Of a stretch of DNA of 64,000 bases, positions 1-64,000 are shown piece by piece; the stretch's first letter is position 1; each line of letters begins with the position of its first letter. Source of the stretch: Neocallimastix lanati (nom. inval.). Taxonomy: Eukaryota > Neocallimastigomycota > Neocallimastigomycetes > Neocallimastigales > Neocallimastigaceae. The notes beneath the pieces are model-generated. The model did no database searches and was not told the origin of the DNA. It was given only the letters and a program-made list of their open reading frames with translations. The position numbers were made by a program, and so were the translations under genes. The DNA is taken from assembly GCA_016946835.1 (NCBI GenBank), contig JACVTC010000045.1:1024501-1088500 (forward strand), written 5' to 3'.

Positions 1-329
1 AAAGAAATGTCTGGCCGAGTGCATTTTGCTAAGTATATAAGAGATCCAACTATACTTTTATATATAGTAGGATCAAAAGGTTTATCATTAGTAATATTAT
101 TTAGTGTGCAAGGTGTGTTCTTTCATTTTGAGTAATTTTAAAATTACTCAATAAATTTTAATAAATTTGTTTGTGAAATTCGGTATTCAAATTTCTTTTA
201 TTCAATTATAATATCTAGAAGATATTTGATAGGCCCATAATTAGAGATTTTAAATTTTTATTTAATTTTATTGATTACATCATATTTCTTTTCTTATTTT
301 CTATATTATTGAGATCTGGTATGTCTCAT

Positions 330-930
330 TTGAATGGATAATTTTTGTTTTTTGCTTTTCAATATTAGAGTTATTAATTCTATCATTTTTGTATGTGAAG
401 ACACTGAATTTGTCTTATATTTCTTCGTAAAATTGTTCTGGAGTTAATTTTGAACTAACTATTACCTTGCTTTTATGATCATTTGGTAATACATCATGCA
501 TAATTATGATCTTTTCTATATTAGTAGGTTTTGTAGGGGAGACATTTAATAATCTGAATTACTCCAATATTTCATTTGTGACGTTCATTGTTTCTTGAAT
601 ATCCTTTATTCGGATAAAATATAGCTTTTCATCCACATACCATAAAAGGTAGAGAGTTATCGTTTTTGTATAATTTTTCTATTTTCTTCATTCTTCATTC
701 TCTCATGAGCAGTTATACAATCCTTTATAAATGTTTTATTTTATCAAAGACATTAGTTAAGATAATTGTACAATCCATTGTGTCTTCTGCATTTAGGTTT
801 TCATTTAAATCACTATCTTCTGGTGTTAAATTCCCATTACTTGTAGACTTTTTTAATATGTCATTCACATCATATGTGATATATTTTGTTAATTTTTCTC
901 CTTTAAGTAATCCATCATTATAGAATACTA
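330..930 (-). pseudogene. Degenerate reading frame, possibly a retroelement gag remnant
   Basis: Read on the minus strand this stretch gives short open segments broken by stops, for example YITYDVNDILKKS near 870-830 and MHDVLPNDHKSKVIVSS near 500-450. The second segment resembles the helical part of retrotransposon capsid proteins, but I can see no zinc knuckle or catalytic motif. The open frame on the plus strand here (666-923) is Phe/Ser/Leu-rich and looks like a shadow. A broken host gene is the alternative. The bases before 330 hold no recognisable gene. Confidence 0.25.
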
Positions 931-1088
931 GAATGGAAATTATTTATTCCCTGGAGTTTTTCTTTTTCGGATAAAATAAATTCATATTCTTTTTTTTTTA
1001 AAAAAAAATTGTAAGAGACTTGAGACTTTTAATCCATTAGAAATATTTAAGTTTTATAAATAAATTTATAATTTTATTTTATTAAATT

Positions 1089-1169
1089 AATGTTAATAAT
1101 TGTAAGAGTATTAAATTTTTATATAAATACAATTTTATTTGTGTTAATACTCTAACAATTATTAGCATT
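1089..1169. repeat. Inverted repeat with 26-bp arms
   Basis: The arms at 1089-1114 and 1144-1169 are reverse complements at about 24 of 26 positions, separated by a 29-base AT loop. They could be the ends of a tiny inverted-repeat element or a cruciform-forming site. No gene is seen in 931-1500. Confidence 0.75.
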
Positions 1170-1619
1170 TATATAGAAATTTGTGGCTTGACTTCATTAC
1201 TAATTATGAATTACATGAATATTCTTTAGAATAAATTATTAGTTATTACTAATTATTATTAATTTAATTCAATATTCTAATTATTATAATAATAATCTCA
1301 ATATCAATATATTAATTAACATTTTATTTCTTATATAAAATAATTCTTCTTTATAAATTTTATTTATAATTATATATATGTTTTATTGCTTAATTTATAA
1401 TATTTTTTAATTAATATCCTTACTTACCAAATTTTGTTATATTGCTATATAATTATATGAAAATTTGAAAATTAATTTAAATTATTTCAGAATTAATTCA
1501 AGTATAAAAAAAAAATAAGCAACATGGATGAATCAGAAATAAAAATATATAACAATATGTTCATTGAATAATATAATTTCAACGATTTATCTAAATAGAA
1601 AAAATCGAATAGCTAAATA

Positions 1620-1870
1620 TAATTAAGAATTTGAAATCATGAAAAGCCTTAATAATTATAAAATTGTTAAAACAGTACCAAGAGAATCCAATATTATATC
1701 ATCATAATAGATAATTAAAAATTAAATATATAAAAGCAAAAGTTATTAAAAAAAAGGACGGTTAGTTGTCAAAGGATATACCTAAAAGAATTGTATCAAC
1801 TACAAAGAAGTATTTAAAACAACCATTAAGTCGTTAAAATTAATATCATTAATAAATAAATCATTATTAA
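1620..1870 (+). pseudogene. Ty1/copia reverse transcriptase remnant
   Basis: The plus strand encodes fragments that align with the start of the copia reverse transcriptase seen intact elsewhere in this window. NNYKIVKTVPRESNIISS at about 1650-1705 matches the segment before the conserved SRWVFK block. Near 1755-1830, RRLVVKGYT and INYKEVFKTT match the RLVAKGYTQ...ETFAPT block. Several in-frame stops interrupt it and no YVDD motif survives. It lies upstream of a separate protease-integrase remnant, so the order is wrong for one element and these are probably two relics. Confidence 0.6.
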
Positions 1871-2830
1871 TAGTTTATTTGAAACTACAAAAAATTATTG
1901 TTAACTATGTCAAAATAACCTTTGAAATCTAAAAATTTAAAAGGACTAGGATTATATGTTGTATTATTATGGATTTATAGTATTTTAAAATTGTTTTGAA
2001 ATGTGAGGGCTATATATATAATAATAGAATCCAACTTTAAAGTAAGAATGAAGAGTTCTATATAGTCGATCACTTTTGGTAAGTGTAAGATTTTGCTACA
2101 ATTCTAAATTTTCTATTTACTATATCTGAATTACGTCTTCAAAAGTGTAACTTTTTTCTAAAATGTTTTTAAACTAAAAGACATTACATAGTTTCTCCAA
2201 GAGTTTTATATAGAATATTAACATTATAATTAGATTATAATCATATTTTCAAGCTCATTTATCATGTTAGATTTCAGCCATGGATATCCTTTCTTTATAA
2301 AATTTAATTTCACTTAACTATATTTTCCATATTTTTCTTTTGTGAAAGAATATTTAAATATTTCACACTCTGGGCTGTACACCCTTCACTTCCGACAATC
2401 TTTTGTGTGTTCTCTTCAAAAACATTTATTATTGTCCATTTGGTTGTGATTATTATTTATGTAAATTAAAGGTCTTTGTCATATATTAAGTAGTCATCAA
2501 AGTTGAATAAAATATTTATATTTAAACTTCCTCTATTACCCTTAAAAAATTAACTATTTTCTATTGAAAAGAAATTAACTTTTTAAATTGAAATATATAA
2601 TATAAAACCATTTATACTTAAGAGACAAAACATACTTTATGTCTATTTTATTTAGTTTTCTATATTTAATTCAACTATTCTCTTGAAATCTCAGAATAAG
2701 CGAAATTAATAATTCTTCCAGAATTGCTTTATTCATAAATGCTTATAGATTGCTTTTCTTATTTCTTTTTATGAATTTAAAATTTAGTTTTAATAAAAAT
2801 ATTGTATAATCATAATTTTTCTTTAGTGTT

Positions 2831-3060
2831 TATAAATAGTGCAAAAAAAGTTTATTAAATAAATATATTTGGTTTAATTAATAGATATTGATTATTAGCA
2901 TATTTTGTTTTATGATAAATTTATATAATATATTAGATTATTAAATAAAATATTTAATTTAATTTATTTACTTTAGTAAAATTAATAGTTTTTATTAATT
3001 TTTATTGGTTTATATAAATAGTACAAAAAAGCTTATTAAATAATGAAATTTGGTTTTAAA
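2831..3060. repeat. Diverged direct duplication about 180 bp apart
   Basis: A roughly 50-bp block at 2831-2880 (ATAAATAGTGCAAAAAAAGT at its start) recurs at 3013-3060 with several substitutions and small indels. Both copies run into a TTTGGTTT and TTAATTA context. It looks like an old tandem duplication with unit near 180 bp. Confidence 0.5.
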
Positions 3061-3211
3061 TTAATTATAAATAAAAAATATGACATATATACATATATCA
3101 AGATATATAAATATATTGTTAATAATTAATAAGTTATTTCTAATTTAAAATTTTTATATTTCATCTGATAATTATATTTGCTTTAACAATTTTGTATTTA
3201 TTCAGTTTAAT

Positions 3212-3240
3212 ATTATGCTTAGTGTAATACTAAGCATAAT
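3212..3240. repeat. Perfect 12-bp-arm hairpin
   Basis: ATTATGCTTAGT at 3212-3223 is followed by the 5-base loop GTAAT and its exact reverse complement at 3229-3240. No T-run or gene end adjoins it, so a terminator role is not supported. Confidence 0.6.
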
Positions 3241-4194
3241 ACTTTCAATAAATCTACTCTAATTGACTATTTAATGCAAGGGTTAGAATTAGACAACTTA
3301 TTAGAAAGGAATAATCTAAGAATATTATTCATAAAATATAAATTATATTAATTAATAACCAATAGTATTTATGCATTCTGTAATATAATTAAATAAAAGT
3401 ATAAAAGGAATATCTTCGTACTATAAAAACAATATATATTAATAGTAATAAAATATATATATATAATATATTATATTAAAACATTTATTTTTTTACCTTA
3501 CTGGTTTAAAAAACCAAGAGTCTCGCTTTTCTGATTGCGAATAAAGTAATACAAAGTTTAAATTATAAGATTATAAATTTTATTATTAATTTGATATTAA
3601 TAATAATTTACTAATTTTATTTAAATTGTTTTAATAATTTAAAAATTTAAATTAAAATTTACCATAATTAACATTATATTTTGAAATCCAATGAAATATA
3701 TACAAAAATAGACAATTAATACTCTTAAGCAAGCCGAAAACAATATAAAAATATATAAATAGTCATTTGATATTAATAATTAAGTTGAAAGTATTATAAA
3801 AAAATAAAATCTAATTAGATCAAACAATTTCAACAAATAAAATTCTTATTCAAAAATAAAATCAATATTAATTATTTTTATTAATATAAAATATATAAAG
3901 CAAATTTATATAAATTATTTCAATAAATTAAAAATAAGTTTAACACATCTAAAAAGGCAATTTAATATATATGCAATTTATACCATATAAAAATTCCAGA
4001 AAAAAAATACTAATATATAATATAAAAAAAACATCATCAATATCTTCATATTACATTATTCATTAAAAGCAAATTTTATTAAATATATTTAAATTTTTTC
4101 AAATGATTATAACATAAATTTTGAAAATAAAATTCAATATATCAATATATCAATACTAACAATAATATTAATGATGTTAATCAAAAAAATATCA

Positions 4195-5370
4195 CATGCT
4201 GGTTTTTAGATTCATGAACTTCAATTAATATAACAATAATATTAATTATCAATATAATACAAGAAAATATAATGAAATGGAGAATCAATTATTGCAAACT
4301 ATAATGATTCTTTCAAAGGTTTCATTAATATCATTGAAATAATTATTAAAAACGTATATTACTCGAACAAAATCAATAAAATTTATTATTAGTTTGAAAT
4401 TTGATACAACAAAATTATAAATTTATTTTCAACAATCTTCAAAACAAATATAGGCAATAATATAATATTAAAATGGCAAAAGAATAGCAAGTATAATCAG
4501 TAATAATTCCAACTCCTTTAAATTATTAAATTTAAAAGAAAAATTAAATTTAGAAACCCTAATCAATATCAGTGATTAGTAATTATATCTTAATATATCA
4601 ATTCAAATGAAAAATACGAAATTTGGCATCGCAGATTCTTTCATTTCAATATTGACCTTATTAAAAATAAATTATTAAAATTACCAATTCATTACCTTTA
4701 TTTCCAAATTTGACCAAACTCCAAACTTAAAAAAATGTCAGAATACAATCATCAAACCTATTTGGATTACTTCATATGGACTTCTTGAAATCACTCCCTG
4801 AATCAATATACAGCAGTTGTTACTTCTTCACTATAATGGATGACTATTCTTGATATGGATGGGTTCTCTTCCTTAAAAATAAAAGAAATAGATATTTCAA
4901 TTATTTCATACATAGTTAATTAGAATAATAAATCAGTTCAACATAAGAATTAAATCAACCCAATTAGACAATGGTACACAATAGCTTTTATCAATTCTTC
5001 TCTTCTTATGGCATAATTCATCAAAAAAATTATAACTTACAATCCTCAATCAAATGATGGAGCCGAAAAATTTAACGAAACTCTTATCAGAGCCTCAAAT
5101 GCTATAATAAATGACGCTTAATTTAATCATTAATTTTGGGAAGATGCAGTAAGCATTGCCAAATATCTTCAAAACATCATACCTCATAAAGGAGTTAACA
5201 AAAAACATCCATATAAAATATTACTCAAATCTAAAGAAAATTATTGTAATCCACATATTTCTATCTGAAAAGTATTTTACTTTATTCCAAAGTCCCTAAG
5301 AAATAAAATCAGTAATAATTCTTTATCTGGGATATTTCTTGGATACTCTGATTATCTCCCATCTTGTAAG
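4195..5370 (+). pseudogene. Ty1/copia protease-integrase remnant
   Basis: The plus strand carries an eroded copia polyprotein. CWFLDS-stop-TSINIT at 4198-4236 is the aspartic protease motif DSGTS with the Gly codon changed to TGA (4215-4217). EIWHRRFFHFNIDL near 4620 is the GAG-pre-integrase histidine motif. HMDFLKSL near 4770, MDDYS-stop-YGWVLFL near 4840 and LDNGTQ near 4965 follow the integrase DDE order. YNPQSNDGAEKFNETLIRA near 5037-5095 contains the catalytic Glu. SGIFLGYSDYLPS near 5330 is the end of the conserved integrase C-terminal block. The frame breaks many times and stops just before a tRNA-like sequence at 5395. It is closer to element C than to A in wording, but old. Confidence 0.75.
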
Positions 5371-5394
5371 GAATCTGAGAATTTAAGAAATTAG

Positions 5395-5462
5395 AATCAT
5401 GGTCTAGTGATTAGTTACATTGACCATGACCAATACTGCATGAGTTCGATTCTGACTTCAAC
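5395..5462 (+). tRNA. tRNA-like fragment (pseudo-tRNA or SINE head)
   Basis: An A-box-like TGGTCTAGTGATTAGTTA is followed about 35 bases later by a B-box-like GAGTTCGATTCTGAC. The spacing fits a tRNA, and the D-arm wording resembles tRNA-Glu or tRNA-Gln. I could not fold a convincing cloverleaf and cannot read an anticodon, so a functional tRNA is unlikely. A related A box with the same TGGTCTAGTG wording occurs on the minus strand at 14,404-14,473. Confidence 0.4.
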
Positions 5463-5530
5463 CTATTTTACAAAATTATTTTTTTAAATATTTATTTATA
5501 ATAATTTCTATAATTTTCTTTCTTTAAAAA

Positions 5531-5930
5531 ATTATAGAATTTCATGGATTTTCACAATTAATTTATTTAATCAGAAATTATTAGAAAATCATAATTTTAT
5601 AAATTCTATTATTATTTTAATCATATGATTCATTTTTATCTATTAAAATCTTTTTCTAAGAACTTTTTATACTTTTCCATTCAAAAAAATATTTTTCTTT
5701 GTGTTTTTATTTTATAAAATAAATATATAAATTATAGAATTTCATGGATTTTCACAATTAATTTATTTAATCAGAAATTATTAGAAAATCATAATTTTAT
5801 AAATTCTATTATTATTTTAATCATATGATTCATTTTTATCTATTAAAATCTTTTTCTAAGAACTTTTTATACTTTTCCATTCAAAAAAATATTTTTCTTT
5901 GTGTTTTTATTTTATAAAATAAATATATAA
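5531..5930. repeat. Perfect 200-bp tandem duplication
   Basis: The 200 bases at 5531-5730 are repeated directly at 5731-5930, and I find no mismatch reading base by base. The unit starts ATTATAGAATTTCATGG and ends AAATATATAA. It has no reading frame. Perfect identity in otherwise decayed DNA implies a very recent duplication, gene conversion or an assembly artefact. Confidence 0.97.
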
Positions 5931-5982
5931 GTAATACTTTAGTTATAGTTAATTAATATTTTAATTTATTTTTTATTAATAG

Positions 5983-6269
5983 TGTTAATAAACACACAAT
6001 TAAGAGACACACAATATTAAGATAAAATTATAATTATGTTTAAGTAAAGATGTTTTATATTCTTTATTATATATTAATATTTATTATTATAAATATATAT
6101 AATTAAGTATGTATGATCGTATATATATATTAAGGTTTTTTATTGTTAAAGAGATAAAAAAAAATTAGGATTATTATTTAAGCACGTTTTATAGTATTTC
6201 GAGTATTTTGTATTTGTAAAATATTGGATAATCATAGATTAAATTTTATATTAAAATATATTTTTAACA
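5983..6269 (-). repeat. 3' LTR of element A
   Basis: This 287-bp copy starts TGTTAATAAACACAC and ends TTTTTAACA on the plus strand, so sense-strand ends are TGTT...AACA. It matches 12,637-12,924 almost base for base, differing mainly by a one-base A-run change and a few substitutions, which implies recent insertion. Confidence 0.93.
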
Positions 6270-6277
6270 TTCACCCT
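6270..6277 (-). promoter_or_regulatory. Polypurine tract of element A
   Basis: Directly inside the 3' LTR the sense strand reads AGGGTGAA, a short purine-rich run (one T) placed where plus-strand DNA synthesis is primed. Element C has AGGAGGAA in the same place. Confidence 0.6.
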
Positions 6278-6424
6278 AAAATCTAGCTTCAAAAAAAACT
6301 TAATACAAAGAAAAAATGAAGGTAGATTTTGAAAAATTATACTACTTTTAATTTGATTTGGAGAGCTTTCTAAAAAAAAACTTATTATATATAAGAAAAA
6401 AAAAATAGCACATTTTACACTATA

Positions 6425-9226
6425 TTATTCAATTTTATTAAGAAGGGAAATTCTAAATTTATCCATTAAAGTATTGTTTAAGTATTTCGTGAATCCGTCG
6501 GCTAAATTTTCTTTAGTGTTTATGTAATTCAATTTGATTAATCCTTTATTAACAAGATCTCTAATATGATGATACCGAATATCAATGTGTTTCGACTTGG
6601 GATTAATTGACTGATTCTCACTATTATATATTGTTGCTTTATTGTCGACGAAAATTTTTACATTATTAATTTTTATTCCAAGTTCGTTTAATAAATTCTT
6701 ATACCATAATGAATGCTTTGCGCATTCGCTTAAACTATAATACTCAGCTTCGGCCGTTGAGGTAGAAACGCAATGTTGCAATTTCGAGAACCAACTGGTT
6801 GGCGTTCTTCCCATCATCATCAGGAATCCTAAAGTAGATTTTCTTGTGATTGAGTCTCCAGCGAAATCTGCGTCTACATAAACCTTAAGGTTACCTTTTT
6901 CAATTTTTATACCATAGTTTTTTGTGTACATTAAGTATCTGAATATTTTAAGAACATTATTCCAATCCTCTAAGTTAGGGTTATTGGATTTTCTTGCTGC
7001 TCTGCTCACAGCAAATAGGATATCAGGTCGGGTACAAATAGCAAGATACAATAGGTTCCCAATGGCACTTCGGTATTTCGTTTCATTAAATTTTATGCAT
7101 TTCAATTTATTGTTTTCCACTGGTATTAAATTTTTCGATGGTGTAAGTTTATTAATTTCATATTTGAATAATATATCGTTAATATATCTTATTTGATGTA
7201 AAATATAGCCATTTCTGATCTTATTAAATTTAATTCCTATAACGAATTCTACATTACCTATATCTTTAATATTAAATTTTCTTTTTATTGAATCTTTTAC
7301 AATTTTGATTTCATGATCTGTTCCCGCAATTAATATATCATCTACGTATACCGACAAAATGCATATTATTTTATTATTCCTATCTGTCTTAATATAAACG
7401 CAAGGTTCACTCTTAGCTCTTCTAAAATTTAATTTGAGAAGCTCATTATTCAATTTTTCGTTCCATTCTTTTCCAGCTTGCTTTAAGCCATAAAGGGCTT
7501 TTTTAAGCTTCCAAAAACATTTATTGAATGAATGATGACCTTCGGGAGATTTCATATATATATCTTCTTTTAAATCTGCATTAAGGTATGCAGAGTTAAT
7601 GTCTATTTGTTCGATATTAAAATTATGCTGAACAGCTATTGCTGTGATAATCCTTATTGTATCTTGTTTTAAAGTTGGAGCAAACGTTTCCTTGAAATCA
7701 ATTCCATACTGCTGCGTATAACCTTTCGCAACTAATCTTGCTTTTCTTTTTATTATATTACCGTTGGAGTCTCTTTTATATTTAAATACCCAACGTGATA
7801 ATATAACGTTAGATCCTTCTGGAACTGAATTTACAATCTGAAAAACATTTAGCTTTTCCATATTTTTTAATTCTTCATTTACGGCTTCCATCCATTGCTC
7901 TTTATCTTTAAGGTTAAATATATCTTTAAAGTTATATGGTTCTCTGAATATATTGTTTTCTTCATTTAATTTTGATATATTCTTTTCACTATATTTTATT
8001 CTTTTGTTTGATGCTTTTGCTTCATAATTAATGTTTCTTTTATTTGTATTATTGTTTGTTGTATTGTGTTGATATTGGGATATTTCAATTTTATTGTTAT
8101 TAGTATTGTTTAATTTATTTACGTAATTAATTGTACTTTCCATATTAGATTCTGCAGTTGTATTTTTATTAGGAATATTATCATTATTTTTATTAAGATT
8201 ATTGGTAATATTATTGTCATTAAATTCATTATTTCTATAGTTTCTTGTATTAGTGTTGCAAATATTATTGTTGTTTAATTTATTATTATTATTGATTGAT
8301 GAATCATTGATATAGATATTACTTTTATTATTAGTGTTATTTTTATTGTTATTATTGAAAGTATTATTACTAGTATTGTTAATGTTGTTTTCATTATTGA
8401 TGTTGATATTATTTGAAGTAATGTTGTCATTTCCTGAATTATTATTATCTTCTGGATTATCATTTTTATTTTGTTTTTGTTTTTTATAAGTTTTATGTTT
8501 ATTTTTATTTCTTAAAATATTGCTATTATATTGTGAATCGTTAATATTATTATAGTTGTTTTGATAGTTGTGATTGTTGTTGTTGTATTTTTGATAATTA
8601 TAATTGTTATAATTATTGTTTGAAAAATTTTTGACAGAGTAATCATTCACCCTGAATTCGTTATTGGAATTATAGTTTAGTAAGACTGAATTTCCAGGAT
8701 CGTTTTCAAAAAATTGGACAGTTCGAGATAGCACGATTTTATTGTTGGTTAAATCAAGGATTTTATAAGATGATGGGTTATTGCAATATCCTAAGAAAAT
8801 TCCAGGGTGTGAATTATTATCAAATTTGGATCGTAATTCTTTTGGTATAAAGAAAAATACTCTGCATCCAAAAACTCTAAATATGCTGTAATCAACAGAT
8901 TTATTATATAGAATCTCAAATGGTACTTTATTGTTTATACCCTGATGGGGTAAACGATTGTGAATATAATTTACTGTATCGACAGCAAATTCCCAAAAAT
9001 TATGAGAAAGTTTTGATTCATTTAGTAGAGCTTTTGCGGAAGATATAAGTATGCCGTTGAATCGTTCAGCTTTCCCGTTTTGAGCAGGATTATATGGTAT
9101 AGTGTATTGATGTATTATACCATTATTTTGACAGAATATTTTGAAATTATTATTAAAAAATTCCCTTCCATTATCTGATCGAATATTTTTGATTTTAATG
9201 CTGAATGTGTTTAAAACTTCTTTGTA
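6425..9226 (-). pseudogene. Copia integrase core, Asn-rich linker, reverse transcriptase and RNase H (element A)
   Basis: This frame is open from just after the TAA at 9227-9229 to the end of pol. The first part holds the integrase second Asp (RSDNGREFF near 9180) and catalytic Glu (GKAERFNGI near 9065), then the C-terminal block ending SRTVQFF near 8720. A linker of roughly 250 residues, dominated by Asn, follows. RT begins near 7900 (SRWVFKYKRDSNG, KARLVAKGYTQQYG) and has YVDDILIAG near 7340. RNase H has VYVDADFAGD near 6880, STAEAEYYSLSECAK near 6740 and KHIDIRYHHIRD near 6580. An ATG at 8734 opens a 769-codon frame, but this is an internal Met and not the natural start. RT and RNase H look complete. 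Confidence 0.9.
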
Positions 9227-9229
9227 TTA

Positions 9230-10371
9230 AATAATGAATTTATTAAATGTTTCATTTTTATGTTGTAGGAATAAGACCCAGCCATATCTAGAAAAGTTAT
9301 CCAGGATTGTGAGGAAGTATATATTTTTATTTAAGGATGGCATTACGTGGCCCACTAAATCAAGACGTATAAGTTGAAAATGTGTTTTGTTTTATTAATT
9401 GATCTTTTGAAAGGTTTGTTCCTTAATTTTGAATTGGAACATATTTGACATTTGTGATTTGTATTTGTATTAGTATTTTTTAAATTATCTTTTTTTTTAG
9501 TAATGTCGAAATGACCCAGGCGTCTATGCCAAAGATCAAAATCTTGTTTATTGTTGATATGTGTTGAATTAATTTCATTTAAATTTTCGAAATTATTGTT
9601 CTTATGAAAAATGGATGGTGCTTTTGATAAATATATTTTAAATATATTTTTATTGTCTGCTGCTGATTGATATATTCTATTACCTTTGTCGTCATAGATG
9701 ATTGCGATTTGTGAGTTTTTATAGTTATTGAAAACAATTTTATAATTTTGTTTTATTAATTGATTAATTGATATTAAATTTTTCTTGATAAATTTAGAAT
9801 AATGAACGTTCTTTAAAATAAATTTATGATTGTTTATATATGCGTTGAAATCACCAATGTAGTTAGCATATGTTTCCTTTCCATTGTCAAGAGATATTTT
9901 TATTTTTTCTTTTCTGATGTTTGATAATATATTAATGTTATTTGTTACATTAATTGAGGCACCGGAATCCAGAATCCATTGTGTAATATTATTATTGTTG
10001 CTTCTTATATCAATTTTTGTTGGCTTGTTAATCTCTAAACTGTTTAATTCAAAACAGTTGTCTGAGTTATAATCTCTTGAGAAGTCTTCTTGGTAGTTTT
10101 CATTATAATCCTTTTTATCGTTTAATAGATATGCATGACCTTCTCTTGGTTTTTCTTTGTTGAATTTTTTTGTATTACCTTTTCTTTTATATTGTTTGTT
10201 GTTTCTTTTGTTTTTATTGAATTTGTTTTTTAAGCAGTCTTTTCGGTAGTGTCCGAACTTTCCACAAAGGTAGCATTTTCCATTTTTTCTTTTCTTGTAT
10301 TTTATTTTCTTAGGTTTAGAGATTTTTCGTCCATTTTCTAAACTAAGTATATTCTTCTGATTTTGTTCGAT
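9230..10371 (-). pseudogene. Copia gag C-terminus, zinc knuckle, protease and integrase N-terminus (element A, broken)
   Basis: Downstream of a TAA stop this segment reads through the CCHC knuckle CYLCGKFGHYRKDC near 10,275, a basic stretch, the protease motif WILDSGASINVT near 9975 and the integrase zinc-binding start (LWHRRLGHFD near 9520). Compared with element B, one base is lost near 9375 (TTTTCAACTT against TTTTCGAACTT), which shifts the frame just before the first integrase Asp. A Trp codon has also become TAA at 9227-9229. Catalytic residues of the protease are intact. Confidence 0.85.
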
Positions 10372-11130
10372 TTAAGCTGTTTCCCTTATATTGGAGAAAA
10401 CAATATCAGGTATTATCCTTTTGACATAGTCGTAGCATTTTGTCCAATTATTATTGTATTGGAAAACATTAATGAATCTAATGTTTTCAGGGAGAGCTCG
10501 ATTTAAAATACCGACCTTAACATTGTCGTTAATATCGGAGTCTATTCTTTCCAATTCATCCAGGAGATTTTGTAAGACAGCTAAGAAAATATGGACATCA
10601 TCTTCTAAATTATATTTCAATTTATTAATTTTGTCTTTCAGGACCATTTTTCTTTGTTCAGGTCCTATGGTAAAAGACTTGTTAAGTAGTTCCCATAATT
10701 GGAAGGCCGTTTTGCTTTGACTTTCCAATATTTTCTTGGTGTTCTCACCAAGATTATTTGTTATGATCCATTTTACTAATATGTCATTTTTAATATCTTT
10801 TTCGCTTGTTCCGATTTCGTACACAAGGGAATTATCGAATTTATCAATCGTATATTTTTCAATGCTTTCTGTTATATCTCTCCTTCTTATCTTTTTCACT
10901 TTTTCATGACTTATGTAGTCATCGAGGTTATTAATACAAAGGAGATAAAGGATATTTGTTTTCCAGTTAACAAAGTTATCTGTTGTCAATTCCGTAATAT
11001 GGTTAAAGTTTTCACTGTAGTTAAAAATGAACCCCTTTTGTGTGGGTTCATATTCACTGATGTTTATTATTTGGTCTTGGGTAGAATTGATACTATTTCT
11101 AGAATTACTTCTTAAGTTATTTCTGCTCAT
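10372..11130 (-). CDS. Copia gag N-terminal part (element A)
   Basis: A 252-codon frame starts with ATG at 11,130, just after the hairpin-array leader, and ends at a TAA where element B has TTA (Leu). The protein has the layout of copia gag: a FNYSENFNHITELTTDNF segment near residue 35 and FQLWELLNKSFT near residue 143, matching the UBN2/retrotran_gag region, then LPENIRFINVFQYNNNW near residue 215. The zinc knuckle lies beyond the stop. The same start is used in B (55,690), supporting it. It would give a capsid fragment without nucleic-acid-binding tail. Confidence 0.85.
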   Translation of the reverse strand: MSRNNLRSNSRNSINSTQDQIINISEYEPTQKGFIFNYSENFNHITELTTDNFVNWKTNILYLLCINNLDDYISHEKVKKIRRRDITESIEKYTIDKFDNSLVYEIGTSEKDIKNDILVKWIITNNLGENTKKILESQSKTAFQLWELLNKSFTIGPEQRKMVLKDKINKLKYNLEDDVHIFLAVLQNLLDELERIDSDINDNVKVGILNRALPENIRFINVFQYNNNWTKCYDYVKRIIPDIVFSNIRETA

Positions 11131-11923
11131 GTTAGTTTAATTCCAAAAAAAAAATGTTATTATGAATTATAATTGCTTATTAATTATTTTATTACTTTCT
11201 TTAAATAATTTTGAAGAGTAAAAAAAAATATAATTTGAGTTTATTTATATTTCTAAAAAGTACTATTTGAATTCATAAAATATCAATTTTGCTTTAAAAA
11301 AAAATATTGGTTATTATTTTTAGAAACATGATTTATTTCAATATTTTGTTTGGTTGATGATTTATTAAATTAATATATATAATTGGAACATTAAGAAAAT
11401 TTTTATTTATATATGAAGTGATTAATCAGATGACATCTGTATATTTTGTTTATATTAAACATGATCAATATATTATCAATAAATTAATATTAATAAAATT
11501 GTATTGTCGTTATTATTTTATTAATATTTTCTTTGTTATAGTATTGATCATTTGTTTATTTTAATTATGAAAAAATAGTTATTTGATTGTCATGTTTATA
11601 TTTTATTATTATTGTTAGTTTATATAAAAAAATCTAACTATTAGTGAGTTGTTTATAAAAATATTTTAAATTTTTATTATGATATTTGTTTATATTAAAA
11701 GTGATTTATATATTTTGTGATTTGACCAATTTTATATTATTATTTATTTATTGTATAACCTTTAATTTGAATTATGTTTATTTATATTTTAATTTATTGT
11801 ATTTTGTAGAGTTAGTATTATTGACGTTTTATTTATTATTATTTTTATATGAATGTCTGACATTATAATTTTAAAATTAGTTTATAGAAAAGAAATTGAC
11901 TTTATTATTATATTTTTTTAGTA
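11131..11923 (-). other. 5' leader of element A, AT-rich part
   Basis: This non-coding stretch lies between the gag start and the hairpin array, and it is closely matched by 54,900-55,689 in element B. No conserved reading frame is convincing, although a 60-codon frame occurs in both copies on the antisense strand (11,686-11,868 and 54,954-55,136). Confidence 0.6.
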
Positions 11924-12300
11924 TTCAGCTTATATACTTTATAGCTGACTTAATTTTATTTAATTTATTATAAATTACATGGCTGACCTTTTAAATAATT
12001 TATTGATATTCAGCTCATGTCTTTGATAGCTGACTTTTTATTCAGCTTATGAATTAAATAGCTGACTTAATAATTGTGCTCAGCCTATGTATTTGATGGC
12101 TGACTTTTTATTTTTTATTCAGCTTATAAATTAAATAGCTGACTTTATTAAGTTATAGTACTCAGCTTATACTTTTGATAGCTGACATCTTATCTTCTTA
12201 TTCAGCTTATAGCTTAAATAGCTGACTCTATTGATTATAGTATTCAGCTTATATTTTTGATAGCTGACTCTTTTTTTTATCTTTTATTCAGCTTATAAGT
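11924..12300 (-). repeat. Array of short hairpin units in the leader of element A
   Basis: About eight full units of the form TCAGCTTAT, 6-8 variable bases, ATAGCTGAC, plus two half units, are spaced by 8-30 bases. In each the TCAGCT and AGCTGA ends pair into a 6-7 bp stem. Spacers alternate between a ...TTTGATAGCTGAC type and an ...AAATAGCTGAC type, so the array has grown as dimers. One unit (near 12,081-12,104) has TCAGCC...GGCTGA, a T:A pair changed to C:G on both sides. Element B has the same array at 54,600-54,896 with about one dimer fewer. Confidence 0.9.
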
Positions 12301-12606
12301 TTTTGATTTTACTGTCAATTTCTATTTAAATTTTTAAAACTATAATTTAATTTTATTTTTGATTAATCGGCTCCTTATATTATCTTATTATTTTAATAAC
12401 TCGTATGAAATTATTTTTTAATGTTTTTGTTTAGAATTGGATATTTTGTTGAATTATTATTATTTTATATATTATTATTAATTTTATTTTATTTATTATT
12501 ATTTAAAATAAATGAAAAAAAAAATAAATTAGTATGAATTTATATTTATTTGTCTTAAATAAGTATATATATTACTGTAGCTATTAATAGTTAACTTTCA
12601 TTCTAT
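12301..12606 (-). other. Leader of element A between primer site and hairpin array
   Basis: AT-rich, no reading frame. It is matched in element B at 54,285-54,599. Confidence 0.6.
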
Positions 12607-12636
12607 CTCAATCGTTTGAGATTGAGACTCTTAATC
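12607..12636 (-). promoter_or_regulatory. Primer binding site of element A, matching a half tRNA-Lys(CUU)
   Basis: Directly next to the 5' LTR the plus strand reads CTCAATCG, then TTTGAGAT, then TGAGACTCTTAATC. Compared with the usual eukaryotic tRNA-Lys(CUU), recalled from general knowledge, this follows the D arm through the anticodon stem and loop (GACTCTTAATC) at about 25 of 30 positions. The element's RNA would pair with an internal part of the tRNA, so the primer would be a 5' half-tRNA ending at about position 39-40. Drosophila copia does this with initiator tRNA-Met. Confidence 0.75.
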
Positions 12637-12924
12637 TGTTAATAAACACACAATTAAGAGACACACAATATTAAGATAATATTATAATTATGTTTAAGTA
12701 AAGATGTTTTATATTCTTTATTATATATTAATATTTATTATTATAAATATATTTAATTAAGTATGTATGATCGTATATATATATTAAGGTTTTTTATTGT
12801 TAAAGAGATAAAAAAAAAATTAGGATTATTATTTAAGCACGTTTTATAGTATTTCGAGTATTTTGTATTTGTAAAATATTGGATAATCATAGATTAAATT
12901 TTATATTAAAATATATTTTTAACA
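12637..12924 (-). repeat. 5' LTR of element A
   Basis: This 288-bp copy has the same ends as the 3' LTR (TGTT...AACA) and adjoins the primer site. It should hold the promoter, but no TATA box can be singled out in so AT-rich a sequence. Confidence 0.93.
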
Positions 12925-13995
12925 AATAGAACAAATATTTTTAAAAAACGAATTTTCATAATTTGTTTTATATTACTTATATATTTATAGTGTCGAACTA
13001 TTGGGTCAACAAAGTTTTTGCTTAAAATTATTAATAATTAATTCCCTTTAATAATATTAATTTAAAATGTTACAGAGCTTATAAAATCATAATTAATTCT
13101 TATTTCAACAAATAACAGCTATCACCAAAACATAAATAACGAATTCTCATTAACAAAAAAAAGCCACCAATCCTAAAACCTAAATTTAATTTATAATTAA
13201 TGTAATAAAAATATATCTATAAGTTAATTAAGTATAGCACTAATACAAATACTACCACTAAAAGGAAATATAATAGAAACAAAGATATAAATGAAAAGAT
13301 TGTTAAAAACTATAATAATAGTAATAATAATAACAATGGTAAAAATAGTTATAGTAATAGTAATAATAACAATAATAATAATTTTTACAATAATAATTAC
13401 AATAATAATAATAATAGTAATAATACCAGCAACAACGGTTATAATTAACAACTAATATTAATAACAATAGTAGAAAATAATGATATAATAGTTTAATTAT
13501 TATTTATATATCTATTTAATTTCTTATTTTATTTTAAAATATAATTATTAATACTATCAAAATTATTAATAAAAACATTTTTTTTTCTTGATTTTATATT
13601 TATAATATTAAACAATTTAAATAATTTATTATAAATTTTTATATCACACCCTAGTTCTTATTATAATAAATTATAATTAAATTATTTTAAAATAAAATTT
13701 AAGATATTGTAACGAATTTGGTTAATCACCAGGTTGGTGTATTAACTTAAATAAACAAATAAATATAAAATATTGAAAAACACTTTAAATATTAAAATAC
13801 TATTTAACAAATCATTATTTTAATTTTATCAAAATATTTATTTATTTATTTAATGTTTTAATGTTAATGAAACCTCGAAATTATTAAACTAATTTTAAAC
13901 TACATGTTTTTATATCAAAATAAAATCAAACCTAATAATTTGATTGGTAAAATAATTTATAATAAAATTTAACAAAATAATATTTTCAATAAACA

Positions 13996-14075
13996 AAAAG
14001 TGTAATAGATGGAGTCGAACCAGTGACATCATGTACTGAGCTCCAACTATTAACCACTATACTAATAGGTTTCAT
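13996..14075 (-). tRNA. tRNA-like fragment
   Basis: On the minus strand an A-box-like TTAGTATAGTGGTTAATAG is followed by a B-box-like CTGGTTCGACTCC. The D-arm wording resembles tRNA-Asp. The T stem and acceptor stem do not pair, so it is a pseudo-tRNA or the decayed head of a SINE. Confidence 0.45.
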
Positions 14076-14403
14076 TACAGATACAAAAATTTCAAAAATT
14101 TCAATTTAAAACCAAAAAATTTTTTATGAAACTATTTGTGGCTTGACGGTTAATTAATGTGGCGTAAAATATAGTCAAATGTTTTTAACTCTAAAATATA
14201 GTTATTGTAACAATTTGAATTTTGATTGAAAATGAATCTCATAAAAAAAGAATATACGATAATAAAAAAAAAAAAACTGGATTGTTTTGTATTTAATCGA
14301 TTTAAGTTTTTATCCACTAAATTTCAGAGATTTCTTTATTAAGAAATATCTAGAATGATTTAATATATAATTTTTTAAATAAAATTTTTATAAAATTGAG
14401 AAG

Positions 14404-14473
14404 AAGTGTGAGTTGAATCCTGAGAATTCAGTTCGATGGTCATAGTATTTAAGCACTAGACCATGGTTACTAA
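14404..14473 (-). tRNA. tRNA-like fragment
   Basis: On the minus strand ATGGTCTAGTGCTTAAATAC (A box) precedes CAGGATTCAACTC (weak B box). The A-box wording is the same as in the plus-strand relic at 5395-5462, which suggests a common tRNA or SINE source. No cloverleaf can be folded with confidence. Confidence 0.4.
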
Positions 14474-14939
14474 TTTACTGATGATGAGTTTCGTTAAATG
14501 ATCCTCTACCAGATGAATCTCAACATCAGGCTAGACTATGTCACGAATACTAGTGGATTTGAGGTTAAAATTCACTATTAGATCAATTGAAATTTAATTT
14601 CGTTATTGACAATAATTATTTTAATTCGATTTTAATTATAAAAATAAATATTAGAAACATTAAATAATCAGAAACCAAAGGGTTTGGACTTATTTATTAA
14701 AGATAATTTAAATTATTTTAACCCTTAAGAATTTGATAAAAATAACTTGAAGAAAAACAACGATAACTCAACAAATAATGGAAATATTATATTGATATTC
14801 CCGCTAAAATTATATTTATTGGAAAGACACGGATGAGAAATACAATATATGTTAAAATCAACCTTATTGGACAACTAGATAACGAGATAATGGACATTAA
14901 AGATATTCTAAATATAAAAAATAATTTAATTATTTAATT

Positions 14940-15700
14940 AAGACCCTAAATTATTAATTAAGAAATTATATTAGATAAAATCTCTTAACTTGGAAATTAT
15001 ATTATTAATTTTTATTATTAATTAAAAATACAGAATTAGTTATTAGTAAAAGTTTTATAATAATTTAAATAAGTCTATAAGTTTTATATATTTTTTGTAA
15101 TATTTTTATTCAATTATTTTCTAAAAGATTCTGAGGAATTCATTATCATTCTAAAGATTTCTGAAAGAGAATTTTTAATTAGTTTTAATATTTTATTTTA
15201 TTTTATATTTTCTTATTATTAATTAGTTTTAATATTAAATTGTTTTATGAATAATTATATAATTATTTTATTAAAAGATTCTTATCAATATTATTTTATT
15301 ATTATATTTTATATAGTTTATATACATGTATGAATATATTAAGATTAAAATATATTATTTAATTATATTGTTAATTATTACTTTAGTTTAGTATAAAAAG
15401 GATTTGTAATTCCATATTTTGAATTCTTTGTAAGATTATTAATTTAACGTATTAACATAAAGTTAATGAATTAATTATAACAATAAATAACTCTTATATT
15501 AATCTTAGTTAATTTTATTATTAAAATATATATTAAATAAAATTTTAATAGAACATAAATCTTAAAGATATAATTCTTAATTATAAAACCCTGTGTGTGT
15601 TGTTTATTATTTAAATTTAATTAAATTGTTATAATTAATAAAAATATCTTGACCTGACCAATTTAACCCAAACTAGGAAAGATTTAGAAAGAATCTAACC
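14940..15700 (-). repeat. LTR-like repeat, inverted partner of 45,385-46,130
   Basis: About 750 bases match 45,385-46,130 in reverse complement, including the segment TTGACCTGACCAATTTAACC near 15,650-15,670. It sits directly downstream, on the minus strand, of a gypsy integrase remnant, so it is probably that element's 3' LTR or 3' untranslated region. I could not place TG...CA ends. Confidence 0.6.
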
Positions 15701-15799
15701 TATCACTCAATAATATTTAACTATTATCTTTTACCTACCTATACAAAATCTTTACCGACTATACTAAGAAGATTTTATTTATTTATTTGTTATAAATTT

Positions 15800-16880
15800 T
15801 AATATTATTATAAATTCTGGGAGTTTCATCAAATGTTGATTTGTGAATTTTTTTTGTTGCTAATTGCTTTTTTAAATTATCTTTTAACTCTATAAAGAGT
15901 TCGGATAAATTTATTGAAAATTCTTCTGTACCAGGAACATCAATATTACTAGGTATTGTTGGAGAGACTTTTGGATTGTATTCATAATATACATAAAAGG
16001 GCGAATTCTTTAATGATTTTTGGATAGAATTGTTATAGCAAAATTCAGCTAGAAAAAGTTAGTCATTCCAATTAGAACATTTACAATTTGAATAACATCT
16101 TAGGAATTGTTCAATAACGGAGTTCACCCTCTCCGTTAAGCCATTGGTTAGATGATGGAATGGAGAAGAAAGTTTCATAGATACATTTAGACTTTTACAG
16201 ATGGAAGTCCTGAATTTAGAGGTGAATTGATTACCTCTATTAGAAAGAATTTCATTAGGGAGTGAAGATGAAAGATTTAATTCATAAATTCTTTGGCGGT
16301 GTCGTACATGCATTTTAGTCATCCAATTGAACAGTTGCTACTGTTAGTTTCAACGATGAAAATAAGATCATGAAATTGGATAATCAGAGAACTGATGCAG
16401 AAAAGAATTTGAATTTGATTTTATCGAATACTTTTTAAGTTTCAATAGACCATAAGAATTTCGAGTCCTTTTTTAAGAGTAAATTAAAGAAATGAGTGAT
16501 TGCAGAGAATCCAGGAATAAAATTTCTGTAATAATTTGTTTAAACTTAAAAACGATTGAAGTTGAAGTTGCTTAACGTTTAATGGAACAGACCATTCCAA
16601 GATAGAAGATACCTTTTTAGGGTCCATAAAGATACCATCAGAATAGATTCTATAAACAAGGAAGTCTAAAAAGGGAACACAAAATTCGCATTTTTCGATT
16701 TTTGCGAATAAGCCTGAGAAGTATTTCGGAAAGGTGTTCGAAGTAGGTTTCTAAGTCTGGAGAGAAAATAATAATGTCATCTATATAACAGAAGGCAAAC
16801 TTTCCAAGAATGTTCTCAAGAGCGTTGATGATAAAGTGTTGGAAAACGACTGGGGCATTCTTTAAACCGAAACGCATTAC
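15800..16880 (-). pseudogene. Ty3/gypsy pol remnant (RT to integrase)
   Basis: The minus strand reads from the gypsy RT motif MRFGLKNAPVVFQHFI (16,877 down) and the catalytic CYIDDIIIFS near 16,780 into a degenerate RNase H region. The integrase core follows with SNRGNQFTSKFRTSICKSL near 16,240, where the expected Asp before RG is Asn, and LTERVNSVIEQF near 16,130 with the catalytic Glu. LAEFCYNNSIQKSLKNSPF near 16,040 is the conserved post-core block, preceded by a TAA stop. RT before integrase marks it as gypsy. The RT N-terminus, protease and gag are missing, cut off at the left end of element C. Confidence 0.8.
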
Positions 16881-16895
16881 TGAATATATTATTAT

Positions 16896-17133
16896 TATTA
16901 AGCACCAAAAACAAATATTGAGAAAATTAGATATATTTTTAGAGAAGCATTTTATATATAATACTTAATATTTAATTTTATTTATCTTTTATTTTTTATA
17001 TTTACAAAAGTGTATGTTTTTGACAAGGTTACATTTTATTTCTTTTATAATTTTATTTAAATAAAATAATATTCTGATTGGGTAAATTATATTAAAGTCA
17101 TTATTAAGTATTTATTTTTTTTATATTCTAACA
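16896..17133 (-). repeat. 3' LTR of element C
   Basis: This 238-bp copy reads TATTAAGCACC...TATTCTAACA on the plus strand, so sense ends are TGTTAGAA...TTAATA. The sense 3' end is TA and not the usual CA. The boundary is fixed by the target duplication. Confidence 0.88.
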
Positions 17134-17141
17134 TTCCTCCT
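17134..17141 (-). promoter_or_regulatory. Polypurine tract of element C
   Basis: The sense strand reads AGGAGGAA immediately before the 3' LTR, the expected site for plus-strand priming. It is identical in C' at 25,129-25,136. Confidence 0.75.
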
Positions 17142-17185
17142 AAAATATGACTTTCCTAAAATGTCATATTTTTATTTATATTATT

Positions 17186-18943
17186 TCAAATAAAATATAA
17201 ATCATCAATTTTGGTTAATAAAGAATTTCTAAATTTATCCATTAATGTCCCATTTAAATACTTCGTAAACCCATCAGCGAGATTGTTTTCATATTTTATA
17301 TATTTAAGATAGATTTTATTTTCTTTGGCTCTTTCTCTTATGTAATGGACCCTAATGTCTACATGTTTAGTTTTTGGGTTGATAGTTTGATTTTTAGCAT
17401 TATAAATAGCTGCTTTATTGTCAACATTTACTTCAATATTTTTAATATTTAAGTTCAATTCTTCGAATAAATTTAAGTACCATATACAACGTTTACAGCA
17501 TTCACTAAGACTGTAATATTCGGACTCGGCTGTTGAAGTCGATATTGATTTTTGTAACTTTGAACACCAGCTTGTTGGTGCACCACCAAATGTTATTAAG
17601 AATCCTGTTGTTGAACATCTAGTTTCCAAGTCACCTCCGTAATCCGAATCGACATATGCTTTAACATTCGGATTATTTGTGAAATTTATTCCAAATTTTT
17701 TAGTTCCTTTTAAATATCTTAATATTCTCATTACGTTATTCCAGTCTTCCATATTTGGTTCCTTTGCCCTTCTAGCTGCTTTTGATACTGAGAAGATAAT
17801 GTCGGGTCTTGTACATATACTGAGATATAATAAATTTCCTATTATGCTTCTATATTTTGTTTCATCTACTTTTACCTTCCTAAGATCTTCATTTTCAATT
17901 GGAGTCATAATTCTAAGAGGTGTACAATTTTTCATATTAAACTTAGAAAGTAATTCATCTATATATCTGTGTTGATGTAAAAAGTAACCATTTTTATGTT
18001 TTATAAATTTTATTCCAATAATATAATCAATATTACCTATATCTTTCATTTTGAACTTTTTCTCAATTAATAATTTTACACTTTCTATTGTTTTCTTTGA
18101 TCCTGATATTAAAAAATCATCCACATATATAGCTAGCATACTTAAAAGTTTTCCTTTATTAAATTTAACGTATAGACAAGGTTCACTTATAAGTCTTTTG
18201 TATATAATTTTTATTAGATAGCCGTTTAATTTATCATTCCACTTGGCACCACTTTGTTTCAGTCCATATATTGCCTTCTTCAATTTACAAAATTTCTTAT
18301 TGTAATCTTCATGTCCTTTGGGTGGTTTCATATACAAATCTTCATTTAATTCAGCATTTAAATAGGCGGCAGTTATATCTATTTGGTTTATTTCAAAATT
18401 GTTCTGAGTGGCAATTGCTGTAAAGATTCTTATTGAATCCTGTTTTAAGGTAGGTACAAAGGTTTCTTTATAATCTATGCCGTATTCTTGCCTAAATCCC
18501 TTTGCTACTAATCTTGATTTTCTTTTGATTATTTCTCCATTTGAGTTTCGTTTGAATTTGAAAATCCATCTTGATGATATTAAGTTTGCGTTCTTAGGTA
18601 TTTTATCAATTGTTTCATATACTTTTAGATTTCTCATATTGTCGAGTTCATTATCGACTGATTTTAACCATTCATTTTTATCATTTAAATTAAAGATATC
18701 ATTATAATTATTTGATTCGCGTAATTCTTTTAATAATTTTTGCTTTTTGTTATTTGAATTTAATATGAGGGATTCGTTTCTATTTCTTTTTCCTAAATGT
18801 ATGGAAGATTCTATGTTAAATAATTTGTTATTCATTACGTTATTAATAATTCGGTTATCATTGTTGTTATCGTTATTATTGTTATCGTTATAGCTTTCTG
18901 TATTTGAATTATTGTGATTGTTTTTATTACTGACAGTAATCAT
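17186..18943 (-). CDS. Copia linker, reverse transcriptase and RNase H (element C)
   Basis: A 585-codon open frame begins in the Asn-rich linker. RT motifs follow in order: SRWIFKFKRNSNG near residue 124, RLVAKGFRQEYGIDY near 143, ITAAYLNAELNEDLYMKPP near 196, AIYGLKQSGAKWNDKLNGY near 230, YVDDFLISG near 275. RNase H has AYVDSDYGGD near 437, STAESEYYSLSECCK near 477 and VDIRVHYIRE near 535. The end SLLTKIDDLYFI lies 45 bp from the polypurine tract. The ATG is internal to the polyprotein, so this is not a separate gene in an intact copy. KKFCKLKKAIYG has Cys where C' has Trp. Confidence 0.9.
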   Translation of the reverse strand: MITVSNKNNHNNSNTESYNDNNNNDNNNDNRIINNVMNNKLFNIESSIHLGKRNRNESLILNSNNKKQKLLKELRESNNYNDIFNLNDKNEWLKSVDNELDNMRNLKVYETIDKIPKNANLISSRWIFKFKRNSNGEIIKRKSRLVAKGFRQEYGIDYKETFVPTLKQDSIRIFTAIATQNNFEINQIDITAAYLNAELNEDLYMKPPKGHEDYNKKFCKLKKAIYGLKQSGAKWNDKLNGYLIKIIYKRLISEPCLYVKFNKGKLLSMLAIYVDDFLISGSKKTIESVKLLIEKKFKMKDIGNIDYIIGIKFIKHKNGYFLHQHRYIDELLSKFNMKNCTPLRIMTPIENEDLRKVKVDETKYRSIIGNLLYLSICTRPDIIFSVSKAARRAKEPNMEDWNNVMRILRYLKGTKKFGINFTNNPNVKAYVDSDYGGDLETRCSTTGFLITFGGAPTSWCSKLQKSISTSTAESEYYSLSECCKRCIWYLNLFEELNLNIKNIEVNVDNKAAIYNAKNQTINPKTKHVDIRVHYIRERAKENKIYLKYIKYENNLADGFTKYLNGTLMDKFRNSLLTKIDDLYFI

Positions 18944-19196
18944 ATTGTCGTTTTGATTAATATTATTATTTATTTTGTTATTGTTGCTGTTGGTAGTGTT
19001 GTTGATGCTGTTTATGTTATTGTTGTTATTAATTTTATTGTTGTTTGTGTTATTTTTATTATTATTGTTGTTGTTAATTGTTATTATCTTGTGATTCTAT
19101 ATTATTATTATAATCTTTGTTTTGATTATTATTAATATTTTTGGTGTTGTTATTATTGTAGTTTCTTCTTTTGTTATATGTTCTTTTATTTTTAAT
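18944..19196 (-). pseudogene. Asn-rich linker of element C, broken
   Basis: This stretch joins integrase to RT in the family. Compared with C', C has a TAA at 19,197-19,199 where C' has CAA, and one extra base near 19,080 that changes the frame. Asn codons dominate. Confidence 0.7.
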
Positions 19197-20312
19197 TTAA
19201 ATGTTTTTACTTTGTATATTATTTTCATTAATTTGAGTATTATTGTCTAATATTTGAATATTATTTGACTTATTGTTATTATATTGATAATACGGATTAT
19301 TATTGTTAGTATTATTGAAGTCTTTGCCGTGGTTTATATCATAAAAGTAGGTATTATCATTCCTCCTTATTATATTATTGAGAATAAAATTTGAGATGTC
19401 ATTATCGCAATGAGATAAATGTGAATTTCCAGGTGTAAATTCAAAGAATTCAACATTTCGTGAAATTATAATTTTATTATTTGTTATATCAAGAATTTTG
19501 TATGCTGTGGGATTATCAACATACCCCAAGAATATGCCAGGAGATGAGTTATTTTGAAATTTGGTACGGAATAGTTTTGGAACGTAATAAAAAACTTTAC
19601 ATCCGAAGACACGTATGTTTGAATAATCAACTTTGTTATTGGTTAGAAGTTCATATGGAATTTTATTATTTATCCCTTTATGAGGGATTCGATTATGAAT
19701 GTAGTTGGAAGTAGAGACGGTGTTTTCCCAAAATTGTAAGCTTAGTTTTGCGTCATTTAACATTGACTTTACAGAATTGATTATAATGCCGTTGAATCGT
19801 TCAATCCTACCATTTTGTTGTGGGTGGCAGGGAACAGTAAATTGGTGTTGTATTTCAAAGTCAATGCAAAATTGTTTGAAATTTTTGTTGTTAAATTCGG
19901 TGCCATTATCTGTACGGATATATTGAATTCTTTTGTTAAATTGATTTTTTATTTTATTAAACCAATTAAGGAAGTGATAAAAAGTTTCTGATTTACTCTT
20001 CATAAAGAGAGTCCACCCAAATCTTGAATGATCATCCAAAATGGTTAAGATATATTTATTGTCATAGATAGAGTTTTGTATTGGACCTATAAGATCAATG
20101 TGTATGAGTTGAAATATATTTTTATCTCTATTATTTGATGATTTGAAGGGTTTATTTTTAAGTTTTGAATAACTACAAATAGGGCACTTTGAGTTTTTGT
20201 TGATTTTTAAAATTTTATTTTTAATATTATTGATATTGAAATGGGAAAAAAGACAATACCATAAATTTAGTTTATCAATTGATTTCAAATGTGTATAATT
20301 GGCTTCAACCAA
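19197..20312 (-). pseudogene. Copia integrase (element C)
   Basis: The frame encodes a 371-residue integrase segment. The zinc-binding start LWYCLFSHFNINN is degenerate (C' has LWYRRFAHF), followed by KCPICSYSKLKNKPF with the two Cys. The DDE residues are all present: HIDLIGPI near residue 72, RTDNGTEFNNKNF near 134 and RIERFNGIIINS near 170. The C-terminal block runs through IRVFGCKVFYYVPKLFRTKF to SRNVEFFEFTPGNSHLSH. An Asn-rich tail follows. Loss of the histidine motif residues may weaken zinc binding. Confidence 0.9.
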
Positions 20313-20421
20313 ATTATTATTATGTTGGTTGTTTTGAAAATTTAATGGTTGAGTTGAAATCCAAAATTTAAATGTGTTAGATTGGTTCGATTTAATTGAT
20401 AATATTCTTTGATTGTGTTCG

Positions 20422-21453
20422 TCATAAATTAGTGCGTATGATTTTATTAAAAATTATTTTGTATCCTTGTTGTGTAAGATTTCCAATTGATAATAAATTT
20501 TTATCTATTTTTGGTGAGTAATAAACATTCTTAAAGATTATTTTATGATTAATAATGTATCCTATGAGGTCTCCTTTAAATTTTGTTGATATAACTTGAT
20601 TATTAGCTAAATAAATTTTGTCATTGCACTTTTGAATATTATGTAATTTATTTAAATGACCAGTGATATTTATTGATGCGCCGGATTCCAATATCCAACA
20701 CATCATTTCCTTTTGTTTATTTTCTTCGTTTTGTTTACTTATTTCGGCAAAATTAATATCAAGATTTTCTTGAGAATTGTAATCCTTGGTAAAAGCATCA
20801 GCATAGCTTGTATCGTTCCTTTCTTTTTCCATGAAATTTGCATAATTTCTACGTTTATTATATTTTCTTTTAAAATTATTTCTTCTCTGTTTGAAAATTT
20901 TTCTTCTTTTGTTATTATTTTTATCATCTCTTCTATTTTTACAGTCATAAAAGAAATGGCCCCATTTACCACAGTAATTACATCTACCATTTTTAGTCTT
21001 TTTAGTAAATGTTTTTATCTTAGTAAGTTTTTTCTTATTTGTATTAATGTTAGTATTATTTTCTATTGAAAATATATTTTTATTATTTTGATTATTTGTT
21101 AAGGATTCTTTTAAGTTTGAAGAGATGATTTCAGGTAATACATCCTTAACATATTCACTATATTTATTCCAATCATTTTTAAATCGGAACACATTAATCC
21201 AACGGAGTTCTTCTGGGAGACTTCTGTTAAGGATGCCCACTTTAACACTTGATTCAATGTCATTATCTATTTTCTCGAGTTCATCAATAGTGTTCTGTAG
21301 TTCAGCAATAAATAAATTAATGTCCACTTTTGGGTTATACTTCAAATTATCGAGTTTGGTTTTAAGTTCTAATTTACGCGTGTTGATGTTTTTGGTAAAA
21401 GATCTTTTTAGAATCTTCCACAATTCAAATGCGGTTTTATTTGATCCTTGCAC
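20422..21453 (-). pseudogene. Copia gag C-terminus, zinc knuckle and protease (element C)
   Basis: This 343-codon frame continues gag after a TAA stop. It holds AFELWKILKRSFT near residue 8, LPEELRWINVFRFKNDW near 75, the CCHC knuckle CNYCGKWGHFFYDC near 157, a Lys/Arg/Asn-rich stretch, then the protease motif WILESGASINIT near 252. The family motif is DSGAS, as in C' and in A and B, so the catalytic Asp is Glu here and the protease should be inactive. LLSIGNLTQQGYKIIFN near 317 is the usual region after the protease. The frame breaks before integrase (20,313-20,421). Confidence 0.9.
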
Positions 21454-21459
21454 AATGTC

Positions 21460-21828
21460 TTAGGTTTTTTCTCCAATAATGTTTAGGACGATCCATTTTG
21501 TTGTGATATCGTTATTGATATCAACTACATTGATGTTTTTGTCATACACCAATGTGTCATCAAATTCATCTTCGATATACTCAGATAAGTCATCTTGTAT
21601 ATCTCTTTTCCTTAACTTCTTAACCTTTTCTTTGGCGATATAGCCAACTAGGTTGTTAATTGATAATAGATGAAGGATTTTGGTTCTCCATCTATTATAG
21701 TTTTCAGTATTTAATTCAACTACTCTGTTAAAATTTTCAGAGTAGTTAAATTTAATTGTTGGCCTGATGTCAATGGGTTCTTCAATGGTAATTACTTCAT
21801 TTCTGTTGTTTCTTCTTGTGTTAGCCAT
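21460..21828 (-). CDS. Copia gag N-terminal part (element C)
   Basis: A 122-codon frame starts MANTRRNNRNEVITIEE at 21,828 and ends at a TAA two codons before the zinc-knuckle frame opens. KFNYSENFNRVVELNTENYN near residue 28 matches the gag start of element A. C' uses the same MANTRR start, which supports the ATG. Confidence 0.85.
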   Translation of the reverse strand: MANTRRNNRNEVITIEEPIDIRPTIKFNYSENFNRVVELNTENYNRWRTKILHLLSINNLVGYIAKEKVKKLRKRDIQDDLSEYIEDEFDDTLVYDKNINVVDINNDITTKWIVLNIIGEKT

Positions 21829-22329
21829 TGTGGAGAGTTTTAAATTAATTTATTTTTTAATAATTTATTAATATTTTATATTATGCGAATATTTTTTTTA
21901 TTTAAAATTTTAAAGAATAATTGATGAGAGATATGTTGTATGTCTGGATTGTTTATTTACACATATTCAATATATTGATTAAAACCTTATTCTATTTTCA
22001 TTAAATAAATATAAATTGAAATATATATTGTTTAATATTTCTATGATGATTTATAATAAACTCTAATAATATATATTTTTTGATAATTGGTTAAGTTATA
22101 TTTATTACTTAATAAAAAAAGGGTTATAAAATAATATATCTCAGAAGTATGATTGGTTTCTATTTTTATCTTATATTTAATGTAATATTTTTCATTATGT
22201 CATTTGAAATTAATTTAATTAAATATTTATATTATTGGTTTTTTATATTTGAAAAAGGTATTTATACTTGATTTATATTTATTAATATTTAAATTAAATA
22301 TATATATTTTTTTATTTTTATTGTTAATA
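21829..22329 (-). other. 5' leader of element C, AT-rich part
   Basis: Non-coding. Matched by 28,929-29,450 in C' with scattered substitutions. Confidence 0.6.
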
Positions 22330-22625
22330 ATTGACAATAGTATTTTTAGTTAAAATTAATTATTTGATTGACAATGTCATTTTTCAGTTCATATTATAAT
22401 TTGACTTACTATACTATTTTTACAGTTCAAATTAATTATTTGACTGACCATATGATTTTCAGTTCAAATTATAATTGACTGACTATTTTATTATTTTATT
22501 TTATTATTATTTTTATTTTATTTAAATATAAAATTTTATTGATTATACTATTTTTCAGTTCAAATTATAATTGACTGACTATATTATTTTTTTTTTCAGT
22601 TCGAATTATAATTTGACTGACTATA
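22330..22625 (-). repeat. Array of short hairpin units in the leader of element C
   Basis: About six units of the form CAGTTCAAATTATAATTTGACTGAC are interspersed with AT-rich spacers. CAGT(T)CAAAT and ATTTGACTG pair as imperfect stems. One unit has CAGTTCGAATTATAATTTGACTG. The sequence is unrelated to the TCAGCT units of A/B, but the place (between primer site and gag) and unit size are the same. Confidence 0.85.
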
Positions 22626-22930
22626 ATATATATGTATATTTTTATATACAATAAATAATGATATTATTAAATTGTATTAATCTCTCATTAATTTATTTTT
22701 AAAAATATTTTTGATAATATATTTTGATTTAATTATTATGAAAATGACAAAATTAATTATATAGATTCATAATTAATTAAATTATTTCTTTGCTAATTCA
22801 AAATTAGAAGTTTTTATTGATAAATATAAAAATGATTTTGAATATTAAAAATAAGAAAGTGTTAGTTCAATTTATTTATGAGATGAATATATTTATATAT
22901 ATTAATTATATAAATTATAACTTAACTTAT

Positions 22931-22956
22931 GGTTAAGCTCAGTTGTAGACTTAATC
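22931..22956 (-). promoter_or_regulatory. Primer binding site of element C, with 8-bp deletion
   Basis: The plus strand reads GGTTAAGCTCAGTTGTAGAC then TTAATC at the LTR edge. C' has the same site with GAGACTCT inserted before TAATC. The missing bases are those matching the anticodon stem and loop of tRNA-Lys(CUU), so primer pairing in C should be crippled. Confidence 0.75.
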
Positions 22957-23193
22957 TATTAAACACCAAAAAAAAATATTGAGAAAATTAGATATATTTT
23001 TAGAGAAGAATTTTATATATAATACTTAATATTTAATTTTATTTATCTTTATTTTTTTATATTTACAAAAGTGTATATTTTTGACAAGGTTACATTTTAT
23101 TTCTTTTATAATTTTATTTAAATATAATAATATTCTGATTGGGTAAATTATATTAAAGTCATTATTAAGTATTTATTTTTTTATATTCTAACA
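22957..23193 (-). repeat. 5' LTR of element C
   Basis: A 237-bp copy with sense ends TGTTAGAA...TTTAATA, nearly identical to the 3' LTR. Confidence 0.88.
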
Positions 23194-23199
23194 ATTATT

Positions 23200-23600
23200 A
23201 TTTTTCTCGTTTTTTAGTTTGGTTCTCTTCTTAAATAATAAAAGTAATACTTTTTCTTTATTCTATTATTGTTTCACTAAAATAAAAATCAATTCATAAC
23301 GAGAATCAAATATATTGGTTCAGATAATGGTCAAGAATTCAAAAAATAGTTATTTCAATAAATCTTTTTTACAATTACATTAGTCAACACCAATATACCA
23401 TATAGTGCAAACCTCAACAAAATGAACATGTCAATGAATATTTTTTTATCAAAAAAGATATACTTTAATTTTGGAAAACTTAATCTAGATAATAAATATC
23501 CAAATAGAAATATAAAACCAATAATAAATGAAAATCTAAGAAACATAAAGTGTAATGAAACACAATACACATATCAATATATATTGTTTTAAAGTTCACT
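23200..23600 (+). pseudogene. Ty1/copia integrase remnant
   Basis: Starting at the right edge of element C, the plus strand reads as an eroded integrase. Fragments equal to the segment after the first Asp lead into ITRIKYIGSDNGQEFKK near 23,300-23,347, which holds the second catalytic Asp. PQQNEHVNEYF near 23,415 has the position of the catalytic Glu (NEHVNE). Several frame changes and stops are present. Its upstream part is missing, probably lost before C inserted. Confidence 0.65.
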
Positions 23601-24409
23601 ATTTTGTATGATTAATCTAATTGTTCGTAATATTTTATTTTATTTTTTATGTTTTCATATATAAAAATAAAGAAATATTATAAATAGAATTAAATAGAGT
23701 AATATAAAATTTTTATATCAGAATTCAGAAATAATATTATTGATTATTCTCCCCTAAAATAAAATTATTAGAAATAATAATAAAGATTAGATATAAAAAA
23801 ATTTAATCTTCATAATTTTATAATATCAATTGATATTTAAAAGTACAAAAAAAAAAAAAAAAAAAAAATTTGACATTCAATCATCTTTAATTTAGTATTT
23901 AAAATATTATAAAAAAATTTTTTTCTAATATATTTATATAATAACAAATAAATTATTGATAAAAGAAAGAAGTTAATATTTATTTAATTATTTATTATTT
24001 ATTATTTATTTTTTTTTAGTTATTTTATTTATTTATTTATTTAATTATTTAATATTCAATTGTTTATTATTTATTATTTATTATTTATTATTCAATTATT
24101 CATTATTTATTATTTATATTTAATTATTTAATTATTTATTTTCCAATTTATTTAATAGATAAATAATTTACAATAATTATTACCAATAAACAAATAAAAT
24201 TATCAGTTAATATGTAAAAAATAATATAATAATTAATTTAATTTTAATATGAATTAAATTTAAAAAAAAAAAAAAAAAGAAATAATTAAAAATAAATAAA
24301 AAATATTTAATATTTAATATTTAATATTTAATAATATTTAAAATAATAATATTTAAAATAATAATATTTTTAAATAATAATATTTTTAAATAAACCTATT
24401 AAAAATATG

Positions 24410-24442
<33 letters not shown>

Positions 24443-24888
24443 GAGGATGTAATACTTTCTTTAAATTCTAAAGATTGAATTTTACTTTTTACAATGATGT
24501 TTAATAATAATTGAACTCTTTTTTTAATTTTTATTGTTTTAAATTTATAATTTCAAAGCCAAATTTTGAAATGGATAAGTATAAAAAATTTATTTTTTTT
24601 TTTATTATTTTTATTTATTTATTTATTTATTTATTTTTATATTTATTTTTTAATAATTATAAAAAATTTATTTAATTTATATTTTATTATTTATTTATTT
24701 ATTTATTAATATTTTTTTATATTTTAATATTTATTTATTTATTTATTTATTAAATATATTTTATTATAAAATGAAATAAATTTAATGATTGTATATTTAA
24801 ATAAAATAAATTTAATTATATAAATTTATATTTAAAATAATTAAAAATATAATAAAATAAAATATCAATATAAAAATAATAAAAATAA
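23601..24888. other. Low-complexity AT interval
   Basis: No gene is seen. It holds an A-run at 23,847-23,868, a T-run of 29 at 24,410-24,438, and blocks of TTTA/TTAT and TAATATTTAA-type repeats at 23,980-24,380 and 24,590-24,760. The T-run lengths are likely to vary between assemblies. Confidence 0.7.
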
Positions 24889-25128
24889 TATTAAACACCA
24901 AAAACAAATATTGAGAAAATTAGATATATTTTTAGAATAACATTTTATATATAATACTTAATATTTAATTTTATTTATCTTTATTTTTTATAATTACAAA
25001 AGTGTATGTTTTTGACAAGGTTACATTTTATTTCTTTTATAATTTTATTTAAATAAAATAATATTCTGATTGGGTAAATTATATTAAAGTCATTATTAAG
25101 TATTTATTTTTTTTTTTATATTCTAACA
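24889..25128 (-). repeat. 3' LTR of element C'
   Basis: A 240-bp copy reading TATTAAACACC...TTCTAACA on the plus strand; sense ends TGTTAGAA...TTTAATA, again with TA at the 3' end. The AGGAGGAA polypurine tract adjoins it at 25,129-25,136. Confidence 0.88.
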
Positions 25129-25181
25129 TTCCTCCTAAAATATGACTTTCCTAAAATGTCATATTTTTAATTTATATTATT

Positions 25182-26939
25182 TCAAATAAAATATAAATCA
25201 TCAATTTTTGTTAATAAGGAATTTCTAAATTTATCCATTAATGTCCCATTTAAATACTTCGTAAACCCATCAGCGAGATTGTTTTCATATTTTATATATT
25301 TAAGATAGATTTTATTTTCTTTGGCTCTTTCTCTTATGTAATGGACCCTAATGTCTACATGTTTAGTTTTTGGGTTGATAGTTTGATTTGTAGCGTTATA
25401 AATAGCTGCTTTATTGTCAACATTTACTTCAATATTTTTAATATTTAAGTTCAATTCTTCGAATAAATTTAAGTACCATATACATTGTTTACAGCATTCA
25501 CTAAGACTGTAATATTCGGACTCGGCTGTTGAAGTCGATATTGATTTTTGTAACTTTGAACACCAGCTTGTTGGTGCACCACCAAATGTTATTAAGAATC
25601 CTGTTGTTGAACGTCTAGTTTCCAAGTCACCTCCGTAATCCGAATCGACATATGCTTTAACATTCGGATTATTTTTGAAATTTATTCCAAATTTTTTAGT
25701 TCCTTTTAAATATCTTAATATTCTCATTACGTTATTCCAGTCTTCCATATTTGGTTCCTTTGCCCTTCTAGCTGCTTTTGATACTGAGAAGATAATGTCG
25801 GGTCTTGTACATATACTGAGATATAATAAATTTCCTATTATGCTTCTATATTTTGTTTCATCTACTTTTACCTTCCTAAGATCTTCATTTTCAATTGGAG
25901 TCATAATTCTAAGAGGTGTACAATTTTTCATATTAAACTTAGAAAGTAATTCATCTATATATCTGTGTTGATGTAAAAAGTAACCATTTTTATGTTTTAT
26001 AAATTTTATTCCAATAATATAATCAATATTACCTATATCTTTCATTTTGAACTTTTTCTCAATTAATAATTTTACACTTTCTATTGTTTTCTTTGATCCT
26101 GATATTAAAAAATCATCCACATATATAGCTAGCATACTTAAAAGTTTTCCTTTATTAAATTTAACGTATAGACAAGGTTCACTTATAAGTCTTTTGTATA
26201 TAATTTTTATTAGATAGCCGTTTAATTTATCATTCCACTTGGCACCACTTTGTTTCAGTCCATATATTGCCTTCTTCAATTTCCAAAATTTCTTATTGTA
26301 ATCTTCATGTCCTTTGGGTGGTTTCATATACAAATCTTCATTTAATTCAGCATTTAAATAGGCGGCAGTTATATCTATTTGGTTTATTTCAAAATTGTTC
26401 TGAGTGGCAATTGCTGTAAAGATTCTTAATGAATCATGTTTTAAGGTAGGTGCAAAGGTTTCTTTATAATCTATGCCGTATTCTTGCCTAAATCCCTTTG
26501 CTACTAATCTTGATTTTCTTTTGATTATTTCTCCATTTGAGTTTCGTTTGAATTTGAAAATCCATCTTGATGATATTAAGTTTGCGTTCTTAGGTATTTT
26601 ATCAATTGTTTCATATACTTTTAGATTTCTCATATTGTCGAGTTCATTATCGACTGATTTTAACCATTCATTTTTATCATTTAAATTAAAGATATCATCA
26701 TAATTATTTGGTTCTCGTAATTCTTTTAATAATTTTTGTTTTTTGTTATTTGAATTTAATATGAAGTTTTCATTTCTATTTCGTTTTCCTAAATGTATGG
26801 AAGATTCTATGTTAAATAATTTGTTATTCGTTAAGTTATTAATGATTCGTTGTTCATTGTTGTTATCTTTATTATTGTTTGAATTATATCTGTCTATATT
26901 TGAATTATTATGATTGTTTTTATTACTGACAGTGATCAT
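25182..26939 (-). CDS. Copia linker, reverse transcriptase and RNase H (element C')
   Basis: This frame has the same 585 codons as element C's and differs at only a few dozen residues, mostly in the linker. All RT and RNase H motifs are present: RLVAKGFRQEYGIDY, ETFAPTLKHDSLRIF, KKFWKLKKAIYGLKQSG, YVDDFLISG, AYVDSDYGGDLETRRST and STAESEYYSLSECCK. It is in frame with the integrase segment upstream, so the ATG at 26,939 is an internal Met of the polyprotein. This is the best preserved RT of its family here, and nothing in it looks inactivating. Confidence 0.9.
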   Translation of the reverse strand: MITVSNKNNHNNSNIDRYNSNNNKDNNNEQRIINNLTNNKLFNIESSIHLGKRNRNENFILNSNNKKQKLLKELREPNNYDDIFNLNDKNEWLKSVDNELDNMRNLKVYETIDKIPKNANLISSRWIFKFKRNSNGEIIKRKSRLVAKGFRQEYGIDYKETFAPTLKHDSLRIFTAIATQNNFEINQIDITAAYLNAELNEDLYMKPPKGHEDYNKKFWKLKKAIYGLKQSGAKWNDKLNGYLIKIIYKRLISEPCLYVKFNKGKLLSMLAIYVDDFLISGSKKTIESVKLLIEKKFKMKDIGNIDYIIGIKFIKHKNGYFLHQHRYIDELLSKFNMKNCTPLRIMTPIENEDLRKVKVDETKYRSIIGNLLYLSICTRPDIIFSVSKAARRAKEPNMEDWNNVMRILRYLKGTKKFGINFKNNPNVKAYVDSDYGGDLETRRSTTGFLITFGGAPTSWCSKLQKSISTSTAESEYYSLSECCKQCIWYLNLFEELNLNIKNIEVNVDNKAAIYNATNQTINPKTKHVDIRVHYIRERAKENKIYLKYIKYENNLADGFTKYLNGTLMDKFRNSLLTKIDDLYFI

Positions 26940-28196
26940 ATTGTCGTTTTTATTAATATTATTATTTATTTTGTTATTATTGCTGTTGGTAGTGTTGTTG
27001 TTGCTGTTTGTGTTATCGTTGTTATTAATTTTATTGTTACTTGTGTTATTGTTATTATTATTGTCGTTGTTGTCAATGTTATTATTTTGAGATTCTATAT
27101 TATTATTATAATCTTTGTTTTGATTAATATTAATATTTTTGGTGTTGTTATTATTGTTGTTTCTTCTTTTGTTATATGTTCTTTTATTTTTTATTTGAAT
27201 GTTTTTACTTTGTATATTATTTTCATTTATTTGAGTATTATTGTCTAATATTTGAATATTATTTGACTTATTGTTATTATATTGATAATACGGATTATTA
27301 TTGTTAGTATTATTGAAGTCTTTGCCGTGGTTTATATCATACGTGTTATCATAAAAGTATGTATTATCATTCCTCCTTATTATATTATTAGGAATAAAAT
27401 TTGAGATGTCATTATCTCAATGAGATAAATGTGAATTTCCAGGTGTAAATTCAAAGAATTCAACATTTCGTGAAATTATAATTTTATTATTTGTTATATC
27501 AAGAATTTTGTATGCTGTGGGATTATCAACATACCCCAAGAATATGCCAGGAGATGAGTTATTTTGAAATTTGGTACGGAATAGTTTTGGAACGTAATAA
27601 AAAACTTTACATCCGAAGACACGTATGTTTGAATAATCAACTTTGTTATTAGTTAGAAGTTCATATGGAATTTTATTATTTATCCCTTTATGAGGGATTC
27701 GATTATGAATGTAGTTGGAGGTAGAGACGGCATCTTCCCAAAATTGTAAGCTAAGTTTTGCGTCATTTAACATTGACTTTACAGAATTGATTATAGTGCC
27801 GTTGAATCGTTCAATCCTACCATTTTGTTGTGGGTGGTAGGGAACAGTAAATTGATGTTGTATTCCAAAGTCAATGCAGAATTATTTGAAATTTTTGTTG
27901 TTAAATTCGGTGCCATTATCTGTACGGATATATTGAATTCTTTTGTTAAATTGATTTTTTATTTTATTAAACCAATTAAGGAAGTGATAAAAAGTTTCTG
28001 ATTTACTCTTCATAAAGAGAGTCCACCCAAATCTTGAATGATCATCCAAAATAATTAAGATATATTTATTGTCATAGATAGAGTTTTGTATTGGACCTAT
28101 AAGATCCATGTGTATGAGTTGAAATATATTTTTAGCTCTATTATTTGATGATTTGTAATGCTTATTTTTAAGTTTTGAATAACTATAAATAGGCAT
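26940..28196 (-). pseudogene. Copia integrase and linker (element C', broken)
   Basis: The integrase DDE residues are all visible (HMDLIGPI, RTDNGTEFNNKNF, and RIERFNG in the break between frames). Compared with C, a Gln codon has become TAA near 27,882, a Cys codon has become TGA at 27,417-27,419 after SHLSH, and a base is missing near 28,190 in the second Cys pair. Between 27,774 and 27,881 the residues around the catalytic Glu can still be read. The linker towards RT stays open and is Asn-rich. Confidence 0.85.
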
Positions 28197-28565
28197 TTTG
28201 AGTTTTTGTTGATTTTTAAAATTTTATTTTTAATATTATTGATATTAAAATGGGCAAAACGACGATACCATAAATTTAGTTTATCAATTGATTTTAAATG
28301 TGTATAATTGATTTCAACAAAATTATTATTATGTTGGTTGTTTTGAAAATTTAATGGTTGAGTTGAAATCTAAAATTTAAATGTGTTAGATTGGTTCGAT
28401 TTAATTGATAATATTCTTTGATTGTGTTCGTCATAAATTAGTGCGTATGATTTTATTAAAAATTATTTTGTATCCTTGTTGTGTAAGATTTCCAATTGAT
28501 AATAAATTTTTATTTATTTTTGGTGAGTAATAAACATTCTTAATGATTATTTTGTGAATACTAAT
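28197..28565 (-). pseudogene. Region between protease and integrase (element C', broken)
   Basis: Several changes of frame. The zinc-binding motif reads LWYRRFAHFNINN near 28,270, better preserved than in C. Confidence 0.6.
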
Positions 28566-28928
28566 TTATCCTATGAGATCTCCTTTAAATTGTGTTGATA
28601 TAACTTGATTATTAGTTAAATAAACTTTGTCATTGCACTTTTGAATATTATGTAATTTATTTAAATGACCAGTAATATTTATTGATGCGCCGGAATCCAA
28701 TATCCAACACATCATTTCTTTTTGTTTATTTTCTTTGTTTTGTTTATTTACTTCGGCAAAATTAATATCAAGGTTTTCTTGAGAATTGTAATCCTTGGTA
28801 AAAGAATCGGCATAGCTTGTATCGTACCTTTCTTTTTCCATGAAATTTGCATAATTTCTACGTTTATTAGATTTTCTTTTAAAATTATTTCTTCTTCTTT
28901 TGAAAATTTTTCTTCTTGTGTTAGCCAT
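28566..28928 (-). pseudogene. Gag start fused to protease by internal deletion (element C')
   Basis: A 120-codon frame starts with the family's normal MANTRR and passes directly into KIFKRRRNNFKRKSNKRR, which in C lies after the zinc knuckle. WILDSGASINIT near residue 74 is the protease active site with its Asp intact. The join lies in TTTCTTCTT (28,909-28,917), a 9-bp sequence found at both deletion ends in C (20,900-20,908 and 21,809-21,817). In C's coordinates 909 bp are missing, a multiple of three, so the frame is kept. Confidence 0.88.
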
Positions 28929-29454
28929 TGTGGAGAATTTTAAATTAATTTATTTTTTAATAATTTATTAATATTTTATATTATGCGAATATTTTTTTTA
29001 TTTAAAATTTTAAAGAATAATTGATGAGGGATATGTTGTATGTCTGGATTGTTTATTTATACATATTCAATATATTGATTAAAACCTTATTCTATTTTCA
29101 TTAAATAAATGTAAATTGAAATATATATTGTTTAATATTTCCTTGATAATTTATAATGAAGTTTAATAATATATATTTTTTGATAATTGGTTAAGTTATA
29201 TTTATTACTTAATAAAAAAAAAGTTATAAAATAATATATTTCAGAATTATGATTGGTTTCTATTTTTATCTTATATTTAATGTAATATTTTTCATTATGC
29301 TATTTGAAATTAATTTAATTAAACATTTATATTATTGGTTTTTTATGTTTGAAAAAGGTATTTATACTTGATTTACATTTATTAATATTGGAATTAAAAA
29401 TATATATGTTTTTTTTTTTTTTTTAATTTTATTGTTAATTATTGACAATAATAT

Positions 29455-29770
29455 TTTCAGTTCAAATTAATTATTTGACTGACCATATGATTTTCAGTTC
29501 AAATTAATTATTTGACTGACCATATGATTTTCAGTTCAAATTAATTATTTGACTGACTATACTATTTTTACAGTTCAAATTAATTATTTGACTGACCATA
29601 TGATTTTCAGTTCATATTATAATTGACTGACTATTTTATTATTTTATTTTATTATTTTTTTTATTTTATTTCAATATAAAATTTTATTGATAATACTAAT
29701 TTTCAGTTCAAATTATAATTGACTGACTATATTATTTTTTCAGTTCGAATTATAATTTGACTGACTATAA
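29455..29770 (-). repeat. Array of short hairpin units in the leader of element C'
   Basis: About seven units of the CAGTTCAAATTA...TTTGACTGAC type. Three consecutive near-identical units of about 41 bp at 29,457-29,570 (CAGTTCAAATTAATTATTTG, then ACTGACCATATGATTTT) show local amplification that C lacks. Confidence 0.85.
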
Positions 29771-29835
29771 TATATATGTATATTTTTATATACAATAAAT
29801 GAATAATGATATTATTAAATTGTATTAATCCCTCA

Positions 29836-29847
<12 letters not shown>

Positions 29848-29882
<35 letters not shown>
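29848..29882. repeat. Poly(T) run in the leader of C'
   Basis: A T-run of more than 30 bases interrupts the leader where element C has only TTTATTTTTAAAA. It is likely slippage. Confidence 0.8.
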
Positions 29883-29888
<6 letters not shown>

Positions 29889-30108
29889 TTTTGATAATAT
29901 ATTTTGATTTAATTATTATGAAAATAACAAAGTTAATTATGTAGATTCATAATTAATTAAATTATTTCTTTGATAATTCAAAATTAGATGTTATTATTGA
30001 TAAATATAAAAATGATTTTTAATATTAAAAATAAGAAAGCGTTAGTTCAATTTATTTATAAGATGAATATATTTATATTTTAATTATGTAAATTATAACT
30101 TAACTTAT

Positions 30109-30142
30109 GGTTAAGCTCAGTTGTAGACTGAGACTCTTAATC
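30109..30142 (-). promoter_or_regulatory. Primer binding site of element C', matching a half tRNA-Lys(CUU)
   Basis: The plus strand reads GGTTAAGCTCAGTTGTAGAC then TGAGACTCTTAATC, ending at the LTR edge. The generic tRNA-Lys(CUU) has TAGCTCAGTCGGTAGAGCA then TGAGACTCTTAATC, so D arm and anticodon arm match with two or three small gaps. As in A/B, the primer would be a 5' tRNA half cut in the anticodon region. Confidence 0.8.
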
Positions 30143-30384
30143 TATTAAACACCAAAAACAAATATTGAGAAAATTAGATATATTTTTAGAATAACATTTT
30201 ATATATAATACTTAATATTTAATTTTATTTATCTTTATTTTTTATAATTACAAAAGTGTATGTATTTTTAACAAGGTTACATTTTATTTCTTTTATAATT
30301 TTATTTAAATATAATAATATTCTGATTGGGTAAAATATATTAAAGTCATTATTAAGTATTTATTTTTTTTTTTATATTCTAACA
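30143..30384 (-). repeat. 5' LTR of element C'
   Basis: A 242-bp copy with the same TGTTAGAA...TTTAATA ends as the 3' LTR. Confidence 0.88.
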
Positions 30385-30507
30385 AATAATAAAAAGAAAT
30401 TTATAAATTATTTCAATTTTAACATAACATAAAATATATAACATAAATTTTATGTTTACATTAATTTTTATGCTCTTTTATAATTTTATGTCTTTACATA
30501 ATTTTAA

Positions 30508-31064
30508 TGATCTAAAACAAATATGTGTAGTAACATATTTATATATTTAATAATAATTATTAAATAATTTATATCTTTTTGATAATAATTTTTATAATAA
30601 ATTATTAATTATTCATTATTATATTATAATTACTATTATAATATATATTAAATTACATATTATTTTATAATATATTAAATTATATATTTATTTTATAATT
30701 ATATATTATTATATTAAAATATAATAATATACTTTTATTTAACTTTAATAGGATTTAAATAATCTTATTTTATTTTGTATTATATAATATATTATTATTT
30801 TATATTTATTTTATATTTTTACATATAATATACGTTTATAATTTAAATATAGTTATTGTATTCTTATATATATATAATTTATATTATATGTTTAAAATAT
30901 ATTTCATATTATTAAATTTATAATTTTAAAATGTAATTTATTAATAATACAATTTCTAATAAAATTAATTTAGAAAGGGGTTTTTAATTATTTAGGAAAA
31001 GTAATAATAAATTAAATAAAGATATAACTATATTATTATAATTAAAATATAGCACATAAAAGTC
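30508..31064 (+). repeat. Probable 5' LTR of the gypsy element
   Basis: It begins TGATCTAAAACAAATATG and matches 35,486 onwards for about 560 bases, ending near TAAAATATAGCACATAAAAG. Identity is moderate with small indels, so the insertion is older than the copia elements. Confidence 0.65.
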
Positions 31065-31418
31065 CCTTATATAAAAAATTGGTGGAAATATCGGAGATGT
31101 GCAGTAATATAGTTGGACCAGGATAAAAACGAATAAGTATTTAATTACTATTAAGATTTAGTTAATAGTAAAAAGTTAGATAATTAATTATAATATTTTA
31201 TTTGTAATTAAAGATAACTGGGAGTTTGAACCAGTATAAAAACGAATAAGCCTTTAATTATTAGCTATTAGTTTATTATATAAAAAAAATAAAAAATAAA
31301 AAATAATAATAATAATAATAATAATAAAGTAGTATTAAATAGTATTAATTAGTAGATTAAAAAAATAATTAAAATAGTAATACTAGTAATAAATAATAGT
31401 AATAAATAATATTAAATA

Positions 31419-31454
<36 letters not shown>

Positions 31455-31582
31455 AATATTTTAATGGTGACTAAATTATATATTAATTGTTATAAAATAT
31501 TAAACGCGTTTTTATTAGTTAAAAAGACTATATTGTTAAACTTATTATATATATATAAAATATTTTTTTTATCCTAAATTTT
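31065..31582 (+). other. Gypsy leader with simple repeats
   Basis: Contains AAT-type repeats at about 31,303-31,327 and an AT-dinucleotide run at about 31,430-31,450. GGACCAGGATAAAAACGAATAAG near 31,115 and AACCAGTATAAAAACGAATAAG near 31,219 are a direct repeat about 104 bp apart. No gene. Confidence 0.55.
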
Positions 31583-32665
31583 GTGAAGATGTCAGGTTCA
31601 TCTACTCCTTTAATTGATCCAGTGGATAATGATGATGTTGACACTAGAACTCTACCAAGGATTGGAGGTATTCATAAAGATGCGGAGATCCGGAAGTTTC
31701 GTATTACTGACTGGTTTATAAGAGAGCGTATAATTAGTGATGAAGGTAATTTTAGTTATATCATTGCAGCTTGTGAGGATGATATTGTTAGGGTCCTTCA
31801 CTCTGAGCGAATTAAGTTTGGTCGTATTCCAAACACTAGATGAGTGTGTAAATCTGATTAAAAAGAAATATTGGAGAGAAAATATGAAAGAAGACAAATT
31901 ACGACAAATTAAGAAAATTATGATCAATCCAAATGAAATTATCTATGACTTTAATACAAGATTCTTGGAGCTATATGATCAGTTAGATTCCATAGATCAA
32001 TCCGCTATTTCAGTAATTGATTATGAAAATGCCTTGAGACCTCGAAGTAAGATTTATGGCTGAAGCTTATAACCTCGAAACTGCCTGTAACTTAGCTGAG
32101 AAGTATGAAAATATATTAAATGAAACGCAAGGAAATCAAGAAATGTGGAGTTCTTATGGTAATACCAGTAACTATAATGGAAGAAATAAATTTTTTAAAT
32201 CTGGTAGATTAAATTCTAATAATATCTTCATGGATCAATATAATAATAATTCAAATTTTACACCATTCAATAATAATTTTAATACAATTAATAATTCTGG
32301 AAATTTTAATAGAATAAGAAGATTAAATAATTTTTCATTAAATTCCCCATCTAGAGTGAATTCGAACGGTTTGAGAAATTTTAACAACAATGGAAATTTT
32401 AGAAACACAAATTTTAATGGAAACAAATGGTAATAATTATAATAACAATAACAATAGTAATATAAACCATAACTCAAACAATAATAATAATAATCCTGAC
32501 ATTATGAATGATTTAACTAACCGGATGAAAAATCTAAAAATTAAAACTTGTTATTTTTGTCATCAACCAGATCATGTTTTGAAAGATTGCGTTGCTTTTG
32601 CTAGGTTCCAAAATGATCCAAATTATGAAAGTTACATTAATTCTTTATATTCTCAAAAAAACTAG
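31583..32665 (+). pseudogene. Gypsy gag with zinc knuckle (multiple frameshifts)
   Basis: ATG at 31,583 starts MSGSSTPLIDPVDNDDVD. The capsid region then continues through three more frames: IKKKYWRENMKEDKLRQIKK and LELYDQLDSIDQSAISVID (frame of 31,737-32,063), MAEAYNLETACNLAEKYENI (from 32,056), a long Asn/Phe-rich stretch, and finally the knuckle CYFCHQPDHVLKDC near 32,550-32,590 (C-X2-C-X4-H-X4-C). LELYDQ and AYNLE...A.KYE are typical of Ty3/gypsy retrotrans_gag. At least three frame changes are needed, so no capsid protein can be made. Confidence 0.75.
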
Positions 32666-33180
32666 ATAAGGGAAGAAGGCTAACTTCCTTTAATCAAAAT
32701 GCCAACCTTAGTATTTTTGCAGTTAATAATTGGAATGATAGTTATCAGGATATAATTGCAGCTGCAAAACGTAGTAGGGATGAAAAATATTCTACATTAT
32801 TACAAGATCCTAAAAGAACTGCAAATAAAAAAATTATTAATAATACAAACAATAATAATGAATTGAACAACTTAAACAATAATATTGATAATAATTCGAA
32901 TAATAATAATAATGATATAAAAATTAATAAACCTAACACAAAAGATACTATTAAACCATTACAAAGTTTTGCTAAATCAAGTTCTAAAACACATTCAAGA
33001 AGTAATACAAATAATAGCAATATTCATAATTATATTCCAATTAAAAATAATATAATTATTAACAATGATAATGAAAATAATTTTACAGTAAGGAAAGCAA
33101 ATCAAGATAATAAAGACACTATAAATTTTAATGAAAATAATAAAAATAAAAAAATTAAAACAGAAAATAAACCACCTTAG
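32666..33180 (+). pseudogene. Asn-rich linker of the gypsy polyprotein
   Basis: The plus strand is dominated by AAT/AAC codons with polar residues (NNLNNNIDNNSNNNNND and similar near 32,865) and ends in TAG at 33,178-33,180, with the protease frame overlapping from 33,131. The role is not known; comparable linkers occur in the copia elements. Confidence 0.55.
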
Positions 33181-33874
33181 AGTTAATCAAATAATTCAAT
33201 TAGTGGACGGAGTAGAGTCATATAACATATTAGAGGAATTGAAGAATACTCCGGCTCATATTACGTTAGCTCAATTACTTAATATAAGTAGTTTATTACG
33301 ATCGGATGTGACTAAAAGTTTTAGGAAATCTAAAGGTGATGATGAAATTATAGTAGGACTAGCAGATTCTTATAATACTTTAACAGACTTAGAAATTGTG
33401 AATAACCCTTCTCATGATTATAATAGTAAAAATGTACAAGAACATGATATTACTGTAGTTAAAGGTTTTGTTAATGGAGCTACAGCAGCTGTTCTTATTG
33501 ATGGATGTAGTAATGCCAATTTAGTCACTCGTAACTTTTTAAATAATTCTATTAAAAATTATAAAATAGTTGGTTCAGTTACAAGTAAAGTTCATCAAGC
33601 AATGTCTGATGCTGAAGAACGTGTATATGAAATAGTCCAATTAGATGTCAATATAGGAAATTTAACGATTTCAAGCAATTTTAGAATATCTGAAAAAGAA
33701 GACTCCTTTTATGATATTATTATTGGTTTGAAAACTCAACATGATCATAAAATTATTGTAGATACTGTGGACAAATACTTATCAATTAAAAATAAAGAAA
33801 ATAAATTGGTTCCCTTAGTTCCGATAGAGGATATCAATATTTCATTCACTAGCCTTATTATGTTATTTATATGA
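33131..33874 (+). CDS. Gypsy protease-like domain
   Basis: A 247-codon frame. GATAAVLIDGCSNANLVTRN at about residues 111-130 has the fold signature of a retropepsin flap-side strand, hydrophobic-hydrophobic-Asp, followed by S/N-rich residues and a hydrophobic strand. The usual D-S/T-G is D-G-C-S-N here. A later FYDIIIGLKTQHDH near residue 194 matches the second hydrophobic-Gly motif (I-I-G-x) of these proteases. The RT linker after it is broken. The related remnant at 60,044-60,676 has D-P-C-S-N, so the variant active site belongs to a family. Confidence 0.7.
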   Translation: MKIIKIKKLKQKINHLRVNQIIQLVDGVESYNILEELKNTPAHITLAQLLNISSLLRSDVTKSFRKSKGDDEIIVGLADSYNTLTDLEIVNNPSHDYNSKNVQEHDITVVKGFVNGATAAVLIDGCSNANLVTRNFLNNSIKNYKIVGSVTSKVHQAMSDAEERVYEIVQLDVNIGNLTISSNFRISEKEDSFYDIIIGLKTQHDHKIIVDTVDKYLSIKNKENKLVPLVPIEDINISFTSLIMLFI

Positions 33875-34049
33875 TGATAATTTCTCAATATCTGCTAATA
33901 CTATTTTCACAACTATAAAAGAGGATAGAAGAGCTATTATAGAATCAGTTATAGAAGGTATGGATATTCAGGAAGATACAATAAAATCAGAATTAAGAAA
34001 TTTGTTAATAACATTTAATGATGTCGTTGCAATATCTTCAGATGATTTC

Positions 34050-34324
34050 TATTATTAAAAAGTTAGAACCTGCTACTAGTAACCATGTTCGTTGGTGTAA
34101 TCTTTTTAGTCAACTTCAAGGGTATTATTGTATAGCAACCTGGTAAGGGTAATATTATCGCTGATGCGCTATCAAGAATTAGAAAAAAAGATAATATAAT
34201 AGTAGATAAGTTAATTAATAATAATAATAACAAAGAAAATAATGATAGAGGTAATAATTCTATAGAAAATAACAGTGATAATGATGAAAATAAACTAATT
34301 GAGACAATAGATAGAAAAACCTAG
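34050..34324 (+). pseudogene. RNase H C-terminal remnant of the gypsy element
   Basis: RWCNLFSQLQGYY near 34,090 and GNIIADALSRIRKKDN near 34,148-34,195 match the end of gypsy RNase H (usually KHIPGKxNxxADALSR). It is followed by an Asn-rich tail ending TAG at 34,322. The RT and most of RNase H have been deleted, joining the protease end almost directly to this tail. Confidence 0.7.
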
Positions 34325-34560
34325 ATAAGTTTTCGATCGATATTTTATCTATATCGATCATCGCATTAATTAAATAAAACCAATTACTTTTAAAGAGTTT
34401 TTGGAATAACCTTAAATAACCGATTTCTTAATATAATCTAATGATCGAAAATAAAAGAATAAACCAATAAAAGATATTTCGATCACATAAATCTGCATTA
34501 TGATGAAAATAATATATTTAAAATATTAAATTATGTAATTGTCAAAATACAGAATACATT
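34309..34560 (+). repeat. Copy of the 43.9-kb repeat family
   Basis: AGAAAAACCTAGATAAGTTT then TCGATCGATATTTTATCTAT then ATCGATCATCG matches 43,910-44,090 closely and 44,790 and 47,565 more distantly. It contains a hairpin (CGATATAGATAAAATATCG-like). The homology begins abruptly at 34,309, inside the last codons of the RNase H remnant. Confidence 0.7.
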
Positions 34561-35485
34561 ATAAAATAAAAAATATATTATAAATAAAGAATAACGTTTT
34601 AGTTTTGCAATTTAATTTAAATAAATAATTAAAACTAATAAATTTTAATATTTAAATTAATGATTAAATAAATTATTATTATTTGTTTAAGTGTATAAAA
34701 ACTATTTATCTAAATAAATTTTAATAGTAAATTAAATAATTATTTAATATTAAATAAATTATTAATTATATTTAAGTATATTGATATAATATAAATTAAA
34801 TAAAAGTTATATTAATTATAATTTAACTAATGTTTATATTTTGATATATTTTATGTTTTAAATTTAAATAAAATAATATTTTTTATAAAAATTTTTACTT
34901 AGTCAATATGTCTATATAGTAATGTACTACTATAGATATATAATAATAATCAATATATTTAAATGATTTTGTTTATTTAAAAATCAAATTAATTTAATAA
35001 ATTTAATTATTAAAGTTTATTATAAATAAATTTTTATTAATTTATTTTATTTAATAACGAAATATCTATAATATATTACTATTAAGGTAATTTTACAATA
35101 ACCTTAACAAAGAACATAAAAGATAGATTTTTACATCTTTCTTTTATACTTTGTAAGTTACATAATAATAATATTTAATTATAAGATATTTATAATATAG
35201 TAATATAAATATTAATTAAAATATAAAGATAATTTTAATTATATAATTAATTTAAATAATTGAAATTAATATTGATTATAATATATATATTTTAAACACT
35301 AAAATTATAGAAGTACACTTATAAAGTATGTAATATTAATATAGCATTTTTATTTATTATATAAAAGCAAGATTAACTACGTTTTTATGAACTATTTGTA
35401 ATTTTCTTATCTTATTTTGTTTGTATGTAAAATATGATTGGTAGATACTATGTTCGACACATTAATATTGTCGTTTAACAATATA
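34561..35485. other. Gene-free AT-rich interval
   Basis: No gene is seen. It may be the rest of the inserted LTR-like repeat or gypsy 3' untranslated sequence. Confidence 0.5.
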
Positions 35486-36083
35486 TGATCTAAAACAAAT
35501 ATTTGTAATAATATATTTATTTATTTAATAATAATTATTTAATATTAAATTTATATCTTATTGATAATAATTTTTATAATATATTATTAGTTATTTATTA
35601 TTATATAATAATTACTATTATAATATATATTAAATTATATATTATTTTATATTATGTTAAATTATATATTCATTTTATAATATATATTAAATTTTATATA
35701 TATTTTATTTTTATATATTATTATATTAGAATATAATAATATTCTTATATTTAACTTTAACAATACTTAAATAATATTATGTTATATTATATTATATAAT
35801 ATATTATGTATTATTTTATATTTATTTTATATTTTTACGTATAATATACATTTATTATTTAAATATAGATATTATATTCTTATATATATAATTTATATTA
35901 TATGTTAAAAATGTATTTTATATTATTAAATTTATAATTTTAAAATATAAATTCCTTATAATAACCAATTTCAAATAAAATTATTTTAGAAAGAGGTTTT
36001 TTAATTATTCAGGAAAAGTAATAATAAATTAAATAAAGATTTAAATATATTATTATAATTAAAATATAGCACATAAAAGTCTC
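35486..36083 (+). repeat. Probable 3' LTR of the gypsy element
   Basis: It begins TGATCTAAAACAAATATT and runs to about ATATAGCACATAAAAGTC, in parallel with 30,508-31,064. Confidence 0.65.
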
Positions 36084-36155
36084 GTATATCATATATAAAA
36101 GATAATATAAAAAAAATACATGTGAAATCAAATGTGATATACGACTTTTATGTGT
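36068..36155. repeat. Inverted repeat at the 3' LTR end
   Basis: AGCACATAAAAGTCTCGTAT at 36,067-36,086 pairs with ATACGACTTTTATGTGT at about 36,138-36,154 in reverse complement, allowing one gap. The left arm is the LTR end. Confidence 0.6.
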
Positions 36156-36200
36156 AATAATTTATAAGTAGTGGGTTTTTTAAAATAATGGTTGTTTAGT

Positions 36201-36211
36201 AAAATTTATTA

Positions 36212-36249
<38 letters not shown>

Positions 36250-36708
36250 ATAGACTTGCACATATGGGTACCCATCTCCCATATGGCCATACAGTTATTA
36301 ATTAACTGTAAGGTGATGAGTTATTGGCATACTGTATCAGCTTCGCCGCTCTCAATCGTCGTTACACACTGCCCGGAGATGTATTCCTAACGTTCCTACA
36401 TATATCTCTAATGACCACGAGCATCAGAACGGAACCATTAACTCCTCCCTAGTGGGTGTAATCATTGGCGATTGGAAATTTTACAATCATCAAGGTCTAT
36501 GCTTCAATTCAAAGCGTAGTATCAGGGTTGGGTGAAATAATCATCTGAGGGAAAGCCTTATGGACATCACGTGTGGTCTCATGATATCCCAGGATAGAAA
36601 CCTCATCCGATTATTTGGTGCCATGCCGAGGATTCGAACCCCGCCCTCTACAGTGACCTGTATCGTCCTAACCGACTGGACCAACATGGCAAAAATTTAT
36701 TAATAAAA
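36201..36708 (-). mobile_element. tRNA-headed SINE with poly(T) tail and 17-bp target duplication
   Basis: Identical 17-bp flanks AAAATTTATTAATAAAA lie at 36,201-36,217 and 36,692-36,708. On the minus strand the element starts with a tRNA-like head (36,690 to 36,620), continues through an unmatched body of about 370 bases that is far GC-richer than its surroundings, and ends in a run of about 35 T (A-run 36,214-36,248 on the plus strand). No reading frame of note. Internal A and B boxes on the minus strand fix the orientation, so the tail is T and not the A usual in L1-mobilised SINEs. Plant SINEs such as Au and p-SINE1 are known to end in T runs. Confidence 0.85.
36620..36690 (-). tRNA. tRNA-like head of the SINE
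   Basis: The minus strand folds well as a 71-nt tRNA. Acceptor strands GCCATGT and GCATGGC pair over seven positions (one G-T). GTCC and GGAC form the D stem around AGTCGGTTA. CGGGG-TTCGAAT-CCTCG is the T arm. The anticodon arm is distorted: TACA and TGTA flank a six-base GGTCAC, so GTC (Asp) is a possible but uncertain anticodon. Being followed by the SINE body, it is the promoter head and not a free tRNA gene. Confidence 0.75.
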
Positions 36709-37375
36709 TTATAATATTCGTACAATTAAAATAATAATTCCAATTCCTAAAATTTTACAAGAAAGTCCTCTTTTTTTTGTAATATAAATAGTTTAATCTA
36801 TTTATAAGAAATAGGTGATATATTAATTATATATTCTAATATATAGAACTATATTAATTTTATATGAAGTATTATAATCATTATAATTATAATAATACAT
36901 ATTGAAATAAAATAAAATAAAATAATTTTTATATGAAGCTCCTTTTAAATGAACATTTAATTGAAATTTTTAAATACTTAAAGTTTAATAAAATTAAAAA
37001 TTTGTTATGAAAGTTTATGTTTGTAAATGTAATAGTACCATTATTAAATGTTTTTTTGGTGAAAGTTTTTGAAATTGAAAATTTGAAATTTTAATTTTAA
37101 TTAAATTTTCAATTTATTGCATTAAATTTTAAAAAATTAAAAATTATAATAATTTATAAAATTTTGATTATATTGAATTATAAATTGATTATTAAGAATG
37201 TAACATAGCTATTTTTCTTAATTTTTGAATTTAGAAATTGCAATTTCAGTTGGAAATATTTAAAAATTAATCTTAATTAAAAATTGATAATAATAAAGTA
37301 AAAATTAAAAAAATAGTAATAAAAAAATAAAATTTCCATAAATTTTTTTAATTATATGTAATCGAAGTAAACTTC
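36709..37375. other. Gene-free AT-rich interval
   Basis: No gene is seen. It may be 3' untranslated or LTR sequence of the minus-strand gypsy element to the right, but I found no matching second copy. Confidence 0.45.
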
Positions 37376-37379
37376 CTTC

Positions 37380-37620
37380 CATTATTTAAATATAATAAAT
37401 AAATGTCTTGATTTCTTGGGTTGTTTTCAACTTCTTCTGAAGGAACCCAATCATTAATATTTTTATATTTTTTTATATTTATAACTTACACGATATTCAT
37501 AACATTTTTTCTTATATTTAGTCCTAAATCCAGAGATTTCTATAATGTCTTTAATAGATTCATCATGAGATCTTCTTTTTCTATATACTGGAGGAGTAGG
37601 AATGAAAGGCTTGAGCTCGG
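37380..37620 (-). pseudogene. Integrase C-terminal chromodomain (frameshifted)
   Basis: After IPTPPVYRKRRSHDES the minus strand reads KDIIEISGFRTKYKKKCYEYRVSYK in pieces, the beta-strand part of a chromodomain (aromatic-x-V-x-[WY]K). After a one-base slip in an A-run near 37,468, INDWVPSEEVENN supplies the Trp and the acidic helix start (usual form: TWEPxENL). Chromodomains on integrase direct chromoviruses to particular chromatin. Confidence 0.65.
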
Positions 37621-38640
37621 ATATATGGAATACAGGATGGTGTTTAGGGTAAGAAGATCTTTTTAAATCTATTTTATAATTATTATTATCTAAAGTTTCA
37701 AGTACTTTATAAGGTCCGTACTTACATGGTGATAATTTAGAATTATTTTCAGTGTTGAGAGATGGAGGAGTTTGAACCCATACAAAGTCACAGTCACCTT
37801 CTTTAAAAACCGGAGGTTCTAATCTTTTCTTATCAGCATGCCTTTTATATAATTATTTAGAACGTAGAAAGACGTGTTTAATGTGATTAAAACTAGTATT
37901 TACATTTTTTATACATTTAAAATTAGTATCCATTTGAGGTAATAAAAAGAATTCGTTCATGGAAGGATGGAACTCATAATTTATAAAGAAAGGATTTTCC
38001 TTAGTAGATTCATTAATAGAATTATTATATACAAATTCTGTACGGTAGATCCAATCAATCCAGTCATCATGATAATAAGCTCTTGAATACGCTCAATGAT
38101 ATTATTCAATAAAAGAGTTACATCTTTCAACTTGTCCGACGGTTTCATGATGATCTGTGGTAGCTATATTATTTTTAATTTTTAATAAATGCATAAATTC
38201 ATTCCAAAGAGCATTTGTAAATTGCGATCCTCTGTCTGTATTAATATCTTGAGGTAAGCCATGTAGTTTAAAGATATTATTCATAAAAGCCTTAGCAGTT
38301 TGTTTTGTATTAGGTATTTGTTTAAAGGGAATAAAGTGGATCATTTTAGAAAAACGATCGACAATTACCATTATTAATGTATATTCTTTAGAATCAGGAA
38401 GACCACATAAAAAGTCTGTTTTTATAGATTTCCAAAATCTTTCGGGAGTATCCAAAGGTTGTAGAAGAACATATTTTCTGTGCCTATTTATTTTGTTTCT
38501 TGTACAGGATTGACAAGAGTTTACATATTTGGTTACATCGTCTTTTATTTTAGGCCACCAAAAGTTCCTTGTTAACTATAAAGTTCTTCTAACTCCTAAA
38601 TAACTGGCAGTGGGCTTTTCATGATATTTTGTTAATATTT
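37621..38640 (-). pseudogene. Gypsy integrase (broken)
   Basis: The 117-codon frame 38,102-38,455 holds KTDFLCGLPDS (first Asp), MVIVDRFSKMIHFIPFK, NTDRGSQFTNALW (second Asp) and VGQVERCNSFIE (catalytic Glu). Upstream (38,470-38,560), CQSCTRNKINRH and WPKIKDDV match the zinc-binding arm. Downstream PPVFKEGDCDFVWVQTPPS and PYKVLETLDNNNYKIDL (37,690-37,810) match the GPY/F-type domain between the core and the chromodomain. Stops at several points. Confidence 0.85.
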
Positions 38641-39500
38641 CTAATTGGAGAACTTCAGGAATATAGACTAGATTATTACAAAATATTAAATTGTCTTTTA
38701 TTTTAAACTTTTTCATTTTTCTGAAGGGCTTATAAGACATATCATTTTTTATATTTTGAAGACAAAAGTAAAGTCGAATATCCTCAGCAGTATTGTCAGA
38801 TTTGGTAGCATCAATAACTCTTTCTAAAAGGTCACTAACAATACTAACAAAACATGAAATTTCTTTAACAATTTTAATGTCTAAAATATTTTCAGTTTTT
38901 TCTTCAGTGTTGTTTTTAATATAATCAGGTATTCTAGATAGACTGTCGGGTTTTCCATTTTTGTTTCCCTGACTATATTTTATTATAAAATTATATTCTT
39001 GGAAGAAAAGGTACCATCTGTGTTATCTTTGATTTGCAACCTTTCCTCCTAATGTGTATATTAAATTCTATGATCCGTATAGATAGTAATTTGGTATTTA
39101 GCACTAAGGAGTAGATGTCTCCAAGCAATAAAAGTATCCCTTATAGTGAATAGTTCTTGATCAATAATTGTATAGTTTATTTCGGCATTTAGTAAACTTC
39201 TAGAATAATATGCTACTGGATGTAAATTATTATCTTTATCCCTTTGAGATAGAACATCACTAATAGCATAAATATTTGTATCACTTTCTACTATAAAAGG
39301 TTTTGTAATATCAGAATGAAGCAGAATTGGAGAAGTAATTAATCTTTTCTTTAATTCCTTAAAAATATTTTCACATTCATTTGTCCATAAAATTTTAATA
39401 TTTTTCCTTGTTAAATTATGTAAAGGTCTTTCAATTTTTGCAAATTTTTTAACAAAACTTCTATATTAATTGCATAGCCCAATAAATCTTTGAACATGTT
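38641..39500 (-). pseudogene. Gypsy RNase H and connection (broken)
   Basis: FIVESDTNIYAISDVLSQRD (near 39,290), HPVAYYSRSLLNAEINYTII (near 39,220) and WRHLLLSAKYQITIYTDH (near 39,110) match the RNase H Asp and the Y-T-D-H motif. GKQKWKTRQS near 38,950 is the altered N-x-x-ADxLSR end. Several frame changes. Confidence 0.75.
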
Positions 39501-40480
39501 TTAAATTTTCTGGTCTTGGCCACTCTTTTATAGATTTAATTTTCTTTGGGTCAATGGATAAACCATCAACAAATAAAATGTAACCTTAAAAATTCGACTT
39601 GATTCTGGTAAAACTCACATTTTTCTAATTTTGCATATAAATTATTATTAATTAAAGTTTAAAGGACGTTTCTGACTTGAATATGATGCTCTTCCAAATC
39701 TTTGGAATAAATAAAATATCATCTAAATATAAGATTACACATTTTTCCAAGTATGGTGTAAGAATAGAGTTAATAAATGATTGGAAAGTGGCAGGGTCAT
39801 TTTTTAAACCAAACGGCATAACTAAATATTCGTAATGATAATATTTAGTTCTAAACGCAGTTTCATATTCGTCTCCTTCTTTAATTCTTATTAAATTATA
39901 AGCAGAATGTAAATTCCATATTGTAAAATATTTTGCTCCCTTTACTTTTTCTATTATATCTGTTATTAAAGGGAGAGGATATGAATTTCTTATATTTACT
40001 GCATTTAATTTTATATAGTCCACACATAACCGAAGGGAGTCATCTTTTTTCTTTTGGAAAAGGACAGGATATCCAGCAGGTGATTCTGATGGTCTAATAT
40101 AAATCCTTTTTCGAAATTTTCTTTTATATAATCCTTTAGAACTTGTGATTCTTCTTAAGTTAATGGATAAATAGGGCCGTAATAAAATGTAGCGTCTTTT
40201 TCTAAAACAATCTTACTGTCGGTTAAACGGTGAGGAGGTAATTTATCTGCTTCTTTTTTTTTTCCTAAATATGATTGCTAAATCTTGATATTGATAAGGA
40301 ATTTCTTCTATTTTTGGATCCTCATTTTCAAAATTAATTTTATCTTTCATTGAAAGAAAACAATATATTAAAAAATTATAACTAAATTCCTTTTTATTAT
40401 TATATAAATCTCGATGATTTATATAATAATAAGTTGGTAATATACTCGTAGCCAGCTTGCCCACTTGCTCAGGCGTCATG
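39501..40480 (-). pseudogene. Gypsy reverse transcriptase (broken)
   Basis: The frame 40,243-40,479 encodes the entry region (IPYQYQDLAIIFRKKK) with ADKLPPHRPTD-like wording following in another frame. The frame 39,652-40,023 has [39 protein letters not shown] and ILYLDDILF with the catalytic [11 protein letters not shown] usually reads LKNAPATFQ. Frameshifts separate the parts and the thumb runs out near 39,650. Confidence 0.85.
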
Positions 40481-40565
40481 TACTACTCGTACCAGTGATT
40501 TTCCTACACGTTTTACACGTTCGTAGAATTGTTCAGAGCTTCCCAGCGCGCCGACTGTGAAAGAA
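40445..40565. other. GC-richer patch at the right end of the chromovirus
   Basis: About 120 bases with CAGCTTGCCCACTTGCTCAGG, AGCTTCCCAGCGCGCCGACTG and similar wording stand out from AT-rich neighbours. The part up to 40,479 reads MTPEQVGKLATSILPTYYY on the minus strand, a possible protease-RT connection. The rest has stops. Confidence 0.4.
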
Positions 40566-42130
40566 TAAACTAATCACGAAAATCACTTATTGTTTTACTT
40601 ATATTATTACTTCTAAAGTAACAATATTCTTTTTTGGAAAATAAATAATAATTTTATAATAAAGCTTATTAACGTTTTTCCGTTTTATTTTATTTTTTTT
40701 ATTTTTTTTTTAATAATTTTTTTTATATTAAAATTTTACCAATAAATATTATTATTATTATTATTATTATTTATTATTTATAATATAAATTTTATTATTT
40801 AATTAAATTGATTAATATGAATACTATTTAATTATCTTTATATATATTTTTTTTATAATTAAAGATAAATTTAATTTAATTTTCAGTTTATTTAACATAT
40901 ATTATTTGTTGACTAATTTATATTATTAAACTATAATTAATAATAATTTATTGCTAAAATATTTTATTTGCATATTATTTAGATAAATTTTATTTAAGTC
41001 TATTACTATGAATAATTTAGAGTTACTCTAATACTAGACTAATTTAATAAGTTAATTATTGTTTAATATTACTATTGAATAACTAGGCTTATTATTAAAC
41101 TAAAAAATTTTACTTACCACCGGGGCAACAAAAGGATTCTCTACCATTGATTTATACCTAATATATCTACAAAAATTAAATTTTGTAGAAGTGAATAAAA
41201 GTATAAATACTAAAACAGAATAATAAAAATTTAAGAAATTTAAAATAAATATGTTTTATTATTAAAAACAAATTCTTTTATTAAAAAGATTGTTTTATTT
41301 TAATATTAATCTTTTTTATTTAATTATTAATTTTTTTAAATTAATTACAGAAAAGGGATTATTAAAACTAATAAAATAATAAAATAAAATCATTTATTAT
41401 TTATCAAAATTTATTTAAATTTTAATAATAAAAATTTAATTATTAACAATTAATAAAATAATAAAATATATAAAATAATTTATTAAAATTATTAATAATA
41501 AAGAATAATTTATAAGAAATATTTACATGTTTTTATATTTTCCAATGATTTTAAACTATTGATTTCAATAAACAATAAAATAAATAAAATAAATAATGGT
41601 TATAAATATTTATAAATAAAGTATTAAAATAAACAAGTTTTAATTATAATTTGTTTATAAAAGTTGAGTTACAAAATAAATAAAATATTAATTATTTTAA
41701 ATAAAAGTAATTTGAGGTTTATTTAACTATTTAATTTTAGTTCTGAAATGTTTATAAGTTTGTTTATTTATTATTTACAATTTATTAAATTTGTTTATTA
41801 TTTTGTTTGTTTATAATTTTATAAGAATATCAATTATTAATTAATAATATTAAAATAATTAAAAATTAATATTTTTTATATTTGTTAAAATTCATTTGAT
41901 AATTAAATGTTAAGTTTTAATTTAAATAATTGTTACATTAATATAATTTTAAACAAATCTAATATATATTATAGAATTGTAATTTAGAAATAATTATAAA
42001 ATTATATTAAAAATCATAATGTAACAAATCAAATGAAAAAAGAATAATTAATGTTTAAAAATTAATTAAAATAAAACAATGTCATGTATAATTGACATTG
42101 TTTAAATAAAACAAATGTTAATTGAAGTTT
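40566..42130. other. Gene-free AT-rich interval
   Basis: No gene. TTACCACCGGGGCAACAAAA near 41,114 is the only GC-rich patch. It resembles neither a tRNA 3' end nor a known primer site. TTA repeats occur near 40,745-40,770. Confidence 0.5.
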
Positions 42131-42270
42131 TCTGACTGGAAAATATCTGTTTTTACTCAATTAACATATGATCAATTTTAATAATTGATTATTAAACTTT
42201 TTAGGTTTTTCTCCCAAATCTTTTCCTAAAAAGTTATTCATTAAGATTTGGAACTTTACTATAAATAATT

Positions 42271-42298
42271 CTTGATTTTCTTTATTTTGAAAATCAAG
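42271..42298 (-). repeat. Hairpin copy 1 of the CTCTTGA family
   Basis: CTTGATTTTC and GAAAATCAAG pair perfectly around TTTATTTT. The following AGTTATTATTATAAGAA shows it is in the minus orientation relative to copies 2-5. Confidence 0.75.
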
Positions 42299-43788
42299 AG
42301 TTATTATTATAAGAATATAATTATAATAATAAACAAAATAAATTTCTAATTATTTTAAAAATAACAAAAATTTTAATTAAAAATTATTTTTAATAAAAAA
42401 TATTTTAATAAAAATTTTTATGAAATATTTAATATTATCTAATTTTTATAATGAACAATTTTTAAAACTATTAATTTTTATTTCTATTTATATTAATTTT
42501 TATATTTATACTCTGTTTATAAATAATAAATTAACTATTAATAATAAACAATTAAATAAACAATTATTGTTTATTTTATATTATTTTAATCTAATTATTA
42601 TTAATTATGTATTATTTAAATATTTAATATTTTTATAATTTAAATGTTTATAATCTAAAAATTAATTACTTTATTATTATTTAATTATTTATTATTTTTA
42701 AATTCCGTTTTATAATTATTTTTAATTTTTAATTTTCATTCTTTATCAACATGTTAAGGTTTAGAGAATTAAATAAAAACAATAAGTAAACACACAAATT
42801 TTATTTATTATTTATTTAATTTATTAATTCTTTATTGATTATTGATTGATTTTTTAAAAATTGGTAGCAAAATTTACATCTATTTATACTTTTTTTTAAG
42901 GAATAAAAGTTGTTCTTGCCACTAAATTTTATATTATTACATTTTATTTTTTTATAAAAATTATTAAATTTAAATTGATTTTTATAATCAATTATATTAA
43001 ATTTAATTATAATAACATAGATAAAATACATTTATAATATTAATAAAACATTTTTTTTATAATAATCTAACTAAAATATTACTAATACGAATTTATTTAA
43101 TTGGTTATAATTATTATTAAAATCTATTAAAATATTCAAATAAAAATAAAAATACTATTCTAGTATAAAGATTTTTAATAAAATAAAATATTTGTCAATA
43201 TAAAATAAAACATTTCGATATAAAATTTGTTAAAATATAATATATAAATTTTTAATTATCAATATATAAAAATATTATAAATACAAATTTTCATTATTAA
43301 TATAAAAAAAAAAAAAAAGATTTATTATTAATATTTCTAATATAAGTTTTAAATATATAAAAATATTACTATTAATATAAGATTTAATATAAAAATATAT
43401 AGTTTAATATAATTTCTAATTTAATTTTTGATCTTTGAATTTAAAAATTTATTAAAGTACAAAAATAATAATGTACACATAATGTATTAGAAATGAATCG
43501 TAGATTTAATTAAGAATGCATTATTTGTTACATTCTTATCAAACTGTGGCAATTTTATTATATTTTCTTATAACAAAATTGTTATCTTCAATTTATTAAT
43601 AATAATATTAATAAATTGAGAAATTTACCTTAAAGTGAGTTTATTATGAGAGTTAAGGAGAACACGTTATTATAAAAGATATATATATAAAAATTGTTTT
43701 TTTTTAAAAAGGATTTTTAAATTTTATTAAGTTTAATAATTATTTTAAGAAGTTCTTTATTATTATTATATTTTTCTTATAATAATAA

Positions 43789-43817
43789 CTCTTGATTTCT
43801 CAAAGAGAATTCAAGAG
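43789..43817 (+). repeat. Hairpin copy 2 of the CTCTTGA family
   Basis: CTCTTGATTTCTC, loop AAA, GAGAATTCAAGAG: 12 of 13 positions pair. Preceded by TTATAATAATAA. Confidence 0.85.
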
Positions 43818-44394
43818 CCTTATTTATATTTTTTTATGAAAATAAGGTTAAATAAGAAAGGGTTTTCTAATCTTAACAAATCTCTTATCTAGGAAAAGAT
43901 TAGATAGAAAAACCTATATAAGTTTTCGATGGATATTCTATCCATATCGATCATCACATTAAATAAGTAAAACCGATTACTTCTAAAAAGAAATTGGGAA
44001 AAATCTTAATTAACCGATTTTCCAATCTAATCTAATAATCGAAAAAAAAAGAATAAAATAATAAAAGATATTTCGATCATATAATTTATCCTTATATAAA
44101 AAATATAAAATTAAATAATTAATAAAATACAGAATACATTATAAAATACAGAATAAAATACAATACAGAATACGTTAGTTACAGTAGAGAAATTAATATA
44201 TTGTAAATATATTATTTAAAATTAATTAAACAAATTTTGTTAAATTAATGAATGTTTAAAATTAAATTAAATAAATTTAATGAATAAATATTATATGTAA
44301 TTAAATAAAGTTATAGTTATAATAACTTAACTAAGAAAATATAATTATTTGTTAGCAATTAATTATAGATTTTTGCACAAACTGTAATAGCTAT

Positions 44395-45364
44395 ACTAAA
44401 CTAAAATCAATTAATATAACTATTATCTACAATTTTAATATTATTTTTACATAATATTAAAATTGAGAAAATGAAAATTAAAAAAAAAAATTAAAATTAT
44501 TCTTAATTATGTAGAGTTTATTATAAGTAAATATAATAAACAATAACCAAGCAACAATAGAATAGTAGTTGAAAATATTTTTAAAATAAAAAAGCTTTTA
44601 TAATAGTTTTTTGATATATAAATAAAAAAATGTATTTTATTAGTTATTATTTATTAAATTTTCTTAAAATAATAACTCTTGATTTCTCAAAGAGAATTCA
44701 AGAGTCCTATTTATATTTTTTTAAAAATCAATCTGTTAAATAAATTTATTTTTTAAACTTAACAAAAAATCTATTTAGGAAAAGATTAGAAGAAAAACCT
44801 AAATAGTTTTTAGATCAATATTCTAATCATATTGATCATCGTATAATTAAAGAAAATCTATTTGTTAGGAAAAACATTAATTACCGATTTTCTAATTAAT
44901 TATTAAAATATTAAATATTGATAGGATAGGATTTAATAAAAAAAAAAGATTTTTTTTTTCATTTAAAAAATAAAGATTAAATAATATGATAGATTAGATA
45001 CATTTATAGTTTATAATACATTATAAAATACATAATTCATTTTAATTAAATAACTAATATTTTTATAGTAAAATATTAAATACAAATTTACATAATTTTT
45101 TGTAAAAATTCTATTTAAATGAATAATAATAATAATAAGTAAATAAATTTTATATTATTTATATAAATGTATAAATTATAATATGTAAATAAATTTAGAT
45201 CAATATATGAAATTATAACTATTAAATAAATTTATAAGTTAAAATCAATGAATATATTAATTATTATTTAAGTAAATATTTTTTAAAAAATAATTTTTAT
45301 TTTATAAATAATTATAAATTATTATAGGAAATATTAATTATTCATTATTGAATAATTATGATTT
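44395..45364 (+). repeat. Long direct repeat, copy 1
   Basis: It matches 47,160-48,127 over about 970 bp with few substitutions and small indels, for example an ATTGATAGGATAGG segment near 44,915 found only here. Hairpin copy 3 lies at 44,676-44,704. The ends lack TG...CA, so the repeat may be part of a longer unit. Confidence 0.88.
44676..44704 (+). repeat. Hairpin copy 3 of the CTCTTGA family
   Basis: Identical to copy 2 over 29 bases. Confidence 0.85.
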
Positions 45365-45384
45365 ATTATGAAAAGTTTTATAGG

Positions 45385-46130
45385 TGGTAAGATTCTTGCT
45401 AAATCTTTCCTAGTTTGGGTTAAATTGGTCAGGTCAAGATGTTTTTATTAATTATAACAATTAATTAAATTTAAATAATAAATTATACACACAGAGTTTT
45501 ATAATTAAGATTTCAATATTTAAGATTTATGTTTTATTAGAATTTTATTTAATATATATTTTAATAATAAAATTAACTAAGATTAATATAAAGAATTATC
45601 TATTGTTATAATTAATTCATTAAATTTATGTTAATACGTTAAATTAATAATCTTACAAAGAATTCAAAATATGGAATTTCAAATCCTTTTTTATACTAAA
45701 CTAAAATAATAATTAACAATATAATTAAATAATACATACTAATCTTAATATATTCATATATGTATATAAACTATATAAAATATAATAATAAAATAATATT
45801 GATAAGAATCTTTTAATAAAATAATTATATAATTATTCATAAAACAATTTAATACTAAAACTAATTAATAATAAGAAAATATAAAATAAAATAAAATATT
45901 AAAACTAATTAAAAATTCTCTTTCAGAAATCTTTAGAATGATAATGAATTCCTTAGAATCTTTTAAAAAATAATTGAATAAAAATATTATAATAAAATAT
46001 ATAAAACTTATAGACTTATATAAAATATAATAAATCTATTACTAATAACTAATTCTGTATTTTTAATTAATAATAAAAATTAATAATATAATTTCCAAGT
46101 TAAGAGATTTTATCTAATATAAATTTCTTA
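45385..46130 (+). repeat. LTR-like repeat, inverted partner of 14,940-15,700
   Basis: Starts near CTTTCCTAGTTTGGGTTAAA then TTGGTCAGGTCAAG and runs to about TTTCTTAATTAG. No coding sequence adjoins this copy, so it may be a solo LTR. Confidence 0.65.
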
Positions 46131-46423
46131 ATTAGAACAAAATATTAATTAGAACAAAATAAAATAAAGTTTAAATAATTAACTTATAAACGAGAGTTTA
46201 TTATAAGAAACTAAAATAAACTTAAAACACTATATATGTGAAGGGAATAATAAAATATGTTTTATAATAACTATTAATATGCTTTATTATTAAATATTTT
46301 AGATTTATATTATAAATCTTTCTTAGAAATTATTATAAATTTTTTATTTAAAATTTAAATATTTTATTAAAAATAATATTTTTTATTATTATTACAATTT
46401 CTTATAATAATAACTCTTGATTT

Positions 46424-46442
46424 TCGAAAGGAAACTCAAGAG
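46424..46442 (+). repeat. Hairpin copy 4 of the CTCTTGA family (shorter)
   Basis: CTCTTGATTTTC followed by GAAAGGAAACTCAAGAG; the stem is imperfect and the pairing 3' arm continues to about 46,442. Confidence 0.6.
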
Positions 46443-46544
46443 TTATTAATATATAATTTAATAAAATTTGTTATATTATTAATAATTAATTAATTATAAA
46501 ATTAAGTAAACTTATTAATTATTTTATAATTATTAAGGATTAAG

Positions 46545-47155
46545 AAATATAGACTTATAACAATAAGTCTAATTTCTTAAACAAACAATAATGTAACAGA
46601 TATATGGTAACTTCGAACCTATCCAATGATAGTCCTTTGGTTACGTAACTTATCTTTAAACAGGTAGCAATTTCGGCTAATCAAATAAAATCTTTTATTA
46701 ATTTCGTACATTAAATTTTATTATTTTATAGTTAGTTATATAATTAAATACTTGGTTAAATATATATTATATTTAGTAATTAGTAAACTAAGTTAAATTA
46801 AATTATTTACCAATCATAAAATTATGAACATGTATAAATAATAATTGAGCATGTAACTGTAACGCACTAGCGTTACTATTAACGTAAATTGTTATTATAA
46901 ATATTAATATTAATAAATAAAATATAATTATTAAATAAAAATATATTACTCAGTGTAAGCCCAGTAACTGATAACAGATAGAGTTATTAAGCGATTTGCT
47001 ATATTCTAGTGTGATAGAAAATAATAGTTATAAATATAATTAATTTAGTTTTTATTATTAAAAACTCGAATAGAGAGGTGTTAAGTTATATCAGCCTTTG
47101 AAATTAATTATTATTCGTTGTTTTAGTTAATAATAAACTTAACTTTTACTTTAAT
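46545..47155 (+). repeat. Inverted repeat arm, partner of 49,180-49,745
   Basis: Shared wording includes GTAACTTCGAACCTATCCAA near 46,607, GTAACGCACTAGCGTTACTA near 46,859 and AGCCCAGTAACTGATAACAG near 46,958. The arms are about 560-610 bp, separated by 2 kb. The minus strand of this arm has tRNA-Leu-like wording (GCCGAAATTG, then GTTTAAAGATAAG, then GGTTCGAAG). Confidence 0.8.
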
Positions 47156-47159
47156 AACT

Positions 47160-48127
47160 ATACTAAAATTAAAATTAATTAATATAACTATTATCTACAA
47201 TTTTAATATTATTTTTAATATTAAAATTGAGAAAATAAAAATTAAAAAAAAATAAAAATTATACTTAATTATGTATAGTTTATTATAAGTAAATATAATA
47301 AACAATAACCAAGCAACAGTAGAATAGTAGTTGAAAATATTTTTAAAAAAAAAAAAAACTTTTATGATTAATAATAGTTTTTTGATATATAAATAATAAA
47401 TTTATTTTATTTGTTATTATTTATTATATTTTCTTAAAATAATAACTCTTGATTTCTCAAAGAGAATTCAAGAGTCCTATTTATATTTTTTTAAAAATCA
47501 ATCTGTTAAATAAATTTATTTTTTAAACTTAACAAAAAATCTATTTAGGAAAAGATTAGAAGAAAAACCTAAATAGTTTTTCGATCAATATTCTAATCAT
47601 ATTGATCATCGTATAATTAAAGAAAATCTATTTGTTAGGAAAAACATTAATTACCGATTTTCTAATTTAATTATTAAAATATTAAATAAAAAAAAAAGAT
47701 TTTTTTTTTTCATTTAAAAAATAAAGATTAAATAATATGATAGATTAGATACATTTATAGTTTATAATACATTATAAAATACATAATTCATTTTAATTAA
47801 ATAACTAATATTTTTATAGTAAAATATTAAATACAAATTTACATAATTTTTTGTAAAAATTCTATTTAAATGAATAATAATAATAAGTAAATAAATTTTA
47901 TATTATTTATATAAATGTATAAATTATAATATGTAAATAAATTTAGATCAATATATGAAAATATAACTATTAAATAAATTTATAAGTTAAAATCAATAAA
48001 TATATTAATTATTATTTAAATAAATAATTATTTTAAAAATAATTATTAATTTATAAATAATTATAAATTATTAATGATTTTTCATTAATTATAAGAAATA
48101 TTAATTATTCATTATTGAATAATTATG
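47160..48127 (+). repeat. Long direct repeat, copy 2
   Basis: Second copy of 44,395-45,364, with hairpin copy 5 at 47,446-47,474 (identical to copies 2 and 3). Confidence 0.88.
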
Positions 48128-48826
48128 ATTTCTTACATTTACAATGATAAAGAATGAAAATTAAAAATTAAAAATAATTATAAAGCGGTATTTAAAAATA
48201 ATAAATAATTAAATTATAATAAAGTAATTAATTTTTAGATTATAAACATTTAAATTATAAAAATATTGAATATTTAAATAATACATAATTAATAATAATT
48301 AGATTAAAATAATATATAATAAACAATAATTGTTTATTTAATAGTTAATTTATTATTTATAAGCAGAGTATAAATATAAAAATTAATATAAATAGAAATA
48401 AAAATTAAGTTTTAAAAATTGTACCTAATTAGCCATTATAAAAATTAGATAATATTAATAATAATATTTTAAAATAATTATTTTTAATAAATTATAATTT
48501 TAATAAAACAAAATGTATTAATAAATCAATAACTAATTGATTTAATTATTTCAAATTACTTAATAAAATATTTGAATAAAATTAAAATTACTTTTATTTT
48601 TTTTATTAACTAGTTATCTAGTTATATTTGAACATGAAAATAAAGACTTTTAGTAAGAAATTACTAAATTAACTTTATTTTCAATATATTTCAACTATAA
48701 GAAATTTAGATAAATTTATTATAAATTTTATCTATCTTTCTTATTTAATACATTAATTTAATACATTAAATTTTTGTATTTATTTTAACCAATAATATTT
48801 AATTATTAATTTATATATATTTGATT

Positions 48827-48855
48827 CTCTTGAGTTCTCTTCGAGAAATCAAGAG
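48827..48855 (-). repeat. Hairpin copy 6 of the CTCTTGA family
   Basis: CTCTTGAGTTCTC, then TTC, then GAGAAATCAAGAG; one mismatch in 13. It lies in reverse orientation, judged by the flanking AGTAATTATTTTAGAA. Confidence 0.8.
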
Positions 48856-49179
48856 TAATTATTTTAGAATTTTTATAATAAATAATAATTCAAATAAAAT
48901 AATTAATTAATAAACAAAACCCTTTTTAATAAAACATATTTTATAAATATTTGTGTCTTTTATTCCTTTTGTGTTATTGTTTATTATAAACTTTCTATAA
49001 TAAGCTCTATCTTATATTTAAGTTAAGTATAATTATTTATTTATATTATTTTATATTTATTTAATTATATTTAATTTTATTTTCTCAAATTAATGTTAAT
49101 TAGTAATAATTAATGTTAATTTGTAGTTAAGAAATTATTTATAATTAATTTTATAAGTAATTTCTTACATCAACAAAAA

Positions 49180-49745
49180 TGTAAAAGGTAAGTTTATTAT
49201 TAACTAAAATAACGAATAATAACTAAATTTAAAGACTAAGATAACTTAACACCTCTCTATTAGAGTTGTTAATAATAAACACTAGAATTAATTTTATTTA
49301 TAATTATTTATTACTATTACACTAGAATATAGCGCAGCACTTTATAACTCTATCCGTTATTAGTTACTGGGCTTACACAGGGTAATTTATTTATTTAATA
49401 ATTATATTTTTATTTATTAATATTAATATTTATTTTTAACAATTTACATTAATAGTAACGCTAGTGCGTTACAGTTACAAGTTCAATTATTATTTATAAA
49501 TGTCAATAATTTTATGATTGGTAAATAATTTAATTTAGCTTAGTTTACTAATCACTAAATAAAATATATTTAACTAAGTATTTAACTATATAATTAATTA
49601 TAAAAATAATAAAATTTAATGTACGAAATTAATATAAGATTTTATTTGATTTGCCGAAATTGCTAACTGTTTAAAGATACCATACGTAACAAAAGAACTA
49701 TCATTGGATAGGCTTGAAGTTACCATGTATCTGTTACAAAAAACG
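49180..49745 (-). repeat. Inverted repeat arm, partner of 46,545-47,155
   Basis: Reverse complement of the left arm with moderate divergence, including ATAGTAACGCTAGTGCGTTA near 49,451 and CATTGGATAGGCTTGAAGTT near 49,703. Confidence 0.8.
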
Positions 49746-49751
49746 AATTAT

Positions 49752-49829
49752 ACGAATAGTGTAATGGTTATTACGTTTGCTTAACAAGTAAAAGGTCTCT
49801 GGTTCGAATCAATGTTTGGTAATTAATAC
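49752..49829 (+). tRNA. tRNA-Val(AAC)-like pseudogene
   Basis: ATAGTGTAATGGTTATTACG has the wording of a D arm. TTTGC-TTAACAA-GTAAA gives a 5-bp anticodon stem with anticodon AAC (Val), followed by AGGTC and TCTGG-TTCGAAT. The T stem (TCTGG with CAATG) and the acceptor stem pair poorly. It is either a decayed tRNA-Val or the head of a SINE, and it begins right at the end of the inverted repeat arm. Confidence 0.55.
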
Positions 49830-49939
49830 TATTTTTAAATAATTTTTAAAAAATAGTAGTAGTCATTATTTATTATTGAATTTAAATTAATTAATTGTAA
49901 ATTTATATATAAATTTTATTTTGATTAGTATGAAATTCT

Positions 49940-50135
49940 CAAAATTAATAATTTCTTTAATGATAACATTGGTAATCCTGTCTATGGTACTCCTTAAATT
50001 AGTGGCATGGTTCGATTTCTCTTTATAGTTCTCTAGTGATTACTTATCTTAATAGGAATGCGAATAATCCCCTTCGTCTTTATTTCTAAAGCTCGTATAA
50101 TCAGATGAGTAGTAAATAATGTTCTGACCTGGAGA
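49940..50135 (+). other. GC-richer block with a B-box-like sequence
   Basis: GGCATGGTTCGATTTCTC near 50,004-50,021 resembles a tRNA B box, with GGTAATCCTGTCTATGGTAC upstream. CCCCTTCGTC and TGTTCTGACCTGGAG follow. It could be the body of a SINE headed by the tRNA-Val-like sequence. No reading frame is supportable. Confidence 0.35.
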
Positions 50136-50342
50136 ATAAAATAAAATATAAATAAACATTTAAATTTGAATTTTTAATATAACAAATTTTATTAATAAAT
50201 AAATCAAAAATTAATAGAATTAAAAATCATTAATTATAGCTCTTAAAACTAATAAAATATTTTTTTACTATTAAAAATAAAATAAATAATAATAATAAGA
50301 CAAAAATAAAATTCAAATTCAAATTTTCATAAAGATTTCAAA

Positions 50343-51688
50343 ATGGTTTAATCAAGAAGAAATCAAGAATAAATTATTAACCTCACCAAAAAAAAGGTAT
50401 CACTTATAAAGGAATAACCTTTAACAATTCTTAAAACGTTTACAAAATTACTGAATTAAACGCAGAAAACTACCCTAGATGGAGAAGAAATATAATTTTT
50501 TTATTAACAATAAATAAGCTAACCAAATATGTTCTTCATCTGGTAGTAAAGAAATTAAGAAAAAGAGATATAAGAGAACAATTTACAGATTATACTAAGA
50601 ACCAATTGATAGATCATTAGTCTATAAAAAGAATATTAAAAATGTTGATATAACTAACGACATCACAATAAAATGGATTATTATAAATATAATTGTGGAA
50701 GAATCTCAAAAATTAATAAATGGAAAAGTACAAATCGCTTTCCAAATTTGGAACACCTTTCAAGTTTCATTTACCAAATATGAAGAAAAAGAAAAGATTG
50801 AAACTCAAAACAAAATTGAAATAATTAAGTTTGATACCAAAACTAACATCAATATCTTCATCGCCAACTTTTAAAATTCAATGGAAGAACTTGAAAAAAT
50901 TGACAATGATCTAAGTACTAGTACAAATATTGGCATTTTAAATGGATGTTTACCTGAAAATTTAAAATGGATTAATGTCTTTCAACATAAGAATTGGAAA
51001 TCATGTTGTTCATACGTCAAGGAAATTATTCCCAATATTTTTTATATAATTTAAAAAAAAATTTCGTTCATGAAAACAAACATAACATTCTTCCTAATAT
51101 TGAAATTAAAAATAATATGAACTTTTGAAATAAAAATAAAACAAGAAATAAAAGAAAAAACTAGTTAAAAAGAGCATGAAACTATAGAATTAACTACACA
51201 AGAAAACTTGGAATAGAAGCTTTTACTGACGTTGATTTTGTAGGAGACTGTAAAACTAGAAGATCGACAACTGGCTTCTTAATTAAAATGGTTAATTCTC
51301 TTACTAATTGGTGTTGTAAATTACAGCATTGTATATCAACATTCACTTCAGAGTCAGAGTATTACAGCTTAAGTGAATGTGGAAATATTGTATTTTGTAT
51401 TTAATTTTATTAAAAAGAATTAAATTTTAATATTAAATATATCAAAATTAACAAAGATAATAAAGTTGCCATATTCAATGGTAAATACCAATCTATTAAC
51501 CCTAAAATAAAGCATATTGAAATAAGAGTCCACTATATAAGGGAAATAGTAAATAAAAACCTTATGAAATTAGAATATATTAAATCACAAAATAACTTAG
51601 CTGATAGATTCACAAAATATCCAAATAACACACTTATTGGAATAAATTTAGAAACTCTTCATTAGATAAAATTGAAGATTTAAAATTA
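50343..51688 (+). pseudogene. Third Ty1/copia element, gag joined to RNase H (deleted)
   Basis: The plus strand reads an eroded gag: ELNAENYPRWRRNIIFLLTI near 50,455, IDNDLSTSTNIGILNGCLPE near 50,905 and LKWINVFQHKNWKS near 50,965. After about 51,130 it passes to RNase H: AFTDVDFVGDCKTRRSTTGF near 51,215, STFTSESEYYSLSECG near 51,335, KHIEIRVHYIREIV near 51,508 and NNLADRFTKYPNNTL near 51,590, the normal pol end. Zinc knuckle, protease, integrase and RT are absent, so most of the element has been deleted. Stops are frequent. Confidence 0.78.
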
Positions 51689-51739
51689 TAATAAAATATT
51701 AAAACTAATCAAATGTAATTTTTAAATGAAGTTACACTT

Positions 51740-51748
51740 GAGGAAGAG
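51740..51748 (+). promoter_or_regulatory. Polypurine tract of the third copia
   Basis: GAGGAAGAG lies immediately before TGTTAGAAAC, as AGGAGGAA does in element C. Confidence 0.6.
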
Positions 51749-51972
51749 TGTTAGAAACTACTATAAATTATTATTATAATATTTTAATTTATATTAACCA
51801 ATCATTATTTTAATGATTTCAAAGTAACATATTCATATAAAAAAAGATGAAAATGTATTTAAAAAAATTATTTTAACTTTTTTTTTTATATCTTCGTAAT
51901 AAAAGTAATTATAAAATAAAATAATTATAAATAAATTAAGAAATTTTTTCTGAAATTTTCGGGAACACTTAT
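51749..51972 (+). repeat. Probable 3' LTR of the third copia
   Basis: It begins TGTTAGAAACTACTATAAAT and shares layout with the C-family LTR (an AACCAATCA block, a GTAACAT block, then TCTGAAATTTTC before GGGAACACTTAT). The end is uncertain and no 5' copy was found. Confidence 0.5.
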
Positions 51973-53635
51973 CTTTTATAAATTGAAAGCAACATAAAAT
52001 ACTTTTTAATTTTTAAGATATTTATAATATAAATATTAATAAAATATTAAAATAATAATAATAATAATAACAATAATGATATATGTTTAAAATAACTGAA
52101 TAATATATATTAAAAAATAAAAAAATAAAAAAAAAAATAAAAAAATATTTTCATCAATTTTCTTATTAATTTTTTTTTTATTTTTTTATTTTTTAGATTT
52201 AATCATTATCACAATTATAAAAATATTTTAGAGTGGATTTCTTTTCCATTTATTTTTTGTCAATAATAATATTTGAAATAATTTTATTATTCATATATTA
52301 TTCAATATTCATATATATATTATTCATTATAATATTAAATATATTAATTAAATAGTTAATTTCTTCTAAATATATATTAAGAATATTATTATTATATATA
52401 ACTTAAAAATTAATTATTTTAAAGTTTTTATTAAAAATACATATTACTTCTATATATTATAATATAATGAAATATATGTAGTTATTTTAATTATAATTAA
52501 ATATATACAGTTGATATTATTTATTATATTAATATTTATTATTTAATTATATTCTAATTTATTAATATTAAGTATATTTATATTGTTCAACTTTAATATT
52601 TTAAAATAAGAAGTATAAATTAATATTTAAGAAATATATATATTTAATATAATATATACAAAATATAATATATATAATATATAAATAATATATATTATAT
52701 AAAATATAAATAATAAATATATTCAATTATATTTTATTATATTATAATTTATTATTAATAATTATTAAATATAAAAAAATAAAAATAAAAAAAAAATTTA
52801 AAAAATTAAAAAAACTTTTTTTATTATTAAATATAAATTAAAATACTAAAACATTTTCTATTTTTTTTCTTATTAATATTATTGTTTTTATTTCATTATT
52901 TTAATTTTCTTTTATTGAGATGATTTCCATTTTTAATAAAAAAAATAATAATAAAATATTAAAAAAAAAAATATTTATATTTAAAAGCAAAATCAAATTT
53001 TTTCAGTAGTAAAAATTGTTAAAAGTTTAAAAAATAAATAAATAATAAATAAATAATTAAATATTGAAAATATTAAAAAAAACAATTAAAAATAATTTTA
53101 CTTTTATTAAAATTGTTTAAAAATAATAAATATAAAATATTTAATATTAATTATTTAAATAAAATAATTAAAAAAAATTTTTTTTATATGTAACAATAAA
53201 AAGAAAATTTTGAAACTAATAAAAATAAAAGTAATTTTATTAATATTTTTTTCTTTTTCTTTTTTATTTTTAAATTTGCACTTTTCTCTCAACTTTTTTA
53301 TTTTATAATTATTATTATTATTATTATTATTATTAATTTTCTATTTTTTCTTCGTTTTTATTTTATTTTTTTTTTGTTATTTTAATTGTGGTATTTTAAA
53401 TTAATAAATATTCAAATAAATGTTAAATAAGTCTACACTATTAATCTTTTAATAACTTATTGTGTTATTAAGTGAAATATGTTCTTGAATTTATTATTAT
53501 TATTATTACTATTAATTTTAAAAATAAATTATTTTTTGATAAATTTTAAATTAATTTTGGTTATATATATATATAGAAAAAAAAACATTTATAAATAAAA
53601 TATTATAGCACTATGGAGAGAATATATCTTATATA
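51973..53635. other. Gene-free, extremely AT-rich interval
   Basis: No gene is seen. Long A/T-only runs, AAT repeats near 52,050 and TTA repeats near 53,310 and 53,490 dominate. Confidence 0.6.
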
Positions 53636-53835
53636 TTACTTAGGATTGTTAGAATTATATTAGATATATAAGGTGAAATGTTTACCTGTAATCCTAATCA
53701 CCATATTCCGTAAAAACCTCTTCTGGGGAAAAAAAAGAAAATGGTAATAGGGTAGGATTGAGTCAGGAGCCTTATGTATGTTAGCCTATGGACTAACAAA
53801 TAGGATAGAATCTAGTTCGATTAGTGAACTTTAAA
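53636..53835. other. Unclassified GC-richer block
   Basis: Roughly 200 bases (from TTAGGATTGTTAGAATTATA to ATTAGTGAACTTT) are clearly less AT-rich than either side and contain CTAGTTCGATTAG, a weak B-box-like sequence, and TTAGCCTATGGACTAA, a short hairpin. No protein or RNA family is recognised. A SINE fragment is the likeliest guess. Confidence 0.35.
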
Positions 53836-53963
53836 AAATTTTATAAAATTAAAATAGAAATAAAGCATAATACAATAAAAATAGTAATATTATAATCTTA
53901 AATTTCATTAAAATAAAAATTAAATTTAATATGCAACTAATGATATTATTGTTATATAGTAAT

Positions 53964-54254
53964 TGTTAAAAATATATTTTAATATAAAATTTAATCTATG
54001 ATTATCCAATATTTTACAAATACAAAATACTCGAAATACTATAAAACGTGCTTAAATAATAATCCTAATTTTTTTTCTTTTCTCTTTAACAATAAAAAAC
54101 CTTAATATATATATATACAATCATACATACTTAATTATATATATTTATAATAATAAATATTAATATATAATAAAGAATATAAAACATCTTTACTTAAACA
54201 TAATTATAATATTATCATAATATTGTGTGTCTCTTAATTGTGTGTTTATTAACA
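53964..54254 (+). repeat. 5' LTR of element B
   Basis: A 291-bp LTR, TGTTAAAAATATATTTT...TTATTAACA, matching the element A LTRs in reverse complement. Confidence 0.92.
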
Positions 54255-54284
54255 GATTAAGAGTCTCAATCTCAACCGATTGAG
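54255..54284 (+). promoter_or_regulatory. Primer binding site of element B, matching a half tRNA-Lys(CUU)
   Basis: GATTAAGAGTCTCA followed by ATCTCAACCGATTGAG adjoins the LTR. Its reverse complement matches the generic tRNA-Lys(CUU) D-arm-to-anticodon stretch at about 26 of 30 positions, one better than A because the CGG of the D loop is kept. Confidence 0.78.
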
Positions 54285-54599
54285 ATAGAATGAAAGTTAA
54301 GTATTAATAGCTACAGTAATATATATACTTATTTAAGACAAATAAATATAAATTCATACTAATTTATTTTTTTTCATTTATTTTAAATAATAAAAAATAA
54401 AATAAAATTAATAATAATATACAAAATAATAATAATTCAACAAAATATCCAATTCTAAACAAAAACATTAAAAATAATTTCATACGAGTTATTAAAATAA
54501 TATGATAATATAAGGAGCCGATTAATCAAAAATAAAATTAAATTATAGTTTTAAAAGTTTAAATAGAAATTGACAGTAAAATCAAAAAAAAAAATTTAT

Positions 54600-54896
54600 A
54601 AACTGAATAAAAGATAAAAAAAAAAGAGTCAGCTATCAAAAATATAAGCTGAATACTATAATCAATAGAGTCAGCTATTTAAACTATAAGCTGAATAAGA
54701 AGATAAGATGTCAGCTATCAAAAGTATAAGCTGAGACTATAACTAAATAAAGTCAGCTATTTAATTCATAAGCTGAATAAAAAAGTCAGCTATCAAAGAC
54801 ATGAGCTGAATATCAATAAATTATTTAAAAGGTCAGCCATGTAATTTATAATAAATTAAATAAAATTAAGTCAGCTATCAAGTATATAAGCTGAAT
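54600..54896 (+). repeat. Array of short hairpin units in the leader of element B
   Basis: Six full TCAGCTAT...ATAAGCTGA units and two half units, alternating between spacer types ATCAAA and TTTAA as in element A. About one dimer is missing relative to A. The half unit with GTCAGCCATG is kept. Confidence 0.88.
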
Positions 54897-55689
54897 ACTA
54901 AAAAAAAAAATAAATAATAAAGTCAATTTCTTTTCTATAAACTAATTTTAAAATTATAATGTCAGACATTCATATAAAAATAATAATAAATAAAACGTCA
55001 ATAATACTAACTCTACAAAATACAATAAGTTAAAATATAAATAAACATAATTCAAATTAAAGGTTATACAATAAATAAATAATAATATAAAATTGGTCAA
55101 ATCACAAAATAAATAAATCACTTTTAATATAAACAAATATCATAATAAAAATTTAAAATATTTTTATAAACAACTCACCAATAGTTAGTTTTTTAATATA
55201 AACTAACAATAATAATAAAATATAAACATGACAATCAAATAACTATTTTTTCATAATTAAAATCAACAAATGATCAATACTATAACAAAGAAAATATTAA
55301 TAAAATAATAACGACAATATAATTTTATTAGTATTAATTTATTTATAATATATTGATCATGTTTAATATAAACAAAATATACAGATGTCATCTGATTAAT
55401 CACTTCATATATAAATAAAAATTTTCTTAACGTTCCAATTATATATATTAATTTAATAAATCATCAACCAAACAAAATATTGAAATAAATCATGTTTCTA
55501 AAAATAATAACCAATATTTTTTTTTAAAGCAAAATTGATATTTTATGAATTCAAATAGTACTTTTTAGAAATATAAATAAACTCAAATTATATTTTTTTA
55601 CTTTTCAAAATTATTTAAAGAAAGTAATAAAATAATTAATAAGCAATTATAATTCATAATAACATTTTTTTTTTCGGAATTAAACTAAT
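54897..55689 (+). other. 5' leader of element B, AT-rich part
   Basis: Non-coding, matching 11,131-11,923 of element A in reverse complement. Confidence 0.6.
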
Positions 55690-57372
55690 ATGAGCAGAAA
55701 TAACTTAAGAAGTAATTCTAGAAATAGTATCAATTCTACCCAAGACCAAATAATAAACATCAGTGAATATGAACCCACACAAAAGGGGTTCACTTTTAAC
55801 TACAGTGAAAACTTTAACCATATTACGGAATTGACAACAGATAACTTTGTTAACTGGAAAACAAATATCCTTTATCTCCTTTGTATTAATAACCTCGATG
55901 ACTACATAAGTCATGAAAAAGTGAAAAAGATAAGAAGGAGAGATATAACAGAAAGCATTGAAAAATATACGATTGATAAATTCGATAATTCCCTTGTGTA
56001 CGAAATCGGAACAAGCGAAAAAGATATTAAAAATGACATATTAGTAAAAAGGATCATAACTAATAATCTTGGTGAGAACACCAAGAAAATATTGGAAAGT
56101 CAAAGCAAAACGGCCTTCCAATTATGGGAACTACTTAACAAGTCTTTTACCATAGGACCTGAACAAAGAAAAATGGTCCTGAAAGACAAAATTAATAAAT
56201 TGAAATATAATTTAGAAGATGATGTCCATATTTTCTTAGCTGTCTTACAAAATCTCCTGGATGAATTGGAAAGAATAGACTCCGATATTAATGACAATGT
56301 TAAGGTCGGTATTTTAAATCGAGCTCTCCCTGAAAACATTAGATTCATTAATGTTTTCCAGTACAATAATAATTGGACAAAATGCTATAACTATGTCAAA
56401 AGGATAATACCTGATATTGTTTTCTCCAATATCAGGGAAACAGCTTTAATCGAACAAAATCCGAAGAATATATTTAGTTTAGAAAATGGACGAAAAATCT
56501 ATAAACCTAAGAAAATAAAATACAAGAAAAGAAAAAATGGAAAATGCTACCTTTGTGGAAAGTTCGGACACTACCGAAAAGACTGCTTAAAAAACAAGTA
56601 CAATAAAAACAAAAGAAACAACAAACAACATAAAAGAAAAGGTAATACAAAAAAATTCAACAAAGAAAAACCAAGAGAAGGTCATGCATATCTATTAAAC
56701 GATAAAAAGGATTATAATGAAAACTACCAAGTAGACTTCTCAAGAGATTATAACTCAGACAACTGTTTTGAATTAAACAGTTTAGAGATTAACAAACCAA
56801 CAAAAATTGATATAAGAAGCAACAATAATAATATTACACAATGGATTCTGGATTCCGGTGCCTCAATTAATGTAACAAATAACATTAATATATTATCAAA
56901 CATCAGAAAAGAAAAAATAAAAATATCTCTTGCCAATGGAAAGGAAACATATGCTAACTACATTGGTGATTTCAACGCATATATAAACAATCATAAATTT
57001 ATTTTAAAGAACGTTCATTATTCTAAATTTATTAAGAAAAATTTAATATCAATCAATCAATTAATAACACAAAATTATAAAATTGTTTTCAATAACTATA
57101 AAAACTCACAAATCGCAATCATCTATGACGACAAAGGTAATAGAATATATCAATCAGCAGCAGACAATAAAAATATATTTAAAATATATTTATCAAAAGC
57201 ACCATCCATTTTTCATAAGAATAATAATTTCGAAAATTTAAAGGAAATTAATTCAACACATATCAACAATAAACAAGATTTTGATCTCTGGCATAGACGC
57301 CTGGGTCATTTCGACATTACTAAAATAAAAGATAATTTAAAAAATACTAATACAAATACAAATCACAAATGA
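55690..57372 (+). CDS. Copia gag, protease and integrase start (element B)
   Basis: A 560-codon frame starting MSRNNLRSNSRNSINST at 55,690, the same start as in A. In order: gag core (FNYSENFNHITELTTDNF near residue 35; AFQLWELLNKSFT near 142), LPENIRFINVFQYNNNW near 215, CCHC knuckle CYLCGKFGHYRKDC near 285, Lys/Asn-rich stretch, protease WILDSGASINVT near 385 with its Asp intact, and the integrase histidine motif LWHRRLGHFD near 538. It ends at TGA (57,370-57,372) where A has TGC, the first Cys of the integrase zinc motif. Gag and protease appear complete and could be made from this frame. Confidence 0.92.
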   Translation: MSRNNLRSNSRNSINSTQDQIINISEYEPTQKGFTFNYSENFNHITELTTDNFVNWKTNILYLLCINNLDDYISHEKVKKIRRRDITESIEKYTIDKFDNSLVYEIGTSEKDIKNDILVKRIITNNLGENTKKILESQSKTAFQLWELLNKSFTIGPEQRKMVLKDKINKLKYNLEDDVHIFLAVLQNLLDELERIDSDINDNVKVGILNRALPENIRFINVFQYNNNWTKCYNYVKRIIPDIVFSNIRETALIEQNPKNIFSLENGRKIYKPKKIKYKKRKNGKCYLCGKFGHYRKDCLKNKYNKNKRNNKQHKRKGNTKKFNKEKPREGHAYLLNDKKDYNENYQVDFSRDYNSDNCFELNSLEINKPTKIDIRSNNNNITQWILDSGASINVTNNINILSNIRKEKIKISLANGKETYANYIGDFNAYINNHKFILKNVHYSKFIKKNLISINQLITQNYKIVFNNYKNSQIAIIYDDKGNRIYQSAADNKNIFKIYLSKAPSIFHKNNNFENLKEINSTHINNKQDFDLWHRRLGHFDITKIKDNLKNTNTNTNHK

Positions 57373-58338
57373 CAAATATGTTCCAATTCAAAATTAAGGA
57401 ACGAACCTTTCAAAAGATCAATTAATAAAACAAAACACATTTTCGAACTTATACATCTTGATTTAGTGGGCCCCGTATTGCCATCCTTAAATAAGAATAT
57501 ATACTTCCTCACAATCCTGGATGACTTTTCTAGATATGGCTGGGTCTTATTCCTACAACATAAAAATGAAACATTTAATAAATTCATTATTTGGTACAAA
57601 GAAGTTTTAAACACATTCAACATTAAAATCAAAAATATTCGATCAGATAATGGAAGGGAATTTTTTAATAATAATTTTAAAATATTCTGTCAAAATAATG
57701 GTATAATACATCAATACACTATACCATATAATCCAGCTCAAAACGGGAAAGCTGAACGATTCAACGGCATACTTATATCTTCCGCAAAAGCTCTACTAAA
57801 TGAATCAAAACTTTCTCATAATTTTTGGGAATTTGCTGTCGATACAGTAAATTATATTCACAATCGTTTACCCTATCAGGGTATAAACAATAAAGTACCA
57901 TTTGAGATTCTATATAATAAACCTGTTGATTACAGCATATTTAGAGTTTTTGGATGTAGAGTATTTTTCTTTATACCAAAAGAACTACGATCCAAATTTG
58001 ATAATAATTCACACCCTGGAATTTTCTTAGGATATTGCAATAACCCATCATCTTATAAAATCCTTGATTTAACCAACAATAAAATCATGCTATCTCGAAC
58101 TGTCCAATTTTTTGAAAACGATCCTGGAAATTCAGTCTTACTAAACTATAATTCCAATAACGAATTCAGGGTGAATGATTACTCTGTCAAAAATTTTTCA
58201 AACAATAATTATAACAATTATAATTATCAAAAATACAACAACAACAATCACAACTATCAAAACAACTATAATAATATTAACGATTCACAATATAATAGCA
58301 ATATTTTAAGAAATAAAAATAAACATAAAACTTATTAA
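57373..58338 (+). pseudogene. Copia integrase (element B)
   Basis: The frame continues after the TGA. HLDLVGPVLPS near 57,450 has the first Asp, RSDNGREFFNNNF near 57,640 the second, and GKAERFNGILISS near 57,750 the catalytic Glu. FRVFGCRVFFFIPKELRSKF near 57,940 and LSRTVQFFENDPGN near 58,095 are the C-terminal blocks. It stops at TAA (58,336-58,338) in the Asn-rich linker, where A has AAA. The ATG at 57,466 is internal, after the first Asp, and is not a real start. Confidence 0.9.
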
Positions 58339-59340
58339 AAACAAAAACAAAATAAAAATGATAATCCTGAAGATAATAATAATTCAGAAAATGACAACAT
58401 TACTTCAAATAATATCAACATCAATAATGAAAACAACATTAACAATACTAGTAATAACACTTTCAATAATAATAATAAAAATAACACTAATAATAAAAGT
58501 AATATCTATATCAATGATTCATCAATCAATAATAATAATAAATTAAACAACAATAATATTTGCAACACTAATACAAGAAACTATAGAAATAATGAATTTA
58601 ATGACAATAATATTACCAATAATCTTAATAAAAATAATGATAATATTCCTAATAAAAATACAACTGAAGAATCTAATATGGAAAGTACAATTAATTACGT
58701 AAATAAATTGAACAATACTAATAACAATAAAATTGAAATATCCCACTATCAACACAATACAACAAACAATAATACAAATAAAAGAAACATTAATTATGAA
58801 GCAAAAGCATCAAGCAAAAGAATAAAATATAGTGAAAAGAATATATCAAAATTAAATGAAGAAAACAATATATTCAGAGAACCATATAACTTTAAAGATA
58901 TATTTAACCTTAAAGATAAAGAGCAATGGATGGAAGCCGTAAATGAAGAATTAAAAAATATGGAAAAGCTAAATGTTTTTCAGATTGTAAATTCAGTTCC
59001 AGAAGGATCTAACGTTATATCATCACGTTGGGTATTTAAATATAAAAGAGACTCAAACGGTAATATAATAAAAAGAAAAGCAAGATTAGTTGCGAAAGGT
59101 TATACGCAGCAGTATGGAATTGATTTCAATGAAACGTTTGCTCCAACTTTAAAACAAGATGCAATAAGGATTATCACAGCAATAGCTGTTCAGCATAATT
59201 TTAATATCGAACAAATAGACATTAACTCTGCATACCTTAATGCAGATTTAAAAGAAGATATACATATGAAATCTCCCGAAGGTCATCATTCATTCAATAA
59301 ATGTTTTTGGAAGCTTAAAAAAGCCCTTTATGGCTTAAAA
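58339..59340 (+). pseudogene. Asn-rich linker and reverse transcriptase N-half (element B)
   Basis: The linker runs to about 58,860. RT then has SRWVFKYKRDSNG near 59,020, KARLVAKGYTQQYG near 59,075, NETFAPTLKQDAIR near 59,128 and INSAYLNADLKEDIHMKSPE near 59,220. The frame is lost at LYGLK (about 59,336) through an extra A compared with element A. Confidence 0.88.
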
Positions 59341-59993
59341 ACAAGCTGGAAAAGAATGGAACGAAAAATTGAATAATGAGCTTCTCAAATTAAATTTTAG
59401 AAGAGCTAAGAGTGAACCTTGCGTTTATATTAAGACAGATAGGAATAATAAAATAATATGCATTTTGTCGGTATACGTAGATGATATATTAATTGCGGGA
59501 ACAGATCATGAAATCAAAATTGTAAAAGATTCAATAAAAAGAAAATTTAATATTAAAGATATAGGTAATGTAGAATTCGTTATAGGAATTAAATTTAATA
59601 AGATAAGAAATTGCTATATTTTACATCAAATAAGATATATTAACAATATATTATTCAAATATGAAATTAATAAACTTACACCATCGAAAAATTTAATACC
59701 AGTGAATAACAATAAATTGAAATGCATAAAATTTAATGAAACGAAATACCGAAGTGCCATTGGGAACCTATTGTATCTTGCTATTTGTAGCCGACCTGAT
59801 ATCCTATTTGCTGTGAGCAGAGCAGCAAGAAAATCCAATAACCCTAACTTAGAGGATTGGAATAATGTTCTTAAAATATTCAGATACTTAATGTACACAA
59901 AAAACTATGGTATAAAAATTGAAAAAGGTATTAACCTTAAGGTTTATGTAGACGCAGATTTCGCTGGAGACTCAATCACAAGAAAATCTACTG
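59341..59993 (+). pseudogene. Reverse transcriptase C-half and truncated RNase H (element B)
   Basis: In the shifted frame RT continues with CVYIKTDRNNK, the catalytic YVDDILIAG near 59,475 and YRSAIGNLLYLAICSRPDIL near 59,748. RNase H begins KVYVDADFAGDSITRKST near 59,940 and is cut there. A further insertion (KGINLKV where A has KGNLKV) keeps the frame. The last codons of this open frame (ELLVMFY) belong to the next sequence. Confidence 0.88.
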
Positions 59994-61960
59994 AGCTATT
60001 GGTGATGTTCTACTAGGAATCTGCAAAACTGAATATAGAATATTTGTTAAAAATAATGAAAAATATGAATTTACTAAGAGGGATGACCGGAAAAAAAAAC
60101 ACAAATAATATACTTCGTACAAAGAAAAAGGTCGAGAAGAATCGCAGTGAAAAGGAAAAATTAATAATAATGACAGATAAAGGAAACTTCAAAAGTCCTA
60201 GCAGGATCTTTTCAAGAAATAGCAATTATCTAGCTTTTACAATGCTGTTAAGGGAAGTTCCAAATCTAACCAGAGAAGTATCAGAAAATTTTGTTATTCT
60301 CAATGGAACAGTCAACGACTCTATTGATTCAAGCAAATATAAGGAAATTTTAATTTTTCTGGATCCGTGTTCTAATATAAATTTTATACTTCCAAAATTA
60401 GTTCAAGAACTAATAATTAATGTAAAAAAAAAATTTATATTAGTGGAGGTAAAAGTGAAAAAGCCAACCCCACATACCATAACTAACCAGATATATGTCA
60501 ATATTCCTTTCGTCGTGAAGGGCTCCAATAATAAAAAAGCCCAGTCATTAGCATTTACTACTCGCTTTAACATATTAGATCACTTTGAAAATACTATACA
60601 TCTACGACAAATTTCTAAGAAAAGTATAAAATTTACAGCAATTACTATTATCAGGGAAAACAGACCACAAAAATAGCCCAATCGATAAAAAATCATTTAG
60701 ACTGCTCTTCGGAAAAGAAGATTTACCTGATTACCATTGCTATTAACGAAGAACTAAATTTGAAAGAACTTATAAAGGACAATATGAGTTATTTATTAAA
60801 TCAATAAGTCTATTGTAACAAGATGTACTCAACTCTGGTCAACGAAAATCAACTTCATTCAGATTCTCTACAACTACCCTCCGGAAATTCTTCAGGATAA
60901 ACTTTGTCCAATGAAAATTATTCTCAGCCAGAATCAAAATGACTACCCTACGGGAATTCTTTAGGCATTAATTTAGCCAGAAATAATATTCTTAGGCCAC
61001 ATAGTGCAAGACAACCTTACAGTAGAAGTTCGTGACGTCGTTACGTTATTAGTACTGCAGTATGTACTAAAGGATCAATACCTTCAGAAGACTTAGAATT
61101 AATTATTAAAGAATTAAAAAAGAATATTGTTCTGTTTGAATTGAAACCTAAAACGAAAATTTGGCCAATACTCTACCCAAGCATAGGCTATATGATTGTG
61201 ATATATGGTTGTAGGAAGGAACAACTTTTTTTCACTATCCAATTTACCCTACATCCAAAGATGAGGACAAAAAAATACAAAAATATCTAGACAACCTAGC
61301 CAATAGATTCATAGGAAGATCAATCTCCAGCTGTACTCCTGGCCCTATTTTCAAGGAAGAAAAATGGGAATTTCGCCTATGTATTGACTACTAAAAACTA
61401 AATCAGCAAACCTTACAGAATACCTAGTTACTTCGCTAATTACCATTGTTTTCGAGGCCATGAAAGACTCAAAAAATTTTAATAGGTTTGAGATAAAAGT
61501 ACTAATAATTTTAAATATATCTAAAAAGGCGACGAATTTAAAACCTCCTTTCGTATCAAATATGAACATTTTGAATACATCGTGACTCCTTTTCTGCTCA
61601 CTAACGCTCCTGAAGTTACTGTTTTCGGTGATGTAATTAACAAGAAATTTCATGTATATTTGGACGATATTATTGTCAATTCAAAAAAATTCGAAGAACA
61701 TGTTAAGTAGGTAGAAACTGTCATACAACAGCAAATAGACAGCAAGTTTGTAGTAAAAATTTCCAAGTGCGAATTTAACAAGCTTGAAGTGAAATTCCTT
61801 GACCACATTATTAGTAGTGAAAGAATTAAGACAGACCTTCACAAGCTTGAATCTATTACTTCCTGAACAACTTCTACCAATATCAAAGAAGACCAATCAT
61901 TAATAGGGTTCTGTAATTATTATCATCTTTTTATCAAAGTCTTCTCCAGGAATACTTATT
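59994..61960 (+). pseudogene. Ty3/gypsy protease-RT remnant
   Basis: The frame 60,044-60,676 is protease-like: EILIFLDPCSNINFILPKL near residue 105 has D-P-C-S-N at the active site and INFI as the following strand. RT follows in broken frames: WEFRLCIDY near 61,367, FEYIVTPFLLTNAP near 61,572, and FHVYLDDIIVNSKKFEEHV near 61,650 with the catalytic DD. KISKCEFNKLEVKFLDHII near 61,758 and SLIGFCNYYHLFIK near 61,895 are the RT thumb and connection. Gag and the parts after RT are missing. It is joined without a visible boundary element to the cut end of element B. Confidence 0.78.
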
Positions 61961-62189
61961 AGAAAAACAAAAACAAATACCATTGATAAAAATTCAGTCA
62001 AAACTACTGAATCTTCATTAGTTAACAATAAGAAAATAGATTCTAAAAGTAAAGTTTCTGATATAAATATAATTAAACACCATAATCGTTAGCGTTTTAC
62101 AAGCCATAATAAAACAAAAATTTTAATAATAATATTAGATATTATTCTGAATTTATAAATGTAAAATTTCGTTTATTCAACTTTTAGAA

Positions 62190-63640
62190 ATTTTTCTGAA
62201 ATTAAGATCCAAATTAGATAAATATTTAAAATTGGAAAAATTAAAAATTTCAAATTCAATTGACTTTTATAATTTTATTCTCCATTATGATATTTCTAAT
62301 TATAATAATCATAAATTCAAAGAAGATGACTTGGGCATAGTTATGGTTTCCATTGATAACCTGGAAAATAAATTATTAGTTGTTACTGGAAGTAATACAA
62401 ATTTTATTTTCAGTGATTATTCTAATAAATTACCCAGTAAATACGATACTATTGGTAGCTGCCTTGGGTGTATTTATGAGGCTTTAACTGATGATACTAT
62501 CAGGGTTTCTATAGTAGTCTAACTTTTCATTAGTATTAATAATTCTTTAATATCTAATTTTTGTATTACAATTAATACTTTTAATAAATTTAATTAACTA
62601 TTAGGTATTAAAACAATTGTTAACTATTATTTCTTTATATGTTCTATTTCTAAATTAATATATCGTTTAAATTCTCTTTCTTAGCTTGATGTTATTAAAT
62701 CTTTATTTGAAGATGAAAATTTAGAATATATATCTTATTTTATTTTATTTATTGGTGAAAATAAATCTATTTACTTTTTTAAATTTTAATAATCAAATTA
62801 TTACGTTAATAAAATAGATAATGCTAGAAAAATTGTGCCTCAAATTGAAAATATTCAAATTAATAAAAGTATGATATAAACTATTATACCACAGGAAGTA
62901 AATCTTTCTCTTATAGAGTACATCTAATCTAAAGATTTTCTGAAAACAATTAAATGTACTTTTAAATTAAATATTTTTAAACATTTAATAAATGTTACTG
63001 ACATCGTTGCCACTTCTACTAAACAACTTTCTCTATTCAAAATGAGATCCAACCATATTCATTTATTTAAAAACGGTGTTCCTTTTAAAATTAGATTTTA
63101 TATACATAATTGACTAAAGTCTAATTCTTTAAATTTGAACTGATTAAACTTATCAATAAAAGTTTAATTATTCCATCTTATTCTACTTGGTCTTCATCAA
63201 TTATCCCTGCTATGAAAAATAATGGAAAATGGAAACTTTGCACTGATTAAAGAAAACTGAACTCAATGACTGTTCCTGATTCGTATTCTTTTCCTAACAT
63301 TGATTTTTAATTCCTTCGGTGGTGCTATAATTTTCTCTATATTAAATTTATTTTCAAATATGTATATTGAAGATAATATTAATTTTACCAGTTTTACCAC
63401 AAAATTTGGAAATTTTGTATACAAAGTTATGGCATTTGATCTTAAAGGTGCTTCAGTCACATTTCAGAAAGAAATGAATCATATTAGTTTTGGTTTATTA
63501 GGTAAATGTATTTTTGTTTTCATCTGAAGATATTTTAGTATTTTCTAACTCTATCGAAGAACATATTGTACGTTTTAAATAAATTTTCGAAATATTTCTT
63601 AAATATGATGTTAAAATCAACATTTAAAAATGTTGTTTCT
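62190..63640 (+). pseudogene. Second Ty3/gypsy protease-RT remnant
   Basis: A 96-codon frame (62,232-62,522) contains LLVVTGSNTNFIFSDY, a retropepsin motif (usually D-T-G-S-N-T-N-F) with Val in place of the catalytic Asp. RT follows in fragments: NGKWKLCTD near 63,222, NFTSFTTKFGNFVYKVMAFD near 63,380, KGASVTFQKEMNHISFGLLG near 63,445, and after a slip near 63,523 EDILVFSNSIEEHI, the YxDD region with Y-I lost. The wording differs from the 60-kb remnant, so this is another gypsy family. Stops and frameshifts are frequent. Confidence 0.72.
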
Positions 63641-64000
63641 TCAGAAAGGAGGTAGAACTACTCTATTTTATAAGAAATCTCGATTTAATGAACTTTCATT
63701 AAACCAAGATTTCTATGAAACTGTTTTTATGAATAAATGTATATATAATGAGAATTTCATTCATAAAAAAGCAATTTTTCTTTATAATTTTATTAATTAA
63801 TTTTTAAAAAAAATAAGCAATTTGAAATATTAAACTTACTGATTAATAAAAAATAATTTTTACTTTATATTCTAATAAATTAATAAAATATCTTTAATAA
63901 TAAAATAAATTATTTATTATTTAGTGTTAACATATTAAGTGTAACTTTTAAATTACATATATTAAAATTTATTTAGATTGTATTTACATAATGAATAATA
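63641..64000. other. Gene-free AT-rich interval to window end
   Basis: No gene is seen. A loose inverted repeat (GAAATCTCGATTTAATGAAC near 63,683 and TTCATTAAACCAAGATTTC near 63,695) overlaps itself as a hairpin. Confidence 0.45.

Follow-up and report, generated by a model that had tools for sequence, protein, structure and literature searches.

Copia elements in the window

The window, meaning the whole 64,000-nucleotide stretch analysed, is 79.6% A+T and belongs to a 199-Mb genome in 762 contigs. Element A lies on its minus strand. The 5′ LTR of A (12637–12924, TG..CA) meets the PBS in a gapless junction and has AATAG on its right flank; the 3′ LTR (5983–6269) has AATAG on its left, completing a 5-bp target repeat, and the two LTRs are identical in 285 of 288 aligned columns. 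Three coding pieces lie between them on the same strand: a gag piece (10375–11136, Retrotran_gag_2), a piece with a zinc knuckle and Pol_BBD (9358–10371, gag_pre-integrs under the cut-off) and a piece with SH3_retrovirus and RVT_2 (6428–9226, rve part under the cut-off). A perfect 200-bp tandem duplication is found at 5529–5928, near the 3′ LTR.

Element B is 97.8% like A across 5.4 kb and runs in the opposite orientation. Its 5′ LTR occupies 53964–54254 on the plus strand and its similarity to A extends to 59992; the window yielded no 3′ LTR for B. By eye, the short motifs TCAGCTTAT and AGCTGACT are repeated in the A leader between PBS and gag (11920–12300), and their complements are repeated in the corresponding B leader (54590–54900).

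A second copia family is formed by C1 (16896–23193) and C2 (24889–30384), both with LTRs of the form TG..TA; LTR 3′ ends therefore differ between A and C. The C2 5′ LTR (30143–30384, minus strand) abuts the PBS, and its 3′ LTR (24889–25128, minus strand) carries an AATAA 5-bp flanking repeat. The C1 5′ LTR (22957–23193, minus strand) adjoins a PBS that ends at 22956; its 3′ LTR (16896–17133, minus strand) belongs to a pair with ATTATTAT on both flanks, where the 5-bp repeat, ATTAT, falls within simple sequence. Compared with C2, the PBS region of C1 (22945–22956) is missing 8 nt.

Assignment to Ty1/copia follows domains and gene order. Retrotran_gag_2 and RVT_2 score above cut-off in A and C1; SH3_retrovirus (with rve, below cut-off) stands ahead of RVT_2 in A, and an rve/SH3 ORF stands upstream of the RVT_2 ORF in C1. 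An LTR pair with a 5-bp target repeat is present in A and C2, and likewise in C1, but there within simple sequence. Coding regions are interrupted in A and in the C elements. Among the best 120 of 7,534 matches to the reverse transcriptase part of A, the top ones reach up to 99% identity; three bear Orpsp1_1-type names (60, 63 and 45% identity), which we take to denote Orpinomyces sp. C1A, an anaerobic fungus of the gut, and the other named matches are mostly from plants (~31–38% identity). Judged by these mobile-element proteins, the host probably belongs to the anaerobic gut fungi (Neocallimastigomycota). The window also holds an ORF (39655–40212) with an RVT_1 reverse transcriptase domain of non-copia type.

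Match of the LTR-adjacent site to tRNA-Lys(CUU)

Read in the tRNA sense, the site in A is CTATCTCAATCGTTTGAGATTGAGACTCTTAATC, with the LTR start directly after it; positions 7–40 of the host tRNA-Lys(CUU) gene are CTAGCTCAATCGGTAGAGCGTGAGACTCTTAATC. The A site (12603–12636) agrees with these positions at 29/34 and the B site (54255–54288) at 30/34. The third-best place on either strand of the 64-kb window scores 20/34, and the best score in 200 first-order Markov windows was 22/34, attained in 5 of them. The first-pass annotation had scored a 30-nt site at 25/30 in A and 26/30 in B; against the host's own gene these values become 26/30 and 27/30, which confirms the match. Its reading of a match that includes the D arm also holds, but the end, which it had placed in the anticodon loop, lies at position 40, in the 3′ strand of the anticodon stem.

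The site consists of a core and an extension. The core of A (12623–12636, plus strand, the element itself being on the minus strand) is TGAGACTCTTAATC, which equals tRNA-Lys(CUU) positions 27–40; that of B (54255–54268, plus strand) is the complement of positions 40–27. The D-arm-like extension of A (12603–12622, plus strand) covers positions 7–26 with 15/20 identical and mismatches at 10, 19, 21, 25 and 26, and the D-arm complement of B (54269–54288, plus strand) covers positions 26–7 with 16/20 identical. Read from the letters, the A/B mismatches at 10 and 25 swap a G-C for a T-A D-stem pair, so the D arm can still fold.

Family C, absent from the first-pass annotation, carries the same 14-nt core, which in C2 (30129–30142, plus strand in tRNA sense) is 14/14 identical. 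The complement of the host tRNA anticodon arm, positions 27–40, ends at the LTR with zero gap; four elements fix this junction through their LTR pairs and flanking repeats: A, C1, C2 and the short element L133 described below. The core occurs at the LTR end in families with dissimilar flanks. As it spans the anticodon CUU, no other isoacceptor should fit all 14 nt.

Predicted pairing energies for the 60-nt leader and tRNA positions 1–40 are −38.7 kcal/mol in A, −44.0 in B and −36.3 in C2, compared with minima of −22.6, −23.1 and −27.1 kcal/mol in 200 mononucleotide shuffles. The damaged PBS of C1 does no better than its shuffles (−18.5 kcal/mol; shuffle minimum −21.5).

For the tRNA 3′ part with GCCA, the best score anywhere in the window is 20/38, at a place other than beside A or B. 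Priming of A and B by the tRNA-Lys 3′ end is rejected on this score, in agreement with the earlier statement that the acceptor end does not match; for the 3′ end of tRNA-Lys(CUU), the window holds no better match than the half-tRNA site. Rfam gave 0 matches on the window.

Host tRNA-Lys(CUU) genes

The word GACTCTTAATC occurs at 2,074 genomic places, against 26 for the reversed word. Seventy-five of these places continue like a tRNA gene, and 73 of the 75 show one tRNA-Lys sequence. The tRNA-Lys(CUU) gene was read in 29 loci, in all of which CCA is not encoded; ARAGORN called tRNA-Lys(CUU) in 9/9 submitted loci, and Rfam found a tRNA in 7/7. A host tRNA with the D-arm and anticodon sequence foreseen in the first-pass annotation therefore exists. 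These genes stand in arrays of alternating orientation, often with ~5.5 kb spacing, on smaller contigs (L009–L038; contigs C94, C160, C188, C251, C252 and others), which also hold Ile, Lys(UUU), Asn, Val, Ser, Asp, Gln and other tRNA genes.

Recurrence of the site in the genome

The 15-mer TGAGACTCTTAATCT (tRNA positions 27–41) is present at 1,860 places in the 199-Mb genome, and its reversed word at 0; with at most one mismatch, the counts are 2,452 and 8. By subtraction, ~1,790 of the exact places are not tRNA genes, provided that the longer word, present in each of the 29 genes read, is found in all 73. The reading of these places as true PBSs draws only on sampled rows, namely the first 100 listed GACTCTTAATC places (contigs C1–C10) plus L012, a non-random sample. 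Rows with fewer than 34 upstream bases were dropped and 103 rows were reduced to 92 distinct ones; one further row was dropped for short downstream sequence, and the remaining 91 form 55 greedy clusters, which share ancestry to some extent.

Positions 30–40 are invariant by search design, and 27–29 are free to vary. Matches at 27, 28 and 29 are found in 53, 50 and 54 of the 55 clusters, and at position 41 (the LTR start) in 50, compared with 2 at position 26 and 1 at position 42. The full core followed by T is seen in 80/91 rows and 47/55 clusters; rows without it may be chance words or decayed sites. The scarcity of G at position 26 (2/55, P 0.012) is a weak test because the clusters share ancestry. 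D-arm similarity is confined to a minority: a 6-nt word identical to one in tRNA positions 1–26 occurs in 13/55 clusters (mononucleotide shuffles: mean 4.6%, maximum 12.7%).

Some rows show further variation. TT follows the core in 18/91 rows, and some LTRs may therefore end in AA. The PBS with the adjoining LTR end is tandemly duplicated in L002 (1501–1585) and L048, the copies being 74 and 77 bp apart. A search of viral contigs for relatives gave 54 pattern stretches, of which 0 were confirmed.

Association with copia genes and non-autonomous copies

The link between site and copia genes was assessed with RVT_2 matches. The best 150 of 2,891 candidates were scored, and nine fell where site lists are complete (contigs C1–C9, plus contig C12 to 505 kb). 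Eight of the nine have a correctly oriented site 2.7–5.3 kb upstream, with a chance expectation of ~0.04 each. Three have an additional site within 8 kb in an unexpected place, at least one of these being the PBS of a neighbouring copy. For the ninth match, on contig C2, the nearest correctly oriented upstream site is 11.2 kb off. Between the two, at L134:3289–9801, a 1,570-aa ORF is framed by perfect direct repeats that are at least 656 bp long and lie 5.86 kb apart; this looks like an LTR-type element nested in the copia element, and subtracting the insertion leaves ~4.7 kb between RVT_2 and the site.

Copia gag or Pol_BBD pieces lie downstream of the site in L004, L005 and L008; 4/8 ORF pieces from L002–L008 had no Pfam match, and no ORF in L001 reaches 90 codons. 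A second LTR was found in 0/8 of the 3-kb loci L001, L002, L004–L008 and L012. L133 contains a 2,005-bp element whose two LTRs, 196 bp each, are identical; ATGAT stands at either end of the element, the core adjoins the LTR, and the interior has no ORF of 120 codons. The identity of its LTRs suggests recent movement, and this PBS type was thus probably functional recently.

Proposed priming mechanism

With a probability of about 0.9, we read the site as the PBS of Ty1/copia elements that would be primed by the 5′ half of host tRNA-Lys(CUU), cut after C40. The half-tRNA primer proposed in the first-pass annotation gains support from the host tRNA sequence, the CUU-spanning core and the placement at the LTR end. 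We infer the half tRNA itself, its cleavage by a nuclease and the act of priming from these sequence features. The cut that the annotation had implied would lie not in the anticodon loop but in the stem, 3′ of position 40.

In the proposed sequence of events, cleavage of the tRNA between C40 and U41, within the 3′ strand of the anticodon stem, would first provide a 3′-OH that can be extended. Positions 27–40, released from the stem, would then pair with the PBS of 14 nt, and in some families pairing would continue through the D arm, out to position 7. Reverse transcriptase would extend C40 directly into U5, the first DNA base being the LTR end, which would explain the gapless contact of PBS and LTR. 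Because the PBS touches the LTR, copying begins with the LTR end, which puts the expected end of the primer at C40, although for an LTR ending in A a primer end at U41 is not distinguishable from C40. The stop of pairing at position 27 could be due to N2-dimethyl-G26, a modification common in eukaryotic tRNAs.

The chemistry of the primer end bears on the nuclease. Stress-type nucleases cut the anticodon loop and leave a cyclic phosphate; the need for a 3′-OH argues against them. RNase P is the obvious candidate, since RNase P cleavage is reported for Ty5 (PMC5371799). With well over a thousand places fitting one tRNA-Lys half, the question of the primer nuclease becomes testable: a 5′ fragment of tRNA-Lys(CUU) with its end at position 40 ought to be conspicuous among small RNAs.

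Alternative explanations

The main competing idea is self-priming, in which the element's own RNA would fold onto the PBS and a cut piece would serve as primer, as in Tf1. Some leader sequences do complement the PBS: 22/55 clusters have at least 6 complementary nt on the leader side (300 mononucleotide shuffles: mean 10.8%, maximum 25%), the PBS of L133 is buried in a hairpin of 9 bp, and when the fold of A is lengthened to include U5, its PBS is paired with U5. A self primer must, however, pair the LTR-proximal PBS bases, and GATTAAG is found in the leaders of 1/55 clusters. The complement of the first 10 PBS bases occurs in 0/4 5′ LTRs (A, B, C2 and L133), whose longest PBS complements (8, 8, 6 and 8 nt) do not exceed shuffle maxima of 8–9. 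On the LTR side, a PBS complement of at least 6 nt is present in 9/55 clusters (shuffles: mean 8%, maximum 20%), an excess that is not clear. The identity of the core with a tRNA anticodon arm, anticodon CUU included, also speaks against self-priming, which we consider very unlikely. The A leader alone forms a 9-bp hairpin that includes part of the PBS, and such predicted leader folds over the PBS may act as a switch.

Two further explanations accept the tRNA likeness and deny the priming. An intact tRNA-Lys(CUU) might use its D and anticodon arms to bind the site solely for packaging, another primer starting synthesis; Ty1 and Ty3 indeed use split primer sites (PMC5371799). This is very unlikely given the zero gap between site and LTR, precisely where the primer 3′ end must sit, and the lack of a match to the 3′ end of this tRNA beside A or B, the best in the window lying elsewhere. 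The site could also be what remains of a tRNA-Lys gene, or of a SINE derived from a tRNA, that landed beside the LTR, as the tRNA likeness of A and B over ~30 nt might suggest. Yet in most rows the match goes no further than position 40, where an LTR-like start follows; agreement at position 42 is confined to a single cluster, flanks differ and the sites are placed upstream of copia reverse transcriptases. Recurrence at LTR ends contradicts such an origin, to which we give hardly any credence.

Relation to known half-tRNA systems

Half-tRNA priming is known mainly with tRNA-iMet, which, cut at 39/40, primes Drosophila copia; Ty5 of Saccharomyces is likewise copia-type. A half-tRNA primer in Drosophila copia is documented (PMC5371799), and the present elements resemble it in the inferred use of a 5′ half cut in the anticodon arm, but differ in the tRNA, which is tRNA-Lys(CUU), and in an end one base later (40). 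In Ty5, the primer 3′ end also arises by internal cleavage in the anticodon region; there the tRNA is tRNA-iMet and RNase P cuts in the anticodon loop (PMC5371799), whereas here tRNA-Lys(CUU) would be cut in the stem. Plant half-tRNA PBSs are reported from copia elements only, with tRNA-Ile halves in Bianca and tRNA-Met halves in Osser, Bryco and part of Gymco-II (PMC6317226), in contrast to tRNA-Lys in the present case.

The closest parallel in sequence is FunCo1, an ascomycete copia group whose PBS, ATTAAGAGTCT, is complementary to an internal tRNA-Lys region (PMC5445492). This word is the complement of tRNA positions 29–39 of the present site and is contained in the core complement of A, B and C2; the likeness to FunCo1 concerns the PBS alone. 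The available excerpts of the FunCo1 report term it a classical PBS and mention neither a half tRNA nor a cut (PMC5445492); here the match comprises 14 nt from position 40. Hosts differ as well: FunCo1 is found almost only in Pezizomycotina, with 2 copies in Lipomyces (PMC5445492), and the present elements reside in a probable anaerobic gut fungus. In the parts of the open-licence PubMed Central literature that were covered, no report of half-tRNA PBSs in anaerobic fungi was found.

Half-tRNA priming and an internal tRNA-Lys PBS (FunCo1) are thus known, and the present case is a new, unusually large instance. Together with FunCo1, it suggests that among fungal copia elements the use of half tRNA-Lys is either widespread or old. 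Such sites would be expected to escape annotation tools that seek only tRNA 3′ ends.

Other candidate tRNA primers in the genome

Other tRNA halves were also considered. The word for tRNA-iMet positions 27–39 occurs at 55 places, against 53 for 29–41, which leaves at most ~2 that are not gene-like; an iMet half is at most marginal. The corresponding tRNA-Lys(UUU) word occurs at 59 places, against 1,860 for CUU, and the 59 may include genes or mutated PBSs; a UUU half was rejected too.

A broader picture can be offered as speculation that we rate as more doubtful than probable. Nearly all copia elements of this genome, in dozens of families of which some lack genes, might depend on tRNA-Lys(CUU) 1–40, while Ty3/gypsy would be primed by this tRNA through its intact 3′ end. 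PBS pairing with 27–40 might itself open the anticodon stem and set the cut, and pairing would stop at G26, maybe blocked by dimethylation. In some families the PBS-adjacent sequence would pair with the D arm; in others it would act as a switch by folding over the PBS.

The tRNA-Lys(CUU) 3′ end with CCA is found at 61 exact genomic places, and at 6 more with one mismatch. One of the 61, L131, adjoins two ORFs. That of 406 aa has no Pfam match; in that of 1,273 aa, RVT_1 and RNase H domains precede the integrase domains, the order of Ty3/gypsy elements. This suggests that one tRNA serves two superfamilies via different ends.
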